The notes below the pieces were generated by a model that worked only from the letters and a program-made list of their open reading frames with translations, made no database searches and was not told the DNA's origin. Position numbers and translations under genes: made by a program. A DNA stretch of 64,000 nt from Candidatus Chloroploca sp. Khr17 (GTDB taxonomy: Bacteria > Chloroflexota > Chloroflexia > Chloroflexales > Chloroflexaceae): NCBI RefSeq assembly GCF_004138165.1, contig NZ_RYFF01000016.1, positions 1-64,000 of the forward strand, read 5' to 3'. Within the stretch, counting starts at the first letter, position 1. The number at the start of each line of letters is the position of its first letter. Positions 1 to 64,000 of the stretch are shown piece after piece.

Positions 1-20
1 GGGGGGGGGGGGGGGGGGGG
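1..20. other. Homopolymer G run at contig edge
   Basis: Twenty consecutive G residues open the window. Read on the minus strand they would extend the Pro-rich tail of nuoI. A pure run exactly at the end of the sequence is more likely a sequencing or assembly artefact than biology, so the C-terminal residues of nuoI should not be trusted here. Confidence 0.7.
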
Positions 21-846
21 CAGCGGGAGTTGCGCCTGACAGTTTGGAGGCATTGGCCGCCTTGATCGCTGCGAGCTTGGCCGCCTTCTCTTCAGGGGTC
101 AGCTTACGGGCCTCGGCGGGTGGGGCAGCGGGCGGCGCAGCAGGGGCTGTCGGTGGCGGGGCCGCCGCAGCGGCAGCCGCGAGCTCGGCCCGGCGCGCAG
201 CGATACGGTCAACGAGGTGCGGCGCAATGCCAATGACATCGGGGCGGCGCTTGATATTGCCCTGAAGTTTCTTGTACGCCCCGGCCTTCGCCTCTTCCCA
301 CAGCGTTGGCGCAATGCTTTGATAATAACTAACCGGGCGATTAAGCTCCTGCTTATACACCGTCAGACTGGCATGGTCAGCCGTGGACAACTCGAAATGG
401 TGATCCATCTTGATTGCATCAAACGGACAGACTTCGGCGCAGAAGCCGCAACTCATACAGGCATCATACTCGATAATGAACTCGGCGACGGAAGGAACAG
501 CTTTACCGGTCGTCGGATCCTTGGCCTGGGTCATATGAATAACCTGAGGCGGACAGATCCGCTGACACTGGAAACACGACGTACAGAACTCGTGCCCGGT
601 CTCATCATCAAAGAGCAAGATCGGCATATTGCGATACGCCTCGGGCAAATTGGGGCGTTCATCGGGATACTGTTCGGTAAACGTCCCGTGAATATCGCTA
701 AAATCGCGATTCTGGCGAAACGACTCACGCCAGTGTTTCCAGACAACCCCAAGGCTATCGAGCAACCCCATACCGGGCACAGCGCGGCGGCGTTGCGAAC
801 CACGCGCAACCTCAACAACCTCGCCACGTTGGATCGTAATGGTCAT
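1..846 (-). CDS. nuoI: NADH-quinone oxidoreductase subunit I (partial, 3' end outside window)
   Basis: This is the ferredoxin-like subunit of complex I that carries two [4Fe-4S] clusters between the NADH/ferredoxin input side and NuoB. Reading from ATG at 846, two motifs are visible: CTSCFQCQRICPP at about residues 88-100 and CMSCGFCAEVCPF at about 131-143. Both have the C-x2-C-x2-C-x3-CP spacing of the family. After the second cluster the protein continues about 140 residues, ending in an Ala/Pro-rich stretch (roughly residues 219-282) that is not part of the usual NuoI core. No stop is reached before the window edge, and the last residues derive from the poly-G run, so the true end is unknown. 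It lies 37 bp after nuoD, with no nuoE, nuoF, nuoG or nuoH between. Confidence 0.93.
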   Translation of the reverse strand, partial: MTITIQRGEVVEVARGSQRRRAVPGMGLLDSLGVVWKHWRESFRQNRDFSDIHGTFTEQYPDERPNLPEAYRNMPILLFDDETGHEFCTSCFQCQRICPPQVIHMTQAKDPTTGKAVPSVAEFIIEYDACMSCGFCAEVCPFDAIKMDHHFELSTADHASLTVYKQELNRPVSYYQSIAPTLWEEAKAGAYKKLQGNIKRRPDVIGIAPHLVDRIAARRAELAAAAAAAPPPTAPAAPPAAPPAEARKLTPEEKAAKLAAIKAANASKLSGATPAAPPPPPP

Positions 847-883
847 GAACTATCGCTTTCCAGTGGTCAGGCGCAGCAACACC

Positions 884-1993
884 CTACCGATCGACTTCAC
901 CCATCACAATATCAATGCTCCCCAGAATCACCACAACATCGGCGACCTTATAGCCACGACACATATCACCGAGGGGGGTCAGATTGATAAAAGAGGGAGC
1001 ACGCACCTTATAACGATAGGGTTTGCCACTGCCATCGCTAACCAGATAAAACCCGAGCTCGCCCTTGGGCGACTCGATCCGGGCATAGACATCGCCAACG
1101 GGGGGGCGCACATTCTGGCGGGCTTTAGGATTAATATGGCCGCCCTGCGCATCGGGCAATTGTTCGAGCACCTGTTCAAGAATGCGTCGGCTCTGACGCA
1201 TCTCTTCGATACGAACGAGGAAACGGTCATAGACATCGCCGACGGTGCCGACGGGGACATCAAAATCAAAGCGATCATAGACACTATAGGGTTGGGCCTT
1301 GCGCACATCATAGGGAATACCCGAACCACGGAGGACAGGACCCGAGACACTATAGGCAAGCGCAAGGTCACGGGGCAGGATACCGATTCCCTCGGCGCGT
1401 TGCATCAGGATCTCATTTTCACGCAAGAGGCGTTCAAGTTCATCAACAAACGCGGGCATCGCCTGCAGCAACTCCTTCAAACGCGGGATAAAATCGGGCG
1501 GAAGATCGCGCACGACACCCCCAAAGCGGAAATAGTTGCACATCAAGCGGGCACCCGAGGCTGACTCAAAGAGATCGAGGATCTTCTCGCGTTCACGCAT
1601 CCCAAAGGCGAGCTGAGTCTGCCACATCCCCATATCATTAATCAGAAAACCGAGCGCACCGGCGTGATTAAGAATACGGGTCAACTCAACCATCATCACC
1701 CGCAGATACTCGGCGCGTTCAGGCACCTCAATGCCGACCAGTTGCTCAACCGCCATCGCATACGCCTGATTATTTGCCATTGAATTAAAATAATCAAGGC
1801 GATCGGTATAGGGCATATTCTGAAGATAGGTATTTTGCTCAGCAATCTGCTCGTGATTGCGATGCAAATAACCAAATACCGGCTTGAGATCCGTAATCGT
1901 CTCACCATCAACGGTAACGATCATACGGAAGACCCCGTGGGTCGAGGGATGTTGCGGCCCAATATTAATCTGGAGTTCTTCGGTCTTGAGCAT
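884..1993 (-). CDS. nuoD: NADH-quinone oxidoreductase subunit D
   Basis: 49-kDa subunit of complex I, part of the peripheral arm that forms the quinone site with NuoB. The 369-residue protein starts with [20 protein letters not shown], where the GPQHPSTHG motif is the family signature containing the quinone-site His. [14 protein letters not shown] and the C-terminal [13 protein letters not shown] segment are also typical. The C-terminus DIVMGEVDR matches the usual end, so the gene is complete. It follows nuoC by 45 bp and precedes nuoI by 37 bp in one operon. Confidence 0.97.
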
Positions 1994-2038
1994 AGCAGTT
2001 CTTTGCTTGGAGATCGGCCATCAGCGCCCAACCAGGGG

Positions 2039-2560
2039 TTACTCATCGGCACCGATATACTTATCGCCCTGTTTCGGAAAATCCTTCCGCATCGGAAAGC
2101 CCTCGAATTCATCCCACATATAGATACGTCGCAAAAAGGGATGGCCGACAAAGACAATGCCGTAGAGATCAAACGCCTCGCGTTCGTGGAAATTCGCCCC
2201 GGGCCAAGCGGGGGTCAACGAAGGCACCTCGGGATGATCGCGGGGAATACGCACCTTGAGGGTCAGGCCCTCACCGCCTTCGACATGGTAAAAGCGATAG
2301 ACGAGTTCAAAGAGATCATCGGCGAGGTAATCAACCACGGCGATATCAGAGAGATAGGCATACCCGAGCAGATCGCGGAGATAACAGGCGGCCTCGACCA
2401 AGCGACTGGGCGCAACGAGCGTATCACTAGTCATGAAAGCGCCAGGTTGGGGCCCATGGGGGGGTGCAGCAGCAACCTGCAACGGAACTACTTCGAGCAC
2501 AGCACCGGGGAGATCGCGGGCCATACGCTCACGCAATTCTGCAGCATCAAGCCTCGGCAT
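2039..2560 (-). CDS. nuoC: NADH-quinone oxidoreductase subunit C
   Basis: 30-kDa subunit of complex I; it is separate from NuoD here, not fused as in E. coli. The protein (173 residues from ATG at 2560) holds the signature [20 protein letters not shown] followed by [18 protein letters not shown]. The ATG at 2560 is preferred over a GTG at 2575 because GAGG lies six bases upstream. It overlaps the end of nuoB by 14 bp, which suggests translational coupling. Confidence 0.94.
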
Positions 2561-3371
2561 TGCCCACCTCACCACGTTTCAGGTCATCGGCGGCGATTTC
2601 GGGGGCCATGCCACGCGCCTTGAGCGGATGTTCCAATTCCACCGAGGGATCCATAATCGGAAAATGGCGGACAATCTCGGGATGCTCGAGGCGGCCACTC
2701 TTCATTTCACCAAACTCAGGCGCGGTATACGAACTCACCAGGGGCAAGCCACCAACGGGATCAACGAGGTGACCATCGATCTCGAGGCCCTGAGCACCAA
2801 AGGTAGGCACAGGAAAATCGGTGGTCTGGGGCTTGGCACCTTGGCCATACCAGCGCACACGCCCGAGTTTTTGGCGATCAATCTGATCCTGCAGGGTGAT
2901 CAACGCGTGGAGCAGAGCCTCGGGGCGAGGAGGGCACCCAGGTACATAGACATCAACAGGGACGAGCAAGTCAATCCCGCGCAAAACATTATAGCCATCG
3001 CGGAACGGCCCACCAGAGGTTGCGCAGGCCCCCATCGAAATCACATAGCGCGGCTCGGCCATCTGGTTATAGAGGCGCACCACCTGCGGAGCCATCTTCT
3101 TGGTGACCGTCCCGGCGACAATCATCAAATCGGCCTGGCGAGGCGAAGCGCGAAACAACTCGGCCCCGAAACGGGCGACATCATAGCGACTCAACCCAAA
3201 GGCCATCATCTCGATCGCGCAGCAGGCCAACCCAAACGCCATAGGCCAGATCGACGAACGCCGCCCCCAATTATAGAAGCGGTTGACCGTAGACAAAAAG
3301 ACACCTTGTCGCTCAAGATCGAGTTGCAACTCGTGCTCATTGGTCATAGGGAAAACGATTTCCAGGGGCAT
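2547..3371 (-). CDS. nuoB: NADH-quinone oxidoreductase subunit B with long C-terminal tail
   Basis: PSST subunit carrying the N2 [4Fe-4S] cluster that reduces quinone. Cluster ligands are visible: adjacent Cys pair in [10 protein letters not shown] (about residue 50), Cys in [10 protein letters not shown] (about 115) and Cys in [10 protein letters not shown] (about 145). The start is taken at ATG 3371, one codon after an in-frame GTG. At 274 residues it is longer than most NuoB proteins (roughly 160-220); the extra length is a C-terminal tail of about 100 residues after the LITLQDQI helix, rich in Pro and Glu, with no motif I recognise. It overlaps nuoC by 14 bp and follows nuoA by 33 bp. Confidence 0.95.
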
Positions 3372-3404
3372 CACCCGGCGCGGTGCCGGAGCGCGAACCC
3401 AATG

Positions 3405-3761
3405 TTAGATCCACTCAAGAGCGCCTTTGCGCCACTCATAGACCAGACCAGCAAAGAGCATCAACAAAAAGACGGTTGCCACCAGAAAGCCATAGAGACC
3501 CATCTGGTTGAAGGCCACAGCCCAGGGGTAAAGGAAAACAACCTCAATATCGAAGATCACGAAGGCAAGGGCATAGAGATAGTATTGCACCTTGAACTGG
3601 ACGCGAATATCGCCAATTGCCTCAAGGCCACACTCATAGGTAGCCTGTTTAATCGGGGTTGGACGTTTTGGACGGAGCAAAAATGCGAGCACCAGTGGTG
3701 CGAGAGGAAAAGTCACCGCTGCGACAAAAAACAATCCGATGAAGGCATAGTTAGCAAGCAC
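3405..3761 (-). CDS. nuoA: NADH-quinone oxidoreductase subunit A
   Basis: Small membrane subunit of complex I with three transmembrane helices, at about residues 4-30, 55-80 and 90-112. The central loop has the family sequence [20 protein letters not shown], whose Cys lies close to the quinone site. It is the first gene of the nuoABCDI operon. An in-frame GTG at 3770 would add three residues, but the GTG at 3761 has AGGGAAG nine bases upstream and gives the usual N-terminus, so I prefer 3761 (118 residues). A promoter lies at 3809-3838. Confidence 0.94.
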
Positions 3762-3808
3762 GGTCGCCACCTTCCCTAGTATTGCCCTCTCCGGTGAAAA
3801 CTAGCGCA

Positions 3809-3838
3809 AGTATAGCACAGATTGTCATTGGGCCGCAA
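3809..3838 (-). promoter_or_regulatory. Predicted promoter of the nuo operon
   Basis: On the minus strand TTGCGG (3833-3838) and TATACT (3809-3814) are separated by 18 bases. TGC directly precedes the hexamer, giving an extended -10. The predicted transcript begins about 40 bases before nuoA. Confidence 0.6.
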
Positions 3839-3934
3839 TGGAGGCCTGCAACGATCCATGGCATTAGAATGCCCTAGAGGTACGATAGCCGCTTTTATAT
3901 TTTTCTGGAATGATATTGATATTTTATTATAGGC

Positions 3935-4384
3935 TTAAGCGAGCTGTAATTCAATACGGCCAACCCGTACCACATCGCCCGGATGGAGTTCAGTTGCAGC
4001 GCGGACTTCGAGGCCATTGAGGAAGGTACCATTGGTACTATTCAGATCCTCAAGCGACCAGACATCACCCTTAAGGATGAGGCGGGCATGCTCACTAGAA
4101 AGAAAGGTATCGTTGAGCGAGATATGCGCATCAGTACTACGCCCAATAATGGTCGTCGGGCTCAGGGAAAAGCTCTTGCCAACGGGCACTCCCGGCTGAC
4201 TCGAACTACTCACCACCAGATAGCCATAGCGTGAGGGGGGCAACGAGCCAACCGACGTACGCACCTGCAAATCGCGCGTGACCACACGGACAACCTGCCA
4301 CAGAAAAAGATAGAGCAGGAAGACCACGGCAAAGCGTAACAGAAAGATGATCACACTGATTGAGATATTCGCAAAATCAAACAT
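3935..4384 (-). CDS. Membrane-anchored FHA-domain protein
   Basis: A 149-residue phosphothreonine-binding adaptor. Residues about 8-30 form one hydrophobic helix (IIFLLRFAVVFLLYLFLW) and residues about 70-149 form an FHA domain: TIIGRSTDAHISL contains the conserved GR, LSSEHARL the SxxH pair, and LEDLNSTNGTFLNG the NG motif. All phosphopeptide-binding residues are present. The overall plan (N-terminal membrane helix, C-terminal FHA) resembles actinobacterial FhaB. It follows a second FHA gene by 76 bp. No kinase is adjacent, so the phosphorylated partner is unknown. Confidence 0.9.
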   Translation of the reverse strand: MFDFANISISVIIFLLRFAVVFLLYLFLWQVVRVVTRDLQVRTSVGSLPPSRYGYLVVSSSSQPGVPVGKSFSLSPTTIIGRSTDAHISLNDTFLSSEHARLILKGDVWSLEDLNSTNGTFLNGLEVRAATELHPGDVVRVGRIELQLA

Positions 4385-4460
4385 AGCGGGTAGAGAACAA
4401 CCTCAGATAAGCAATGGCGCACACATTCCGCTTGCAGGCAGCCCTGATGGAACAGCAAAC

Positions 4461-5174
4461 TCAGGCATCACGGAAGGTCAATTCAAGCCCGCCAAGCGAA
4501 ATGACATCACCATCACGTAGTTCTTTTTCAGCAACGCGTTCGCCATTGACAAAAGTACCATTCGTACTCTCGAGATCAAGAAGCCAGAAACGGCGCTGAC
4601 GATAGCGCAGTTGCACATGATGGCGTGAGACTCGGGCATCTTCAAGGATAATATCATTATCTAGGCCGCGCCCAAGCGAAACACCGGTACTCTGGATTTC
4701 GATTGGTTGAGGGCCATGCGGCGACTGAAGCAAGAGCAACGCGTGAGTACGGCGCTGGCCTGCGGGGCCAACCCCACTGATAATCTGGGTCGTCTCGGCA
4801 CTTTGACTGGTTGCCATTTCGGCGACCACCTGAATACTGCGGCGGGGGACAGCCTGATCCTCAGCGAGCGACACCCTGGGATGTTCAAGCATCGCAAAAT
4901 TACGTTCCTGGGCAAGTTCACTCAAATAGCTTGCCATCTCTTGTTCGAGTTGGGCCTGAACGGGTTGAAAAGCGGCAAAATCCTGAGGATTGAGATAGGC
5001 TTTATAAAAGCTCGGTACAATCACCCGGCTAACACTGATCGTTTGCTGGCTCTCCATAGCGCGTTCGAGGCGGCGGGCAATCTCCACCGGCTGGACAGCA
5101 CTCCGAAAGAGGCGCGCCACCGACCCCTCGACCATCTGCTCCATAAACTGTTCAAAGCGACTGAGTGCCGACAT
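4461..5174 (-). CDS. DUF3662/FHA-domain protein (FhaA-like)
   Basis: This 237-residue protein has an N-terminal DUF3662 domain (about 1-115, beginning MSALSRFEQFMEQMVEG) and a C-terminal FHA domain (about 160-237) with SLGRGLDNDIIL, VSRHHVQLRY and DLESTNGTFVNGERV. In actinobacteria such proteins bind phosphothreonines on kinases and cell-wall factors. No membrane segment is visible, so it should be cytoplasmic. AGGA lies eight bases upstream of the ATG. It starts 9 bp after tsaB ends, so it is probably in the tsaE-tsaB transcript. Confidence 0.9.
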   Translation of the reverse strand: MSALSRFEQFMEQMVEGSVARLFRSAVQPVEIARRLERAMESQQTISVSRVIVPSFYKAYLNPQDFAAFQPVQAQLEQEMASYLSELAQERNFAMLEHPRVSLAEDQAVPRRSIQVVAEMATSQSAETTQIISGVGPAGQRRTHALLLLQSPHGPQPIEIQSTGVSLGRGLDNDIILEDARVSRHHVQLRYRQRRFWLLDLESTNGTFVNGERVAEKELRDGDVISLGGLELTFRDA

Positions 5175-5183
5175 CGCATGATC

Positions 5184-5849
5184 CTAGGCTCTGACAGGTT
5201 CACCGAGATAAAAAGGTTCAAGGGTAAGTGGATCGTCATAGGCACCGGCCAGATGGCGTTGCCAGGCAAGCTCGGCGAGATAGCCCGGACGGCGGAGGGC
5301 CGCCGCCGGTTCGACGAGCCAGGCATCATCACCAAGGGCCTGGCGAAGAAACGCCACACTCGTAGCATCAAGATCGCCACAGAAGAGAGTCGGGCCTTGA
5401 ACCTGGGCGCAGAGCTCGGCCAATGAGCGGTTGGTATCGGGTTCCTGGCGCAGAGAACCACTCGCATCAGGCACAAAGCGTGCCGTCGCAAAACGGTCGC
5501 GCCCAAGGCGGATCAGAGGGCAGGTTGGCAAGGCAAAATAGGCATACTGATAGGCGAGCAGATCGAGGGTACCGAGCCCGATCAGGGGCAAGGAACGAGC
5601 GAGCACAAAGCCTTTCGCGAGGCTCAACCCAACGCGCAGCCCGCTCCAGCTACCGGGGCCAAGGGCAACCGCGATCACCGACAGGGCAGAGGGCAGCATC
5701 CCTGCATGGCGGAGGAGCAGATCCAATTGGGGCAACAACTGGGCGGTATGATTGCGTCCCGACTCCCAGACGCACTCGGCACGGAGACCGTGCTCATCAT
5801 AGAGAGCGAGGCCCGTCAGGGCAGTTGAGGTATCAAGAGCTAAAAGCAT
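5184..5849 (-). CDS. tsaB: tRNA threonylcarbamoyladenosine biosynthesis protein TsaB
   Basis: TsaB pairs with TsaD and TsaE to transfer the threonylcarbamoyl group to A37 of tRNAs reading ANN codons. The protein begins MLLALDTSTALTGLALYDE, the ASKHA-fold phosphate-1 motif, followed by HTAQLLPQLDLLLRHAG and the strongly conserved ALGPGSWSGLRVGLSLAKG. An upstream in-frame ATG at 5885 would add twelve residues, but the 5849 start fits the family and gives 221 residues. It lies downstream of tsaE, the usual functional partner. Confidence 0.92.
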   Translation of the reverse strand: MLLALDTSTALTGLALYDEHGLRAECVWESGRNHTAQLLPQLDLLLRHAGMLPSALSVIAVALGPGSWSGLRVGLSLAKGFVLARSLPLIGLGTLDLLAYQYAYFALPTCPLIRLGRDRFATARFVPDASGSLRQEPDTNRSLAELCAQVQGPTLFCGDLDATSVAFLRQALGDDAWLVEPAAALRRPGYLAELAWQRHLAGAYDDPLTLEPFYLGEPVRA

Positions 5850-5893
5850 AGGTACATCAGCGCGGTGCGGAAGCAGATCCAGCACAGCATGGC

Positions 5894-6415
5894 CTAACTA
5901 AATGTTGTTTCCTTAAAGGCATTCAGCAACTCAACATAGCGTTGACCAAACGGAGCCATCCGAAGCTGGCGTTTTGTCTCACTCAGATGTTGCAAAAAGA
6001 TCGCCAGGTAGGTCTGGGGGAGCATAGGAGCGGCGGGTTCAGGCCATTCAATCAAGCAGACCCCCTCACCGGACCAGAGTTCATCGAGGCCAAGCGTCGC
6101 CAATTCGGCGGTTTCAGCGATCCGATAGAGATCAACGTGATAGATCGGCAGACCGGCAAAGCGCGGACTGGCGCGATACTGATTCACCAGGACAAAACTC
6201 GGACTGGTGACCAGATCATCAGAGCCAAGGCCACGGGCAACACCGCGTACCAATTGGGTTTTGCCTACACCAAACGTCCCAAGCAAGAGCAAAAGATCGC
6301 CGGGCAGGAGCAATTCACCAAGGCGCAGACCAACACGTTCGGTTTGCGCCGGGCTATGACTAATAAAATCAACCTGATTAGCGGCCTGGATAGCCGAAAG
6401 ACGATGATCGCTCAT
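5894..6415 (-). CDS. tsaE: tRNA threonylcarbamoyladenosine biosynthesis ATPase TsaE
   Basis: Small P-loop ATPase needed for the t6A modification cycle. Walker A is LGTFGVGKTQLVRG (about residues 46-59), followed by SPSFVLVNQY and HVDLYRI, both family signatures, and LIEWPE near the end. I start at ATG 6415 (173 residues) instead of 6454. A TGC-TACAAT element ends seven bases before this ATG, so the message would be leaderless, and the extra N-terminal residues of the longer form do not resemble TsaE. It is the first gene of the tsaE-tsaB-FHA-FHA cluster. Confidence 0.92.
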   Translation of the reverse strand: MSDHRLSAIQAANQVDFISHSPAQTERVGLRLGELLLPGDLLLLLGTFGVGKTQLVRGVARGLGSDDLVTSPSFVLVNQYRASPRFAGLPIYHVDLYRIAETAELATLGLDELWSGEGVCLIEWPEPAAPMLPQTYLAIFLQHLSETKRQLRMAPFGQRYVELLNAFKETTFS

Positions 6416-6422
6416 TGGCTCT

Positions 6423-6431
6423 ATTGTAGCA
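6423..6431 (-). promoter_or_regulatory. Extended -10 promoter of tsaE
   Basis: TGC-TACAAT on the minus strand, with seven bases between the hexamer and the tsaE ATG. No clear -35 element is visible. Transcription would start at or within a base of the ATG. Confidence 0.5.
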
Positions 6432-6458
6432 CGAAAGCGACCTTGATGGCTCACCTGG

Positions 6459-6490
6459 CGTCTTTAGCAGCAGGGATGCTGCTAAAGACG
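6459..6490. repeat. Perfect hairpin, 14-bp stem
   Basis: Arms 6459-6472 and 6477-6490 are exact reverse complements around a GGGA loop. This is the first of three consecutive perfect hairpins between tsaE and the GT87-like gene. It lacks a clear U tract. Confidence 0.9.
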
Positions 6491-6504
6491 CCTTCGTCGG
6501 TGGG

Positions 6505-6531
6505 GCGTGGAGCGGCTGCGCCGCTCCACGC
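6505..6531. repeat. Perfect hairpin, 12-bp GC-rich stem
   Basis: Arms 6505-6516 and 6520-6531 are exact reverse complements around TGC. Second of three neighbouring hairpins. Confidence 0.9.
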
Positions 6532-6532
6532 G

Positions 6533-6581
6533 AGTTTTAGGTTCGTTTTGGCGGCGAAGCCGCCAAAACGAACCTAAAACT
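6533..6581. terminator. Perfect 23-bp hairpin, probable terminator of the GT87-like gene
   Basis: Arms 6533-6555 and 6559-6581 are exact reverse complements around a GAA loop. The outer part of each arm is A/T-rich (TTTTAG/CTAAAA), so either strand reads a stem followed by U-rich sequence. It sits 44 bp after the end of the upstream minus-strand gene. Confidence 0.75.
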
Positions 6582-6624
6582 GGGGTTTACTGCCAGCGCC
6601 CTCGCTTTAGCAACCAAGCCAAGC

Positions 6625-7566
6625 TTACCGAAGCCGCCAGCGCAAAGGAGGCAAAAGCGCGGCCAAGAGAGCGGTCGCGACCACAAGTTGGGTCGTGGCA
6701 GCGATCGTCTCTGCGGTACGAGGGAGTTGAAAAAAAAACAGCGGAATAAACCAACTGAGCGCAAGTGGATACCAAGGCGTCTGGGGGCGCCAGCGCATGA
6801 CGACGGGGGCAACACCAATAGCAATGTAGATCACCGACATTGGATAGATCAGCGTATTGACGAGCAGGGCGAGACCAACCGGGTCGCCACGACCATACCG
6901 ATACCAGAGGAAGCAGGCCATCCCGCCAAGGAGCCACCCGGCAGGTGGAAAAAGAAGTGGACGATCGGGCAAAGCGGCACGATAGGCAGACAGACCATTG
7001 AACCAGGCGCTATAGATCTGCGGCCCAGCGACAAACGCAATGCCGCTCCAGAGTATGATGGTGATGAAGGCAAAGGTGCCAAGCACGTACCAGCGATGAT
7101 CATAGAGCGCCATAGCCAGCAGGCAGAGAGCAGGCAACACGACAACCTGAGGCTTGAGGATCGCGCAGGCCAGCAAGAGACCGGCAAGGCGATCGCGGCC
7201 ATGTTGATAGAATGTTGCGCCCCACAAGAGCAGCACCAAAGCCAGGAGCGTCGTCTGACCAATGAGGAGACCCTGGACAAAAGGGAGCCAGAGGACAAAC
7301 CAGGGCAGGCTCATATGCCCAAGCACATAGCGTGACCAGTATTCAAAGCCAGCCACAGCAAGCAACTGGAGCAGGATACCACTGAGCAAGGAAGGTACGA
7401 AGGCGAGAGGCCAGACCAGTAGCAGCACTGGCGGTGGATAGGCAAACCAGCCTGCTTCATAGGCCGAGCCATCAGCCATCACAAAGGCACCATACGGGTC
7501 ACCACCAGCAAGCCAGTGTTGCACAGCCCCCATCAGTGAATGCCAATCACCCAACAGATTATTCAT
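6625..7566 (-). CDS. Polytopic membrane protein, GT87/DUF2029-like glycosyltransferase
   Basis: A 313-residue hydrophobic protein with about eight predicted helices. It begins MNNLLGDWHSLMGAVQHWLAG, followed by GGDPYGAF and AYPPPVLLLVWPLAF. A DPY loop followed by YPP is typical of the GT87 (DUF2029) family of polyprenyl-phosphate-mannose-type glycosyltransferases, and GQTTLLALVLLLWG with ACAILKPQVVVLP fits the same family. The longer frame starting at 7653 would begin inside a perfect palindrome, so I prefer ATG 7566. The acceptor is unknown. It is a single gene, followed by three hairpins. Confidence 0.75.
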   Translation of the reverse strand: MNNLLGDWHSLMGAVQHWLAGGDPYGAFVMADGSAYEAGWFAYPPPVLLLVWPLAFVPSLLSGILLQLLAVAGFEYWSRYVLGHMSLPWFVLWLPFVQGLLIGQTTLLALVLLLWGATFYQHGRDRLAGLLLACAILKPQVVVLPALCLLAMALYDHRWYVLGTFAFITIILWSGIAFVAGPQIYSAWFNGLSAYRAALPDRPLLFPPAGWLLGGMACFLWYRYGRGDPVGLALLVNTLIYPMSVIYIAIGVAPVVMRWRPQTPWYPLALSWFIPLFFFQLPRTAETIAATTQLVVATALLAALLPPLRWRLR

Positions 7567-7616
7567 ACTTGCCTTTGCAATGATGTATAGCAACCCTAAC
7601 GGTCTTGTAAAAGCAT

Positions 7617-7657
7617 TTATGTGCTTACTCGCGGTTACGCCGCGAGTAAGCACATAA
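7617..7657. repeat. Perfect 18-bp hairpin between divergent genes
   Basis: Arms 7617-7634 and 7640-7657 are exact reverse complements around TTACG. It lies upstream of both the GT87-like gene (-) and the AAA ATPase gene (+), where a terminator has no obvious gene to end. Confidence 0.9.
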
Positions 7658-7747
7658 CACCTTCATATGAGGTCATAGTAGGAGACACCGATAGTCACAG
7701 GTTCGCGTAGGACTAGCGCACTATAGGCTAGATCTTGCGAGTGCGAG

Positions 7748-7753
7748 TATACT
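7748..7753 (+). promoter_or_regulatory. Candidate -10 element for the AAA ATPase gene
   Basis: TATACT lies 85 bases before the chosen ATG. No good -35 at 16-18 bases is visible, so this is tentative. Confidence 0.35.
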
Positions 7754-7837
7754 AAGAGATGATGCTTGTTTGCTCGGAGCAACTCCGTCGCGGCAACTCT
7801 GAGTCTGGCCCGCGGATCGGTAGAGAAGGCTCACGTT

Positions 7838-9454
7838 ATGCGATTTTTACTTGACCAGCGATCATACGAAGAGATGCAGGCACGGCGCTATCACTCGCGA
7901 GATTGTTATGTGCGCGGGCAGGAATACTTGCACCATCTTTATATTGACGGTGTCAAGTATACCATTGCCCGAGCTGTCTATGCCTGTTACACCGAAGCAC
8001 AGAATCGCCAGGATCAGGATGCGATCCTGCATCTAGCGATGCACATCAGTGAACTTGAGCAACTGATCAACGAAATCCGAACGCGTGGCGACACCGTAAC
8101 CTCACTACGCTCGATTGGTGACTCTCCGCCAACTGAGGATGAGGCTCGTCCACAACTAAACAACTCCTTCTTGCCTCCCGAGCCACAGAATCTTGAAGAG
8201 ACCGGCCTCAACCGCACATTTCTGACCGAGCACTTTTTGCGCATTCTCTACAACAAAGGCCGGATCACCGGGCGGGATCTTGCTGACAGCATGTGTTTGA
8301 CCTATCACATTGTGGAAGAGATCATTCTCGATCTGCGCAAAGTAGAACACATTGACATTATCGGGCAACGAGGTTTTGGCGACATCAACTACGAATACAT
8401 TTTGACCCCACGCGGTCAAGAGGCCGCGATGTCGGCGATGGCCAAGGTGCAGTATGTTGGGCCAGCGCCGGTAGTGCTCGCAGACTGGGTTGCCTCGGTG
8501 AAAGCCCAGACGGTGCAGAACGTCAAAGTGACCCGCAAAAACATCCGCGATGCTTTTCAAGGGCTCGTCATTGATGAATCGATCCTCAACTCGGTCGGGC
8601 CAGCCGTCAATTCAGGCACCTCGGTCATGCTCTTTGGGTATCCAGGGAATGGCAAGACCACCATTGCCGAGCGCATCACCAAATTAATGGGTGACGACAT
8701 CTTTATCCCACAAACAATCTATTCCGATGGGGCCGTGATCAAGATGTACGATGCCATTGTGCATGAGCCGCCAAAGCATCCTTGGGATGACACCACAGAA
8801 TATGATCGACGCTGGGTACGCATCAGCCGTCCGGTCGTCATTGTTGGTGGCGAATTAACGCTTGACCAATTGAATCTGATCTACAACGAGACCTCAAAGC
8901 TCTACGAAGCACCGTTTCAGATGAAAGCGAATTGTGGCATCTTTTTGATTGACGACTTTGGACGGCAGCAAGTGCGCGTTTTTGACCTGCTCAACCGGTG
9001 GATCGTACCCTTGGAAAAACGCTACGACTTTCTCAACACCGTCACCGGGCAGAAGATTCAGATCCCCTTTGACCAGTTGATCATGTTCTCGACCAATCTC
9101 GACCCCAAAGATCTTGGGGATGAGGCACTCTTACGGCGCATCAAATACAAATTCGAGATCATTGACCCAACGGAAGATCAATTTCGTGAAATCTGGAAGA
9201 TCATGTGCAAGGTACGCAAGGTGCCATATGATGATCGGAGTATTGACTATCTGATTGCGAAATGGTACAAACCTGATGAGCGGCCATTTCGGATGTGTCA
9301 ACCACGTGACATTCTTGATCAGATCGTCTCGATTGCGCGCTACAATATGGAAACGCCAACCTTGAGCGCGGATCTGCTAGATGCAGCGTGTCTGACCTAC
9401 TTCCCCAGCAAAGAGAAGAAGAGCTTTGGGGCGAAAATTCGGCTGGATCTGTAA
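7838..9454 (+). CDS. Winged-helix/AAA ATPase of unknown function
   Basis: A 538-residue protein starting at MRFLLDQRSYEEMQARRY; GAGAAGG lies eight bases before this ATG, unlike the longer frame from 7766. Residues about 1-110 are a helical region with Tyr/Arg-rich start. Residues about 125-205 look like a winged helix (FLTEHFLRILYNKGRITGRD, then LTPRGQEAAM). The AAA part has Walker A GYPGNGKTT at about 267-275, a Walker B-like GIFLIDDFGRQQ, and an arginine-finger region DEALLRRIKYKFE. The winged helix suggests nucleic-acid or protein binding ahead of the motor. No partner is adjacent; the gene stands alone between long intergenic stretches. The substrate is unknown. Confidence 0.85.
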   Translation: MRFLLDQRSYEEMQARRYHSRDCYVRGQEYLHHLYIDGVKYTIARAVYACYTEAQNRQDQDAILHLAMHISELEQLINEIRTRGDTVTSLRSIGDSPPTEDEARPQLNNSFLPPEPQNLEETGLNRTFLTEHFLRILYNKGRITGRDLADSMCLTYHIVEEIILDLRKVEHIDIIGQRGFGDINYEYILTPRGQEAAMSAMAKVQYVGPAPVVLADWVASVKAQTVQNVKVTRKNIRDAFQGLVIDESILNSVGPAVNSGTSVMLFGYPGNGKTTIAERITKLMGDDIFIPQTIYSDGAVIKMYDAIVHEPPKHPWDDTTEYDRRWVRISRPVVIVGGELTLDQLNLIYNETSKLYEAPFQMKANCGIFLIDDFGRQQVRVFDLLNRWIVPLEKRYDFLNTVTGQKIQIPFDQLIMFSTNLDPKDLGDEALLRRIKYKFEIIDPTEDQFREIWKIMCKVRKVPYDDRSIDYLIAKWYKPDERPFRMCQPRDILDQIVSIARYNMETPTLSADLLDAACLTYFPSKEKKSFGAKIRLDL

Positions 9455-9884
9455 GTTAGGCGTCAAGATACCGTTTCATTGTCATGCTAAGCCCCTACCC
9501 GAGTTCTTTGTGCCAGAAGATACAAATTTCATATAGCTTCAAGATCCTGACGTTCTAGAAGGTTTTTCGGGCTATCTAATGCCGTGTGATGGCTTTCACA
9601 AGCCAAATCTAACTGATCACAAGGTTCGACAAGTGCCGATCTTTCAGTTATAATTCCCTCACAGAAGCGTGTTTGATACGTACGTCCCCACTCCAATGCT
9701 AACAAAATAGCCCAGACGTGGCTGTTATGCAACCAGAAGAACCTGGTTGTGCCGTAGCAGCATCGTCGCTTCAACACCTGTGCAACAGGCTAGAAAGCAA
9801 TATAGCCTCCGGTGTACTCCGAAATAGGGAGATGATAGTGTGTCTGCCGTGTTTGAGTGTGCATTATAACGGAAGGACGGGACG
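9455..9884. other. Intergenic region upstream of sdhCAB
   Basis: No convincing gene. A possible promoter is TTCGAC-18-TATAAT (9625-9630 and 9649-9654), and a weaker TATAAC lies at 9865-9870, next to GGAAGGA (9871-9877), the likely ribosome binding site of sdhC. A short hairpin (arms 9730-9736 and 9743-9749) lies between them. If the distal promoter is used, sdhC has a leader of about 220 nt. Confidence 0.5.
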
Positions 9885-10625
9885 ATGACAGGGGTTCTCA
9901 CGCTCTATCGGACGTCGGTTGGAAAAAAGGTAATCATGGCCCTGACGGGGTTCATTCTGGTTGGCTTTGTGGTTTTCCACATGTATGGCAATACCAAGAT
10001 GTACCAGGGGCCCGAAGCATTTAATGCCTACGCTGTCGGGTTGCGTGAACTGGCCTATCCGGTGTTTGGCTATGAGCATCTCTTGTGGATTGCCCGTCTG
10101 GTGCTGATTGGGGCCGTGATTCTCCACATCTGGTCGGCAACAGCATTGACGATGCAGAGCCAGAAGAGCACGAGTGCAAACGCGGTCAGCGGGACACGGC
10201 GGTACGGTGAGCAGAAGCGCCAGACAAGCTATGCGGCCTATACAATGCGCTTTGGTGGCATTGTGTTGCTGCTCTTTATCATCTATCACATTTTGCACCT
10301 GACCTTCGGGATGGTTGGCTACGGACCGGGTGAGTTTCAGCATCCCAATTATCTGGGTGCCCATCCTGAGTACTTTGTCTACAACAACGTTGTCGTGGGC
10401 TTCCAGAATCCCCTCATCTCGGGCTTTTATATGCTCGCAATGGTGTTTCTGGGGATGCACCTCTATCATGGGGTATGGAGCATGTTCCAGACCTTGGGGC
10501 TGAATAGCGTGAAGTATACAGGCGTACTACGTGGGCTGGCGGTCCTGGTTGCGGTGGCTGTCGTCATTGGCAATCTCTCATTTCCGATTGCCGTAATGGC
10601 AGGCATTGTCGGGCCGGCAGTCTAA
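9885..10625 (+). CDS. sdhC: Succinate dehydrogenase cytochrome b subunit
   Basis: Membrane anchor of succinate dehydrogenase, linking the soluble SdhA/SdhB part to quinone. The 246-residue protein has five hydrophobic helices, as in the B-type, single-anchor, di-heme cytochrome b of Bacteroidetes and epsilonproteobacterial enzymes. Candidate heme histidines lie in [29 protein letters not shown] and [14 protein letters not shown]. It is the first gene of sdhCAB and ends 28 bp before sdhA. Confidence 0.93.
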
Positions 10626-10653
10626 ACCTATATACGGTGAGGAGTTTCTTTCG

Positions 10654-12627
10654 ATGAGCGATACGAAAAACGAGACGACGACGCGTACAGGGGTACGTCA
10701 GATCGAGTTTGTGAAGGGTCTCGAGTCTGGTGCGCCCGGTGGGCCGATTGAGCAGCGTTGGGATACGCATCGGTTCCAGATGAAACTGGTCAATCCGGCG
10801 AATCGCCGTCGTTATAGTGTGATTGTTGTTGGTTCAGGTCTCGCGGGTGGTGCCGCCGCTGCGACGCTTGGTGAGCAGGGCTATAATGTCAAGTGCTTCT
10901 GCTATCAGGATAGCCCGCGGCGTGCCCATAGCATCGCTGCGCAGGGCGGGATCAATGCGGCCAAGAACTACCGCAACGATGGTGATAGCATTCATCGGCT
11001 CTTTTATGATACCGTCAAGGGCGGTGACTTTCGTGCCCGTGAGTCGAATGTTTATCGACTGGCCCAGGTGTCGGTAAATATTATTGACCAGTGTGTGGCC
11101 CAGGGTGTGCCTTTTGCCCGTGAGTACGGTGGCTACCTCGACAACCGTTCATTCGGTGGGGCGCAGGTATCGCGCACGTTCTATGCACGAGGGCAGACGG
11201 GGCAACAGTTGTTGCTTGGGGCGTATCAAGCGCTTGAGCGCCAGATTGCGGCTGGCGCGGTCAAGATGTTCCCCCGCAACGAGATGCTTGATGTTGTGGT
11301 AATTGATGGCTATGCCCGCGGCATCATTACCCGTGATATGGTCACCGGCAAGATCGAGCGCCATGTGGCCGATGCGGTGGTGCTCGCAACTGGTGGCTAT
11401 GGCAATGTCTTTTACCTCAGCACCAATGCCAAGGGCTGCAATACGACGGCGATCTGGCGCGCCCATCGCCGGGGGGCCTTTTTTGGCAATCCGTGTTTTA
11501 CGCAGATCCACCCGACGTGTATCCCGGTGACGGGCGATCATCAGAGCAAGTTGACCCTGATGAGCGAGTCGCTGCGCAATGACGGGCGGATCTGGGTGCC
11601 CAAGAAGGTCGGTGAGACCCGCGATCCGCGTCAGATCCCCGAGAATGAGCGCTACTACTACCTCGAAGAGCGCTACCCAAGCTTTGGGAACCTGGTACCG
11701 CGTGACGTAGCTTCGCGCAATGCCAAGCAGGTCTGTGATGAAGGGCGCGGCGTTGGCCCTGGTGGGCTCGGCGTCTACCTCGACTTCTCGGATAGCATCA
11801 AGCGTCTTGGCAAAGCAAAGATTGTTGAGCGCTATGGCAACCTGTTTGATATGTATGCGCAGATTACCGGTGAAAACCCCTACGAGACGCCGATGCGCAT
11901 CTATCCGGCGATCCACTATACGATGGGTGGCCTCTGGGTTGACTACAATCTGATGAGCACCATCCCCGGTCTCTTTGTGGCTGGCGAAGCAAACTTCTCG
12001 GATCACGGGGCCAACCGCCTTGGCGCGTCGGCACTGATGCAGGGTCTCGCGGATGGCTACTTTGTGTTGCCCTACACGATTGCCAACTTCCTGGCCGGCA
12101 TTAAGCCAGGTGGCATCGATACCAATCACGCCGCTTTTGCCAAGGCCGAGGCCGAGGTGAATGACCGCGTCAAGAAGTTCCTGTCAATCAATGGCAAGCG
12201 TACGGTCGACGACTTCCACCGTGAGCTTGGCAAGATGATGTGGGACGAGTGCGGTATGGCGCGCAACGAAACTGGCCTCAAGAAGGCCCTTCAGCGTATT
12301 CCCGAGATTCGCGAGGAGTTCTGGCAAAACGTGCGGGTGCCAGGGGAAAGCAACGACCTCAACCAGGAACTGGAGAAGGCCGGTCGTGTGGCCGACTTCC
12401 TTGAACTGGGCGAATTGATGTGCATTGACGCCTTGCAGCGCAGCGAGTCGTGCGGTGGTCACTTCCGCGAAGAGAGCCAGACGCCTGATGGTGAAGCGTT
12501 GCGCGACGACGAAAACTTCAGCTATGTCTCGGCCTGGGAATACACGGGGACCCTGTCGAAGCCCGAATTGCATAAAGAACCGCTGGCGTTCGAGTATGTG
12601 AAGCCGTCCCAGCGCAGCTATAAGTAA
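10654..12627 (+). CDS. sdhA: Succinate dehydrogenase flavoprotein subunit
   Basis: Catalytic FAD subunit oxidising succinate to fumarate in the TCA cycle. The dinucleotide-binding motif [19 protein letters not shown] lies at about residues 52-70. [14 protein letters not shown] contains the conserved region that holds the covalent-flavin loop, and HTM-type active-site sequence is seen as [13 protein letters not shown] start at MSDTKNE (657 residues) because GAGGAG lies nine bases upstream; a longer frame from 10606 overlaps sdhC and has no such site. Flanked by sdhC and sdhB. Confidence 0.96.
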
Positions 12628-12640
12628 GAGGGGATTTCTG

Positions 12641-13420
12641 ATGAAGGTTACGCTCAAGGTCTGGCGTCAGAAGAATGCCAAGACGCCAGGCGAGTTCAAG
12701 ACATACCCCGCCAACCATGTGAGTCCAGACATGTCGTTTCTTGAGATGCTGGACGTGGTGAATCAGGAGTTAATCCTAAAGGGCGAGGAGCCAATTGCCT
12801 TTGATCATGACTGCCGTGAGGGTATCTGCGGTATGTGTTCCTTGATGATCAACGGTATTGCCCATGGCAAAAAAGCCGTGACGACATGCCAGTTGCACAT
12901 GCGCAGCTTTAACGATGGGGATACGATCACGATCGAGCCATGGCGAGCCATGCCGTTCCCGATCCTCAAGGATCTCGTGGTTGACCGGGGCAGCTTTGAT
13001 CGCATCATCCAGGCAGGGGGCTTTATCAGCGCCTCGACCGGCTCGGCACCTGATGGCAATAGCATTCCCGTTGCCAAACCAGACGCCGACAAAGCTATGG
13101 ATGCAGCGGCGTGCATTGGTTGTGGTGCGTGTGTCGCCGCTTGCCCGAACGGCTCGGCCATGCTCTTTACTGCCGCAAAGGTGACGCACCTGGGCTTTTT
13201 GCCCCAGGGCCAGACCGAGCGCCACCAACGCGCCGTGAACATGATCGCGGTGCATGATGCCGAGGGCTTTGGCAACTGTACGAACATTGGCGAGTGTTCG
13301 GCAGTCTGTCCCAAAGAGATCAGCCTCGATACGATCTCGCGGCTGAACCGTGATATTGTGGTCGCAGCCCTGAAGGGCATTGAACCAACCGTGGAGACTG
13401 CGGCCGCAAAAGCAAGTTAG
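12641..13420 (+). CDS. sdhB: Succinate dehydrogenase iron-sulfur subunit
   Basis: Electron-transfer subunit between flavin and membrane anchor. The N-terminal plant-type [2Fe-2S] motif is [11 protein letters not shown] plus a distal Cys in AVTTCQL (about residues 63-90). The C-terminal half has [14 protein letters not shown] (about 157-170) and [15 protein letters not shown] (about 212-226), supplying the [4Fe-4S] and [3Fe-4S] ligands. At 259 residues it has normal length. It starts 13 bp after sdhA and ends just before a strong hairpin terminator. Confidence 0.96.
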
Positions 13421-13430
13421 CTGAACAGTG

Positions 13431-13476
13431 CATAAAACAGCGACGGCGGGGTGTTCCCCGCCGTCGCTGTTTTATG
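13431..13476. terminator. Bidirectional terminator between sdhB and a glycosyltransferase gene
   Basis: Arms 13431-13451 and 13456-13476 are exact reverse complements (21 bp) with a TGTT loop. A-rich left flank and T-rich right flank make it work on both strands. The stop codon of the minus-strand gene lies inside the right arm. Confidence 0.9.
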
Positions 13477-14632
13477 TGCTTGCGACTGCTTCCAGGATCG
13501 CAATGGTTTCACGGGCGACCTGACGATACGAAAACCGTGCGGCCTGGGCCAGGCCTTGCGCCGACAGTTCGGTACGCAAACGGTCATCACCAAGCACACG
13601 GGCAAGGGCAGCAACCCAGCCAATCACATCATCGGGGGGCACCCGAATGGCCGCCGGGCCAACAACCTCGGGCAGGCTACTGGCATTGCTGACCACCACA
13701 GGGGCACCGCAGGCCATCGCTTCAAGCGGCGGGAGACCAAACCCTTCGTAGCGCGAGGGAAACGCAAAGACCGTACAAGCCTGATAGAGCAACGGGCCAT
13801 CTTCCGTTGGCACATCAATCCGGCGTACGGACGTTGTCAGTTCGAGTTCGGCGATCAGGCCATCTAGATCAGGAAAGAGGCGGCGATCGTGGCCGAGCAG
13901 ACGCCCGGCAATCGCCAGAGTGGCGCGCACACCGCGTGCGCGGAGCAACGCAAAAGCTTGCAACAGCACGGTCAGATTTTTGCGGGCATCCAGCCCCCCC
14001 ACATAATAGATGAATGGTTCGGTCAACCCATAGCGTCGGGCAACCTCTGTTCGGGCCGTTTCTTTATCCCCAGGTTGATACTGATCGCCTGCCGCCAGCA
14101 AGACCGGTGTTACCCGTGCAGAGGGCATGCGCAAGTGCGTTACAATATCATCGCGGCTGCGCATGGAAAAGGTGAGGACATGCTTGCTCTGGCGCACGGT
14201 GCGTTTCACCAGTGACATATAGGCACGCACATGCAACCCGCCGCGATACTCGGGCAAGATCAGCGGAATGATATCACCTACCGTTGTCACAACTGGCACC
14301 GAAGCATAGAATGGTGGCGCAAAATAGGGCACAAAGAGCACAGCAGGTTCACGGCGATCGGCCAGGCGCTGAACCGCCCAGGGAAGAGTCAGTTGCTCAA
14401 AGGCAAGTTTCGCAAGATTAGCTCCCAGACGCGTGGAGGGCGGACGGACACGCAACAGCTTTACACCATGTGGGGGCAAAGGCACAGCGGAAGCAGGCGA
14501 AGGGGTGAGCAGGATATAACGATGCTGCGGGGCGACCTGGGGTAGCCAGCGCACCAACCCGTGCAGGTACTGACCACTCCCCACATTTGGTTCGGCCCAG
14601 AAGCTCCCGTTAATCAACACCTGCACAGACAT
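13472..14632 (-). CDS. GT4-family glycosyltransferase
   Basis: A 386-residue GT-B fold enzyme of glycosyltransferase family 4, transferring a sugar from a nucleotide donor during polysaccharide or glycolipid assembly. The N-terminal acceptor domain has the glycine-rich NVGSGQYLHGLVRWLP. The C-terminal donor domain has YYVGGLDARKNL and PSRYEGFGLPPLEAMACG, the E-x7-E signature. The start MSVQVLING at 14632 is preferred over 14653 because AGGAG lies a few bases upstream. Divergently transcribed from a GT39-like gene, which hints at a shared glycan pathway. Donor and acceptor cannot be read from sequence. Confidence 0.88.
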   Translation of the reverse strand: MSVQVLINGSFWAEPNVGSGQYLHGLVRWLPQVAPQHRYILLTPSPASAVPLPPHGVKLLRVRPPSTRLGANLAKLAFEQLTLPWAVQRLADRREPAVLFVPYFAPPFYASVPVVTTVGDIIPLILPEYRGGLHVRAYMSLVKRTVRQSKHVLTFSMRSRDDIVTHLRMPSARVTPVLLAAGDQYQPGDKETARTEVARRYGLTEPFIYYVGGLDARKNLTVLLQAFALLRARGVRATLAIAGRLLGHDRRLFPDLDGLIAELELTTSVRRIDVPTEDGPLLYQACTVFAFPSRYEGFGLPPLEAMACGAPVVVSNASSLPEVVGPAAIRVPPDDVIGWVAALARVLGDDRLRTELSAQGLAQAARFSYRQVARETIAILEAVAST

Positions 14633-14702
14633 TGCTCCTGGGGAAACGGGCAAGCCCGTGCCTCAATAAGCCTGAACATCTCATCACATCTCATCTGGCA
14701 CA

Positions 14703-14711
14703 AGGATACCA
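14703..14711 (-). promoter_or_regulatory. Extended -10 promoter of the GT4 gene
   Basis: TGG-TATCCT on the minus strand, about 70 bases before the GT4 ATG. The same bases lie immediately before the ATG of the divergent gene at 14716. Confidence 0.4.
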
Positions 14712-14715
14712 TACT

Positions 14716-16221
14716 ATGCAACAGATGCCCTCATACCAGGCACTGCTCAACCGCATTGATCTCCCCCGTCTCATCACATGGGCATTGCCCCTCTGGGGGT
14801 TGGTCGTGATGCTAGCTCTGGTTGATTACCCAGCGATGCATCGTGATCTCTGGGCTGACGAAGCATTTTCAGCGAGTTACACGTTTCATACAACGATTCG
14901 GGAGGTGTTGGATGACGTGCGCAAGAATGAAGCAACCCCGCCGCTCTATTTTCTGCTGCTCTGGGGATGGGCTCAGATAGTTGGGCATGACGAGGCGAGT
15001 CTCAGGGCTTTTTCACTGGCGGCCGCAGCGATCGCAACGATGCTCTTTGCTTTGCTCGCACGGCGACACCTCGCCTTGCCGGCCAGTTTTTTGAGCGTGA
15101 CCGCGTTTGCGCTCGCCCCGATCTTACAGAACTACGCCCTTGAAGTCCGTGGCTACACGCTGACGATTCTACTCGGTGTGGTCAGCCTCATCACCTTCGA
15201 AAACCTCTGGCGGCATCCCGAGAGTAGTCGTGCGCAGGCAAACTATCTGGCCAGTGCCCTGGCCCTTTTTTTTACCTCTTACTTTAGCCTTGCACTCTTA
15301 GCTGCACAATGGCTCTGCTGGTTCTGGCAATTGCGTCCACCTGCCACGCTGAAACGTCGGCTCACCGACTGGGCTGTCTTGCATCTCGTCATGGCGTTGG
15401 GCATTGCCTGGTGGTTGCCGAGTCTGGCGTACCAACTTGCGGTAGCCCCTGATGTAACTGCCGACTGGAGTAGGGGGCCAGGCGATTATTATATGCTGCT
15501 GCTCAGTCTTGTTGTGGGCAGTCCTCAAGCAGGGAACTGGTTCATCTTGTGGCTGCTCGGTGCAGCTGCCAGCATCGTACTTATCCTGGCCGGCGCTTCG
15601 CATCATGATCAAGCCATCAGAGGAGTGGTCTTTCGGGCAACAGTGCTGCCGACTCTTCTGCTCTTCGGCTTATGTGTCACCCTTGAAGTAACAGCCTACC
15701 GCTATCTAAGCCTTCTCTTGCCTGGGGCGATGCTCGCGGTTGGGGCGGGTTTCAGTGCCTTGCGCACCCGTCGCGCCCTGCTGGCCTGGAGCCTTCTGAG
15801 TCTTGTTGCGATCGCGCTGCTTTTGCCACAATTCATCCCAACGACACAGGCAAGCCAACCACTAAAGCCCTGGCAAAAACTGAGCAGCATTGTTGAACAG
15901 AATCTTGCGCCAACAGGTGATGTCGTCATCTTTCATCCGCCGTGGGATCAGCGCATTTTCACCTACTACGCCGGTGACGTGGAGGCACCCTTGCTTGGCG
16001 CATATCACTACGATGAGTTCTATCACATCCAGGGTTACACACTGCGCCAGACCTGGCGAACCGAGCAAGCAGTGCCACTGATCGCGTCACACCGGCGGGT
16101 ATGGGTTTTTTACAACCAGATGTTTCACACCATACCGCCGCTCGATCTACCCTATCGTGAGGCAAGAAGATGGCGTGAAGGCAAGTTGGAACTCATCCTC
16201 TACGTTGTTGATGAACCTTAG
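14716..16221 (+). CDS. GT39-like (PMT-superfamily) membrane glycosyltransferase
   Basis: A 501-residue polytopic membrane protein with about ten hydrophobic helices. Near the N-terminus HRDLWADEAFSASYTF has the Asp-Glu pair in the first periplasmic loop that is catalytic in lipid-linked sugar transferases of the PMT/ArnT type. ATPPLYFLLLWGWAQIVGHDE also matches this superfamily. The soluble C-terminal region begins at about residue 395. The start at 14716 is preferred because the longer frame from 14632 overlaps the divergent gene. Substrate unknown. Confidence 0.82.
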   Translation: MQQMPSYQALLNRIDLPRLITWALPLWGLVVMLALVDYPAMHRDLWADEAFSASYTFHTTIREVLDDVRKNEATPPLYFLLLWGWAQIVGHDEASLRAFSLAAAAIATMLFALLARRHLALPASFLSVTAFALAPILQNYALEVRGYTLTILLGVVSLITFENLWRHPESSRAQANYLASALALFFTSYFSLALLAAQWLCWFWQLRPPATLKRRLTDWAVLHLVMALGIAWWLPSLAYQLAVAPDVTADWSRGPGDYYMLLLSLVVGSPQAGNWFILWLLGAAASIVLILAGASHHDQAIRGVVFRATVLPTLLLFGLCVTLEVTAYRYLSLLLPGAMLAVGAGFSALRTRRALLAWSLLSLVAIALLLPQFIPTTQASQPLKPWQKLSSIVEQNLAPTGDVVIFHPPWDQRIFTYYAGDVEAPLLGAYHYDEFYHIQGYTLRQTWRTEQAVPLIASHRRVWVFYNQMFHTIPPLDLPYREARRWREGKLELILYVVDEP

Positions 16222-16273
16222 CTTGGATTTTAGATCGATCACCGCAAACGGTCAAGCTCCTTTGAAACAGGTC

Positions 16274-16897
16274 TTACGCACGAGAAAGGTCTGTTTGCCT
16301 GATCCGGTGCTGGCTCGCACGCAGGGTGCCAAGTTCATGGGCGGCATACTCCGTGGCACGGAGGATGCGATCAAGCCCGGCCCGCACTTCGAGGTCAAGA
16401 TTTTCTTCTTGCAAGAGCTGCGTTTCACCCATAATAACGGTGAGATGCTGGCTGATATGATGTGCCGACGCACGCATCGCCTCTTGCTGCAGGCGGAGAC
16501 GCTCACGTTCGCGTTCGGCTTGCAAGAGACAGGCGTAGTCATTGGCGCGAACAAGCATCAGGTGTAACAAGTCTGCGTTGATGGGCCTGGAGAGATAGGC
16601 GAAGGCACCTGTGCGCAATGCTTCGAGGCCGAAAGCATCCCTTTCAGGGGCATCAAGAACCAGCAGAGGCACGGCGGGAGAGCGTTCCTGTTGCAGGGTG
16701 CGCAAAAACGCCAAGCCACTCCCATCAGGAAGCATCTGGGCAATGAGGATAACGGCGGGATGCTGCTGTCCCAACTGTTCACGGGCGTCAGCCTGGCTAT
16801 GAGCAACGAGAAGAGCAAAACCTTCTTCATCTGCGACCGTGCTTCGTGATAGCTCGATAAGGGAATCGTCTCCGACCACGAGCAGTTGTGCCTGCAT
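16274..16897 (-). CDS. Pseudo-receiver protein with a DHp-like helical tail
   Basis: A 207-residue protein with a CheY-like fold (about 1-120) and a helical region (about 125-195) resembling the dimerisation/His-box of histidine kinases (ASAHHISQHLTVIMGETQLL). The receiver keeps an acidic pair (VGDDS), but the phospho-acceptor position reads ILIAQMLPDGSG, with Ala53 in place of Asp. The switch Thr/Ser is replaced (LLVLDAPE) and the conserved Lys is Arg (YLSRPIN). There is no ATP-binding kinase domain. It therefore probably signals without receiver phosphorylation, perhaps by binding a partner kinase. Single gene; partner unknown. Confidence 0.75.
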   Translation of the reverse strand: MQAQLLVVGDDSLIELSRSTVADEEGFALLVAHSQADAREQLGQQHPAVILIAQMLPDGSGLAFLRTLQQERSPAVPLLVLDAPERDAFGLEALRTGAFAYLSRPINADLLHLMLVRANDYACLLQAERERERLRLQQEAMRASAHHISQHLTVIMGETQLLQEENLDLEVRAGLDRILRATEYAAHELGTLRASQHRIRQTDLSRA

Positions 16898-17000
16898 GAT
16901 GCTTCCTTTCGCCGTAGGACGTGATGAGGGGCTAGGATGGCGAGATTGCTTGAGCGTACCACGCTTATATTACCAGAAAAAGACGAGGGTTAAGAAGTTT

Positions 17001-17834
17001 TTACAATTCAGGCAGTAACTGACATACCGGGCAAAAGAAGGTACTGCGCTGGGCAATGACCACGCGTTCGATGGTGGTTCCGCAGCGCTGGCAGGGTTGT
17101 CCAGCGCGATCATAGACAAGAAAATAGTCCTGTTGCTGTCCACGACGGCCATAGCCATTGCGGTAATTGCGCAACGAACTGCCCTCGTGTTGAATAGCCT
17201 GGGTAAGGATGTCACGGATCGCCTGATGCAAGGCTGCAACGCCATTGGCATCAATCGCAACAGCAGGCATCAAGGGGTGCAGGCGGGCAAGCCAGAGGGC
17301 TTCGCTGGCATAGATATTGCCCATGCCAGCAATGAGGCGCTGGTCAAGCAGCAAGGGCTTGATTTTGGTGCGGCGTCCGGCCAAGATATGGGCAAGCGTT
17401 GCCGCCGTAAAGGTCTCTTCGAGTGGCTCGGGGCCATGAGCCGCATCGAGTGCGCCCAAGCCAGCAGGATCAAGCAGGCGCACCCGACCAAATTTGCGCT
17501 CGTCATCAAAAAAGATCCGCCGCCCATCATCAAGGCAGATGATCAAATGCACATGCGTACGCGCCGGTTCTGCGGGATCATGGACCGTCAGGTTGCCCGA
17601 CATACGCAGGTGGATCGCCATTGTCAGATCGTTCGCGAGGTGCAGCAAGACCCATTTGGCACGTCGAGCGACCTGCATAATGCATTGCCCGCTGATCATC
17701 GCAGCAAAAGCTTCAGCAGACAACGGCTCAAGCATGCGCTCCCAATCGAGGCGTTCAAGGCCAACGATGGTACGTCCTGTGACCTGTGAGGCGAGGGAGC
17801 GGGCGGCAATTTCTACTTCGGGTAATTCTGGCAT
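17001..17834 (-). CDS. mutM: Formamidopyrimidine-DNA glycosylase
   Basis: Base-excision repair enzyme removing 8-oxoguanine and FaPy lesions with AP-lyase activity. It starts MPELPEVEIAARSLASQ, where the Pro after Met is the catalytic nucleophile and Glu3 the general acid. QRLIAGMGNIYASEALW is the helix-two-turn-helix region. The C-terminal zinc finger is CQRCGTTIERVV followed by FFCPVCQ. The upstream frame to 17999 overlaps moaE and can be ignored; AGAGGAAGG lies just before ATG 17834. Last gene of the photolyase-moaD-moaE-mutM operon, 13 bp after moaE. Confidence 0.95.
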   Translation of the reverse strand: MPELPEVEIAARSLASQVTGRTIVGLERLDWERMLEPLSAEAFAAMISGQCIMQVARRAKWVLLHLANDLTMAIHLRMSGNLTVHDPAEPARTHVHLIICLDDGRRIFFDDERKFGRVRLLDPAGLGALDAAHGPEPLEETFTAATLAHILAGRRTKIKPLLLDQRLIAGMGNIYASEALWLARLHPLMPAVAIDANGVAALHQAIRDILTQAIQHEGSSLRNYRNGYGRRGQQQDYFLVYDRAGQPCQRCGTTIERVVIAQRSTFFCPVCQLLPEL

Positions 17835-17847
17835 AACCTTCCTCTCA

Positions 17848-18258
17848 CTACTCACGCCACTCGACGTCACCGTCGGCCCAGTGTTCTTGTTTCCAGATCG
17901 GTGCAATCGCCTTGATCCGATCCATGATATACTCGGCGGCCTCGAACGCTTCGTGGCGATGCGGTGCGGCGACAACCACGAGCACCGCAGTCTCACCAAT
18001 GGTGAGTTTGCCTACCCGGTGATGCACGGCAATGTGACCGACCTTCCAGCGGCTTTTTGCCTCATCAGCAAGCTGGGCCAGCACCGGCACAGCCATTTCG
18101 GCATACGCTTCGTAATAGAGCCAGGCCGTGGGCCGACCGCCAAAATGATTGCGCGCCACACCAGCAAACGTGACGACGGCACCATCTTCGGGTGTCGTCA
18201 CATACGCCACCAGTGGGGCAGGCTCAAGTGGTTCAGCAGTAATAAGGAACGGCTGCAT
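17848..18258 (-). CDS. moaE: Molybdopterin synthase catalytic subunit MoaE
   Basis: Large subunit of molybdopterin synthase, converting precursor Z to molybdopterin with sulfur from thiocarboxylated MoaD. Motifs include GAVVTFAGVARNHFGGR (active-site region), LYYEAYAEMA, HRVGKLTIGE, VAAPHRHEAF and IKAIAPIWKQEHW, which holds the catalytic Lys. AGAGG lies six bases before ATG 18258, favouring this start (136 residues) over in-frame ATGs at 18264 and 18309. The start lies inside the end of moaD, so the two genes overlap by 26 bp in different frames. Confidence 0.93.
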   Translation of the reverse strand: MQPFLITAEPLEPAPLVAYVTTPEDGAVVTFAGVARNHFGGRPTAWLYYEAYAEMAVPVLAQLADEAKSRWKVGHIAVHHRVGKLTIGETAVLVVVAAPHRHEAFEAAEYIMDRIKAIAPIWKQEHWADGDVEWRE

Positions 18259-18517
18259 TGGCATCCTCTGTGCCACCACTGACGGGTGGAATAAAGGCAA
18301 CTTCATCATCCTGATGGAGTTGCGCAGACGGCTCGACGAAGGTCTGATTCACCGCAAAGAGCAGGCGACCGGTATAGCCAACCAGGCGGGGATAGGTCGT
18401 GACCAGGGTTTGCCAGAGCTCGGCGACCGTGGCGTGATCAGCGACCTCGTAGGTTTGTTCAGCCTGGCCCACAATATCGCGGTGACCGGCGAAAAAGCGT
18501 ACACGCACCGTGATCAT
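18233..18517 (-). CDS. moaD: Molybdopterin synthase sulfur carrier MoaD with C-terminal tail
   Basis: Ubiquitin-fold sulfur carrier. The body (MITVRVRFFAGHRDIVGQA to EVAFIPPVSGG) is normal, and the Gly-Gly that must be adenylated and thiocarboxylated lies at about residues 81-82. The frame does not stop there: twelve more residues (TEDANAAVPYYC) follow before TGA. Canonical MoaD ends at Gly-Gly, so this form would need processing, or a frameshift into overlapping moaE. The ATG overlaps the stop of the preceding gene (ATGA). See findings. Confidence 0.88.
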   Translation of the reverse strand: MITVRVRFFAGHRDIVGQAEQTYEVADHATVAELWQTLVTTYPRLVGYTGRLLFAVNQTFVEPSAQLHQDDEVAFIPPVSGGTEDANAAVPYYC

Positions 18518-18993
18518 GGCGATTGCTCCGCATATGCTTGGGGGCCAGAACCTGTTGGGCGCAGCGCCTCGGTCTCGACCCGACGCCAGAAGGCGCTGAA
18601 ACGTCGCGGGGCTGCACCACGCCAGGGTACCAGAGGCTGAGGTTGATAGACAACAACCTTGAACTGACTGCGCAACTGCTGGACATACTGCTTAAAACGA
18701 GGGGCAACGCTCGTGGTCACGTGGATCTCATCGGCGGCGTGGGTCACACAAAACGTACGGATCGTCGCAACGACCTCACCCCGATAGATAAACCCATTCC
18801 GGCCTTCAAGCGCCTCAAGCGCCGACTCGTAGAGAAAAAAGAGCCGCTTGAAACTGAGGCGGGCCTCACGCAGGAAGGGTTCATCAAAGACAAAGATCGC
18901 CGGTGCCTCGGGACGGGCCACAAGCGCCGGATCAACCGAACTGAGGCTATCACCATGCAACCAGACAATGGCATTCGTCATAGACATCCTCAC
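18514..18993 (-). CDS. Photolyase N-terminal alpha/beta domain as a separate protein
   Basis: A 159-residue protein resembling the antenna-binding Rossmann-like domain of cryptochrome/photolyase proteins: AIVWLHGDSLSSVDPAL matches the usual strand-loop start, PAIFVFDEPFL the second strand, and RLFFLYESALEAL the helix. No FAD-binding domain follows; that is encoded by the gene immediately upstream. Start by GTG at 18993, sharing GTGA with the stop of that gene; ATGs at 18987 and 18981 are alternatives. Its stop overlaps moaD's ATG. It probably acts with the upstream FAD protein. Confidence 0.7.
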   Translation of the reverse strand: MRMSMTNAIVWLHGDSLSSVDPALVARPEAPAIFVFDEPFLREARLSFKRLFFLYESALEALEGRNGFIYRGEVVATIRTFCVTHAADEIHVTTSVAPRFKQYVQQLRSQFKVVVYQPQPLVPWRGAAPRRFSAFWRRVETEALRPTGSGPQAYAEQSP

Positions 18994-19778
18994 TCAGCAA
19001 AGAGGCGAGCCGCGAGTTCTTCATAGCTTGCATCAAAGGGACAGCCCTCGCGAGCAAGGTGGCAGGTAGCGCAGTAGGCCCCACCACTGAAGCGCTCGAC
19101 ATTCTCGCGGTTGAAGAAATAGGGCTTGTGGCTAAAGGTACTGGCGATCCATTGCCACGAGAGACTATTGGAGGCAGGGTCGCCGTCGAGCAAATGACGG
19201 TAGAAGAGCGCGGCTCCATCGCGCCAATCGATGCCACGCCAATGTTGCAGATAGGCGGCGACCCACATCCGGGCATGATTATGCATATAACCGTTGGTAT
19301 AGAGCTCACGCAGCGCTGTATCAAGGCAGACCAACCCGGTCGCAGCCTGTTCGACATCGGCAGGCACACCTCGCTCACGGCGCAGGGGCACTTTAGCTGG
19401 CTCAAGATCCTCGTGAACGGCCTCGCCTTTTTCGGCATACACGAGTTGCCAGAAGGCACGCCAGGCCAATTCATTGACAAACTTGGCGAGACCGGGGCCG
19501 GGGGCAAAACGGGTCACCAGGTAATCACGCACCTCGGCGAGCCCAAGGATACCGTGGCGAAGATAGGGCGAGAGCAAGGAGACGCCACGACGGACGACAT
19601 CATTGCGGGTACGGGCATAATCACGCGGATCAAAGCTACTCAGGCGATGCAGCGCAGCACGACGACCGCCAGGGGTAGCCGCAGGCTCGGCTGGGCCATC
19701 ATAGAGGCCAGCGAGGGCTTCGGCAAGATAGGCGGCACGCTCAGCGCGGGTTGGGTGCTCGGTTTGCAGACGCATCAT
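18990..19778 (-). CDS. Photolyase FAD-binding domain protein, stand-alone
   Basis: A 262-residue protein equivalent to the helical catalytic domain of photolyases and cryptochromes. Family motifs: SLLSPYLRHGILGLAEVRDY, FVNELAWRAFWQLVY, CLDTALRELYTNGYMHNHAR and LDGDPASNSLSWQWIAS. The N-terminal antenna domain is missing and is the next gene. Four Cys are notable: Cys151, Cys236, Cys239 and Cys246, the last three in YCATCHLAREGC near the C-terminus. Their arrangement resembles the cluster ligands of FeS bacterial photolyases. The start is chosen at 19778, six bases after an extended -10, as the longer frame reaches into the neighbouring gene. First gene of a five-gene operon. Confidence 0.82.
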   Translation of the reverse strand: MMRLQTEHPTRAERAAYLAEALAGLYDGPAEPAATPGGRRAALHRLSSFDPRDYARTRNDVVRRGVSLLSPYLRHGILGLAEVRDYLVTRFAPGPGLAKFVNELAWRAFWQLVYAEKGEAVHEDLEPAKVPLRRERGVPADVEQAATGLVCLDTALRELYTNGYMHNHARMWVAAYLQHWRGIDWRDGAALFYRHLLDGDPASNSLSWQWIASTFSHKPYFFNRENVERFSGGAYCATCHLAREGCPFDASYEELAARLFAE

Positions 19779-19784
19779 AGTAGC

Positions 19785-19793
19785 AGGATACCA
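19785..19793 (-). promoter_or_regulatory. Extended -10 promoter of the photolyase-moaDE-mutM operon
   Basis: TGG-TATCCT on the minus strand, six bases before ATG 19778; transcription would begin at about the start codon. Confidence 0.45.
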
Positions 19794-19797
19794 TACT

Positions 19798-21948
19798 TCA
19801 AGGTTGAGGCAGTGATTGCCTTGCTTGATTTGATACGTGCGCATCTGGGCTGCCGAAATCAGGACGGGCAAAGAGATGGCGCTGGGTCGCGAGCTGTTCA
19901 GCATCAAAGGGGCGCAAGGTCGCAATCAACGCAAGCAACTCGGCCCGCGTAAAACCCGTGGCCTCAATGAGCGTAAAGGCGGTTGGATCAATAAGATTGG
20001 GCGGTATGGCAACATTGGCTGCCTCGGCGTCACTAACAGGATCAGGGTCACGACGGAGCGCGACGCGATACCGTTGGTTGAGTCCGGGTTGCAGCGTGAC
20101 TTGCCAGGGGCCTACCGTTACCTCTTCACCTGTCAACATCTCGTCATAGCCAAAAAGCAGCATCAAACGCTGCGCTTCGCCAAGATAGATCAGCGCAATG
20201 GGCATATCGATGAAATCCGTACCAGTCAACCACAACAAGAGCGCCCGATCCACCGCTGGAGGCGAAGTTGGCAACCAGGGCGGCGTAGCGATTGTAAGCA
20301 TACGGTCAGGATCGGTGACAATCCGTTCTTGAATCAAGGGCAACGCGGGATCGGCACTTGCGAAACGTGGCGCTTCGCTAAACTCACCAATGCCAGTCCA
20401 TGCTCGTTCAATCGCAAACGCGGCACGAATCTGCTCGGCATTGAGGATAAAACCCTCATCGATGAGGCGCCAGGTCACGCGACTCGTCTGGGTTCCACCA
20501 GCGGGGCCAAGCAACTCGGTCGCGCTCCGCAACAGGCCGTGTTGCAGATCAAAAGCCAGCAAAATGACCACCTGATGAGCACTCTCGGCGTCATCGGCAG
20601 GCGGCAAACCAAGTGGGCTCGTGCCAGAAAAACTGACAATCTGCACCATCCGCCCGCCGTCTTGTTGCCGTCCAAGCAAGCGCAGATCAGGCGAGGTTTG
20701 GGCCTGACGTAGATAATGAAGCGGGATCAACCATGGCCCGGTGAGGAGGCGCTCATCACGGGCACGCACCTGACCCGCCGCATCAACATCCTGATCAAGC
20801 AAGATCGGATATTCTTCACTCCATCCTGAAACCAACGACCCATAGAGTGCAGGCACATAGGCTGGATCAATGGCATAGGAAAGGCGGCGCGCCCCGTCGC
20901 CAATCTGAAGCTCATACGGTGCCCCACCGTCGCGGTGGCTCAGCTGCAAACGATGACGGGCCGGCAGGCGGGGATCAAGCCACATCTCGGCACGCATAGG
21001 GGCGACGAGCTGATCACTGAAATACCAGAGCGTTTCGTACCGTGCATACCAGACCCCATTCTGTTGTTGCGGGGTTGTATACCGTTCGATGGCCCGACTA
21101 ATGAGGGCCTGAACATCAACTGGCTCGCGCACGGTACGCTCAACGACCTGCACTGGTTGGCGGAGGAAGCCGGGCAAGACCAGGATCGCAATGAGCACAA
21201 AGACACTGACAGGCACCAGAGCCATCCGCGACGCACGCCAGTTGAAGGCATGGCGCTCTGCGGGTGGCGTCGCCATCTGCACAAGTTTGTGGGCCAGCGC
21301 AGCAGGCAGGATCTGGTCACGCAGCGCTTCGCGGAGGGCCGCTTCGAGGGTCGGCAACAGCTTGCCCCAGGTCTGATCAAACGTGCGGCAGAACGCACAG
21401 GTCGCGAGATGCCCGCGCACCGCCCCTGTCTGGCGTGAACCAACCGACGGATCAGCCAGCACCACCCGCACCGGCGCGCACAACTCACTGCTGACCCGGT
21501 CAGTCAGCGACATCCCGGCGGCAGGCCCGAGCGCCCGTGCGGCGGCAATCAGGGCCTCGCGTGCGGCGGCTGGTTCCATCCCCAGCACCGTTGCAAGCCG
21601 AGCGCCATCATACCCACGCAACAGATAGAGCGTCAACACCATCCGTGCTTGCAATGGCTGACCAAGCAGACTCCGATAGAGGGGTGGCAGATCGACAGGC
21701 AAACGGAGTGGGCGCTGCTTTTGTGGTCGGGCCTGCTCACGGTCGGCCACGATCAGCACACGCGCCAGGAGCGCTGGCTCATCAACGGGCAAATCAGGCG
21801 GATCAGCCAGGAGATCCTTGATCAGCGCCTTGAGCAGCCTGGACGCCTGACGCTCATCGCCAGCCGCAACAAGGGCCACCTGATAGAGCGTATGCCCATA
21901 GAGCGTCAGCGTCTCTTCGATAAACTCAGCAGCGATAGTCATGATCAA
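19798..21948 (-). CDS. Sigma-region-4/anti-sigma-like transmembrane fusion protein
   Basis: A 716-residue protein. Residues about 1-140 resemble an ECF sigma factor, with a region-4-like helix-turn-helix ([20 protein letters not shown], then [20 protein letters not shown]). Next comes an anti-sigma zinc finger with Cys157 and H180-x3-C184-x2-C187 ([10 protein letters not shown]). One transmembrane helix follows at about 241-261 and then an extracytoplasmic part of about 450 residues that I do not recognise. The layout puts promoter-recognition-like and anti-sigma parts in one chain. It overlaps moxR by 4 bp (ATGA), so the two are co-translated. A role in sensing envelope state is inference. 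Confidence 0.7.
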
Positions 21949-22928
21949 CGACTCAAGACTGCACCAGCGCGGTCAAAGCGGCGCCCCGAACGGGCCCCTG
22001 GCACCGGTACCGAAGCCAGGATCTCATCGAGAATCGCCGAAGCAGTCACACTCCGCACTCGTGCAGACGGACTAACAATCATACGATGGCCGAGAACCGG
22101 ACCGACCAGGGCCTTGACATCATCGGGCGAGACAAAATCGTGGCCGCGCATCGCTGCCCTAGCCTGGGCCGTACGATAGAGGGCCAGCGAACCACGGGCA
22201 CTCGCCCCGAGATAGATATCATCGTGATGGCGGGTCGCCGTCACGAGCGCGACAATATACTCCTCGATGAGATCATCAACATAGACCTCTTTGAGCGCCT
22301 GCTGCAACGCAATCAACTCATCAATCTCGGCAACAATCGGCAGGTTCTCGAGGGGATGCATCTGACGTTGGCGTTTCAAGATCGCGATCTCATCAAGCCG
22401 ATCAGGATAGCCAAGATGGAGACGGAGCAAAAAACGATCCAGTTGAGCCTCGGGCAACGGAAAAGTACCTTCATACTCGATCGGATTCTGGGTGGCAAGC
22501 ACAATGAAGGGCGAAGGTAAGGGATGGGTCTCACCATCGACCGTAATCTGGCGCTCCTCCATCGCTTCGAGCAGAGCGCTCTGCGTCTTGGGTGTCGCCC
22601 GATTAATCTCATCAGCGAGCACAATCTGGGCGAAGACCGGGCCAGGACGAAACTCAAAGTCGCGGCTTTGCTGATTAAAAATAGACACACCCGTCACATC
22701 AGAAGGCAGCAGATCGGGTGTAAATTGGATACGCTTGAATGTCCCGCCAATCGAGCGGGCAATGCTCTTGGCGAGCACGGTTTTACCGGTACCAGGCACA
22801 TCTTCGAGGAGCACGTGGCCCCGGCAGAGCAGCGCGACAAGCACCAATTCAACAGCCTGCTGCTTGCCAATAATGACGCGCTCGACATTCTGAAAGATAC
22901 GCTCGGCAAACTCCTTAATGATGACCAT
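21945..22928 (-). CDS. MoxR-family AAA+ ATPase
   Basis: A 327-residue chaperone-like ATPase. Walker A is [16 protein letters not shown] (about residue 40), Walker B is [20 protein letters not shown], sensor 1 lies in [20 protein letters not shown], and the C-terminal lid has [14 protein letters not shown]. MoxR proteins usually act with VWA-domain partners in protein maturation or metal insertion; here the coupled partner is the sigma/anti-sigma-like membrane protein, and no VWA gene is adjacent. An extended -10 promoter lies 55 bases upstream. Confidence 0.93.
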
Positions 22929-22983
22929 GTAGCCTCAAAATTCGCAAAACATCTTCACATAGGATGCACAGGGGTCTCCATGC

Positions 22984-22992
22984 AGTATACCA
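22984..22992 (-). promoter_or_regulatory. Extended -10 promoter of moxR
   Basis: TGG-TATACT on the minus strand, about 55 bases before the moxR ATG. No clear -35. Confidence 0.5.
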
Positions 22993-23015
22993 CAGTGGGA
23001 TTGGCGCTGCGGGGT

Positions 23016-23049
23016 ATGCGGTGTGAGGGCATTAGCCCTCGCAACGCAT
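23016..23049. terminator. Stem-loop downstream of aroB
   Basis: Inner arms 23025-23029 and 23036-23040 (GAGGG/CCCTC) and outer arms 23016-23020 and 23045-23049 (ATGCG/CGCAT). No clear U tract follows. Confidence 0.4.
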
Positions 23050-23081
23050 TCCTATATAGGCGAGATGCCTGAACCAGAAGC

Positions 23082-24218
23082 TTAACGTAAGACAAGGACA
23101 TCTCGCACAAGCGCTTCGGGCACATCATCGCGGATGACGACGTGGCCGATGGCCGTAGGCAAGACCCAGCGAACCCGGCGAGCCTGGACTTTTTTGTCAC
23201 GGAGGGTAAGGGCGAGGATAGCCGAGGGATCAAGTTCAGGGGGCATGGTGGTAGCGAGACCATAGGCGCCGAGGACGTTTTGCTGGCGCTGGACGAGATC
23301 GGCGCTACAGAGCTTCATCGCAAGCGCAAGGCGGGCAGCGGCGTGCATGCCCATTGCCACAGCCTCGCCGTGCAGCAAGGTGCCATAGCCCATCAATGCT
23401 TCGACGGCGTGACCGATGGTATGGCCGTAGTTGAGGGTAATGCGTTCGCCCTGTTCGCGTTCGTCGCGGCTCACCACGCCAACCTTCACCGCCACGGCCC
23501 GCCGAATGATGGCGGTCAGGCGCATCGTCAGGTCGGCATCATCAGGCGTCCAGCAGCCTCCAGGTGCCGCCACACTCCAACCACGCTCAGCAGCAAGCGC
23601 TTCGAGTTCAGCAAAGAGTCCGGCGTCGCTGATCACACCATGCTTGATCACTTCGGCCCAACCGGCACGCAACTCGCGGGGGGCAAGCGTTGCCAGGGTT
23701 GCTGTGTCGGCGAGCACAAGCTGTGGTTGATGAAAGGCCCCAATCAGATTTTTGCCAAGTGGGTGATTGATCCCGGTCTTGCCACCAACGGCGGCGTCAA
23801 CCATTGCCAGCAGCGTCGTCGGTAGCTGGATCACGGCAATGCCACGCAGCACACTGGCGGCGGCAAAACCGGCCAGATCGCCGAGCACCCCCCCGCCCAA
23901 CGCCAGGATGGCATCACGCCGCTCGACACCGCCACCGATCAACCAATCGTAGAGCAACCCCAGTTGCGTACTACTCTTACTGGCCTCACCCGAAGGAACG
24001 GTCGTGAAGTTCACGGCGAAGCCTGCCGCACGCAACATCGCCACCAGGGGCATCCCATACGGTTGCGCCACCACCTCATCACAAACCAGCCAGAGCGTCC
24101 CACGCAAACCGAGGTTCTTCAACCGTTCAGGGAGGAGCGTCAACGCCTGGGCTTCGACCACCACCGGATAACGGGCATGTTCCATCGTCACCATCAACGT
24201 CTCGGCAGCATTATCCAT
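23082..24218 (-). CDS. aroB: 3-dehydroquinate synthase
   Basis: Second enzyme of the shikimate pathway, cyclising DAHP to 3-dehydroquinate with NAD and a divalent metal. Diagnostic motifs: ALGGGVLGDLAGFAAASVLR (NAD site), PTTLLAMVDAAVGGKTGINH (substrate site), the metal-ligand Glu in GWAEVIKHG, and NYGHTIGHAVEALMGYG and LLHGEAVAMGM with metal His residues. I start at ATG 24218 (378 residues); the longer frame begins with TTG at 24236. A shorter start at 24194 is possible. A palindrome holding a -10-like element lies 53 bp upstream. Confidence 0.95.
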   Translation of the reverse strand: MDNAAETLMVTMEHARYPVVVEAQALTLLPERLKNLGLRGTLWLVCDEVVAQPYGMPLVAMLRAAGFAVNFTTVPSGEASKSSTQLGLLYDWLIGGGVERRDAILALGGGVLGDLAGFAAASVLRGIAVIQLPTTLLAMVDAAVGGKTGINHPLGKNLIGAFHQPQLVLADTATLATLAPRELRAGWAEVIKHGVISDAGLFAELEALAAERGWSVAAPGGCWTPDDADLTMRLTAIIRRAVAVKVGVVSRDEREQGERITLNYGHTIGHAVEALMGYGTLLHGEAVAMGMHAAARLALAMKLCSADLVQRQQNVLGAYGLATTMPPELDPSAILALTLRDKKVQARRVRWVLPTAIGHVVIRDDVPEALVRDVLVLR

Positions 24219-24270
24219 AGACTGTTCAACCAGCAACTTTCTCTATACAAAAGGGACGGATGCTACGACA

Positions 24271-24292
24271 CTACTCATTGTACAATGAGTAG
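24271..24292. repeat. 22-bp perfect palindrome upstream of aroB
   Basis: CTACTCATTGT and its exact reverse complement meet without a spacer. Each strand contains TACAAT in the centre, so it could be an operator covering a bidirectional -10. Confidence 0.8.
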
Positions 24293-24384
24293 CATGACAT
24301 GGCGCAGGCCCTTGAACATAACCGCGAGCAAACCTGTAGGGCGATTGCCTCATACGAAACCGGATACAACAAGGCGCTCTATCA

Positions 24385-24455
24385 GGGCACCCGCAAGGGG
24401 TGCCCCTACAGGCCGGGGGCCGGGCCCGGTGTACGGGCACCCCTTGCGGGTGCCC
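24385..24455. repeat. Inverted repeat, 21-bp perfect arms
   Basis: Arms 24385-24405 and 24435-24455 are exact reverse complements, GC-rich, with a 29-base GC-rich spacer. Confidence 0.85.
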
Positions 24456-24492
24456 TGGCGGGTGCATACACGCAAGATGCAATCGCCCTAGC

Positions 24493-24565
24493 AAACCTGC
24501 CAGGTGTGCACCGCCGCGATCCTTGGGGGAACGGCACCGGGTCCCGCCGCACACCTGGCAGGTTT
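24493..24565. repeat. Inverted repeat, 17-bp perfect arms
   Basis: Arms 24493-24509 and 24549-24565 are exact reverse complements with a 39-base spacer. The arm contains AACCTGCCAGGTG, a type of arm often found in dispersed intergenic repeats. Confidence 0.85.
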
Positions 24566-24633
24566 GAATCAGATTTGAGGGCGCAGCCCTCAAGCATGCA
24601 TGTTAGGGCACGAGCCCTGAAAAGGAACCTCCC

Positions 24634-26811
24634 ATGAGCACCACCACTGAGGTGATCGAGGTGCCCATCTGCGGCATGGATTGTGCCGATTGCGCGGCGC
24701 ATGTGCAGCATGCACTGGCGGCCATGCCAGGCGTGGAACATGCCACGGTGCTGCTATCGGCAGAGCGGGCGGTTGTTCGCGGTGATCCGGCGCTGGTCAC
24801 GTTGCCGGCGCTACGGGCGGCGATTGAGGCTGCGGGGTATAGCGTGCCTGATCCCGAAGCTGCCGGTGAAATGAGTGCGGTGCGTGCATCTGGGGCAACG
24901 CTGACACGCCAGGTCTTCACCATCTTTGGCCTGATCTTCGGTGCCGTGGTGCTGATCGTGGTGGTTGGTGAATGGCTCGGTCTGCTCGAGGCCGTAACCG
25001 AAGTCGTACCTTTCTGGCTCGGAGCGAGCCTGGTACTCGTGGCTGGTTGGCCGGTCTTTGCCAATGTGCTTCGTGCGGCCTGGCGTCGCCAGATCATTGC
25101 CCATACGCTGATGACCGCCGGAGTTATCGCGGCCCTTGCGGTTGGTCAGTGGGCAACGGCGGCTGTCGTGGTCTTTTTTATGCGGATCGGCGATTATGTC
25201 GAACATCTGACCGCTGAGCAAGCCCGTCGAGCGGTGCGCAAACTCAATGAACTAGCCCCACAGATGGCGCTCGTTGAACGCGACAACGGAGAAGATCAGG
25301 TTCCTGTGGCCGAGGTGCGTCCAGGTGACATCGTTATCGTCAGACCCGGTGGGCAAATTCCGGTTGATGGTATTGTTGTGAGTGGTCAAGCACTGATCAA
25401 TCAGGCCGCGATCACGGGCGAGGCGATGCCGGTCGAGGTCGGGCCTGGGGTGCAGGTCTATGCGGCGACGATTGCGCAACTCGGCAGCCTGCGGGTGAAG
25501 GCGCTGCATGTCGGGGCAAACAGCACCTTTGGGCAGGTCATTCGGATGGTCGAAGAGGCCGAGGCAAACCGGGCGCATGTGCAGCGCCTGGCGGATCGCT
25601 TTGCGGTCTGGTTTCTCCCAGTGGTGCTTGGCCTCGCCCTCCTGACGTTGCTCGTGCGGCGTGATCCGCTGGCAACGGCGGCCGTCCTTGTTGTGGCCTG
25701 CTCGTGCTCGTTTGCCCTGGCGACCCCCGTCGCAATGCTGGCCTCGATCGGCAATGCTGCACGACGCGGGTTATTGATTAAAGGAGGCCGCTCCATCGAA
25801 TTGCTCGCCCGCGCCGATGTGCTGCTGGTAGATAAGACCGGTACGTTGACGATGGGGCGTCCGACGCTGACCCACATTGTGCCTTGCCACCCCGCGTGGA
25901 ACGAACGTGATCTGCTGGCGCTCGCCGCCACGGCCGAGCGGTATTCAGAGCATCCGCTGGCCGAAGCGGTACGCGAAGCGGCACGCCAGCGCAACCTGCC
26001 CCTCGCAGCCCCAGACAATTTTAGCGTTGTGCCAGGGATTGGCATCAAGGCAACGATCAACGGGCAAGAGGTCATGATCGGCAGTGCCCGTACGCTCGTT
26101 GGTGAACAGAGGCTGACCCCCGAAGTAGCACGGCGTGAGGCTGAAGGCGGCAGTTTGCTCTATATAACCCTGGACGGTGAATTCATTGGGGTACTGGTCG
26201 CCACAGATACCGAACGGCCCGACGTGGCGCTGGCACTGACAACCTTGCGACAGATGGGGCTGCGCGAGATCGTGATGTTGACCGGCGATCGTGAAGCAAC
26301 GGCAGCAACCCTCGCCGCGCAGCTTGGCATTGCCTACCGAGCCCAGTTATTGCCTGACGACAAGCTCGCACTGGTGCGAAGCTATCAAGCCGAGGGGCAT
26401 ACGGTCATCATGGTTGGTGACGGCATCAACGATGCCCCGGCGCTGGCGCAGGCCGATATTGGGATCGCGATGGGCGTGACCGGGATTGACATCGCGATTG
26501 CAGCCGCCCCGATTACCTTGATGCGTGACGATTGGACATTGCTTCCCGAATTGCTCGCCCTTTCACGACGGACGATGGGCATTGTGCGTGGCAACCTCGG
26601 GTTTACCGTAGCCTACAATCTGCTTGGCCTAAGCCTAGCGGCCCTGGGCTTCTTGCCGCCAATTGTTGCCGCCGCAGCCCAATCGTTACCTGATCTAGGC
26701 ATCATGGCGAACTCGGCCCGGCTCCTCCACAAAGACTCAGCACATAACGTTCATACGGCTGTTCAGGACGAATATCAACCGCACCCAGGGCCACAATCCG
26801 CCCATAGATAG
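24634..26811 (+). CDS. Heavy-metal-translocating P1B-type ATPase (CSC motif)
   Basis: A 725-residue metal pump. An N-terminal HMA domain has CGMDCADC (Cys13, Cys17, Cys20). About eight membrane helices follow; GDIVIVRPGGQIPVDGIVV and ITGEAMPVE form the actuator, DKTGTLTMGRP (Asp400) is the phosphorylation site, SEHPLAEAV holds the HP dipeptide, and MVGDGINDAPALAQADIGIA is the hinge. The metal-site motif in TM6 reads ACSCSFALATP (Cys356-Ser-Cys358) instead of the common CPC. Published P1B classification treats CSC-x6-P as a separate group of unknown metal. The last ~35 residues overlap the opposite-strand 2H gene. No metalloregulator gene is adjacent. Confidence 0.93.
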   Translation: MSTTTEVIEVPICGMDCADCAAHVQHALAAMPGVEHATVLLSAERAVVRGDPALVTLPALRAAIEAAGYSVPDPEAAGEMSAVRASGATLTRQVFTIFGLIFGAVVLIVVVGEWLGLLEAVTEVVPFWLGASLVLVAGWPVFANVLRAAWRRQIIAHTLMTAGVIAALAVGQWATAAVVVFFMRIGDYVEHLTAEQARRAVRKLNELAPQMALVERDNGEDQVPVAEVRPGDIVIVRPGGQIPVDGIVVSGQALINQAAITGEAMPVEVGPGVQVYAATIAQLGSLRVKALHVGANSTFGQVIRMVEEAEANRAHVQRLADRFAVWFLPVVLGLALLTLLVRRDPLATAAVLVVACSCSFALATPVAMLASIGNAARRGLLIKGGRSIELLARADVLLVDKTGTLTMGRPTLTHIVPCHPAWNERDLLALAATAERYSEHPLAEAVREAARQRNLPLAAPDNFSVVPGIGIKATINGQEVMIGSARTLVGEQRLTPEVARREAEGGSLLYITLDGEFIGVLVATDTERPDVALALTTLRQMGLREIVMLTGDREATAATLAAQLGIAYRAQLLPDDKLALVRSYQAEGHTVIMVGDGINDAPALAQADIGIAMGVTGIDIAIAAAPITLMRDDWTLLPELLALSRRTMGIVRGNLGFTVAYNLLGLSLAALGFLPPIVAAAAQSLPDLGIMANSARLLHKDSAHNVHTAVQDEYQPHPGPQSAHR

Positions 26812-27265
26812 CAACAACATACTCACGGCAGATTGCGATCGCCCGCGCCGCCTGAGCATCAGTCAGGCCGATCGCCAGCGTGCAGTGGGGGATCCACGTC
26901 TCGGGGGCATAGTGGCTGCCCACTGACATACCGGTAGCAACAACCGTCTGATAGAGCGTCTGTTGGATTTGCAAGAGGGCAAGCGTGGGTGTAGGGGCAA
27001 GAAAGACAATGCCATCACGAGCGAGAAAGGTCGCCGCCGTAGCAAAACTGATCTCGAACGGGGCAGTGGTAGCTGCGATGGCGCTAAGGAGGGGACGTAG
27101 CGTATAGGTATGCAACTGAGAACCGGCAAGGACTGTGACATGAGGACGCATACCATACGCATCAAGTCGAGGCGTACCAAGCAAACGTGACAGCGTTGCC
27201 CACAAGTCACGTACCGCAGCCTCGGCGTGGCTATCCAAAAAAAGCTCGATAACACCTGTGTGCAT
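26702..27265 (-). CDS. 2H phosphoesterase (2'-5' RNA ligase family)
   Basis: A 187-residue protein with two catalytic H-x-T/S-x motifs of the 2H superfamily: MRPHVTVLAG (about residues 38-47) and WIPHCTLAIGL (about 130-140). Such proteins hydrolyse cyclic phosphodiesters of nucleotides or RNA ends. The start is set at MHTGVIELFLDSHAE (27265); the longer frame to 27349 covers promoter sequence. Its last 110 bp overlap the end of the metal ATPase gene on the other strand, so both C-termini are co-encoded. TATAAT at 27314-27319 may be its -10. Confidence 0.8.
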   Translation of the reverse strand: MHTGVIELFLDSHAEAAVRDLWATLSRLLGTPRLDAYGMRPHVTVLAGSQLHTYTLRPLLSAIAATTAPFEISFATAATFLARDGIVFLAPTPTLALLQIQQTLYQTVVATGMSVGSHYAPETWIPHCTLAIGLTDAQAARAIAICREYVVAIYGRIVALGAVDIRPEQPYERYVLSLCGGAGPSSP

Positions 27266-27313
27266 CGCCTTACATTTCAGTTGGTGGCATAGGGAACTTG
27301 CCGCTGTACGCAT

Positions 27314-27319
27314 ATTATA
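27314..27319 (-). promoter_or_regulatory. Candidate -10 element for the 2H phosphoesterase gene
   Basis: TATAAT on the minus strand about 50 bases before ATG 27265. No good -35 at normal distance. Confidence 0.4.
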
Positions 27320-27343
27320 CCCGCCAGCGTCAACATCGGATAG

Positions 27344-27371
27344 TTGCAAAATGACAGGGATGCGCTACAAT
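27344..27371 (+). promoter_or_regulatory. Predicted promoter of rpoA
   Basis: TTGCAA (27344-27349) and TACAAT (27366-27371) with a 16-base spacer. The leader to the rpoA ATG would be about 165 nt. Confidence 0.5.
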
Positions 27372-27489
27372 ACGCACGTGATCAAAAACAAGTCACTCAC
27401 TTGCTGAATGGGCGACGCAGATGCGTTCGGCCCAATTAGTGTTGATAGCCACTGTTATCCTTCATACGATCCAGACGTAGCAGAACACG

Positions 27490-27511
27490 ATGATCCTGGG
27501 CCCAGGATCAT
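27490..27511 (+). promoter_or_regulatory. 22-bp perfect palindrome in the rpoA leader
   Basis: ATGATCCTGGG joined to its exact reverse complement, 32 bases before ATG 27544. Could be a hairpin in the leader or a protein-binding operator. Confidence 0.6.
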
Positions 27512-27543
27512 GGATCAGAGCGAGCAGAGACAACGAGAGCGCT

Positions 27544-28560
27544 ATGCAGAAATCAGAGCCGTTGATCATCCAGCCGCGGGTACACCTGATTGCGGCGGGT
27601 ACGAATTATGGACGTTTTGCGATTGAACCACTCGAACGTGGTCATGGGAGTCCTCTGGGCAATGCATTGCGACGAGTTCTTTTTTCGTCGATCCCAGGGG
27701 CTGCCATCACGCGGATGAAACTGGGCGGGGTCATTCACGAATTTTCGACCATCCCAGGGGTCATTGAAGATGGCACGCAATTGGTCTTGAATGTCAAGGG
27801 CATCCGCCTGCGCTCATATTCTGAGCGTGCCGTCACGATGCAACTGGTCAAGCGCGGCCCTGGCCCAGTGTTTGCGAGCGATATTGATGCACCGAGCACC
27901 GTCGAAATTGTCAATCCTCAGCATTATCTGTGTACGATTGACGATGAGGCAATGCTTGAGATGCAGTTGACCGCTGAGCGTGGGCGTGGTACCAGCCTTG
28001 CCGATAATAATAGTGGTCTCAGTATTGGCGAAATTGCGATTGATGCGCTCTTCAATCCTGTCCCACAGGTCAATTTTCTGGTTGAGCAGGTAGGGGAGAG
28101 CTTTGACACCATCTATGACCGGTTGATTCTTGAGATCTGGACAGATGGCACCATCAAGCCCGGTGATGCGCTGGGACATGCTGCGCAGGTGTTGACCCAG
28201 CATTTCGGGCGCATTGCGATCTTTGATCAACCTGAACCATCGGCTGAAGTGGTCGCTCCTGTGGGCCGTGCGATCCCTGCTGATGTGTATAATCGCACGA
28301 TTGACGAACTAGGGTTGAGTACGCGTACGTATAATAGTCTGCGTCGTGCTGATATTACGACGATCGGGCGCCTGCTTGAACTTGATGATCGCGCCCTCCA
28401 GGGTATTCGCAACCTGGGGCCGAAGGGTGTCGAAGAGATTCGGCTGCGTCTCGCCGCCTTTGGCTACCTTGAGACTGGCGATCAATTTGCCCTCGAAGGC
28501 AGCGAACACGAGGGACACGAGTTTTTGTCTGACCATACCGAACCATCTGAAACCTCGTGA
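27544..28560 (+). CDS. rpoA: Divergent RNA polymerase alpha subunit
   Basis: Alpha subunit, 338 residues from MQKSEPLIIQPRVHLI. The N-terminal dimerisation domain has FAIEPLERGHGSPLGNALRR, GAAITRMKLGGVIHEFSTIP and LILEIWTDGTIKPGDAL. The C-terminal domain (about 250-310) keeps the DNA-contacting pattern LSTRTYNSLRRADI and IRNLGPKGVEEI, followed by an acidic tail. It differs from ordinary RpoA in the middle (TAERGRGTSLADNNSGLSIG, where most have a GY-containing loop). It is not inside a ribosomal-protein cluster: a 2H phosphoesterase lies upstream and rho downstream. It may be a second copy; the window cannot tell. Confidence 0.9.
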   Translation: MQKSEPLIIQPRVHLIAAGTNYGRFAIEPLERGHGSPLGNALRRVLFSSIPGAAITRMKLGGVIHEFSTIPGVIEDGTQLVLNVKGIRLRSYSERAVTMQLVKRGPGPVFASDIDAPSTVEIVNPQHYLCTIDDEAMLEMQLTAERGRGTSLADNNSGLSIGEIAIDALFNPVPQVNFLVEQVGESFDTIYDRLILEIWTDGTIKPGDALGHAAQVLTQHFGRIAIFDQPEPSAEVVAPVGRAIPADVYNRTIDELGLSTRTYNSLRRADITTIGRLLELDDRALQGIRNLGPKGVEEIRLRLAAFGYLETGDQFALEGSEHEGHEFLSDHTEPSETS

Positions 28561-28593
28561 GTCATCATTCCCGATCCGTTTAGCCAGATTTTC

Positions 28594-28618
28594 GCGGAGA
28601 GGATGCCTTCCTCTCCGC
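28594..28618 (+). terminator. Hairpin between rpoA and rho
   Basis: Arms 28594-28603 and 28609-28618 (GCGGAGAGGA and its complement) around TGCCT, 33 bases after the rpoA stop. No U tract, so it could be a weak terminator or part of the rho leader. Confidence 0.5.
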
Positions 28619-28787
28619 CCCTTATGCACAGCATAAGCATAACCAGGAAGCACACGACACCGTGGTGCTCCTATTTCCCTCACCAGTGCGTGCTACTACC
28701 TGCTCGTGTATCCACATCGCAGTCTCGTACACTCCATCGTGTGCGTTTTGTCTGGTGTTGTCCAGATGAAAGGAGGAAAGAGCGCCT

Positions 28788-30005
28788 ATGCCAAGAGGAT
28801 CAAAGAAGGGGGTTGTGCCTGACGAAAAGGAGGCCCAACTGCCAACGCCGCCTACCCAGGCGAGTGAACAGGCTGGTGGGCCAGAGCTAGCGGCAACCAC
28901 AGGCGGCAGTGGGGTGCTGGAGATTGGCCCCGAAGGGTTTGGTTTTTTACGCGGCCCGCGGTTGCTGCCCGGTGGCAACAATGATATCTACGTGGCCCAA
29001 TCACAAATCCGGCGCTTTGCCTTGCGCACGGGCGATGTCATTGCGGGACGCGTCCGGCCCCCGCGTGAAGGGGAGCGCTATCCCTCGTTGCTCTGGGTCG
29101 AGCATGTCAATGGTGTCTCAACCGAGGTAGCGCAACAGCGCCCGATCTTCGAACGGCTCACCCCGATCCATCCCCACGAACAACTGATGCTTGCGACGGA
29201 ACCTCAGATTCTCTCAACGCGTTTGATCGATCTGATTGCCCCGATCGGGCGCGGTCAGCGGGGTTTGATTGTTGCCCAGCCCAAGGCCGGCAAGACAATG
29301 CTGCTCAAAGCTATTGCCAATGGTCTCACGACCAACCATCCCGATTTGAGCTTGATTGTCCTGCTCGTCGGTGAACGCCCCGAAGAAGTAACTGATATGC
29401 GGCGCTCGGTCAAGGGCGAGGTCATTGCGGCAACCTTTGATGAGCCGGTCGAGGATCATATTCGGGTCGCCGAGTTGACCCTCGAACGCGCACGTCGCCA
29501 GGTTGAGCATAAACGCCACGTGGTCGTTTTGATGGACTCGCTCACCCGGCTTGCCCGAGCCTATAATATCGCGATGCCGTCGAGCGGGCGGACGCTGTCG
29601 GGGGGGATTGACCCGGTCGCCCTCTATCCACCCAAACGCTTCTTTGGTTCGGCACGGGCGATCGAAGAGGGTGGCTCGTTGACGATCCTGGCGACCTGTC
29701 TGGTGGATACCGGAAGCAAAATGGATGATGTGATTTTTGAGGAGTTCAAAGGCACCGGCAATATGGAACTTAATCTCGACCGGAAGCTGGCCGAGAAACG
29801 CATTTTCCCTGCGATTGATATCAATCGTTCGGGCACGCGCCGCGAAGAGTTGCTGCTCGATCTGACCACGCTGCGTCAGACCTATGCCCTACGCCGGATG
29901 GTGAGCATGATGGGCGACAATGATGGCACCGAGTTGATGCTCACCCGCATGGCGAAAACGACCTCGAATGCCGATTTTCTTGCCACCCTCGGCAAACGCG
30001 ATTAA
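28788..30005 (+). CDS. rho: Transcription termination factor Rho
   Basis: Hexameric RNA-dependent ATPase that ends transcription. After a short charged N-terminus (residues 1-35), the RNA-binding OB fold begins at [14 protein letters not shown]. Walker A lies in [18 protein letters not shown], Walker B in [17 protein letters not shown], and the Q/R-loop region in [34 protein letters not shown] is also typical. At 405 residues it lacks the long insertions of some Rho proteins. AAAGGAGG lies 11 bases before ATG. Second gene after rpoA. Confidence 0.97.
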
Positions 30006-30012
30006 CGACGTC

Positions 30013-30018
30013 TACAAT
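30013..30018 (+). promoter_or_regulatory. Candidate -10 before the amidase gene
   Basis: TACAAT, eight bases before ATG 30027; if real, the mRNA is leaderless. Confidence 0.3.
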
Positions 30019-30026
30019 TTCATGTC

Positions 30027-31148
30027 ATGGTGAGAAAACCCTTTCCAGTGCGCTCTGGCTTGATCCTGTGTCTCCTGATGAGCTTGATCCTGGGTGCGTG
30101 TGGTCTAGTGCCTGCATCCGGCGCTCTTCCTATGCCAACTGAACCGCCTCGGCCCACCGCCGCAGCATTGCCGAAGCACAGCCTGCCTGTGATTGAGCCA
30201 GCCGTGCAGGTGCCAACGGTGACCGAGCGGCCCACGGCAACGCCCGTTCCTACGCGGGTGCCGCCAACACCAACGGCGACACCTCAACCTGACATACGTC
30301 CTGTCGTGGGCTTGCAAGTTGGGCATTGGAAGATCGAAGATCATCCTGATGAGCAGGCTGCCCTGCGCAAGTTTTCTGGAGCCTATTACCGCGGCTACGA
30401 TGAGTGGGAAGTCAATTTTGTCATCGCCGAGTTGACCCGCGATCGCCTTGAGGCTGAAGGGGTCGTTGTCGAGTTGTTACCTGCAACCGTACCGATTGGC
30501 TATGAAGCTGATGTCTTTGTGAGCATCCACGTTGATGGGGTGACCGGGGCGCAGGCGGCGACACGCCGGGGCTGGAAGGTGGCAACACCCTTCCGGGCTT
30601 CCCTCGCCTCACAACGCCTTGAAGCAGCCATTGCGACAACATATCCTGCGGCGACAGGCTTGCCGGCTGATCCGCTTGGGCCATCGTATGATATGCGGGC
30701 CTACTATGCCTTTGCCTATTATCGCTACTGGCACAGCCTTGCCCCAACAACGCCAGCCGTCTTGTTGGAGGGAGGGTTTATGACTCATCCTGATGACCGG
30801 GTGCTGATCTTTCAGCAACCCGAACGGATGGCAACAGGTCTAGCCAAGGGCATTCTGGCGTACCTGGAAGCGTACCACCCGGCCGATCCAGCCGATCGAG
30901 CCTCGATCGGGCCAGCCCTGTTGCGTCCGATCGCCGCCGATACGCCGATCTTCCCGCGGGCCGACGAACGCCAGACACCGCTTCTGCGCGTTGGCCCTAC
31001 GCAGCCACTCGTCCAAGTTGCCCAGAGCCGCGAAGCTGACTGGTATCTCGTCTTTACGCACGGCGGTGCCTGGGATCTCGGCTGGATCAGGGCTAGTGCC
31101 GTCCGCGACACCGGCGAACCACTTGAACCACCCCACCCACGTCCGTGA
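30027..31148 (+). CDS. Lipoprotein N-acetylmuramoyl-L-alanine amidase with C-terminal SH3-like region
   Basis: A 373-residue exported lipoprotein. The signal peptide ends in the lipobox LILGACG (Cys at about 25), followed by a Pro/Thr-rich linker to about residue 90. The Amidase_3 domain shows the zinc ligands: His in VGLQVGHWK, Glu in YDEWEVNFVIAELT, His in VFVSIHVDG, and the catalytic Glu in AVLLEGGFMTHPDD. The C-terminal part (about 300-365, PLVQVAQSREADWYLV and DLGWIRASAV) looks like a bacterial SH3 fold. It probably trims peptidoglycan at the cell surface. It follows rho by 21 bp but may have its own promoter. Confidence 0.86.
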   Translation: MVRKPFPVRSGLILCLLMSLILGACGLVPASGALPMPTEPPRPTAAALPKHSLPVIEPAVQVPTVTERPTATPVPTRVPPTPTATPQPDIRPVVGLQVGHWKIEDHPDEQAALRKFSGAYYRGYDEWEVNFVIAELTRDRLEAEGVVVELLPATVPIGYEADVFVSIHVDGVTGAQAATRRGWKVATPFRASLASQRLEAAIATTYPAATGLPADPLGPSYDMRAYYAFAYYRYWHSLAPTTPAVLLEGGFMTHPDDRVLIFQQPERMATGLAKGILAYLEAYHPADPADRASIGPALLRPIAADTPIFPRADERQTPLLRVGPTQPLVQVAQSREADWYLVFTHGGAWDLGWIRASAVRDTGEPLEPPHPRP

Positions 31149-31175
31149 GCCACCGTATGGAAGCTTATATCTTCC

Positions 31176-31213
31176 ACATAAAAAACAGCCAGCAAAGCTG
31201 GCTGTTTTTATGT
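31176..31213. terminator. Bidirectional terminator between amidase and sodA genes
   Basis: Arms 31176-31193 and 31197-31213 pair with one A bulge around AAA, with A-rich and T-rich flanks on each side. Confidence 0.88.
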
Positions 31214-31229
31214 ACAAAACAACAACAGC

Positions 31230-31844
31230 TTACGCACAAGCCGCGTCGTACAACTCGGCAACTTTCGCCCAGTTCACTACATTCCACCAGGCATCAACAT
31301 AGCCGGCACGCTTGTACTGATACTTCAGGTAATAGGCGTGCTCCCAGACATCCAGACCAAGGATCGCCTTCTTGCCCTCCATCACCGGGGTATCCTGATT
31401 CGGCGTGCTTGTAATCGCAACCGTGCCATCAGGATTGACAACCAACCAGGCCCAGCCTGAGCCAAAACGACCGATGGCAGCAGCCTTGAACTTCTCTTTG
31501 AACTCACCAAAACCACCAAAAGCCGCTGCAATTGCGGCACCAAGCGCACCAGTCGGCTCACCACCAGCATTTGGCCCCATCGTCTCCCAGAAGAGCGTAT
31601 GGTTCCAGTGGCCGCCACCATTGTTGCGTACCACCATACGAATAGCCTCGGGCAGCGCATCGAGGTCGCCAATCAACGCTTCCAGACTCTTGTCCTGCAG
31701 ATCGGGATAATGAGCAAGCGCATTATTCAAATTGGTGATATACGTATTATGGTGGTTATCGTGGTGAAAATGCATTGTCGCCTCATCAATATGAGGCTCA
31801 AGTGCAGTATAGGCGTAGGGCAAAGCGGGCAATTCGAACGGCAT
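31230..31844 (-). CDS. sodA: Fe/Mn superoxide dismutase
   Basis: Cytoplasmic enzyme converting superoxide to peroxide and oxygen. Metal ligands are visible: His in [13 protein letters not shown], His in [15 protein letters not shown], and Asp and His in [21 protein letters not shown] and [16 protein letters not shown] complete the family signature, and the length (204) is normal. AAGGAATG lies upstream of the ATG. It starts 30 bp after a SufR-like regulator gene and is probably co-transcribed with and controlled by it. Confidence 0.96.
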
Positions 31845-31874
31845 AGATTCATTCCTTTTGATATTCAGAAGAGA

Positions 31875-32516
31875 TTACACAGGGATACGATAGCGGCAGC
31901 AATGTTCACCGCAGGCAATCGAACTTTCACGGACAAGCGGCACACCAAGGAGGGTCTCGTAGAGGCGTTCTTCCTGGAGACAGATCTGGCTGTACTTGCG
32001 GGCAACACAGTCAATCGGGCAATTGTACTCGGTCAACACGAAAGAGCCATCATCTTCTTCGACCCACTCACACATATAGCCCTGCGCAGCAAGCAGGTTG
32101 GCTAACGTTTCGACCTTTTCACGCCGACTCTTATCAGCAAGGTGGGGGCCAAGCTCGTGCAACATCCTCTCGTGACGTTGTTCAAGCACCTCTTCGAGCA
32201 CCATCGCGCCACCGATATGTTCGAGATATTGCAACAGATCAAGCACCAGACGGTCGTACTGTTTGGGAAAGCGCGCTTCGGCTTCGGGTGTCAGCACATA
32301 GAGATTAGAAGGCCGCCCGATCTGACGACGCAAGCCCGAGACAGACACGAGCTTGTCACGCTCGAGAATGGCAAGATGCTGGCGGATGCCAACTGCGCCG
32401 ATGCCCAGGTGCTCGCTCAACTCCAGCGCAGTCATCTCACCATAACGACGTAGCAACTGGAGAATGCTTCGTCGTGTGGAACCCTGCTCTTTACGCTCAG
32501 TCGTGATGGTGTCCAT
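31875..32516 (-). CDS. SufR-like winged-helix regulator with C-terminal cysteines
   Basis: A 213-residue transcription factor. Residues about 10-75 form a winged helix (RSILQLLRRYGEMTALELSE, then GIRQHLAILERDKLVS). The C-terminal half ends in a Cys-rich stretch: NCPIDCVARKYSQIC, then ACGEHCC. Cys-x12-Cys-like spacing followed by a late Cys pair is the arrangement used by SufR-type regulators to hold an FeS cluster. Start at ATG 32516, after an excellent promoter at 32597-32626. Being upstream of sodA, it may be a redox- or iron-responsive autoregulator; that role is inferred. Confidence 0.85.
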   Translation of the reverse strand: MDTITTERKEQGSTRRSILQLLRRYGEMTALELSEHLGIGAVGIRQHLAILERDKLVSVSGLRRQIGRPSNLYVLTPEAEARFPKQYDRLVLDLLQYLEHIGGAMVLEEVLEQRHERMLHELGPHLADKSRREKVETLANLLAAQGYMCEWVEEDDGSFVLTEYNCPIDCVARKYSQICLQEERLYETLLGVPLVRESSIACGEHCCRYRIPV

Positions 32517-32596
32517 TGCTCTACGGCTTTCATGCTGATGCACTGTCGCTGAAACGTGACTGGCACCGCCTACCATGCATTACGAAACCTATAACG

Positions 32597-32626
32597 AGTA
32601 TAACATTGTCATTTTGGCACTGTCAA
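32597..32626 (-). promoter_or_regulatory. Promoter of the SufR-like regulator and sodA
   Basis: On the minus strand TTGACA (32621-32626), 18-base spacer, TATACT (32597-32602), with TGT before the hexamer. GTTATA occurs twice around the -10 and may be part of an operator. Confidence 0.75.
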
Positions 32627-32647
32627 GGTTGAGGTGCGCAGCGAAAC

Positions 32648-32676
32648 TTGCCGCATAAGGATGGGGTTTGTATAAT
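32648..32676 (+). promoter_or_regulatory. Promoter of the giant YYY protein gene
   Basis: TTGCCG (32648-32653), 17-base spacer, TATAAT (32671-32676). Seven bases then lead to ATG 32684, so the message would be leaderless. Confidence 0.65.
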
Positions 32677-32683
32677 GAACGCG

Positions 32684-35600
32684 ATGGATAACGATCAACC
32701 AAACTCCCCTCCACATGCCTCTCGGCTAGCAGGTTCAAGGCCTGCCTGGCTGACGCGCCTTTTGCTGTTGCTCATTCTGTTGCTGGGAGCCTATTTTCGC
32801 ACCCTTAGCCTCACCGATTGGGATGCGGGTACCGGGCAGCATCCTGATGAGCGCTTTTTTGCCGATGTCACCTCCAATGTCCGTTTGCCGGCGAGTCTCG
32901 GTGAGCTCTATGATTCGTCGCGGTCGCCGCTGAATCCGCGGAATAATGACCGCTTTCCGTTTTTTGCCTATGGCCCCCTGCCTGTCTGGATGGCCCGTAC
33001 GGCTGCCGTTGCCCTGACACCCGCTGCGCGCCCCGATGGAACGCCTAATTTTCCGGCGCAAGTGCCGAGTATCAATGGGCCACCTCGTGCTGGCCTTGAT
33101 CCAACGCGACCACAAGAACGCCGCACCGATCTCGGCCCCCTCGTTGATAATCCCGAGGCAAGCTTTGTTCGCCTGACCCCGCTGATTGCCCTGGTCAACC
33201 CCGAGGGGCGCAATCTGACGATGTATGGCGATATCCAGAAAGTTGGGCGGAGCCTCGCGGTGCTCTTTGATCTCGGTTCGCTGCTCCTGATCTATTTGAT
33301 CGGGCGGCGTCTCTTTGGGGTGCGCGTTGGTCTGCTTGCGGCCCTGCTTGGGGCGATGGCCGTGATGCCGATCCAGCAGGCCCATTTTTTTGTTGATCCG
33401 ATCTTTTCGACCTTTTTTGCGCTGTTGAGCATCTACTGGATTGTGCGGATGGCCCAAGGCGGTGGCCCGCTCGTGGCAACGCTCGTTGGTTTCAGTATCG
33501 GCGCGGCGATGGCCAACCGGATCACGATGGCGACCCTCGGTGGTCTGGCGATCGTCGCCGCACTGATTTCGGCGGCCCGCTTTGTGCAGACGCAACGCAG
33601 CCAGGCGGGTCAAGCCACGTATCTCCCGTCACTTGTGTGGCCTCTCTTGACCCGCTTTTGGCGACGCGATTTTCCGTTGCTGGTGCTCGCCGGGGCGATG
33701 ACGCTGCTCAGTTTTCGGACGCTTTCGCCCGATGCGTTTACCGGGTCGCGCCCCGATTCGCCCGTGGTGGTGAGTGATGGGCACGGTGGCGCGGGGTTGC
33801 TGCAGGGGGCGGGGTTTCTTGATGTGCGCCTTGAGCCGCGCTTTCTGTCGGGGCTCAGCAGTGTGAGCGGCCTTGTGAGCGGCGAAGTCGATTTTCCACC
33901 GTCGCAACAGTGGGTTGCCCGCACGCCGTACCTTTTTCCCTGGAGCAATATGGTGCTCTGGGGGATGGGGCCAGCGCTGGGCCTGGCCGCCTGGGGCGGC
34001 TGGCTTGCCTTTGGGCTTGGCGGGTTGCGCCGGGTGCTCTGGCCGCGCCGCGACGATCCGCTGCTCAGTGCGGCATGGGTGCCGTTTGCCTGGGTGACCT
34101 TCTATTTTCTCTGGCAGGGTGGGCAGTTTGTCATTACGCTGCGCTATCTCTTGCCGATCTATGGGCCGCTGATCATCTTTGGCGCCTGGGGCCTCGTGCG
34201 CCTCTGGTCGTTCCGGCACACGCCGCTTACGCTGCCCCGACTTCCCGTGGCGCTGCAACGCCAGGTGCCACCTCTGCTGCTCTTCTCGGTCATCCTGCTG
34301 ACGCTGGGTTGGGCCTATGCGTTTACGCGCATCTATGCCCAGCCTCACTCGCGGGTGATGGCGGCGCGCTGGCTCGCTGATCATGCGCCGCCCGGTTCGT
34401 ATGTGATGTCGGAGACCTGGGACGATGGGTTGCCCCTCCAGGTTACGCGGGCCTCGTGGGGCCAGACCTTCCAGGGCATTTCGTCGGCCCCGTATGCCGA
34501 AGATGAGTTGCGCAAATATGTCGGTGGCCTCGGCAGCGATGGGCGCTTCGAGCCGGGTCTGCTTGATCAACTCGATCAGGCCGACTATATTACGCTCACC
34601 AGCAATCGTGTCTATGATAGTACGTCGCGCCTACGGATGCGCTACCCCGCCTTGATGCGCTACTATCAAGCGCTCTTCAATGGCGAACTTGGCTTTCGCC
34701 TCGTCGCTGAAGTCACGTCCTACCCACGGATCATGGGGATCGAAATCCCTGACCAGGCCGCCGAAGAGGCGTTTCATGTCTATGATCATCCGAGGGTGCT
34801 GATTTTCGCGAAGACGCCGGCCTATTCACGTCAGCGGGCCGAAGCCTTGCTGATCAACGATGTGCTTTGGGGTGAGGTCTACAAGTCGTCGGTACGGGTG
34901 GCCGACCGCAATGTGACGGCGGTGCGCCTGACTGATGCGCAGTGGCCGCGCTATGCCGCAGGTGGTACCTGGGCCGAGTTTTTTCAACGGCCGGCGTTAT
35001 TCACGGCGCTCGCGCCGCTCTTCTGCGTCATCATCTTGCAACTGCTCGGGCTGGCGACCTTTGCGCTCGGCTTTCGCTGGCTGCGCTGGCTGCCTGATCG
35101 CGGGTATAGTCTGGCAAAGATCGTCGGCTTGCTGCTCGTTGCCTATACCGCCTGGTTGATGGGGAGCCTAGGCAATCGTCCTAGCATCCCTGGGCGTGGT
35201 GGCGAGGATGCGCTCGGCTGGGGACCCTTTCCGCTCGCCTTTGGCCCAACGACGCTCTGGCTGGTCGCGACGCCGCTGCTGGTCGCCGGGGCGCTGGCAG
35301 CCTGGTTCAACCGGGCGAGCCTGGCCGACTTCTGGCGGACGCGCCAGAGTGCCATTCTTGGGGCTGAGTTGGCCTTCCTGAGCTTTCTGCTGCTCGGCTT
35401 GCTCCTGCGTTGGTTCAACCCCGATCTGTGGCACTACGCCCGCGGTGGCGAAAAGCCAATGGATTTTGCCTACTTCAATGCAGTGCTCAAGAGTGCGGCT
35501 TTTCCACCGTATGATCCCTGGCACGCCGGCGGGACGATCAACTACTACTATTTTGGCTTTGTCCTTGTGGGTGCCTTGACCCACCTGAGTGGCGTGGTGC

Positions 35601-38600
35601 CGAGCATTGCCTACAATCTGGCGGTGGCGACGATCTTCGCGCTCACGGCGGTCGGGGCCTGGGGGCTTGTCTATAACATCCTGGCCCAACCCGCCTCGGT
35701 GTCAGAGGACGATCATCTGGCGAAGACCGGGGAGCGACGCGCCATCGTCGCGGCCCTACTTGCCCCGATCTTGCTGCTGGTCCCGGGAAATCTCGCCCAG
35801 GCGCTCTGGTATCTCAATGGCTACGCCGCTGAGCAGGCGACCAGGGGGCGCGGCGAATGGGCCTACTGGGACGCAACGCGCATTGTTGAGGGCACCGTCA
35901 ACGAGTTTCCCTTTTTCACCTTTCTCTTTGGCGACCTGCACGCCCATATGCTTGTGATGCCGTTGAGCATGGCGCTGCTCGGGCTCGCAGTGGCCTATCT
36001 GTTGATGCTGCCACGTATGCAGGTCGTGACGAGCAAGCCTGTTTGGCGCGATCTGGGGGGCGTGGTTGGCCTAGTGGTGCTGATGGGCCTCTTTGCCGGG
36101 GTCATCAGGGCGACAAATACCTGGGATTATCCCTCGTTTGTCGGGTTGACCGGTTTGATCATGGCGGGGGCCGGCTGGCGGGCGAGTCGCGCTCAGTTGC
36201 GTGGCGAGCAGGCACGGTGGCTCTGGACCCTGATCTGGGTTGCAGTGCCGCCGTTGCTGATGGTGATTGCAGGCAATCTCTTGATCATGCCCTTCACCTC
36301 GAATTTTGCCACCGAATCTTCCGGGGTCGCCCTATGGCGCGATGATCGTCACGCCAGCCTGCTGCTGCAGGTCGCACTGGCACAGCGCACGACGCTCGGC
36401 GAATTCTTGTTGCTCTATGGGCACTGGCTGGTCGTGACGCTCGTGGCTGGCGCGATGCTCGCGCGGCGCTGGCTCAAGCCTGTGCCGCTTGCCATAAGCG
36501 CCGGGTTGCTTGCGGTGCTTGTTGTCGTGATGGTCAGCCTCAACCTGCCTGCGATCCTTTTGCTCGGGCCACTGGTTGGCATGGGCATCTGGATGCTCTG
36601 GCGGATGCGCCGGGCGCCCTACGATCTCGTATTACCGATGCTCTGGCTGGTTGCCGCACTTGGGCTTGGCGTGCTCGTCGAGGTCGTGGTAGTCAAGGGC
36701 GATGTCGGGCGGATGAATACCGTCTTCAAATTTGGCCTGCACGCCTGGATGCTCTTTGCACTTGGCGTCGCCGCGCTGATGCCACGTCTATGGGAGCCTG
36801 GGCGCAAGGCGAACCGCGCAACGGCGTTGATCCGAGGCACCTTCGTGGTACTCGGCGCGGCGGCGCTGGTCTATCCGCTGACAGCGACGCCAGCACGGAT
36901 CGGTGATCGCTGGAACCCCGAAGCCCCCCGTGGACTCGACGGCGCAGCGTTTCTGCCGTGGATCACCGCCGAACGCCACGGTAGCGCCTTCGCCCTCAAC
37001 GAAGACGCGGCGGCCATTGCCTGGCTCCAGACGCATGTCGCCGGAACACCGGTGATCCTGGAGGCGCATCAACCCTCGTACCAATGGGCCGGGCGCGTCG
37101 CAACCTTCACCGGTCTCCCCACGATCCTCGGCTGGGAATGGCACCAGATCCAGCAACGCAATGCGGTCAATGCCAACGCCGCGATTGCCTTCCGCCAGCA
37201 AACGATCGAGACCATCTACACAACCACTGACGCGCCCGCAGCGCTGGATCTTCTCCGTGACTACGGCGTGAGCTACGTCTATGTGGGCAGCGTCGAACGC
37301 GACCGCTATGACACCGAGGGCCTGGCAAAATTCGCGACGCTGACGGCCTCTGGCGAGCTTGAGCGGGTCTTTGCTGAAGGCCAGACGGCGATCTATCGCG
37401 TGGTGAGCCCTGGGACACCTCAGATGCTGACGAGCGACCGCGTGCTGGATCCTCCAGTAATGGATCTCACCCCGCCGCTGCTGCTGGATACCTCGGTCAA
37501 TCAGTTACCTGCGGTTGATGAATTTGCCTGGAACCCTTTCGTCCGCGAGAGCTCGGTGGCCTCGTTGTTGCTCTGGATCGTGGTCTTCTATGGCATAGCG
37601 CTGCTCGGTCTGCCAACGGCGGTGATCATCTTTGGGCACTGGCGCGACGGCGGGGTTGTCTGGGCGCGCGTGCTCGGCGTGCTCTTGCTTGGATACGCCG
37701 TCTGGCTACCGACCAGTTTGGGGCTATGGAGTTATAACTACCAGGGCGTCCTTGGCGGCCTGATCCTTGTCGCCGGCGTCAATCTGGGCTTGCTCGGGTG
37801 GCTTGGGCGGGGCACTGAAGCAACCCTGAGCGGTCGCATCAGGGCAGGGCTACGGCAAATGCTGGCGATCCTGCGGACAAAGCGCCGCGGCATTTTCTGG
37901 AGTGAAGGGGTTTTTCTGGGTGGTCTGCTGGCGCTAGCGCTGGTACGGGCGTTCAACCCGGATCTTTGGCATCCTATCTGGGGTGGTGAGAAACCGATGG
38001 AAGCCGGCTTTCTCTATGCGATCTTGCGCAGCCCGGTGATGCCGCCTTTTGATCCGTTTTTCAGTGATGGATACATCAATTATTACTATTACGGCTTCTA
38101 CCTGCTCTCACTGCCGATCAAGCTCACCGGCACAGCCCCGGCGATTGGCTTCAACCTGGCGGTCGCGACGCTCTTTGCGTTGACCGTAGCGGGAGCCTTT
38201 GCCATCGTCACCGAGTTGACAGGGCGGGTGCGCTACGGATGGCTAGCCGTGGCACTCGTCGGCATCCTGGGCAACCTGGCGAGCTTTTTTGCGACAGGCT
38301 GGTCGCGAGGCGCAGCGGCGGTGTGGCAGGTCTTCCGTGGTGGCAGCCTGTCTACCTTCGGGGAGCGCCTAGGCGATTGGTACATTGGGCCGAGCCGGGT
38401 GATTCCCAATACCATCAACGAATTTCCTGCGTTTACCTTTCTCTTCGCCGATCTACATCCCCATATGATCGCGCTGCCGATTGCGTTGCTGCTTGTGGCG
38501 TGTGCCTTTGAGTTAAGCCGGTATCGCCCTGGGCATCCTGGGGCAGAACGCTTCCCGCAGGCTCTGCGGCTGGCGTGGTACACGACGCTGGTGGTGAGCG

Positions 38601-40567
38601 CGTTGAGCCTGGGCACGCTGGCGGTGACGAATGCATGGGACGTGCCAATCTATGCGCTGCTGCTTGGTCTAGCGCTGCTAGGTGGCGCGTGGCGCTCGGT
38701 GGGGCGGGGCGAACGAGGCATGCCGTGGGCAGCACTGGGGCAGGCGCTGGTCGTCGCGGTGCTGGTCAGCGTAGGCGGCTTGCTGCTCTATGCACCCTTC
38801 TTCGACCACTACTGGGCTCCGGTCGGCGGGATAGGGGTGGTGGAATGGGCTGATGGCACGCAGATCCGCGACTACCTGGTCATCTACGGCTTCTTTCTCG
38901 CGACGCTGATCCCCGTCTTGCTCGGTGGCTTGCAACGAGTCTGGGGGCACCACCGGGTTGCCCGTGATCGCCCGGTGGTGCCAGCCCTTGGCCTCAGTCA
39001 GCGCCTCGCGATCGGCATCTCCGCCAACTCGCTGCTCTATCTCGTAGGCCTGTTGCTCCTCATTGCGGCTCTTGTGCCGCCGCTGGGGTTGCGCGCAGCA
39101 CTGGCATTGCTCTTGCTGGTTGGCCTCTTCCTACTCGGGCAGCGCAGGCTCACCAACGCAACCTGGTACGGCTTTGGGCTAGCCTGGGTTGGCCTGGCTG
39201 TCTCGCTGGGTGTCGAACTGGTCTATATTCGCGATCACCTTGCCGGGGGCGATTGGTATCGCATGAATACGGTCTTTAAGTTCGGGTTTCAGGTCTGGAT
39301 CTTGCTTGCGCTCGCAACCGCGATCAGCCTGCCCAACCTGTTGCGGGCGTTACGGCGCCTGGGCGACAAACCAGCACAGACGGCGGCGCTGGCAGTGCTG
39401 GGGCTCTTGCTAGCCATGATGGCGGTCTACCCGCTGGCTGGCATTCCCTCGCGCGTTGCGAACCGTTTTGACGTACAGACAGGGCTGACCCTTGATGGCA
39501 GCGCCTTTTTGGCGCAGGCCGGATTTGGGTATAGTTGTGCCTCATTTGGCGGCTGCGCCCCTGGCATGAACGAGGCCTTTATTGATCTTCGAGGCGACGC
39601 CGAAGCGATTGCCTGGCTCAACAAAGAGATCAGTGGCACACCAATCGTCGTGCAATCAAACCTCTCTTTCTACCGGGGCTATGGCATTCGCATCGCCGCC
39701 AATACAGGCCTGCCGACTGTCGTCAGTGCCTTGCATGTCAACGAGCAGCGTGATCCACAGGTTGCCGCACGGCGCGATGCCGAGGTCGAGCGCTTTTACA
39801 AAAGCCCCGATGTCGAAGAGGCGTTACGCTTCCTGGCGCGCTACAACGTTGACTATGTCTATGTGGGCGGGGTCGAGCACGCGATCTATCCTGTCGAGGG
39901 GCTGAGCAAATTCAAACAGATGGAAGGCATCTACCTCGACCCGGTCTTTGCCACCTCAGCCGTGCAGATCTATGCGGTACGAGGCGTACCATCAAGCTAT
40001 GCGCGCCCCGAGGCCGAAGTTAACAACAGTGGGGCAACTAGCCAGCCTGGAGTGCCGATCACAGCGCCTGGGTCAGATCTAGCCCAGCTTGAAGCAGCGC
40101 ATCGCGCCAACCCGACCGATGGCCCCACCGCGTTTGGTCTTGCTGAACGCTACCGCAATCTAGGGCGACTCGACGAAGCTGCGCGCATTCTGGAGGCACC
40201 CGCCCTGGCGAATCCTGACGACATTGGCGTGCTGCACCTCTGGGGCGATATTCTGGCGGACGCCGGACGCTACCGCGAGGCCGAAGAAGCATACCTGCGG
40301 GCGGCGCGCCGTCAACCAACCGGAGGCAACTGGAACAAGCTCGGTGCGGCTCTGTTGAGCTGGGGTGAGTTTGACAAGGCCGAGATCGCGTTGAGCCAGG
40401 CGGTGGCAGCAAACCCGAATGAGCCTGAACCCTATTTTCGCCTCGGCCAACTCTTTCGCGAAGTAGGCGACCGCGACCGCGCCCGGGCCATGCTTGAAAC
40501 CTATCTCCAACTCGCGCCCGATGGCCCCTGGGCCGCCGAAGCGCGCCAGTTATTGCAGGTTGAGTGA
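32684..40567 (+). CDS. Giant membrane protein: GT39-like domain, two Chlor_Arch_YYY (DUF2298) domains, TPRs
   Basis: A protein of about 2,627 residues. The N-terminal part (about 1-680) is a PMT/GT39-like polytopic domain with the loop GQHPDERFFADV. Two copies of the Chlor_Arch_YYY domain (DUF2298) follow: one with FNPDLWHYARGGEKPMDFAY and INYYYFGF near residue 910-950, and one with FNPDLWHPIWGGEKPMEAGF and INYYYYGF near 1755-1800. Each copy has its own NEFPFFTF or NEFPAFTF loop, VFKFG segment and a soluble tail. The last ~170 residues are TPR repeats. This matches the described long class of the family. I start at ATG 32684, seven bases after TATAAT. Function is unknown; a lipid-linked sugar transferase role is plausible. 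The next gene is the short class. Confidence 0.88.
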   Translation: MDNDQPNSPPHASRLAGSRPAWLTRLLLLLILLLGAYFRTLSLTDWDAGTGQHPDERFFADVTSNVRLPASLGELYDSSRSPLNPRNNDRFPFFAYGPLPVWMARTAAVALTPAARPDGTPNFPAQVPSINGPPRAGLDPTRPQERRTDLGPLVDNPEASFVRLTPLIALVNPEGRNLTMYGDIQKVGRSLAVLFDLGSLLLIYLIGRRLFGVRVGLLAALLGAMAVMPIQQAHFFVDPIFSTFFALLSIYWIVRMAQGGGPLVATLVGFSIGAAMANRITMATLGGLAIVAALISAARFVQTQRSQAGQATYLPSLVWPLLTRFWRRDFPLLVLAGAMTLLSFRTLSPDAFTGSRPDSPVVVSDGHGGAGLLQGAGFLDVRLEPRFLSGLSSVSGLVSGEVDFPPSQQWVARTPYLFPWSNMVLWGMGPALGLAAWGGWLAFGLGGLRRVLWPRRDDPLLSAAWVPFAWVTFYFLWQGGQFVITLRYLLPIYGPLIIFGAWGLVRLWSFRHTPLTLPRLPVALQRQVPPLLLFSVILLTLGWAYAFTRIYAQPHSRVMAARWLADHAPPGSYVMSETWDDGLPLQVTRASWGQTFQGISSAPYAEDELRKYVGGLGSDGRFEPGLLDQLDQADYITLTSNRVYDSTSRLRMRYPALMRYYQALFNGELGFRLVAEVTSYPRIMGIEIPDQAAEEAFHVYDHPRVLIFAKTPAYSRQRAEALLINDVLWGEVYKSSVRVADRNVTAVRLTDAQWPRYAAGGTWAEFFQRPALFTALAPLFCVIILQLLGLATFALGFRWLRWLPDRGYSLAKIVGLLLVAYTAWLMGSLGNRPSIPGRGGEDALGWGPFPLAFGPTTLWLVATPLLVAGALAAWFNRASLADFWRTRQSAILGAELAFLSFLLLGLLLRWFNPDLWHYARGGEKPMDFAYFNAVLKSAAFPPYDPWHAGGTINYYYFGFVLVGALTHLSGVVPSIAYNLAVATIFALTAVGAWGLVYNILAQPASVSEDDHLAKTGERRAIVAALLAPILLLVPGNLAQALWYLNGYAAEQATRGRGEWAYWDATRIVEGTVNEFPFFTFLFGDLHAHMLVMPLSMALLGLAVAYLLMLPRMQVVTSKPVWRDLGGVVGLVVLMGLFAGVIRATNTWDYPSFVGLTGLIMAGAGWRASRAQLRGEQARWLWTLIWVAVPPLLMVIAGNLLIMPFTSNFATESSGVALWRDDRHASLLLQVALAQRTTLGEFLLLYGHWLVVTLVAGAMLARRWLKPVPLAISAGLLAVLVVVMVSLNLPAILLLGPLVGMGIWMLWRMRRAPYDLVLPMLWLVAALGLGVLVEVVVVKGDVGRMNTVFKFGLHAWMLFALGVAALMPRLWEPGRKANRATALIRGTFVVLGAAALVYPLTATPARIGDRWNPEAPRGLDGAAFLPWITAERHGSAFALNEDAAAIAWLQTHVAGTPVILEAHQPSYQWAGRVATFTGLPTILGWEWHQIQQRNAVNANAAIAFRQQTIETIYTTTDAPAALDLLRDYGVSYVYVGSVERDRYDTEGLAKFATLTASGELERVFAEGQTAIYRVVSPGTPQMLTSDRVLDPPVMDLTPPLLLDTSVNQLPAVDEFAWNPFVRESSVASLLLWIVVFYGIALLGLPTAVIIFGHWRDGGVVWARVLGVLLLGYAVWLPTSLGLWSYNYQGVLGGLILVAGVNLGLLGWLGRGTEATLSGRIRAGLRQMLAILRTKRRGIFWSEGVFLGGLLALALVRAFNPDLWHPIWGGEKPMEAGFLYAILRSPVMPPFDPFFSDGYINYYYYGFYLLSLPIKLTGTAPAIGFNLAVATLFALTVAGAFAIVTELTGRVRYGWLAVALVGILGNLASFFATGWSRGAAAVWQVFRGGSLSTFGERLGDWYIGPSRVIPNTINEFPAFTFLFADLHPHMIALPIALLLVACAFELSRYRPGHPGAERFPQALRLAWYTTLVVSALSLGTLAVTNAWDVPIYALLLGLALLGGAWRSVGRGERGMPWAALGQALVVAVLVSVGGLLLYAPFFDHYWAPVGGIGVVEWADGTQIRDYLVIYGFFLATLIPVLLGGLQRVWGHHRVARDRPVVPALGLSQRLAIGISANSLLYLVGLLLLIAALVPPLGLRAALALLLLVGLFLLGQRRLTNATWYGFGLAWVGLAVSLGVELVYIRDHLAGGDWYRMNTVFKFGFQVWILLALATAISLPNLLRALRRLGDKPAQTAALAVLGLLLAMMAVYPLAGIPSRVANRFDVQTGLTLDGSAFLAQAGFGYSCASFGGCAPGMNEAFIDLRGDAEAIAWLNKEISGTPIVVQSNLSFYRGYGIRIAANTGLPTVVSALHVNEQRDPQVAARRDAEVERFYKSPDVEEALRFLARYNVDYVYVGGVEHAIYPVEGLSKFKQMEGIYLDPVFATSAVQIYAVRGVPSSYARPEAEVNNSGATSQPGVPITAPGSDLAQLEAAHRANPTDGPTAFGLAERYRNLGRLDEAARILEAPALANPDDIGVLHLWGDILADAGRYREAEEAYLRAARRQPTGGNWNKLGAALLSWGEFDKAEIALSQAVAANPNEPEPYFRLGQLFREVGDRDRARAMLETYLQLAPDGPWAAEARQLLQVE

Positions 40568-43041
40568 CCGTGCTAGACATTCTTATCTGGTGGATCACAA
40601 TTCAATTGATCGGGTTGATCGGTCTGCCGATCACCGGAAGCATATTCCGAGTCCTGCCTGATCGTGGCTATGCCTATGCCAAAGCCCTAGGGCTGTTGCT
40701 CGTCGGCTATCTCGCCTGGCTCTTGGCGATGCTGGGTCTAGCCCAGTTTGGCAGGCCCGTGCTGGTCGTTGCAGCACTCGGTATTGCCATCGTGGGCATC
40801 TGGCTCCACGGGGGGGTTCGGGCTGCATTGGAACGAGCCAGGAGCTTTTTCGCAGCGCGTTGGCAGGCGGTGCTCGCTTCTGAGGCCATCTTTCTTGGCG
40901 CACTGCTCGCGACGGTCTGGATGCGCATGCACGACCCGACGCCCTTTGGCACCGAGCGCCCGATGGATTTTGCCTTCTTCAACGCGATGCTGCAAAGTGG
41001 CAGTTTCCCGCCGGTTGATCCGTGGCTGGCCGGGTTTAGCATCAACTACTACTACTTTGGCTATCTGTTGATGGCCGCGATGGCCGCGCTGACCGGTCTC
41101 GCGCCCGGGGTTGCCTATAATCTAGCACTGGCCCTGATTGTCGCGTTGACAGCCCAGGGCGTCGCCGGTACCATCGCCAATCTGATCATCCTGGCGCATC
41201 CAGATGCGCAAGACGATGCGCCTCGCCGCACATGGCCGCGCCTGCGAGCGCGGATCGTCTTCCCGCTGCTCGGCGTGATCTTTGTTTTATTGGCAGGCAA
41301 CCAGGCCGGGGCGGTGCAGGTGCTGCTCGGGGACGAACGCACCGTCGCCCTCGACAGTCAGCAACTCGGCTCGGCACTTGGTCAGGCCATCGGCGGCAGC
41401 GACGAGATTCGCCTGACTACGCCGGTGGTCACAGGTGAATTCGGCTCATTTGATCAATGGCAACGCAACGACAAACTCGCTGACTTCAACTGGTGGTGGC
41501 CGTCACGAGCGCTCTGGGACGAGTACGGCGACGCGGGAGGCGTGCGGCGCTACAATATTACCGAGTTTCCCTTCTTTAGCTTTCGGCTCGGCGATATGCA
41601 CCCCCATGTGATGGCGCTGCCCTTTGGCGTCCTGGCAACTGCACTCGCCCTGGCGACCCTGTTGCGCCCCGGTTTACCAGGAATCACGCGTAGTGACCTG
41701 GGCATGCTCGCACTCAGCGGCCTGATCCTCGGCAGCCTCTACACCATCAATAGCTGGGATCTTCCAGCCTATCTGTTGCTCTACGCTGGCGCAACAACGC
41801 TGGTGGCCCAACGGCAACCGGGGCCACTGCCGTGGCTGGCGCTGGGACGAACCTTGCTCGTGGTGAGTTTCGGTGCGTACCTGCTCTTTCTCCCATTTCA
41901 CCTGACGCTGCAACCCCTCGTTGGCAGTGCGGCACCGCTCATTGATTTTCCCGTGATTGGGCGCATCACAAGCATCATTGCGCCCTACACCGCCGGGCGC
42001 AGCGGGCTCCACGCCTTCGTCATCAGCTTCGGGCTCTTTGCCTTACCGATGATTGTTTTTCTGTATCAGCGTACATTGGCGTTCCAAAAAGAGCAAGCCG
42101 ATCCGCTGGCTACGGCTAAAGCAAACCCGCCCCTGTTGCCACGGCTGCTCTTTTGGCTACCGCTGATCCTGGTGCCCATCGGTCTCATTGCGCGTTTTCC
42201 GTTGCTCCCTCTGGGCGGACTGGCCGTACTGGCGATGTGGGCCGCAATGCAGCAAACCCGCCGCCCCGCCGCGAGCTTCGCGCTCCTGGTGACGGCCCTC
42301 GGTTGCGCGATCATTTTTGGCACCGAGCTCATCTTTATCCGCGATGTCTTTGGCAACCGGATGAACACCATCTTCAAGTTCTATTATCAAGTCTGGCTGC
42401 TCTGGGGAACGCTGGCCCCGTTTGCGCTCTGGTGGATCGTGCGCGAGGCACACGGGGCGAGCCGCGTGGTCGCCTGGACAACGGCGGGTCTCACCGGAAT
42501 CTTACTTGCCGGGGCACTGGTCTACCCGACACTGAGCCTGCGCGACCTGGGGCGCGGCCCCCTAATCGGGCTCGAAGGGCGCACCCCACGTGAACAGAGC
42601 GAGGCCGGCTTGGCCTCGATCCGCTGGTTACGCCAGCACGTACCGCGGGGCAGTGTCGTACTCGAAGCAGCGGCGGTCGAAGATCTGGCGACCCAGCGGT
42701 GTGGCGGCTCGTACGACGTGCGTAGTGAAGGCTGGGGCGGGGTCGCTTCGACCACCGGGCATCCGACAATTCTGGGCTGGGTTGGGCATCAACAGCAATG
42801 GCGCGGGGGCGATCCGCTTGCGATGGCCGAGTTAGGGCCGCGCTGTGTTGATGTCGACACGATCTTTCGCACCACCGACACCACCACGGCCCACGATCTG
42901 CTCACCCGCTACCACGTCACTCACGTCTACCTCGGAGCGCTGGAGCGCCGCCTCTACCCCTCCGAGAGTCTGGCCAAATTTGAACTGCTTGGCGAAGCAG
43001 TCTTTCAGCAAGACGAGGTCAGCATCTACCAGATCCGCTAA
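40564..43041 (+). CDS. Chlor_Arch_YYY (DUF2298) membrane protein, single-domain form
   Basis: An 825-residue polytopic protein with one copy of the domain found twice in the preceding gene: TERPMDFAFFNAMLQSGSFP, then INYYYFGYLLMAA, NITEFPFFSFRLGDMHPHVM, and RMNTIFKFYYQVWLLWG. The C-terminal ~200 residues form a soluble region ending FELLGEAVFQQDEVSIYQIR. The GTG start shares GTGA with the stop of the giant gene, so translation is coupled. Single-domain proteins of 700-900 residues are the second known class of the family. Function unknown. Confidence 0.88.
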   Translation: MTVLDILIWWITIQLIGLIGLPITGSIFRVLPDRGYAYAKALGLLLVGYLAWLLAMLGLAQFGRPVLVVAALGIAIVGIWLHGGVRAALERARSFFAARWQAVLASEAIFLGALLATVWMRMHDPTPFGTERPMDFAFFNAMLQSGSFPPVDPWLAGFSINYYYFGYLLMAAMAALTGLAPGVAYNLALALIVALTAQGVAGTIANLIILAHPDAQDDAPRRTWPRLRARIVFPLLGVIFVLLAGNQAGAVQVLLGDERTVALDSQQLGSALGQAIGGSDEIRLTTPVVTGEFGSFDQWQRNDKLADFNWWWPSRALWDEYGDAGGVRRYNITEFPFFSFRLGDMHPHVMALPFGVLATALALATLLRPGLPGITRSDLGMLALSGLILGSLYTINSWDLPAYLLLYAGATTLVAQRQPGPLPWLALGRTLLVVSFGAYLLFLPFHLTLQPLVGSAAPLIDFPVIGRITSIIAPYTAGRSGLHAFVISFGLFALPMIVFLYQRTLAFQKEQADPLATAKANPPLLPRLLFWLPLILVPIGLIARFPLLPLGGLAVLAMWAAMQQTRRPAASFALLVTALGCAIIFGTELIFIRDVFGNRMNTIFKFYYQVWLLWGTLAPFALWWIVREAHGASRVVAWTTAGLTGILLAGALVYPTLSLRDLGRGPLIGLEGRTPREQSEAGLASIRWLRQHVPRGSVVLEAAAVEDLATQRCGGSYDVRSEGWGGVASTTGHPTILGWVGHQQQWRGGDPLAMAELGPRCVDVDTIFRTTDTTTAHDLLTRYHVTHVYLGALERRLYPSESLAKFELLGEAVFQQDEVSIYQIR

Positions 43042-43046
43042 AGCGC

Positions 43047-45407
43047 TTACATCTCGCCATACAACTCGAGCAACTCACGCCACTCGCCGTTCAACTCCTC
43101 GCGCCGGGCGGCATAATAAAAATGCACCTCGCCCTGTTCATCAACAAAGACGAGATCGACCTGGCTACGCATCGGGCGGAGGTAGCCCAAATTGCCCCAC
43201 CAGCGGATCTTCTCTTCATCGAGAGGCAGATCCTGCTGATACATCCGTGCGGCATACTCCCGCACCGTACCGGGTTCAATATCCTGCAGGCGCCAGGGCA
43301 CGCCACTGACATCGCCGGTACGCAGATTGCGAAAGACATACTGCCACTCACCATCTTCGCTGCGGGTCGCACTGATGACCTCAATCCCGGTGCGCGGGCG
43401 AGCAATGCGAATCAAACCGAGCCATGCATCAGTCAACTTCTCAAGCGGCACACCAGGATAACTCTGCTGACCGGTGCCGTCCTTATCCTTCATCATCAGG
43501 TCAAAACTCGGCTGCCCATAGGCATCGCGATGAATACCGGCCAGACCGCCGCGACCCTTCCAGCGGATCCGGCGTTCGGCCCAGATATCGGGTTCAAAAA
43601 GCACAGTGCTATCAGTGAAAAGGGGCTCATCACCCACCACAAGTTGTTGCGGGACATCATCAGCCGGATCAAAGGCCTGCGTCTCTTGTTCAATCGGCTC
43701 ACCAGTACGTTCCGAAAGCAACGCCATCCAGCCATCACTAAGGCCCCAATCGCTCACCCCAAAGAAGACATGGTCAATCACGCCATTGGCATCGCGATGC
43801 ACCAGATCATACTTGGTACGGCTGCCCTGACGATACGCCCGCCAGAGCCCGAGCCGCCCCCGCCAGCGCACCTGGCTCTGCAGGTCAACGCGACCATCGC
43901 GCAGATCTTCGTGGCGACTGATCGCATACGCCCAGAGGCCCTGAGCGCGGTCGCGGGTCACCCCGGCGGTCGTGCGCAAATCACGCACCTCATAGAGCCA
44001 GACGCCACCACGTTTCTGGCAGGTAACAATCTCGACGCCCGAGCGGGGCAGATCGAGATCCTGCCCATTATCGAGAGGGGACGAAGCGCCTTCAGCGAGC
44101 GCACGCCGACAGAGTTGAATAATCTCACTGCGATCGGCAATCGTCGTCTCGCCATCACGACGCACATAGATCGTGCCATTGAGTCCGACATAGGGAGGAG
44201 GTTCGCTCGCCTTCACTTCGACGCGCATAACATCCTGGCCCTCGTAACTCATCAACTCAAACGACAAATACGGATGTGGGGTCACCTGTTCGACAACGCT
44301 CTTGCGGAGCATCTCGCTCACATAATCGGGGCGAGCCACGCCAAGCACCTTGCCTCCGGGCTCACAGCCAAGCACAAGCACACCGCCACCGGCATTCGCC
44401 AGGGCAGCCACATCAGTCCAGAGCAAGGCTAACGTCGCAGGATCATCACCGATAGCCCGCAACACCTGGCGTTCGGTAGAACCACCGAAGCGCACCGCAT
44501 CAACCGCCCACTGCTTCTGATCGCGCTTGGGCACGCGCACACGGTCAAAATCCTGGCTCGCAAAGAGGTCGCGCAGCGCCTCAAAGCTATTGTTGGGCAA
44601 AAGCAACTCGATATAGCGGTCGCCAATGCCGTGTTTATGCACCACCTGCCCATCACTCTGCGGCAAGCGACGCAGGCGGTGGGCATCGCTCCCCTGAATG
44701 CAAAACATACGCCGGTCATAGTGTTCTGTTTTGCCATTGTAAAAGCCCGGCGACGTGAACTTCTCGTGATCAGTATAAAAATTAACAAACTCGAGGGCAT
44801 GCAAATGCAGACTCTGCGAGACCGCAATCCGCGACTGCCCACTCGTACCCATCCGCAGCGTCTCAGTCACCACACCATTGGATCCATTGATATGGGGGGC
44901 AATGACAATCCCGCCTGCCCGTGCAATAATCTCGTAGGCATCGGTCACATGGCGGGTATTCGAAATGCCACAGACGCCACCCTTCAGCTGTTCAGCCGGA
45001 ACACCGAGTTGCAAAAGCGTCGTCTCGATCAGGCTAATCGGGCGATTCGGGGGAAAGATGCCCAACACATGCGCCCCAAAGTGGGACGTAAACTCGAAGC
45101 CCGGCAGCACCGTGATCTTTTTGAGCAAACGGCGATATTCATCGATCCGCGCTTGTTCATCGGCGGTCAGGCGTCCGGCTGTCTCAAGGGCACCCAAAAA
45201 ATCAAGCTCGCGCTGAAACTGCTCGTACCCGTGAACGGTATTGTGATCCGTGAACGCAATAATCTCTAATTCACGGCGCTCAGCTTCCTGGAGAATATCG
45301 AGATACGTAACTTCAGGCTCTACATAATCTTCTGATGCTGGGGTATGAATATGCAAATCCGCACGCATCCAGCGCATACCACTACGAACTTCGGTAGGGA
45401 GACTCAT
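43047..45407 (-). CDS. PHP phosphoesterase / Schlafen AlbA_2 fusion with C-terminal repeats
   Basis: A 786-residue protein with three parts. Residues about 14-285 are a PHP domain with metal-binding motifs ADLHIHTPASEDY, IIAFTDHNTVHGY, PGFEFTSHFGAHVLG, GIVIAPHINGSNG and FCIQGSDAHRL. Residues about 310-445 are a Schlafen-type AlbA_2 domain (LWTDVAALANAGGGVLVLG, then GLNGTIYVRRDGETTIADR). The remainder carries three copies of a module with a RWxGxxG core: QVRWRGRLGLWRAYRQ, RIRWKGRGGLAGIHRD and KIRWWGNLGYLRPMRS. No transmembrane part is seen. It converges on the YYY gene with 5 bp between stops. PHP proteins are often nucleases or phosphatases; AlbA_2 often binds nucleic acid. The combination is unfamiliar to me; function unknown. 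Confidence 0.85.
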   Translation of the reverse strand: MSLPTEVRSGMRWMRADLHIHTPASEDYVEPEVTYLDILQEAERRELEIIAFTDHNTVHGYEQFQRELDFLGALETAGRLTADEQARIDEYRRLLKKITVLPGFEFTSHFGAHVLGIFPPNRPISLIETTLLQLGVPAEQLKGGVCGISNTRHVTDAYEIIARAGGIVIAPHINGSNGVVTETLRMGTSGQSRIAVSQSLHLHALEFVNFYTDHEKFTSPGFYNGKTEHYDRRMFCIQGSDAHRLRRLPQSDGQVVHKHGIGDRYIELLLPNNSFEALRDLFASQDFDRVRVPKRDQKQWAVDAVRFGGSTERQVLRAIGDDPATLALLWTDVAALANAGGGVLVLGCEPGGKVLGVARPDYVSEMLRKSVVEQVTPHPYLSFELMSYEGQDVMRVEVKASEPPPYVGLNGTIYVRRDGETTIADRSEIIQLCRRALAEGASSPLDNGQDLDLPRSGVEIVTCQKRGGVWLYEVRDLRTTAGVTRDRAQGLWAYAISRHEDLRDGRVDLQSQVRWRGRLGLWRAYRQGSRTKYDLVHRDANGVIDHVFFGVSDWGLSDGWMALLSERTGEPIEQETQAFDPADDVPQQLVVGDEPLFTDSTVLFEPDIWAERRIRWKGRGGLAGIHRDAYGQPSFDLMMKDKDGTGQQSYPGVPLEKLTDAWLGLIRIARPRTGIEVISATRSEDGEWQYVFRNLRTGDVSGVPWRLQDIEPGTVREYAARMYQQDLPLDEEKIRWWGNLGYLRPMRSQVDLVFVDEQGEVHFYYAARREELNGEWRELLELYGEM

Positions 45408-45711
45408 AAGTTTTTAACTCCACAATTAATCTCTTGCTTCTCTTCAACTCTTCACCTTCGCCAGCCATCTTGCCTCGCGCCCCATCATTTTGTTTCATCA
45501 GGTGGGCACCCCGGCTTCTGGTTTGTGGCTCTTTTTGCTGCAGGTTTTGCTTTCGGGCCTGTACCGCAAAGGGATAAAGACGGTACGACCAGGAGCCTCC
45601 TTTCTGGTGGTTTTGTGACGACAAGGGTCGTTTTATGCTTGCAACCATATTTTGCTTCTCACGTATCATACCCGAAAGCTTCACGAACGACAACATGCTA
45701 TAATTCTTTCT
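45408..45711. other. Intergenic region between divergent genes
   Basis: No supported gene. Its right end holds the extended -10 promoter of the methyltransferase gene (45696-45704). No strong promoter for the minus-strand PHP gene was seen. Confidence 0.6.
45696..45704 (+). promoter_or_regulatory. Extended -10 promoter of the methyltransferase-pseudokinase operon
   Basis: TGC-TATAAT with seven bases to ATG 45712, giving a leaderless transcript. No clear -35. Confidence 0.6.
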
Positions 45712-46500
45712 ATGATATGGTTCAAGCAGATGGTACAGCCTGACCTGATCACCCGCGAGTCTGGCCCAACGTCACGCCCGGGGGCCTTGACGATGTTGCG
45801 CAACGGTCTCTGCTGGTCTGGTGGTGCGGCATGCCTTGCGAGCTTGATCTACTGGCAAGTAATCCTGGCTGAAGGAGCCTATTTCGGCCCACGTGCGGTT
45901 CAACTGATCTATCGTTTTGGCGCACGACACTATGATCGCGTCCGCGCCTCGTGGCAACCCGAAGCAGATGCCCGGTTGCAGCCCTGGCTGGCCCTGGCCC
46001 TGGCTGGTTGTGACCAGCCGCTTGTGCTTGATGTTGCCACAGGCACCGGGCGGGTGCCCTTCTTGCTTGCGAGCAGGCAGCCCTATGCGGGCTATCTTGC
46101 GGCCCTCGATCTGACCCCGCAGATGCTCTGTGTCGCCCGCCAAAAGCTTGTACCCTATCTTCACCCTGCCCAGATCCTCTGGCATCAGGGCGAAGCGAGT
46201 CGGCTACCCTGGCCCTCGGGAAGCTTTGATCTGGTCACATGTCTCGAGGCCCTTGAGTATTTTCCGCAACCCAAGCGCGCCCTGGCAGAAATGGTACGGG
46301 TGCTGCGCCCCGGCGGATGGATGCTGCTCAGCAAGATCCCTGATGCCTGGGCACGCTATTTGCCGGGGCGAGCCCTGACCAAACGGCAACTCGTTACCCT
46401 GCTGACGGAGTTGGGGTGTGTTGATGTGCATGTGCTGCCCTGGCAACCTGGTCATTATGAACTGGTTATCGTTCGTACAAAGATAGCTAATTTCGCATGA
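45712..46500 (+). CDS. Class I SAM-dependent methyltransferase with N-terminal membrane helix
   Basis: A 262-residue protein. One hydrophobic segment at about 28-45 (CWSGGAACLASLIYWQVILA) could anchor it. The Rossmann methyltransferase core has motif I VLDVATGTGRVPFLLA, DLTPQMLCVARQKL, GEASRLPWPSGSFDLVTCLE and VLRPGGWMLLSKIPDA, as in UbiE-like enzymes. The substrate is unknown. The ATG lies seven bases after an extended -10. Its stop overlaps the next gene by 4 bp (ATGA), linking it to the pseudokinase. Confidence 0.85.
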   Translation: MIWFKQMVQPDLITRESGPTSRPGALTMLRNGLCWSGGAACLASLIYWQVILAEGAYFGPRAVQLIYRFGARHYDRVRASWQPEADARLQPWLALALAGCDQPLVLDVATGTGRVPFLLASRQPYAGYLAALDLTPQMLCVARQKLVPYLHPAQILWHQGEASRLPWPSGSFDLVTCLEALEYFPQPKRALAEMVRVLRPGGWMLLSKIPDAWARYLPGRALTKRQLVTLLTELGCVDVHVLPWQPGHYELVIVRTKIANFA

Positions 46501-47909
46501 CAGACGGATCTGATACACCTTCATCGAACCCTCTACTCTTTGGGCGTTATCGTGTCCAGACCCAACTGGGCACCACACGCCTGGCCGCAGTCTATGACGC
46601 GACCGACGAACGCCTCCAACGTCGGGTGCTGCTCCATCTCTTGCAAAAGCACCTCGTTGGGCAAGAGCTCCTGCGGACACGGTTTATCACGCAGATCAAC
46701 CAGATGGCTGCTTGTTCGCAGCAGACGTTGCTCGAAGTTTTTGACCGAGGTGAGGTCGGTGGGCGACCCTTTATGGTGACAGAGTACTGTACCGGGCGAG
46801 CACTCTATGGCCTGGGGGCGCTGGGTGTTGAACAGGCTTTGCGCTTTATGCGCCAGATCAGTGCGGCGATCGTCGTCTGTCAGGCTCAACGCAGCACTGA
46901 AAGGCCCACTGGCCTCTACCATCCGCCCATCAGCAGCCAGAATGTGCTCATTGTTGATGAACAGCGGGTCAAACTCGTCGAGAACTGGCGGGCACCCCAC
47001 GAAGAGTTGAAGCGTGACCAGGCGCATTACCGTGCGCCCGAGTTGAGCGAAGGTTTGCCCGACAACCCTTCTACGGCTGTCTATGCGCTTGGGATTCTGC
47101 TCTATGAAATGCTGACTGGCGAGCGCCCGATCACGGGCACCGATGCCCATACGATTGCCCTCGCCCACCAGCACGCCCAACTGCCCCCGCTCAGCCGCCT
47201 ACGGCCCTCACTCTATCTGCCAAGTGTTGAGCGCCTGCTGGCTCGCGCAACCGCACGCCTGCCTGAACAGCGCTTTCCTGATGTGCAGAGCTTCGCCCAC
47301 GAACTCGAGACCGTCTGGCGTGATCTGAGCGCCGCTACGTACCGGATGAAGCGGGCAACGCCCCCGCATCCGCTGCCGAGCCAACCCACACCCAGTACGA
47401 CAACAGCAGCGCCGTCGAACCAACCCGTCGCCCGTCCACCGCAGAGCAAACGTACCCGCCAACCACCAACCACACAGGTGCGTCAGGTTGATCAAAACCG
47501 GTTCCGCCAGCAGGATCGCCGCCGCAACCTGGTTGGCTGGCTCGTCATGATGGCCCTGCTCACGCTAGTTGTTCTTGGCTCCTATTTCGGTATGCGCGCC
47601 CTGTTTGAACGATTGAACTTCACGCCCAGTCTTCCTGACATAAATCTTACCGAGTGGTTGCCGTGGATCAATCAGGCCGAAGAAGCTGAAATGTATATCG
47701 TCACGATTGAGGCTGGACTCAACTTACGTAGTACACCCGATGCAAAGAGCAATACCAATGTCATCGCCGTCGTGCCCAAGGGCACCCCCGTGCGCAAGCT
47801 TGAGGGACCTCGGCGTGTCGGCGATATTTCCTGGTTACGGGTTAGCGTCGAAATACAGGGACGCCAACGTGAGGGCTGGGTGTCGCTCGCGTATCTGCAA
47901 CCACAGTGA
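46497..47909 (+). CDS. Membrane pseudokinase with extracytoplasmic SH3b domain
   Basis: A 470-residue protein with the plan of bacterial Ser/Thr kinases: kinase-like domain (about 15-280), Pro/Thr-rich linker, one transmembrane helix (about 350-370), and SH3b domain (about 400-470, VTIEAGLNLRSTPDAKSNTN). The kinase fold is recognisable from YRAPELSEG and VYALGILLYEMLTGERPI. Catalytic features are lost: the glycine loop is LGTTRLAAVYDA, HRDxxxxN reads HPPISSQN, and DFG reads VENWR. It is therefore probably a pseudokinase sensor or scaffold. Coupled to the methyltransferase gene. Confidence 0.82.
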   Translation: MTDGSDTPSSNPLLFGRYRVQTQLGTTRLAAVYDATDERLQRRVLLHLLQKHLVGQELLRTRFITQINQMAACSQQTLLEVFDRGEVGGRPFMVTEYCTGRALYGLGALGVEQALRFMRQISAAIVVCQAQRSTERPTGLYHPPISSQNVLIVDEQRVKLVENWRAPHEELKRDQAHYRAPELSEGLPDNPSTAVYALGILLYEMLTGERPITGTDAHTIALAHQHAQLPPLSRLRPSLYLPSVERLLARATARLPEQRFPDVQSFAHELETVWRDLSAATYRMKRATPPHPLPSQPTPSTTTAAPSNQPVARPPQSKRTRQPPTTQVRQVDQNRFRQQDRRRNLVGWLVMMALLTLVVLGSYFGMRALFERLNFTPSLPDINLTEWLPWINQAEEAEMYIVTIEAGLNLRSTPDAKSNTNVIAVVPKGTPVRKLEGPRRVGDISWLRVSVEIQGRQREGWVSLAYLQPQ

Positions 47910-47921
47910 TGAGGGAAGGTG

Positions 47922-48527
47922 ATGAGAGAGGAACGAGGATCGCGCGTCATCCACGGCAAACGGGTTATGCTGCGCCCCTGGCAGCGTGGTGACACCCTGG
48001 CCCAGGAACTTTGGCCCCGTTATACTGAACCTTTTCATTCGCTCTGGAATATTCCAAGTTCCAACGGCTTTGATCTGCTCAACGGGCAGAGTGTGCAGCG
48101 GTATGTGTGGGCCATTGATGACCGCCATCGCCATATGATCGGGCGCATTTCGCTGCGTGACATCGAACCCGCAGGCGCAGGGTCGCGCCTCGGTATCTCG
48201 ATCGCCCAACCCTATGTGAGTCAGGGTTTCGGCACCGAGGCGCTCGAACTCTTTCTTGACCACTACTTTGGTCCGCTCGGCTTCAAGCAACTTTCGCTCG
48301 ATGTCGCGGCCTTCAATCGTCGCGCCGTACGCTGTTACGACCGCCTCGGCTTTCAGTATATCGACAGTGAATGGCGCAGTGCCGGCAATGACCCGGCCCT
48401 CCGCCTGCTCGCCGAACCACAATACGCCGACCTGACGGTCTTTTTTCGCCGGAACCGCTTTGAGACCCTGGTCGAATTCTACGAGATGCTCCTGACCCGG
48501 GAAGAGTGGTTTGGCCTGTTACGGTAA
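47922..48527 (+). CDS. GNAT-family N-acetyltransferase (RimJ/RimL-like)
   Basis: A 201-residue acetyltransferase using acetyl-CoA. VMLRPWQRGDT starts the fold, IGRISLRDIEP and SRLGISIAQPYVSQGFGTEA form the acetyl-CoA-binding region, and DVAAFNRRAVRCYDRLGFQ is the conserved C-terminal motif. The start at ATG 47922 follows GGGAAGG; a GTG one codon earlier is possible. It begins 12 bp after the pseudokinase and is likely co-transcribed. Substrate unknown. Confidence 0.88.
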   Translation: MREERGSRVIHGKRVMLRPWQRGDTLAQELWPRYTEPFHSLWNIPSSNGFDLLNGQSVQRYVWAIDDRHRHMIGRISLRDIEPAGAGSRLGISIAQPYVSQGFGTEALELFLDHYFGPLGFKQLSLDVAAFNRRAVRCYDRLGFQYIDSEWRSAGNDPALRLLAEPQYADLTVFFRRNRFETLVEFYEMLLTREEWFGLLR

Positions 48528-48583
48528 TGCCCGTGTGCTATCCTAAAGGCAGCAGTAATGCGTAGGAACCCAGGGAGTCTGCT

Positions 48584-49129
48584 ATGTCACTCATTGCCGG
48601 GAATCTCGCTGTTGTCCAACGGCTCCTCACAAGCAACGGGATGCCGTGGGCTGTCTTTGGCGGTGCGGCGGCCTATCTGTATGGCCCACGGCGGCCTATT
48701 CAGGATGTCGATCTGCTGGTCGCCCGTGGCAAGTTGCCCACCGTCATCGCCTTGCTCAAAGCTGAAGGCAAAGCCGTGCAATTCGATGGTCAGCGCATCC
48801 TCTGGCGCGGCATCAAGCTCGTTGATGATCTGACGGTGCGCCAGGACGGGCAAATCCATCCGCTCCAACTCGACCAACCGATGCAGCAACACGTGCGGCA
48901 GATGCCCCTGCTGGGTGCCCAGGTCCCCGTTGCCAGCCCTGAAGACATTATTGCGCACAAACTGCTGCTCAATCGTGGTGCCGCCGAAGGCAAACACGAC
49001 TACGAAGATGTTGTCGGCATTATCCGCCGCCAGACCCTCGATCATGCCTACTTGATCGCACGTATCCGCCTGCTCAACGCCGAAACCTTGCTCCGCGAAC
49101 GCCTGGCAGCCCTGGAGATCCTGGTCTAA
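48584..49129 (+). CDS. Nucleotidyltransferase-fold protein
   Basis: A 181-residue protein resembling minimal nucleotidyltransferases of the AbiEii/DUF6036 kind. The N-terminal half has AVFGGAAAYLYGPRRPIQDV followed by DLLV, with the Gly-Gly pair and acidic pair of the pol-beta fold. SPEDIIAHKLLLNRGAAEGK and HDYEDVVGII are typical of the same group. GGGAG lies upstream of the ATG. No antitoxin partner is adjacent, so a toxin role is not supported. Confidence 0.7.
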   Translation: MSLIAGNLAVVQRLLTSNGMPWAVFGGAAAYLYGPRRPIQDVDLLVARGKLPTVIALLKAEGKAVQFDGQRILWRGIKLVDDLTVRQDGQIHPLQLDQPMQQHVRQMPLLGAQVPVASPEDIIAHKLLLNRGAAEGKHDYEDVVGIIRRQTLDHAYLIARIRLLNAETLLRERLAALEILV

Positions 49130-49144
49130 CGTTCAGACTTGCTT

Positions 49145-49187
49145 TGGGCAGCAAAAAAGCCAGCAATGCTGGCTTTTTTGCTGCCCA
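49145..49187. terminator. Bidirectional terminator
   Basis: Arms 49145-49165 and 49167-49187 are exact reverse complements (21 bp), with central A/T-rich stem and CAATG-type loop. It lies between the convergent nucleotidyltransferase and rpsR genes. Confidence 0.9.
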
Positions 49188-49201
49188 ACCCACAAGGTAC
49201 G

Positions 49202-49462
49202 CTATGCGCGTGTGTGCTGCGGTGCAGCAGGCAACAGCGCCAGATGGCGCGCCCGCTTGATCGCAACCGACAAACGGCGCTGCATCTTGGCCGTCACACC
49301 CGTGCGGCGCCGGGGCAGGATTTTGCCCTGAGCCGTAATATACTTCTGCAACCGCTTGATATCTTTGTAATCGGGATCAATGCCAAGCTTGGTAAACTCA
49401 CACTCGCGGCGACGACCCCGCACACGCCCCCCCGAAGATCCACGTCCACTCTTGAACGTCAT
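49202..49462 (-). CDS. rpsR: 30S ribosomal protein S18
   Basis: Small-subunit protein, 86 residues. [20 protein letters not shown] and the core [19 protein letters not shown] are diagnostic. It stands alone: rpsF and ssb, its usual neighbours, are not adjacent. An extended -10 lies about 65 bases upstream, between the CHAT terminator and the ATG. Confidence 0.96.
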
Positions 49463-49525
49463 AACGTTCTGACTCCTTCACCTGAACCTACGAGCTTCTG
49501 CCCAAAAACGAACACACTGCCTGAT

Positions 49526-49534
49526 AGTATACCA
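49526..49534 (-). promoter_or_regulatory. Extended -10 promoter of rpsR
   Basis: TGG-TATACT on the minus strand. The region where a -35 would lie is occupied by the terminator hairpin of the CHAT gene. Confidence 0.5.
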
Positions 49535-49537
49535 TAA

Positions 49538-49584
49538 GTTTACGGTTCGATCGGCAAGCGTTGTTGGCCGATCGAACCGTAAAC
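49538..49584 (-). terminator. Terminator of the CHAT gene
   Basis: Arms 49538-49555 and 49567-49584 (18 bp) are exact reverse complements, beginning 3 bases after the CHAT stop codon. Confidence 0.8.
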
Positions 49585-49586
49585 CC

Positions 49587-52454
49587 CTACCCCCCGCCCA
49601 TGGCGGTCAGGCTCCCCCAGACAAGCGGTGAAACGAGGATGGCCTCAGGATCATCATCAGCAATGGTACGGGCACGTTGGATCAGGGTACGCTGACTCGC
49701 CGCCAGCGCCGCCGGGGCATCGGTACCCTGGCTGAGACGGTCGTAGAGCGGCGGTAACATCTCAGGCAACGCTCGATCGTAGAGTTGCCAGAGGCTCGCA
49801 ATGACGTCACGTGCGCCGCTCGCCAGAAAGGCGCGTCCCAGGTTCAAGACTTCTTCGCCGGGCAAGACTTCGCTCACCATGGTTTCACACGCCGAAAGCA
49901 CCACCAGCGCCCCATCCAGTTGCAGCCGCATCGCCTCGTCTGCCTGCAAATCGGCGTCCCATAACTTGAGATGCGCCAGCAAGCCTTTGCTCGCATAGAC
50001 CTGTCCGTGCATGGCAAAGTGGATCAGGCCAAACTGTCGCAATGTGCCCGCGGCGGCGGCACGCAACAGGTGTTCGCGGGTGGCCGCCTCGTTCTCCCAG
50101 CGCTCGGTCGGGCCTTGCCAGCGCTCGGCCACCAGATCGAGCGTCAACCCCACTCCCGGCAACGCTTTGGCACGCTCGCCAAACTCACTGACGCCTACCA
50201 GCAAGCCAGCACGCTGCGCTGCCTGCCGTCGGTAGAGCGTTGACCAGGTGCCAAGCGCCGGCAGGATCTGGATCGTCGCACATTCGACCAACCAGCGGCC
50301 CTCCATGCGCAAAGTGGCCCACGGGATCGCATGGAGCATCCCGGCGGGGACGATCAACAGGCGTTGCGCTGGTTCCAGCGCGCTCCAGACCTCGCGAGGG
50401 ATCAAGCGCTCACCCAACGTCTCCAGGGTAGTCCAGCATGTCGCTGGATCGCCAAGACCTCCATACGTCGTCATGCGACGCGCTGGTTGCGTCGCCCGTT
50501 GAAGCGCCTGCCGCAAGGTCTGGTCATCCGCAATCGGGTAAAGGGCGAGTCGATCAATCGTCACAACGACGGCAAGCAGCCCACTTGCAACCTCAAGGTA
50601 AAAGAGCGCCATCCATCCTTCCGGATACGCCACCGACCACGCCGCACGTAGCTCATCAAGATCCGGCGTCACTTCGGGTGGTTGGGGCAGGGGTACCTGG
50701 TGACGTGCCCGCAACAAGAGGTCAACATAGCCATCCAATGCGGCATCAAGTGCGGCTCCGGTCATCTTCTGGTTAAGAGCCTCGCGGAGCGTGGCACTAT
50801 TGCTCACCAGTTCACCCTGAAATTCCTGCGGCACCCATACCTGCGAACTATTCATCTGGCGCCGCAAGGCCAGCGCCCGCTGCGAGTCGGCCAGTTCAAG
50901 CACGGCCTGCGGATCATCGAGCTCTTGGGCAAGGCGCAATGCAGCGTTGAAGAGATCCATTGCCATCTGAAAGATGCCACTCGATGCGTGCTCGCTCGCC
51001 AGACGCCGCCGCAGGTCGGCAATGAGGCGAACGGCTGCGCGATAGTGGCTCAGAGCGCCCGCACGATCGCCCATGGCCTCGACGCAACGACCAAACCCAT
51101 AGAGCGCCCGCCAACGATGGTTCAGCCGACTCTCAAGATGAGGCAAGGCTGCCTCAAAGAGTTCACGGGCAATGGCGACATCACCGGCGCGCAACTGGAT
51201 CCAGCCCTGTTCGATCATGCTCTCGGCAGCCGAGGGCAGATTGCCTTCGCGGCGCACGATCGTTTCGGCTTGCCGAAACCGCTCCAGTGCCGCCTCGCTG
51301 GATCCCAGATCATCAAGGGCGTAGGCTTGCGCTTGCAACACCTCGCCATACTCAAGCCGGTTGCCCAGTTGCTGTAATTGCTCGGCCACTGGCTCAAGCA
51401 ACGCCAGGCTCTCGTGCGGACGTTGCAGCAGCCGCAGAGCCAGGGCCTGATTGCGTCTACTCAAGATCCCGAGGGGCCGCAAGCCGAGACGTTCGAAGCT
51501 TGCTTCGGCACGCCGATACGAGGCAAGGGCAAGCTCAAAAAGGCCACTGTAATAGGCACTATTGCCAAGATTCAGGTCGCATTCCGCAACATGCGACGCC
51601 CGCCCAAGGGCATGAAAACGGGCGCGCGCCTGACTAAAAGCGGCAATGCCCTCATCATAACGGCCCAGACCATTGGCCGCGATGCCAATCCGCTTTTCGC
51701 AATATCCGATGTTCTGCTCACTGCCGTAGCGGGCAAAGATCCTGGTCAAGGCATACAACTCATCAATGCATCCGGCCATATCTTCACGACGCAACGCAAT
51801 CATCGTCGCCTCAGCCCGCGTAATCGCCACATCAAACCCGTACCCGAACGCCTCAAACCAGGCCCGTGCCCGCGCAAAGGCATCAAGAGCGTCATCGAGC
51901 CGACTGATATTTGAGAGCGCGATCCCGCACGAACGCGCAAGGCGGGCATGATCAGCCAGGGTGCCTATCTCCTCGAGGGTCGGCTGGAGCTCCTCAGCCA
52001 GGGCCAACGCCTCATGCTGGCGCCCGCGCAGATTCAGCAGCGCAACCTCCTCCATGCGCGTGCGGAGCACTTCATCATGCAGACCAGCCTCGGCAAACGC
52101 CTGAACCAGTTCACGGAGGGCGGCCAGCGGATCGGCGATCTGTTCAAGCATCCGCAGCGCCTGAATCCGTGCGCGCTGGACATAGAGTCCCGCGATAGAT
52201 AACCCGAGCGTCGCACAGCCTTCGCGGGCAACCTCCAGCATCGCCAGCGCCGCGTGGATCTGATCGCAGCGCAGCAACGCAATCCCAAGCGTCATCGCCG
52301 CGTGGGCCTGCTCTTCGGGTGTACCATCAACCGCGACGTGCCAGGCTCTTTGCGCCAGTGCGAGCCCGCGTTGCGGCGCACGCGCGCTGATTGTCAAAAT
52401 GCGGGCGCATGCCAGCGGCGTATGGGGGTGATCAAGGGTTAGCTGTAGCATCAT
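49587..52454 (-). CDS. TPR-CHAT domain protein (caspase-like peptidase)
   Basis: A 955-residue protein. Residues about 1-560 are helical TPR-like repeats (for example FSQARARFHALGRASHVAEC and LASYRRAEASFERLGLRPLG). The C-terminal ~250 residues are a CHAT domain: HFAMHGQVYASKGLLAHLKL holds the catalytic His (about residue 815) and VVLSACETMVSEVLPGEEVL the catalytic Cys (about 855); GARDVIASLWQLYDRA follows. Both catalytic residues are present. CHAT proteases appear in cell-death and regulatory pathways. ATG 52454 directly follows the stop of the antiporter gene, so translation is coupled. Target unknown. Confidence 0.9.
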   Translation of the reverse strand: MMLQLTLDHPHTPLACARILTISARAPQRGLALAQRAWHVAVDGTPEEQAHAAMTLGIALLRCDQIHAALAMLEVAREGCATLGLSIAGLYVQRARIQALRMLEQIADPLAALRELVQAFAEAGLHDEVLRTRMEEVALLNLRGRQHEALALAEELQPTLEEIGTLADHARLARSCGIALSNISRLDDALDAFARARAWFEAFGYGFDVAITRAEATMIALRREDMAGCIDELYALTRIFARYGSEQNIGYCEKRIGIAANGLGRYDEGIAAFSQARARFHALGRASHVAECDLNLGNSAYYSGLFELALASYRRAEASFERLGLRPLGILSRRNQALALRLLQRPHESLALLEPVAEQLQQLGNRLEYGEVLQAQAYALDDLGSSEAALERFRQAETIVRREGNLPSAAESMIEQGWIQLRAGDVAIARELFEAALPHLESRLNHRWRALYGFGRCVEAMGDRAGALSHYRAAVRLIADLRRRLASEHASSGIFQMAMDLFNAALRLAQELDDPQAVLELADSQRALALRRQMNSSQVWVPQEFQGELVSNSATLREALNQKMTGAALDAALDGYVDLLLRARHQVPLPQPPEVTPDLDELRAAWSVAYPEGWMALFYLEVASGLLAVVVTIDRLALYPIADDQTLRQALQRATQPARRMTTYGGLGDPATCWTTLETLGERLIPREVWSALEPAQRLLIVPAGMLHAIPWATLRMEGRWLVECATIQILPALGTWSTLYRRQAAQRAGLLVGVSEFGERAKALPGVGLTLDLVAERWQGPTERWENEAATREHLLRAAAAGTLRQFGLIHFAMHGQVYASKGLLAHLKLWDADLQADEAMRLQLDGALVVLSACETMVSEVLPGEEVLNLGRAFLASGARDVIASLWQLYDRALPEMLPPLYDRLSQGTDAPAALAASQRTLIQRARTIADDDPEAILVSPLVWGSLTAMGGG

Positions 52455-53555
52455 TCACCGCTGTAACATCCACGGAGAACCCTGGCGTCGTAGCGCCCGG
52501 ACAAAAAACACCAGCATGCCAACGAGCGTGATGGGCACAATAATAAAACCCAGCACCGAGCTAAAGAGGGCCAGAATGTTGTGCTGCATCGCATTCAAAA
52601 TCAAAAACCCTGTATAGGCCAGATAATAGCCAAACAAGAGCACCCCTTCGCCACGCGAAACGGTATAACCAGTAAAGAGAATCGGCAGGCAGGCGAGCGC
52701 CACCAGAAGCATGACCGGAAGATCAAAACGCAATGCCTGAACAGGAATATCTACCCCATTGGGCATCAGCAAGCCGGTCAAACCCAGGATGGCGAGAATA
52801 TTGAAGATATTGCTGCCAATCACATTGCCCACCGCAATATCGCGTTGACCCCGCAGAGCAGCCACAAGCGAGGCCGCAACCTCGGGCAGTGAGGTGCCAA
52901 CCGCAATGATCGTCAACCCGATGATCAACTCGCTCAACCCGAAAAAGCGCGCAATTGCCACGGCCCCATCGACCAGCCACTGCGCCCCAAGCGCAAGCAA
53001 CCCCAGACCGGCAACGGCAAAGAAGATATGCAGCACCAGTTGCCGTGGCTTCTCAGGCAGGACGTGGTGTTCAAGTGCCTTACGCTTTTCCTCTGCTTCA
53101 TGATCGCAGCGACTCTGATAGATCAAAAAGCTTAAATAGGCCACCAGAGAACTCACCAGGATCAACCCATCAATGCGCCCGATATGTCGATCAAACGCCA
53201 TCACAAAAATCAGCAGCGATATGCCGATCATCAGTGGAACATCAAGCCGGATCAACTGACGATCAACTGCCAGCGGCACAATGATCGCCGAAACGCCGAG
53301 AATGAAGAGCACATTGAAGATATTGCTACCAACCACATTGCCCAGCGCAATAGCCGACTGCCCATCCATTGATGACCGAAAGCTCACCGCCAATTCCGGC
53401 GCACTCGTGCCAAACGAGACCACCGTCAACCCGATCACCAGGGGCGAAATTCCAAAGACAGCGGCAATATGTGATGCCCCCCGTACTAACAGTTCTGCAC
53501 CGGCTAACAATAAAATAAAGCCTATCGCAAATAAGCTAAGCGTCACTATACTCAT
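52455..53555 (-). CDS. Calcium/sodium antiporter (CaCA family)
   Basis: A 366-residue membrane protein with about ten helices and the two inverted alpha-repeats of the K-dependent-type CaCA exchangers: GTSAPELAVSF with ALGNVVGSNIFNVLFILG in the first half, and GTSLPEVAASL with AVGNVIGSNIFNILAILG in the second. The Glu and Asn residues of the ion site are intact. A cytoplasmic loop of about 40 residues (about 145-185) joins the halves. It ends directly before the CHAT gene with no spacer. Related to YrbG-type exchangers; exact ion is not certain. Confidence 0.93.
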   Translation of the reverse strand: MSIVTLSLFAIGFILLLAGAELLVRGASHIAAVFGISPLVIGLTVVSFGTSAPELAVSFRSSMDGQSAIALGNVVGSNIFNVLFILGVSAIIVPLAVDRQLIRLDVPLMIGISLLIFVMAFDRHIGRIDGLILVSSLVAYLSFLIYQSRCDHEAEEKRKALEHHVLPEKPRQLVLHIFFAVAGLGLLALGAQWLVDGAVAIARFFGLSELIIGLTIIAVGTSLPEVAASLVAALRGQRDIAVGNVIGSNIFNILAILGLTGLLMPNGVDIPVQALRFDLPVMLLVALACLPILFTGYTVSRGEGVLLFGYYLAYTGFLILNAMQHNILALFSSVLGFIIVPITLVGMLVFFVRALRRQGSPWMLQR

Positions 53556-53666
53556 AAATCGGTCTGACTACCTCCTTATTCCTTTATAGACAGCCTAACC
53601 GATTCACTGTCCAGCGTCAAGGCTCGCGACTAAAGCGTGCCAACCGCTCAGCGCCTCTGCGCCCGT

Positions 53667-53753
53667 TTTTTAACGCAGAGACGGGGAGGCAGAGAGGCGC
53701 AGAGGAAACGTACACGTTCACGACCTCTGCGCCTCTGCGCCTCTGCGTTAAAA
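53667..53753. repeat. Large imperfect inverted repeat of CCTCTGCGC units
   Basis: The left side (53667-53705) and right side (53724-53753) contain GCAGAGG/CCTCTGC units that pair, with a small AACGT/ACGTT palindrome in the centre. The right side has three tandem CTCTGCG units. It overlaps the stop codon of the minus-strand gene and probably ends its transcript. Confidence 0.75.
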
Positions 53754-54227
53754 CCGCGTCCCCAGACGCTCTGCGGCCAACACAACGACCTCGGGCAAGA
53801 CGAGCCCCGGAATAAAAACATTCCCACTGCGGATGCGCTGCAGCCGAATCGTAGGATCCTGGGCCATAGCCCGTGCTTGCTCACCCGTCAACCAAGTCAG
53901 CAGGGTCGTGAACTGTTCGGGGCGCATGGATTGTTCGAGCCCGGTGAGGACAGTGCGCGCAAGGCCGACCAGATCACCGCCGGACTCTGGGCTCAGTGTT
54001 GACGGGGGCAGAGCGATAATCATTGGCGTTGGCCCATCTGGTTGCACCAGCACCCGAATGAAATCCTCGCCTGGCCGTGGGCCACTCGCATCAAACCCAA
54101 CCACACTTCCCGTCGTGACACCGCTGATCGGGATCTCGCGGCTGTCGGTAATCTCGACCCGCGCCCCGATGTCAAAGCCAAGCCCTTCGTACCAGACAAT
54201 CCCTGCTTCGTTTGTATGCTCTGCCAT
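53748..54227 (-). CDS. Protein of unknown function
   Basis: A 159-residue soluble protein. I recognise no family. The N-terminal half is beta-rich with VWYEGLGFDIGARVEITDSR and GSVVGFDASGPRPGEDFIRV; the C-terminal half is helical (LVGLARTVLTGLEQSMRPEQ). There is no signal peptide or membrane segment. Codon use and GC are like the neighbours. It starts 16 bp after a methyltransferase gene and is probably co-transcribed with it. Confidence 0.65.
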   Translation of the reverse strand: MAEHTNEAGIVWYEGLGFDIGARVEITDSREIPISGVTTGSVVGFDASGPRPGEDFIRVLVQPDGPTPMIIALPPSTLSPESGGDLVGLARTVLTGLEQSMRPEQFTTLLTWLTGEQARAMAQDPTIRLQRIRSGNVFIPGLVLPEVVVLAAERLGTRF

Positions 54228-54243
54228 ACGCTCCTCTCTCTCC

Positions 54244-54948
54244 TTACCCAGCGCGCTTGCGCCCCGAGACGATCAGCAAGACGGCGGCTATTTCCGGTTC
54301 ACCAATGTTGACCGGCAAGCCAGGTACCCCGGTTGCCCCTGACACGGTCTTCAACTGAACGGTGGCGGCATCCACCAGCGGCATCCAGGCAACCTCTATG
54401 GCCTGATCCGCTGCCTCAAGCAGATAGGCCGCGATCCGCACATCAGCAAAGCCCCTCTCTTCTACGGTACGCCGCAGCGTGCCTCCCAGATCATCAGCCG
54501 GTTCTGGCGGCTGCATCGCGCTCGGCACCGATCCGGCAGGCCAGGTACGCCGCCGGATCCAGTAGTCGCCGGCCACCGCAAGGACAACCGTTCCTCTAGG
54601 TCGCAGCGTACGCTGGATCTCGTCCAACACACCTGCGCGATCAGCAAAGAGGTGGAGCGCCGCGATACACCAGATCAGATCAACCTGCGCCGTGCCAAGC
54701 GGAAGATGGTGAGCATCGGCAACGAGGTAGGCCACACCTGAACTCTTGCGACACGCGATCTGTGTGCGATCATGATCAAGCGCCAGCACCCACGCACCGG
54801 GTTGAGCAACAGACGCAAGCCACGTCGTTTTATGCCCATCACCAGCAGCAAGATCAAGGGCAACGACGGCCCCCTCAGGGCTGGCCTGGCGCAAAGCCAC
54901 CCGTACAAGCGCTGCGTATGGCTCGTGCAACACGGCATAGTCGTTCAT
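54244..54948 (-). CDS. Class I SAM-dependent methyltransferase
   Basis: A 234-residue Rossmann-fold methyltransferase. Motif I is VVALDLAAGDGHKTTWLASV (about 28-47), ALDHDRTQIAC is motif II, VADAHHLPLGTAQVDLIWC motif IV, and LRPRGTVVLAVAGDYW motif V. The substrate is unknown. GGAG lies just before the ATG, and an extended -10 lies about 30 bases upstream in the divergent region shared with the next gene. Confidence 0.85.
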   Translation of the reverse strand: MNDYAVLHEPYAALVRVALRQASPEGAVVALDLAAGDGHKTTWLASVAQPGAWVLALDHDRTQIACRKSSGVAYLVADAHHLPLGTAQVDLIWCIAALHLFADRAGVLDEIQRTLRPRGTVVLAVAGDYWIRRRTWPAGSVPSAMQPPEPADDLGGTLRRTVEERGFADVRIAAYLLEAADQAIEVAWMPLVDAATVQLKTVSGATGVPGLPVNIGEPEIAAVLLIVSGRKRAG

Positions 54949-54979
54949 GCTGGCTCCGGTTTTCCAGGAACGCGAAAAA

Positions 54980-54988
54980 ATGATACCA
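54980..54988 (-). promoter_or_regulatory. Extended -10 promoter of the methyltransferase gene
   Basis: TGG-TATCAT on the minus strand, about 30 bases before ATG 54948. The overlapping plus-strand CATACT lies three bases before ATG 54996. Confidence 0.45.
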
Positions 54989-54995
54989 TACTGCT

Positions 54996-55937
54996 ATGAC
55001 TTCACCAATTGAAATCATTCAACTCGTGGCCTACGATGGCCCCAACATTCTTTCGCCCTCACCCGGGGTGATGCTGCTGGTGCGCTCGGATCAACATTGC
55101 GGCAACCGCATGCGTGCCGCCATCAAAGATGCGGCGCAGTTTATTGGCCTGGTGCTTGCCAATCTCGACGTCACTGCCGAAGCCAACGCCGGGGGGGTGC
55201 TGATGACAGCAACTTTTGATACCGCCATGCCCGGCATTGGTGCCGCACTCTGCGCGTATGTCGTCACCGGCATGAACCACGAAGCGCTGGGGGATGAGCA
55301 GTGGGATCGCAACGCCCCCCTCTACACCTTGCAAGCCCGGCGACGGCGCGAAGCACTCCCTGTGGCGATCCTCCAGTTGATGGCCGAAGCGTACCAGCGC
55401 GGCTTGCCAACCTTTATGCGCGAGGATGGCTCCCTACAGATCGGCTATGGCGCAAAGGGCTGGAGCATTGATCCCGAACAGTTGGCTGGATCTGGGGGAA
55501 ATCCGCCCCCGGTACCCTGGGATGACCTTGGTGTCGTGACGGTGATCGCGGTCACCGGCGAAGAACAACGCGCCGCAACCGTGAGCCACCTGGTCAATGC
55601 ATATCAGTCTATGGCCCAACAGGTAGTGAGCCATGCTGCGGCCACCTTTGACGAAGCCCGTCGCTTGCTAGCCGATCCATCGGCTGAGGTCGTTATCCTT
55701 GGGCTAGCAACCGGTGACCTGGTGCGGCGTGGGTTACCCTTTGACCGCTGCGAGCTCGCCTTCATCACTGATCGGGCAGGCGCACGCCCGCCTGAAGCCG
55801 TGAACGACGAAGCATGGGTGCGCGCCCTCGGCTTGCCCATGCTACTCTCGCCACAACCTGTACGGCTCAACCTGACTGACCCTGGCTTGCAATCACTGGT
55901 GCCCTATGCGCCCAATGGTGTGCTTGCGCTAGGCTAG
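54996..55937 (+). CDS. Reduced cyanophycin-synthetase-like protein without ATP-grasp domain
   Basis: A 313-residue protein. The N-terminal part (about 1-160) resembles the N domain of cyanophycin synthetase: YDGPNILSPSPGVMLLVRSD, AYQRGLPTFM and the LQIGYGAKGWSI turn that precedes the ATP-grasp domain in CphA. The ATP-grasp domain itself is absent. The C-terminal part (about 175-313) matches the Mur-ligase-like half in VVTVIAVTGEEQRAATVSHL and GLPFDRCELAFITD, but the nucleotide loop GTNGKT is lost. Catalysis by the CphA mechanism is unlikely. Divergent from a methyltransferase gene; probably leaderless or with a very short leader. The family link is by eye. Confidence 0.6.
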   Translation: MTSPIEIIQLVAYDGPNILSPSPGVMLLVRSDQHCGNRMRAAIKDAAQFIGLVLANLDVTAEANAGGVLMTATFDTAMPGIGAALCAYVVTGMNHEALGDEQWDRNAPLYTLQARRRREALPVAILQLMAEAYQRGLPTFMREDGSLQIGYGAKGWSIDPEQLAGSGGNPPPVPWDDLGVVTVIAVTGEEQRAATVSHLVNAYQSMAQQVVSHAAATFDEARRLLADPSAEVVILGLATGDLVRRGLPFDRCELAFITDRAGARPPEAVNDEAWVRALGLPMLLSPQPVRLNLTDPGLQSLVPYAPNGVLALG

Positions 55938-55940
55938 CGC

Positions 55941-56648
55941 CTACACCCCACCGCTGCGCAGCAGACTCTTAATGGAAAGATTACCCTTGGGATCAAGGCG
56001 CATCGCCTGGGCAAGAAAGAGTTGCGCCGTCGTCAGGGCATCATTCAACGCATCGTGCTCACCGTATACCGGCAAGCCCATACTGGTAGCAAGCGCACGC
56101 AACTGAATTGTGGGGGCAGGTTGCTCGTGGGCAATTTCGCCGAGAATCTGCGCCCGATCATGGATCCGCATGGCCAGACGCGCCGTATCAATGATCGGCC
56201 CGGCCAACCGTCCTCCATAATTCGTGCGCAAAGCTCGATTCAAAAAACCAACATCAACCTGAGACACATGCACCACCAAGATGCGCCGGGCCAGATGATC
56301 GATCAGGGAGGGCAACACGGCGTCAAATGTCGGCGCCTCGGCCACTTCCGCACGTGTCAGGTTATGAATCCGAATCGAACTGGCATCAACGAGAAAGCCT
56401 TCAGGCGGGCGAACCAACGTGCGCCAGCACGTATCGAGGCGAATACGGCCCCCTTCAATGCCAACCAGACCAATCGCCAACAAGACATCATGTCGCGGAT
56501 CGAGACCACTCGTCTCGACATCAAGCACCACATAACTCGCATCGCGCCAGTGCGAACGAGGATCAGGCCATGGCCCTGCTTCATACGCCTGTAAAACAGC
56601 TGGTCGTTCGCGTTTGCGGAAGAGATCCCAGTTCCGTAAAAATACCAT
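55941..56648 (-). CDS. DEDDh 3'-5' exonuclease (DnaQ/epsilon-like)
   Basis: A 235-residue exonuclease of the DNA polymerase III epsilon type. ExoI is YVVLDVETSGLD, ExoII lies in VVHVSQVDVGFLNRAL, and ExoIII epsilon motif ends YGEHDALNDALTTAQLF with the general-base His. The start MVFLRNWDLF (56648) is preferred because the longer frame crosses a hairpin. It follows the cNMP/CBS/DUF294 gene, an association I know from several other bacteria. It stops 3 bp before the convergent gene. Function in repair or nucleotide turnover is likely but not defined. Confidence 0.88.
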   Translation of the reverse strand: MVFLRNWDLFRKRERPAVLQAYEAGPWPDPRSHWRDASYVVLDVETSGLDPRHDVLLAIGLVGIEGGRIRLDTCWRTLVRPPEGFLVDASSIRIHNLTRAEVAEAPTFDAVLPSLIDHLARRILVVHVSQVDVGFLNRALRTNYGGRLAGPIIDTARLAMRIHDRAQILGEIAHEQPAPTIQLRALATSMGLPVYGEHDALNDALTTAQLFLAQAMRLDPKGNLSIKSLLRSGGV

Positions 56649-56694
56649 ATTCCCCCCCGGTTTGATGGCCTCTATGCCCCGCAGTCGTTGCGTA

Positions 56695-56747
56695 AGCAGG
56701 GGTAAATGGGTATCTACGCTTACTCTGGAGACCCATTTACCCCTGCT
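56695..56747. terminator. Hairpin between the DUF294 and exonuclease genes
   Basis: Arms 56695-56711 and 56731-56747 (17 bp) are exact reverse complements with a 19-base loop. It separates the two minus-strand genes and may reduce read-through. Confidence 0.65.
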
Positions 56748-56858
56748 GAGAGGAGGTGTGGAGGGCACTGCCCTTCCAAAGAAAAAAACTTCGTCTGCGG
56801 TAATGTCTCAACGCTCCACCGACCACAAACAACCTGTCACTTCTAGTTCTACCCAACC

Positions 56859-58715
56859 CTAGCCCAAGCGTCCCGTCTGATAGGTCATTGCCACGGAACG
56901 TTGGATCCGGGCAATAATCTGCAGTGACTCTTTCAATTCACGGCGTTCAAGTGGACTCAACTGCGGAAAGACGACCAGATTTGTTGGTTCCTCACCACGG
57001 GCAACCTGGTGCTGCTGATGACGCAACCGCAACAGACTCAACAATTCAAAGGCATCGGCAAGCCCTTCGGCAGCCGGCTGGCTCACGCTCGCGGTTGGCC
57101 ACGAGGCCTGGAGCCTGGAAAGCGTACCCGTTTCTGAGCGACCTGCTTCGAGGGCAAAGAGCCGGGCCAGATCGACGACCATGGCCGTACCGCGTGTCTT
57201 GAGATCAATGCGTTCGTCGTCAAGGGCCACCGAACGGAAGAAGGTCAGCGGTGGTGTCGCACGCAGGGCTGCCCGGGCCAGGCGGGCCAGGAAGATCGTA
57301 TTGCCCTGAGTACGTGCGATCACCGGACGCAACCCCGCCTCGGCATCCAGATCGCCGTACAATTGACGGTAATCAAAAAAGATCGAACTACGCAGCAGTG
57401 CCTCTTCTTCGGGGACATCGATCCAGCGCCGGAACATCGCCTGCCAGGAAGCAAGCGGTTGACACCACTGCGGATTGGTCGCCATCACATCGCCGGGACA
57501 GCGCGGAAAGCCACACGCCACCAGGCGCTCGACCATCATATGGGCAAGCGTACGAAAATAGGCTGGTGCCCCGGGGGGTGCATCATCAGCATAGATCAGC
57601 GCATTATCCTGATCGGTGCGCAGCGTCTGCTCAAGGCGACCCTCACTGCCCAGCACGATCCATGCATACGGTGCAGGCGGCGACCCAAGCTCCATTTCGA
57701 TATCACGCAAGAGACGGCGATGCAAGGCATCATGCGCCACAGCGACCACCCGCCCGATATCGGCAACCCGTGCTCCCGCATCAAGCAAGCCACTGACGGT
57801 CATTGCCACCTGATCCGTATAGTTGCGCAGTTCATCAAGCCCGGTCGCCCGATCAACCTGGCGGGGCAAAAAGACGGGGCTGCGACTCTGGCGGCGCAGG
57901 ATATCGGTGTTGGTCACCATCCCAACCACAACCCCCTGCTCGCTTATAGGCAGGTGATGGATCCCCCGTTCGAGCATCAACAACAGCCCCTCGAAGGCCA
58001 GGCTGTCGGCTGACAACGAAAGCGCCGGAGCCGTCATCACCTCACGTACCAGCGTATCAGCCGGGAGACCGGCGGCAAGTACGCGATTTCGCAAATCACG
58101 ATCAGTAATAATACCCGTATTATGATCAAGCACCCCAATGGGCGGGAGATCAACCAGGAGACAGGAAATACCCTCTTTGCTCATCAATTGAGCTGCTTCA
58201 CGGACCGTCGCGTCGGGTGAAATCACCATCAGCGAACGTCGCACGAGATCGCCGAGGCGCGTCTGAAAGAGGGCCGGATCGGCTCGATCCTGGCGCACCT
58301 TCAGCGCGAAGCCGAGCCGATCAAAAGCGACGGCCGCAAAAAAGCGATGAAAGGCCGGATTTTCCTCACGAAGGCGATGAAACAGTTCAGAGGGGAGCAG
58401 ATAGGCCAGGGTCTCGGTATGGGCGCGTACCGTCACCGCCGGAGCTTGATCGCGGATCAACGACGGGTACCCAAAAGCCTCACCGGGACCAAGCGTATCA
58501 AAAATCTCAATCTCGCTCCCAGTTTCGCGCAACAGATCAACGCCACCTTTGCGCACAACATATAAAAACTTCGCCGGAGCACCGCCGAATTCAAGAATTG
58601 TCTGACCAGCGGTAAAATACTCAATCTGCATCCCCCGTGCGGATCGTGCGACGGCTTGAGGAGGCAATTGATCAAAAGGTGGATAACTGGTCAAAAAAGA
58701 CGTAATCTCTTCCAT
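56859..58715 (-). CDS. cNMP-binding/CBS/DUF294 nucleotidyltransferase-like protein
   Basis: A 618-residue multidomain protein. Order: cyclic-nucleotide-binding-like domain (about 10-120, GQTILEFGGAPAKFLYVVRK); two CBS domains (about 165-285, VREAAQLMSKEGISCLLVDL and ITDRDLRNRVLAAGLPADTL); then a DUF294 nucleotidyltransferase-like domain with VLGSEGRLEQTL and DQDNALIYAD, and its helical C-terminal domain. It resembles a stand-alone GlnD-like module without HD or ACT domains. ATG 58715 is preferred over a TTG at 58727. It lies upstream of the exonuclease gene. The ligand and target are unknown. Confidence 0.88.
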   Translation of the reverse strand: MEEITSFLTSYPPFDQLPPQAVARSARGMQIEYFTAGQTILEFGGAPAKFLYVVRKGGVDLLRETGSEIEIFDTLGPGEAFGYPSLIRDQAPAVTVRAHTETLAYLLPSELFHRLREENPAFHRFFAAVAFDRLGFALKVRQDRADPALFQTRLGDLVRRSLMVISPDATVREAAQLMSKEGISCLLVDLPPIGVLDHNTGIITDRDLRNRVLAAGLPADTLVREVMTAPALSLSADSLAFEGLLLMLERGIHHLPISEQGVVVGMVTNTDILRRQSRSPVFLPRQVDRATGLDELRNYTDQVAMTVSGLLDAGARVADIGRVVAVAHDALHRRLLRDIEMELGSPPAPYAWIVLGSEGRLEQTLRTDQDNALIYADDAPPGAPAYFRTLAHMMVERLVACGFPRCPGDVMATNPQWCQPLASWQAMFRRWIDVPEEEALLRSSIFFDYRQLYGDLDAEAGLRPVIARTQGNTIFLARLARAALRATPPLTFFRSVALDDERIDLKTRGTAMVVDLARLFALEAGRSETGTLSRLQASWPTASVSQPAAEGLADAFELLSLLRLRHQQHQVARGEEPTNLVVFPQLSPLERRELKESLQIIARIQRSVAMTYQTGRLG

Positions 58716-58875
58716 AAAACGCAACAACCTTTACCCGGCTCAACGCAGAGTGTATATGTAGTGCGGCGCTGACCGTGACACAACACACGCCGGTGCCCCA
58801 GGTACAGGCTTAATAGTTCTGTCCCGAGTCACCGGCGCATGCAAAGCAACCTCTTATCCCTGGCCGCACAGAAGG

Positions 58876-59214
58876 CTAACGACGCTCAATAAGCAAACGG
58901 ATAGCAGTACGTTCTTCATCGTCAATCGCAACGTCAATAAACGAAGGGATACAGATGATATCAATGCCCTCTTCATTCAGATAGCTGCGAGCAATTGCCA
59001 CGGCCTTGATCGCTTGATTCGTAGCCCCGGCCCCAATCGACTGAACTTCAGCCATCCCGCTCTCGCGGATCACACCGGCAATTGCCCCGGCGACGGCACT
59101 TGGTCGTGAACGAGTAGACACCTTTAAGACTTCGGCGGAACGCTGGACCTCACCCGTAGATGGTGAACTGGCTCCAACAGCGCGCGCAATGGGTAATGAC
59201 TGAGCATTAGTCAT
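58876..59214 (-). CDS. SpoVS family protein
   Basis: Small Alba-like protein related to stage V sporulation protein S. The conserved core, VLKVSTRSRPSAVAGAIAGV followed by GAGATNQAIKAVAIARSYL and IPSFIDVAIDDEERTAIRLL, fills the C-terminal 86 residues. Two starts are possible: ATG 59214 with AGGAGG six bases upstream (112 residues), and ATG 59283 with AAGGAGG ten bases upstream (135 residues). Both have good ribosome binding sites; the core does not decide. It follows rny, a common pairing, and probably has its own promoter at 59339-59347. SpoVS proteins occur in many non-sporulating bacteria. Confidence 0.9.
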   Translation of the reverse strand: MTNAQSLPIARAVGASSPSTGEVQRSAEVLKVSTRSRPSAVAGAIAGVIRESGMAEVQSIGAGATNQAIKAVAIARSYLNEEGIDIICIPSFIDVAIDDEERTAIRLLIERR

Positions 59215-59338
59215 TCTGTCCTCCTGAGGGTCGGTTGTTAATGATTCGATCGGCAGGTCATCAGACGGCATCCCAAGGCTCATAGTGCCCAGTCCTCCTT
59301 CCGGTTACGATGCTGTCTACAGAACATGCGGTACTCAG

Positions 59339-59347
59339 ATTGTACCA
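59339..59347 (-). promoter_or_regulatory. Extended -10 promoter of spoVS
   Basis: TGG-TACAAT on the minus strand, just after the rny stop codon and about 55 bases before ATG 59283. Confidence 0.5.
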
Positions 59348-59349
59348 TG

Positions 59350-60882
59350 CTACCGTGCATAATCAACTGCACGAGTCTCGCGAATGATCGTCACCTTGAT
59401 CTGGCCCGGATACTGCAGACTCTCTTCGATCTTTTTGGCGACATCCCGGGCCAGGTGGATGCTAGCAAGATCATCAATCTGGTCAGGCTGAACAAGAACG
59501 CGAACTTCACGCCCAGCCTGCACGGCAAAGGCCCGTTGCACCCCCGGAAACGATGTTGCCACGGTTTCCAAGGCTTCCAGGCGCTTGATATAGAGATCAA
59601 GCGTTTCACGGCGTGCCCCGGGTCGCCCGCCCGAGATCGCATCAGCGGCAATGACCAGAAAGGCCTCGATAGTCGTTGGCTCTTCATCGTAATGATGAGC
59701 CGCAATGGCGTGGATAATGCTGGGTGAACGACCCAGCCGGCGTGCAATATCTGCCCCGATGAGCGCATGCGGTCCCTGGACTTCGTGGTCGACCGCTTTG
59801 CCAATATCATGCAACAGGGCCGCAGTCTTGGCGACCGTAATATTCGCCCCCAACTCAGCAGCCATATGCGCTGCCAGCAGTGAGCATTCAAGCGAATGTT
59901 GGAGGACATTTTGCCCATAGCTTGTGCGATATTTCAGTCGCCCGAGCAACTTGATTAAATCGGGATGCAAGCCCTGTACATTCGCTTCATACGCAACTCG
60001 TTCACCCTCCTCACGCATAATATGTTCAATCTCAACCTGGGTCTTCTGCACAACCTCTTCGATGCGTGACGGATGGATGCGTCCATCTTTCAACAAGCGG
60101 GTCAAGGCAACCCGCGCAACTTCACGCCGTACCGGATCATGGCACGACAGCGTCACGGCCTCGGGGGTATCATCGACAATAATATCTACACCAGTGAACT
60201 GCTCAAAGGCACGAATATTGCGGCCTTCACGACCAATAATGCGCCCTTTCAACTCTTCGCCCGGCAAGTTCACCGTAGAAACCGTTATTTCTGCCACATA
60301 GTCACTTGCACAGCGCTGCACAGCCAGTCCGATAACTTTCCGTGCCGTCTTTTCGGCTTCTTCTTTGGCCTGTTGCTCAATTTCACGAATGAGCCGCGCT
60401 GCATCATCACGGGTAACTTGCTCAACCTGCGCCAGAATGATCTCGCGCGCCCCGTCACGCGTCAGTTGCGAGATCCGCTCAAGCTCTTGCACTTGCTCGT
60501 GCTTGAGACGCTCTGCCTCCTGGTGCAATTGCTCGGTCTGTCGTTCACGTACCTGAAGTTGCCGCTCACGACGTTCAAAGCTTTCCAGTTTTCGGTCGAG
60601 GTTTTCCTCCTTGCGCTGAATGCGCTCTTCCTGTTTTTGCAGGCTTTGCCGAGACTCGCGCAGTTCTGCTTCCGCGTCATTGCGCACTCGCAGCGCTTCG
60701 TCTTTGGCCTGAAGTAAAAGTTCTTTCTGCTGGGAACGCGCCTCTTCGAGGAGGAGGCGAGACTCAGCCGCTTTGCGCTGAACCAGGGCGTTGGCTCCAT
60801 AATTCGTCCACGCGATCCCTATGCCCAGACCAGCGGCTATACCCCCTACCAGGGCCAGCGCAGCCCAGTATAGCTCGATCAC
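59350..60882 (-). CDS. rny: Ribonuclease Y
   Basis: Membrane-anchored endoribonuclease starting mRNA decay. An N-terminal helix ([18 protein letters not shown], about 8-25) is followed by a long coiled coil (about 35-170, Glu/Gln/Arg-rich). The KH domain has [20 protein letters not shown], and the HD domain has [11 protein letters not shown] and [20 protein letters not shown] with metal-binding His-Asp. The C-terminus [12 protein letters not shown] is standard. At 510 residues it has normal length. A strong promoter lies about 110 bp upstream. Confidence 0.97.
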
Positions 60883-60990
60883 AATAGCCTCCTATGCGGT
60901 TGTTAATGTGCACGATACGAGGCAACCCACGATGAAGCCACGCTGTGCGAAAATTGAAGGTTATGGATTTACGCTGCCATAAGTATGCTC

Positions 60991-61019
60991 ATAATACTGA
61001 TCTAGACTCCTGATGTCAA
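60991..61019 (-). promoter_or_regulatory. Promoter of rny
   Basis: On the minus strand TTGACA (61014-61019), 17-base spacer, TATTAT (60991-60996). The leader is about 100 nt. Confidence 0.7.
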
Positions 61020-61065
61020 GAATTTCCTTGCGATCTGAAGGGAAATTCCCCTAATTGGCCCCCGG

Positions 61066-61094
61066 TTGCCCCGCTGCGCCGCTTCTGCTATAAT
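61066..61094 (+). promoter_or_regulatory. Promoter of the duplicated-domain lipoprotein gene
   Basis: TTGCCC (61066-61071), 17-base spacer, TATAAT (61089-61094) with TGC before it, an extended -10. Confidence 0.7.
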
Positions 61095-61223
61095 CCAAGT
61101 GAGGCTGAGGCCCTGCTGCCAGCAGTTGTTTTGGCTCTCTTTCGTTGCACTATCCTGTGCTAGATGACACCTATGCGCCCGATTTGTCGGGAATCTACCT
61201 GACAAGCTGAGGAGGCTGTTTCG

Positions 61224-62051
61224 ATGTTTTTGCGACCATGGCGGGCCACGTCGCTCGTTGCTCTTTGTTTGCTGCTCTTGCTGATGCTGGCAACGTGTAC
61301 CTCTACGAGTCCCCTTGCCGGTTCAGCACTCTATGTCCAGCAGATCACCAGTAGTCCACAAGAGTTCAGTGGGCAAGAAATTACCGTTGATGGGGCCTAC
61401 CTCTGGCGCCCCGGCGATCCGACCATTTCGGTGCTGGCCCTCGGTGTCAGTACCCTTGACAATGGCCTCGATGCCGAACCACTCGGTGAGGCGATCTGGG
61501 TTGAGGGCTTCCCTGCCGAGGTAACTGAACACCTCCATCGCCCCGGTGATGCGGTCTATGGCTTTGTGCGCGTGCGCGGTCGCTTTGACTCGGGCGGTAG
61601 CTTTGGCCCCAATGGGCAGTTTCAACATCAACTGACGATCACCTCGGCGGAACCAATTGAACGCATTCGTCGCGTCGAACATCGGATTGAAGATCAACCC
61701 CTCGGTGAGGGTAAGGTCAGTTTTTTTGAACTTCAGCGCAATCCGCAACAGTACCACGAGCAGACGATTACGACCCGTGGGTATTATTTCTGGAATTCGG
61801 TCATCTATGTGCTCGCTGAAGGTGTGAGTACCGAGGAAGGTGGGGCCGGGCCGCAACCGCTTGGTGCGCCTATTTGGATGGAGGGCTTTCCGCCTGATCA
61901 GTCGGCCAATCTGAATGTTGGACCCAATAATAGCTTTGTCTGGGGTCTCGTTGAGGTGACCGGTCGCTTCCAGACCGGTGGTGGCTTTGGACGTGATGGG
62001 GCCTACGAGAGTGTCTTTTTTGTTGAGTCAGCCGTGGCTTTGCCACAATAG
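61224..62051 (+). CDS. Lipoprotein with two tandem OB-like domains
   Basis: A 275-residue exported lipoprotein. The signal peptide ends in MLATC (Cys at about 25). The mature part is an internal duplication: repeat 1 (about 38-150) with SPQEFSGQEITVDGAYLWRP, LALGVSTLD and VRVRGRFDSGGSFG; repeat 2 (about 165-275) with NPQQYHEQTITTRGYYFWNS, LAEGVSTEE and VEVTGRFQTGGGFG. The beta-rich pattern resembles small OB-like domains, but I recognise no named family. It is followed 17 bp later by rimI. Confidence 0.75.
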   Translation: MFLRPWRATSLVALCLLLLLMLATCTSTSPLAGSALYVQQITSSPQEFSGQEITVDGAYLWRPGDPTISVLALGVSTLDNGLDAEPLGEAIWVEGFPAEVTEHLHRPGDAVYGFVRVRGRFDSGGSFGPNGQFQHQLTITSAEPIERIRRVEHRIEDQPLGEGKVSFFELQRNPQQYHEQTITTRGYYFWNSVIYVLAEGVSTEEGGAGPQPLGAPIWMEGFPPDQSANLNVGPNNSFVWGLVEVTGRFQTGGGFGRDGAYESVFFVESAVALPQ

Positions 62052-62068
62052 GAATTTGTGCCGGCCAG

Positions 62069-62719
62069 ATGTACTATTTTATTGAGCCAATGGTCGAGGA
62101 TGATGTGCCCTACGTTCAGGCCATTGAACAGCAAAGTTTTACGACATCCTGGTCGGCCAATACGTATCGCCGCGAAATTCGCAATACCCAGAGTTGCCGC
62201 TATGTCGTTGCTAAGGCGAGCGGCGCTCCCCCTACGTCGCTTAGCAAGCATGGCGGGGTACCCAATGCACAGCGGACAGGTATCTTCAGCCAGCTTGTCA
62301 GCACGCTTTTGCTGGGTATGCCCGCTCAGTTGACCCCTCAGGTCACCAACCCTATCGTTGGCTACGGGGGGCTCTGGGTGACCCTCGAAGAAGCCCATGT
62401 GACAGCCATCGCGGTCGATCCGATCCATCGTGGTCGCGGCATCGGTGAACTGATGCTCACGACCTTGATTGACCACGCCTATGAGTTGTCGGCACAGATG
62501 CTTACCCTTGAAGTACGGGTAAGTAATCATACCGCCCAACAACTCTACCTCAAGTATGGCTTTCAGGTCGTTGGAAGTCGTCGACGCTACTACACCGATA
62601 ATGGCGAAGATGCACTGATTATGTCCACCGATTCAATTCACACACCCGACTACAAAAATCGGCTACGTGACCACCGCCGCCACCTCTTGGCCCGCCTCCA
62701 GGCCCAGAGTAAACCGTAG
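62069..62719 (+). CDS. rimI: Ribosomal-protein-alanine N-acetyltransferase RimI with insertion
   Basis: GNAT acetyltransferase of the RimI type, 216 residues. The fold begins IEPMVEDDVPYVQAIEQQSF and the acetyl-CoA motif is VTAIAVDPIHRGRGIGELML; EVRVSNHTAQQLYLKYGFQV and RRRYYTDNGEDALIM are RimI-like. It is about 60 residues longer than typical RimI: an insertion of about 40 residues (about 55-95, GAPPTSLSKHGGVPNAQRTG and following) lies between the second and third strands, and the C-terminus has a basic tail. Other RimI-related targets are possible. Confidence 0.85.
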   Translation: MYYFIEPMVEDDVPYVQAIEQQSFTTSWSANTYRREIRNTQSCRYVVAKASGAPPTSLSKHGGVPNAQRTGIFSQLVSTLLLGMPAQLTPQVTNPIVGYGGLWVTLEEAHVTAIAVDPIHRGRGIGELMLTTLIDHAYELSAQMLTLEVRVSNHTAQQLYLKYGFQVVGSRRRYYTDNGEDALIMSTDSIHTPDYKNRLRDHRRHLLARLQAQSKP

Positions 62720-62730
62720 GAGAGGCAAAG

Positions 62731-62746
62731 CCCGCTGCAGTGCGGG
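62731..62746. terminator. Weak stem-loop between convergent genes
   Basis: CCCGC and GCGGG arms around TGCAGT lie between the rimI stop and the SPL-family gene stop. No strong U tract. Confidence 0.35.
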
Positions 62747-62757
62747 TGCTTCACCCC

Positions 62758-63813
62758 CTACCGAGAGGCGATGAGTCTGCGCACCTCGTTCGCAAGTGGG
62801 CTGCGCCTCAGGTCATCTGCAACCACCTGTTTGGTGTAGACCTGGTCGGCGAGCTGCCGGTGGAGCTCGGCCATCTGGTCACGTCCACCCACCCGATCAC
62901 GAAAAGCCGCATGCTTCAAGAGCAAGGCAGCCTCGTTGTGCGGGGCTAGTTTGCCCGCAAAGATATGCTGCGGTACCCGCGCCTCAAGCCCGAGCCCGTT
63001 GCAGCGATCCATAACAACGGTATCACGATCATGACGGTAGCGTGGGTTGACAATAGCCTGATCGCCGTAGATATCGCGGTAGTAACTCACCGGGTATGAA
63101 CCGAGCCGGGCCAGGATCTCGTTGATGCGCACCCGGTGTCGTTCATTGGCAAGGTGCAGATAGTCCCAGATCACAAAGTCAACCCCGGCATCAGCCGCTG
63201 CCCGTAAAACGCTGCGAATGTTGCTGTTGGTATCGTTGACATAGGGCATGATCGGAACAAACGCCACCCCCACCGGGATGCCTGCCCGCTTGAGTTCGGC
63301 CAGCATATCGAGACGCACCGCCGGCGCGGGGGCTTTGCCTTCGAGCCGTGACGCCATGTGCTGATCAACCGTCAGCAGGGTCGTCACAACGAGCGCAAGG
63401 CTCTGTTCGTTGATCCGCTGCAGCAGCGCGAGATCTTCGAGGATCAACGGACTCTTGGTCATCACCAGGGTCGGGCGTTGCTGATCAGCCAAGATCTGCA
63501 ACGTCTGACGGGTCAAACGGTAGGTCTGCTCGGCAGGTTGGTACGGGTCGCTCAACGCGGTGATCGCAATCAGGTCGCCCTGGTCAACGCCAGCAAGTTC
63601 GGCGGTCAGGTGTTCGGCAAGATCAACCGGCACCCGAATGGTTTCATTCAAGGGTCGTTCACTGTAGACCCAGCTATCACAATACGGACAGCCAAACTCG
63701 CACCCGTTATAAATACTGAGGGTATAGCTCGAAAGAAAAAATTCATTGATGGTTGGACGCCGCACACTCAGGGCTGGCATGCCTTTGAGCGGTTCCCGAA
63801 CATAGTAGGCCAT
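62758..63813 (-). CDS. SPL-family radical SAM protein
   Basis: A 351-residue radical SAM enzyme related to spore photoproduct lyase-like proteins. The cluster motif is CEFGCPYC (Cys38, Cys42, Cys45). DLIAITALSDPYQPAEQTYR and LVMTKSPLILEDLALLQRIN are typical of the Rv2578c-like branch, as is IPVGVAFVPIMPYVND. The enzyme cleaves SAM to a deoxyadenosyl radical. The substrate is not known; repair of UV-damaged DNA cannot be assumed for this branch. It follows an inositol monophosphatase gene. Confidence 0.87.
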   Translation of the reverse strand: MAYYVREPLKGMPALSVRRPTINEFFLSSYTLSIYNGCEFGCPYCDSWVYSERPLNETIRVPVDLAEHLTAELAGVDQGDLIAITALSDPYQPAEQTYRLTRQTLQILADQQRPTLVMTKSPLILEDLALLQRINEQSLALVVTTLLTVDQHMASRLEGKAPAPAVRLDMLAELKRAGIPVGVAFVPIMPYVNDTNSNIRSVLRAAADAGVDFVIWDYLHLANERHRVRINEILARLGSYPVSYYRDIYGDQAIVNPRYRHDRDTVVMDRCNGLGLEARVPQHIFAGKLAPHNEAALLLKHAAFRDRVGGRDQMAELHRQLADQVYTKQVVADDLRRSPLANEVRRLIASR

Positions 63814-63836
63814 ACAAACCTCAACTAGAAAAGGTC

Positions 63837-64000
63837 TCAGCCTGCGGCACGTGCGGCAGCCAATTCCTGGATCAGTTCGGCGTGAATTTTACCATTCGAG
63901 GCCACCATCCGTTCCTCAGCGGGGTGCCACGGTTGCCCCTGCCAATCTGTGATCATACCACCGGCTTCTTCAATCAGCAAAGCCCCTGCGGCAACATCCC
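63837..64000 (-). CDS. Inositol monophosphatase family protein (partial, 5' end outside window)
   Basis: Only the last 53 codons are inside the window. The frame ends DVAAGALLIEEAGGMITDWQ followed by GQPWHPAEER and a helical tail. The DVAAG motif with its metal-binding Asp and EAGG are the C-terminal signatures of inositol monophosphatase-like sugar phosphatases. Substrate cannot be assigned. The gene starts beyond the right edge. Confidence 0.85.
   Translation of the reverse strand, partial: DVAAGALLIEEAGGMITDWQGQPWHPAEERMVASNGKIHAELIQELAAARAAG

What the first reader, a model, noticed from the sequence alone, without database searches (positions are those of the whole stretch)
18514..19778. 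Photolyase split into two genes in inverted order, with a possible FeS cluster
The FAD-binding catalytic domain (18990-19778) and the antenna/alpha-beta domain (18514-18993) are separate genes overlapping by GTGA, and the C-terminal domain is encoded first, the reverse of a normal photolyase. A simple frameshift cannot give this order; it needs a circular permutation by gene rearrangement. The FAD protein has Cys151, 236, 239 and 246, spaced +85, +3, +7. From memory, FeS bacterial photolyases use four Cys with about +88, +3, +13, so a cluster is plausible. Whether the two proteins form one enzyme is inference.
Basis: partly seen in the sequence, partly recalled or inferred. Interest (0 to 1): 0.68.

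Follow-up and report, generated by a model that had tools for sequence, protein, structure and literature searches.

The report
Two-gene reversed-order iron-sulfur photolyase
Two neighbouring genes encode the two halves of a light-driven DNA-repair enzyme, in the reverse of the usual order and with sites for an iron-sulfur cluster; the arrangement was already reported from ocean cyanobacteria, but this survey finds that the two halves almost always occur together across many bacterial groups, even when the genes lie far apart or have become joined.

Summary
The window encodes a 262-aa FAD domain (19778-18990, minus) followed by a 155-159-aa alpha/beta protein (18993 or 18981 to 18514). It is not new as a kind: the same reversed-order split FeS photolyase was published as Phr4/Phr5 (fused: Phr6) in marine Synechococcus/Cyanobium in 2022. 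The FAD half belongs to the "short photolyase-like" (SPL) type, described as lacking an alpha/beta domain. New here: (1) Profile comparison makes the alpha/beta protein a true homologue of the photolyase N-terminal domain, although it scores below Pfam's cut-off. (2) The two halves co-occur in 47 of 47 cyanobacterial genomes with the FAD half, against 0 of 197 others, and in 43 of 44 Chloroflexia; in 16 of the 47 the genes are unlinked. (3) Natural FAD-alpha/beta fusions occur in several phyla, in the same reversed order. (4) The four Cys are invariant in 50 homologues and align with those of FeS-BCP photolyases. (5) The active site looks CPD-type, not (6-4). (6) The "Z-domain" of NewPHL/Phr7 appears to be the same alpha/beta domain. 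Best reading: a two-subunit FeS CPD photolyase. No circular permutation need be invoked. Complex formation, cluster and substrate are inferred, not shown.

The parts
18990..19778 (-). FAD-binding catalytic subunit, SPL/Phr4 type, 262 aa
   Evidence: PF03441 E 5.2e-25; 46-74% identity to homologues across class Chloroflexia; model pLDDT 91, VIA Z 18-19 to photolyases
18514..18993 (-). alpha/beta (antenna-domain) subunit, Phr5 type, 159 aa from GTG or 155 aa from ATG at 18981
   Evidence: weak PF00875; profile match to class I photolyase N-terminal domain, prob 97%, E 6e-11
18988..18991 (-). GAGG, Shine-Dalgarno-like, overlapping the FAD stop codon and 6 nt before ATG 18981
   Evidence: sequence; role is inference
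19326..19328 (-). codon of Cys151, first predicted FeS ligand
   Evidence: invariant in 50/50 SPL, aligned with FeS-BCP Cys1
19071..19073 (-). codon of Cys236, second predicted FeS ligand
   Evidence: invariant in 50/50 SPL
19062..19064 (-). codon of Cys239, third predicted FeS ligand
   Evidence: invariant in 50/50 SPL
19041..19043 (-). codon of Cys246, fourth predicted FeS ligand
   Evidence: invariant in 50/50 SPL
18233..18517 (-). moaD, overlapping the alpha/beta stop by ATGA; conserved neighbour
   Evidence: TIGR01682 above cut-off; next to the alpha/beta gene in relatives
17848..18309 (-). moaE, conserved neighbour
   Evidence: PF02391 E 1.5e-38
17001..17834 (-). fpg/mutM, DNA-repair glycosylase, conserved neighbour
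   Evidence: NF002211 and TIGR00577 above cut-off

Best explanation
The two genes encode a two-subunit photolyase. The FAD subunit carries the flavin, the lesion pocket and a predicted [4Fe-4S] cluster near its C-terminus. The alpha/beta subunit is the photolyase antenna domain made as a separate protein; it docks on the FAD subunit, steadies it and may carry an antenna chromophore. The enzyme most likely repairs cyclobutane pyrimidine dimers (CPDs) with blue light; the (6-4) lesions are probably left to the separate FeS-BCP of the same genome. Shown by computation: homology of both halves, the invariant Cys and CPD-type pocket residues, near-obligate co-occurrence, recurrent fusion in the same order. 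Inferred: physical complex, cluster occupancy, substrate, antenna chromophore.
For: Homology of both halves. Cys aligned with FeS-BCP ligands, absent from class I. Pocket residues E103, W106, N167, M171, W210 match A. nidulans CPD photolyase E283, W286, N349, M353, W392; FeS-BCPs have Gln, Trp, His, Leu, Trp there. Co-occurrence: Cyanobacteria 47/47 vs 0/197, Fisher P 2e-51, 16 of 47 unlinked; Chloroflexia 43 of 44; 19 of 19 genomes without a neighbouring partner in the fetched flank carry it elsewhere, and three more. Natural fusions in Planctomycetota, Acidobacteriota, Rhodospirillales, Cyanobium/Synechococcus and Deinococcus. A fused homologue folds with pTM 0.91 over both domains. The own genome has a separate class I photolyase and an FeS-BCP. 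Neighbour fpg is a DNA-repair gene.
Against: No complex was predicted for the window pair itself (no multimer tool; no coordinates). In E. coli, Synechococcus phr4/phr5 raised UV-C survival about equally in light and dark (PMC9426592), which is not the signature of a photolyase. From memory, a recombinant SPL of Rhodococcus fascians repairs CPDs alone, so the alpha/beta subunit would be dispensable for catalysis. Four Chloroflexia genomes have the alpha/beta gene without the FAD gene (three are incomplete assemblies, G049 is not). Co-occurrence counts are not corrected for relatedness of the genomes.
Confidence: 0.72

Rival explanations
1. The pair is a (6-4) photolyase, as suggested for Phr4/Phr5 because of the FeS cysteines.
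For: FeS Cys are typical of prokaryotic (6-4) photolyases; loss of phr4 hurt survival after UV-C but not after UV-B (PMC9426592). VIA best hits include (6-4) enzymes, but tied with CPD ones.
Against: Pocket residues are CPD-type: Glu103 (48/50) where FeS-BCPs have Gln, Asn167 (50/50) where they have His, Met171 (44/50) where they have Leu. The own genome already has an FeS-BCP. The SPL class is described as CPD-repairing (PMC9649867).
Confidence: 0.13
2. The FAD protein is a self-sufficient short photolyase (SPL) and the alpha/beta protein has another job.
For: SPL were described as lacking the alpha/beta domain and as CPD-repairing (PMC9649867).
Against: Near-perfect co-occurrence even when unlinked and recurrent fusion are not expected of independent proteins.
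Confidence: 0.1
3. Photoreceptor (cryptochrome-like) pair that signals rather than repairs.
For: Family contains bacterial cryptochromes; phr4/phr5 effect in E. coli was not light-dependent.
Against: Lesion-binding residues are kept; neighbour fpg is a repair gene; no regulator was seen conserved next to it.
Confidence: 0.04
4. Broken remains of an ordinary photolyase (frameshift or rearrangement artefact).
For: Some relatives do have broken copies (L020, L047, L049).
Against: Order is reversed and conserved across phyla; dN/dS 0.12 and 0.16; invariant residues.
Confidence: 0.01

Closest known systems
Phr4/Phr5 and fused Phr6 of marine Synechococcus/Cyanobium (PMC9426592, 2022; suggested as heterodimer in PMC3441193, 2012)
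   Same: FAD gene upstream of separate alpha/beta gene, reversed order, four Cys spaced +85, +3, +6 (here +85, +3, +7), natural fusions
   Different: Found here in Chloroflexota and other phyla; next to moaD-moaE-fpg; active site argues for CPD rather than (6-4) repair
Short photolyase-like proteins, SPL (Xu et al. 2021, known here through PMC9649867 and PMC9178010; SePhrC of S. elongatus)
   Different: The missing domain is encoded by a partner gene, which the SPL description (as quoted in the papers read) does not mention
FeS-BCP / prokaryotic (6-4) photolyases (PhrB; DPRP family PF04244)
   Same: Four Cys at aligned positions in the C-terminal domain
   Different: Canonical order in one protein, DPRP N-terminal domain, His-rich (6-4) pocket
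NewPHL / Phr7 (FAD domain plus C-terminal Z-domain)
   Same: FAD domain first; the Z-domain matches the alpha/beta profile (prob 95%, E 2e-8)
   Different: One protein, no FeS cysteines
Class I CPD photolyase
   Same: Lesion-pocket and FAD-binding residues; homologous alpha/beta domain
   Different: Order alpha/beta then FAD in one chain; no FeS cysteines

Membership tests
Phr4/Phr5 | separate FAD gene followed by alpha/beta photolyase-domain gene | tested here: met
Phr4/Phr5 | four FeS-type Cys with +85, +3, +6/7 spacing | tested here: met
   published positions C169, C254, C257, C263
Phr4/Phr5 | groups with the cyanobacterial FAD subunits rather than class I, FeS-BCP or Z-type | tested here: met
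   SPL set of 127 rows incl. window, Synechococcus and Cyanobium is one side of a branch, but support only 76
Phr4/Phr5 | UV-survival function | not testable with these tools
   needs knockout
SPL | FAD-domain protein without its own alpha/beta domain | tested here: met
SPL | four conserved Cys | tested here: met
SPL | CPD repair activity | not testable with these tools
   pocket residues compatible
SPL | direct comparison with the founding R. fascians protein | not tested
   no sequence on hand; nearest anchor is G208, whose class I enzyme is 96% identical to A. nidulans photolyase and whose SPL gene has the alpha/beta gene directly downstream
FeS-BCP | four Cys at the cluster positions | tested here: met
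   PhrB Cys 350, 438, 441, 454
FeS-BCP | DPRP (PF04244) N-terminal domain in the same protein | tested here: not met
FeS-BCP | (6-4)-type pocket (His-His motif, no Glu) | tested here: not met
Class I CPD photolyase | alpha/beta then FAD domain in one chain | tested here: not met
Class I CPD photolyase | CPD-pocket residues | tested here: met
NewPHL/Phr7 | fused C-terminal Z-domain, no FeS Cys | tested here: not met

The most novel reading that the evidence does not exclude
The whole FeS 'short photolyase' class is not short: it is a two-subunit (or reverse-fused) photolyase whose alpha/beta partner was missed because it scores below domain cut-offs and is often unlinked; and the Z-domain of NewPHL/Phr7 is that same alpha/beta domain, so SPL and NewPHL share one reversed architecture. 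This would remove the main structural reason for treating SPL as a minimal, one-domain ancestor of all photolyases and cryptochromes.
Probability: 0.6. Interest if true: 0.68.

Novelty: new member of a known kind. Interest (0 to 1): 0.5.

Why it matters
The pair itself extends a published cyanobacterial curiosity to Chloroflexota, Acidobacteriota, Planctomycetota, Verrucomicrobiota, Deinococcus and others. The survey bears on an open question, the origin of the photolyase/cryptochrome family: a proposed one-domain ancestor (SPL) appears to have its second domain encoded elsewhere in the genome. It also offers a natural split enzyme in which antenna domain and catalytic domain can be purified, mixed and exchanged to measure what the antenna domain does, and a possible answer to the 'missing half' noted for Prochlorococcus (PMC3441193).

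Tried and rejected
Frameshift/pseudogene reading: rejected by order, conservation and dN/dS. Chance PF00875-like hit: the single-protein Pfam score is weak and phmmer against PDB found nothing, but profile-profile comparison settles homology, with unrelated-domain controls at E above 0.03. Deep branching among SPL, Z-type, class I and FeS-BCP: several supports of 34-47, not used. Phages/viruses: ten phage records match (31-36% identity, none covering 80% of the query) and none in viral contigs. 8-HDF as antenna: no CofH in the own genome; absence of FO synthase was also noted for Chloroflexus in PMC9178010, so self-made 8-HDF is unlikely and the chromophore is open. Circular-permutation literature: nothing on photolyases.

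Full report
What is in the window. On the minus strand, 19778-18990 encodes a 262-aa protein with the FAD-binding domain of photolyases (PF03441, E 5e-25) and 18993-18514 a 159-aa protein with a sub-threshold match to the photolyase alpha/beta domain (PF00875, E 7.5e-4). The FAD protein matches the C-terminal half of class I photolyases of known structure. The second gene could start at GTG (overlap GTGA) or, more likely, at ATG 18981, which has GAGG 6 nt upstream and fits homologues. It overlaps moaD by ATGA; moaE and fpg follow. The FAD-alpha/beta-moaD-moaE-fpg order recurs in relatives of the same family.

Is the second protein really the missing half? Alone, it is too diverged for Pfam's cut-off. 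A profile of 79 relatives matches the N-terminal domains of ten class I photolyases at 97% probability, E 6e-11, over 131 collinear columns; the FAD domain as control gives nothing. This sub-threshold score can explain why such genes are annotated as hypothetical proteins, for example beside the FAD gene on a Deinococcus sp. QL22 plasmid.

Do the halves belong together? In 158 Chloroflexia genomes, 44 have the FAD half and 43 of these have the alpha/beta half; the exception, a species of the same genus, has a deletion that joins remnants of both. In 244 cyanobacterial genomes, exactly the same 47 have both and 197 have neither at these thresholds; one of the 197, G198, has a Z-type relative and no alpha/beta gene. 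In 16 of the 47 the two genes lie far apart or on different contigs. Of genomes picked because no partner was seen in the fetched flank of the FAD gene, 19 of 19 and 3 of 3 carry it elsewhere. When linked in the cyanobacterial set, the alpha/beta gene was on the same strand and downstream in all 31 cases (my reading). Single-chain fusions, always FAD first, occur in Planctomycetota, Acidobacteriota, Rhodospirillales and Cyanobium/Synechococcus and on three Deinococcus plasmids, whereas a fourth Deinococcus has the split form. The tree needs at least four changes between fused and unfused. These counts are not corrected for relatedness, and some genomes are incomplete.

Cluster and active site. 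The four Cys are invariant in 50 homologues and fall in the columns of the four FeS-BCP cysteines; class I proteins lack all four, and Z-type proteins lack the last three (three of 18 have a Cys in the first column) (PhrB positions). The pocket, however, is of CPD type: Glu103, Trp106, Asn167, Met171 and Trp210 correspond to Glu283, Trp286, Asn349, Met353 and Trp392 of A. nidulans photolyase, whereas FeS-BCPs have Gln, Trp, His, Leu, Trp. The genome also holds a class I photolyase and an FeS-BCP. I therefore favour CPD repair over the (6-4) role proposed for Phr4/Phr5.

Structure. The window FAD protein models with pLDDT 91 and aligns at Z 18-19 with CPD and (6-4) photolyases alike. A natural fusion from Synechococcus models with pLDDT 93 and pTM 0.91, which suggests a definite packing of the two domains.

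Relation to the literature. A heterodimeric photolyase from two adjacent genes was suggested for Synechococcus WH7803 in 2012 (PMC3441193). In 2022 the reversed order, the FeS cysteines and the fused Phr6 were described (PMC9426592). Separately, SPL proteins were defined as lacking the alpha/beta domain and proposed as family ancestors (as reported in PMC9649867 and PMC9178010; the original paper is not held). I found no paper that joins the two, namely that SPL proteins are generally one half of Phr4/Phr5-type pairs. The library holds open-licence papers only, so this absence is weak.

Side result. The C-terminal Z-domain of NewPHL/Phr7-type proteins matches the alpha/beta profile over 132 collinear columns (95% probability, E 2e-8 with all 18 sequences together; 59-67% for two subgroups and no match for the Prochlorococcus subgroup alone). 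If right, NewPHL has the same reversed architecture and Prochlorococcus does have the other half.

Verdict. A real, conserved, already described kind of enzyme, here in a new group, with a broader generalisation that is worth testing.

Noticed in passing
L020 1447-2124 (G015, same genus): One ORF joins FAD residues 1-187 (about) to alpha/beta residues 106-158 (about): both halves lost together by a deletion.
   Followed up: partly
L047 2402-3375 (G007) and L049 (G016): Broken copies of the FAD gene in two other genomes of the family (two frames in G007; truncated pieces in G016); the alpha/beta gene is intact in G007.
   Followed up: no
L173, L180-L184, L187, L188, L192-L196, L199-L203: Z-domain of NewPHL/Phr7-type proteins looks homologous to the alpha/beta subunit.
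   Followed up: partly
L006 3-1406 (own genome C92); L001 (C104): Own genome also encodes an FeS-BCP (PF04244) and a class I photolyase.
   Followed up: yes
L029, L030, L033, L036, L043 upstream of the FAD gene: An FeS-BCP gene lies directly upstream of the SPL gene in several genomes of one family of the same order.
   Followed up: no
L043 1475-2395, L045 2932-3924, L046 3109-4149: A predicted acyltransferase gene (by eye, NHPG..D motif) sits between the FAD and alpha/beta genes in a few genera.
   Followed up: no
L212 2566-3036 (G049): Alpha/beta gene without an SPL FAD gene in a nearly complete genome.
   Followed up: partly
window 19798-21948, minus: 716-aa protein without Pfam match upstream of the pair, with 38-42% identical neighbours in several genomes of the family.
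   Followed up: no
L143, L145 (G021, G022): Where the FAD gene is no longer adjacent, the alpha/beta gene stays beside moaD-moaE-fpg.
   Followed up: partly
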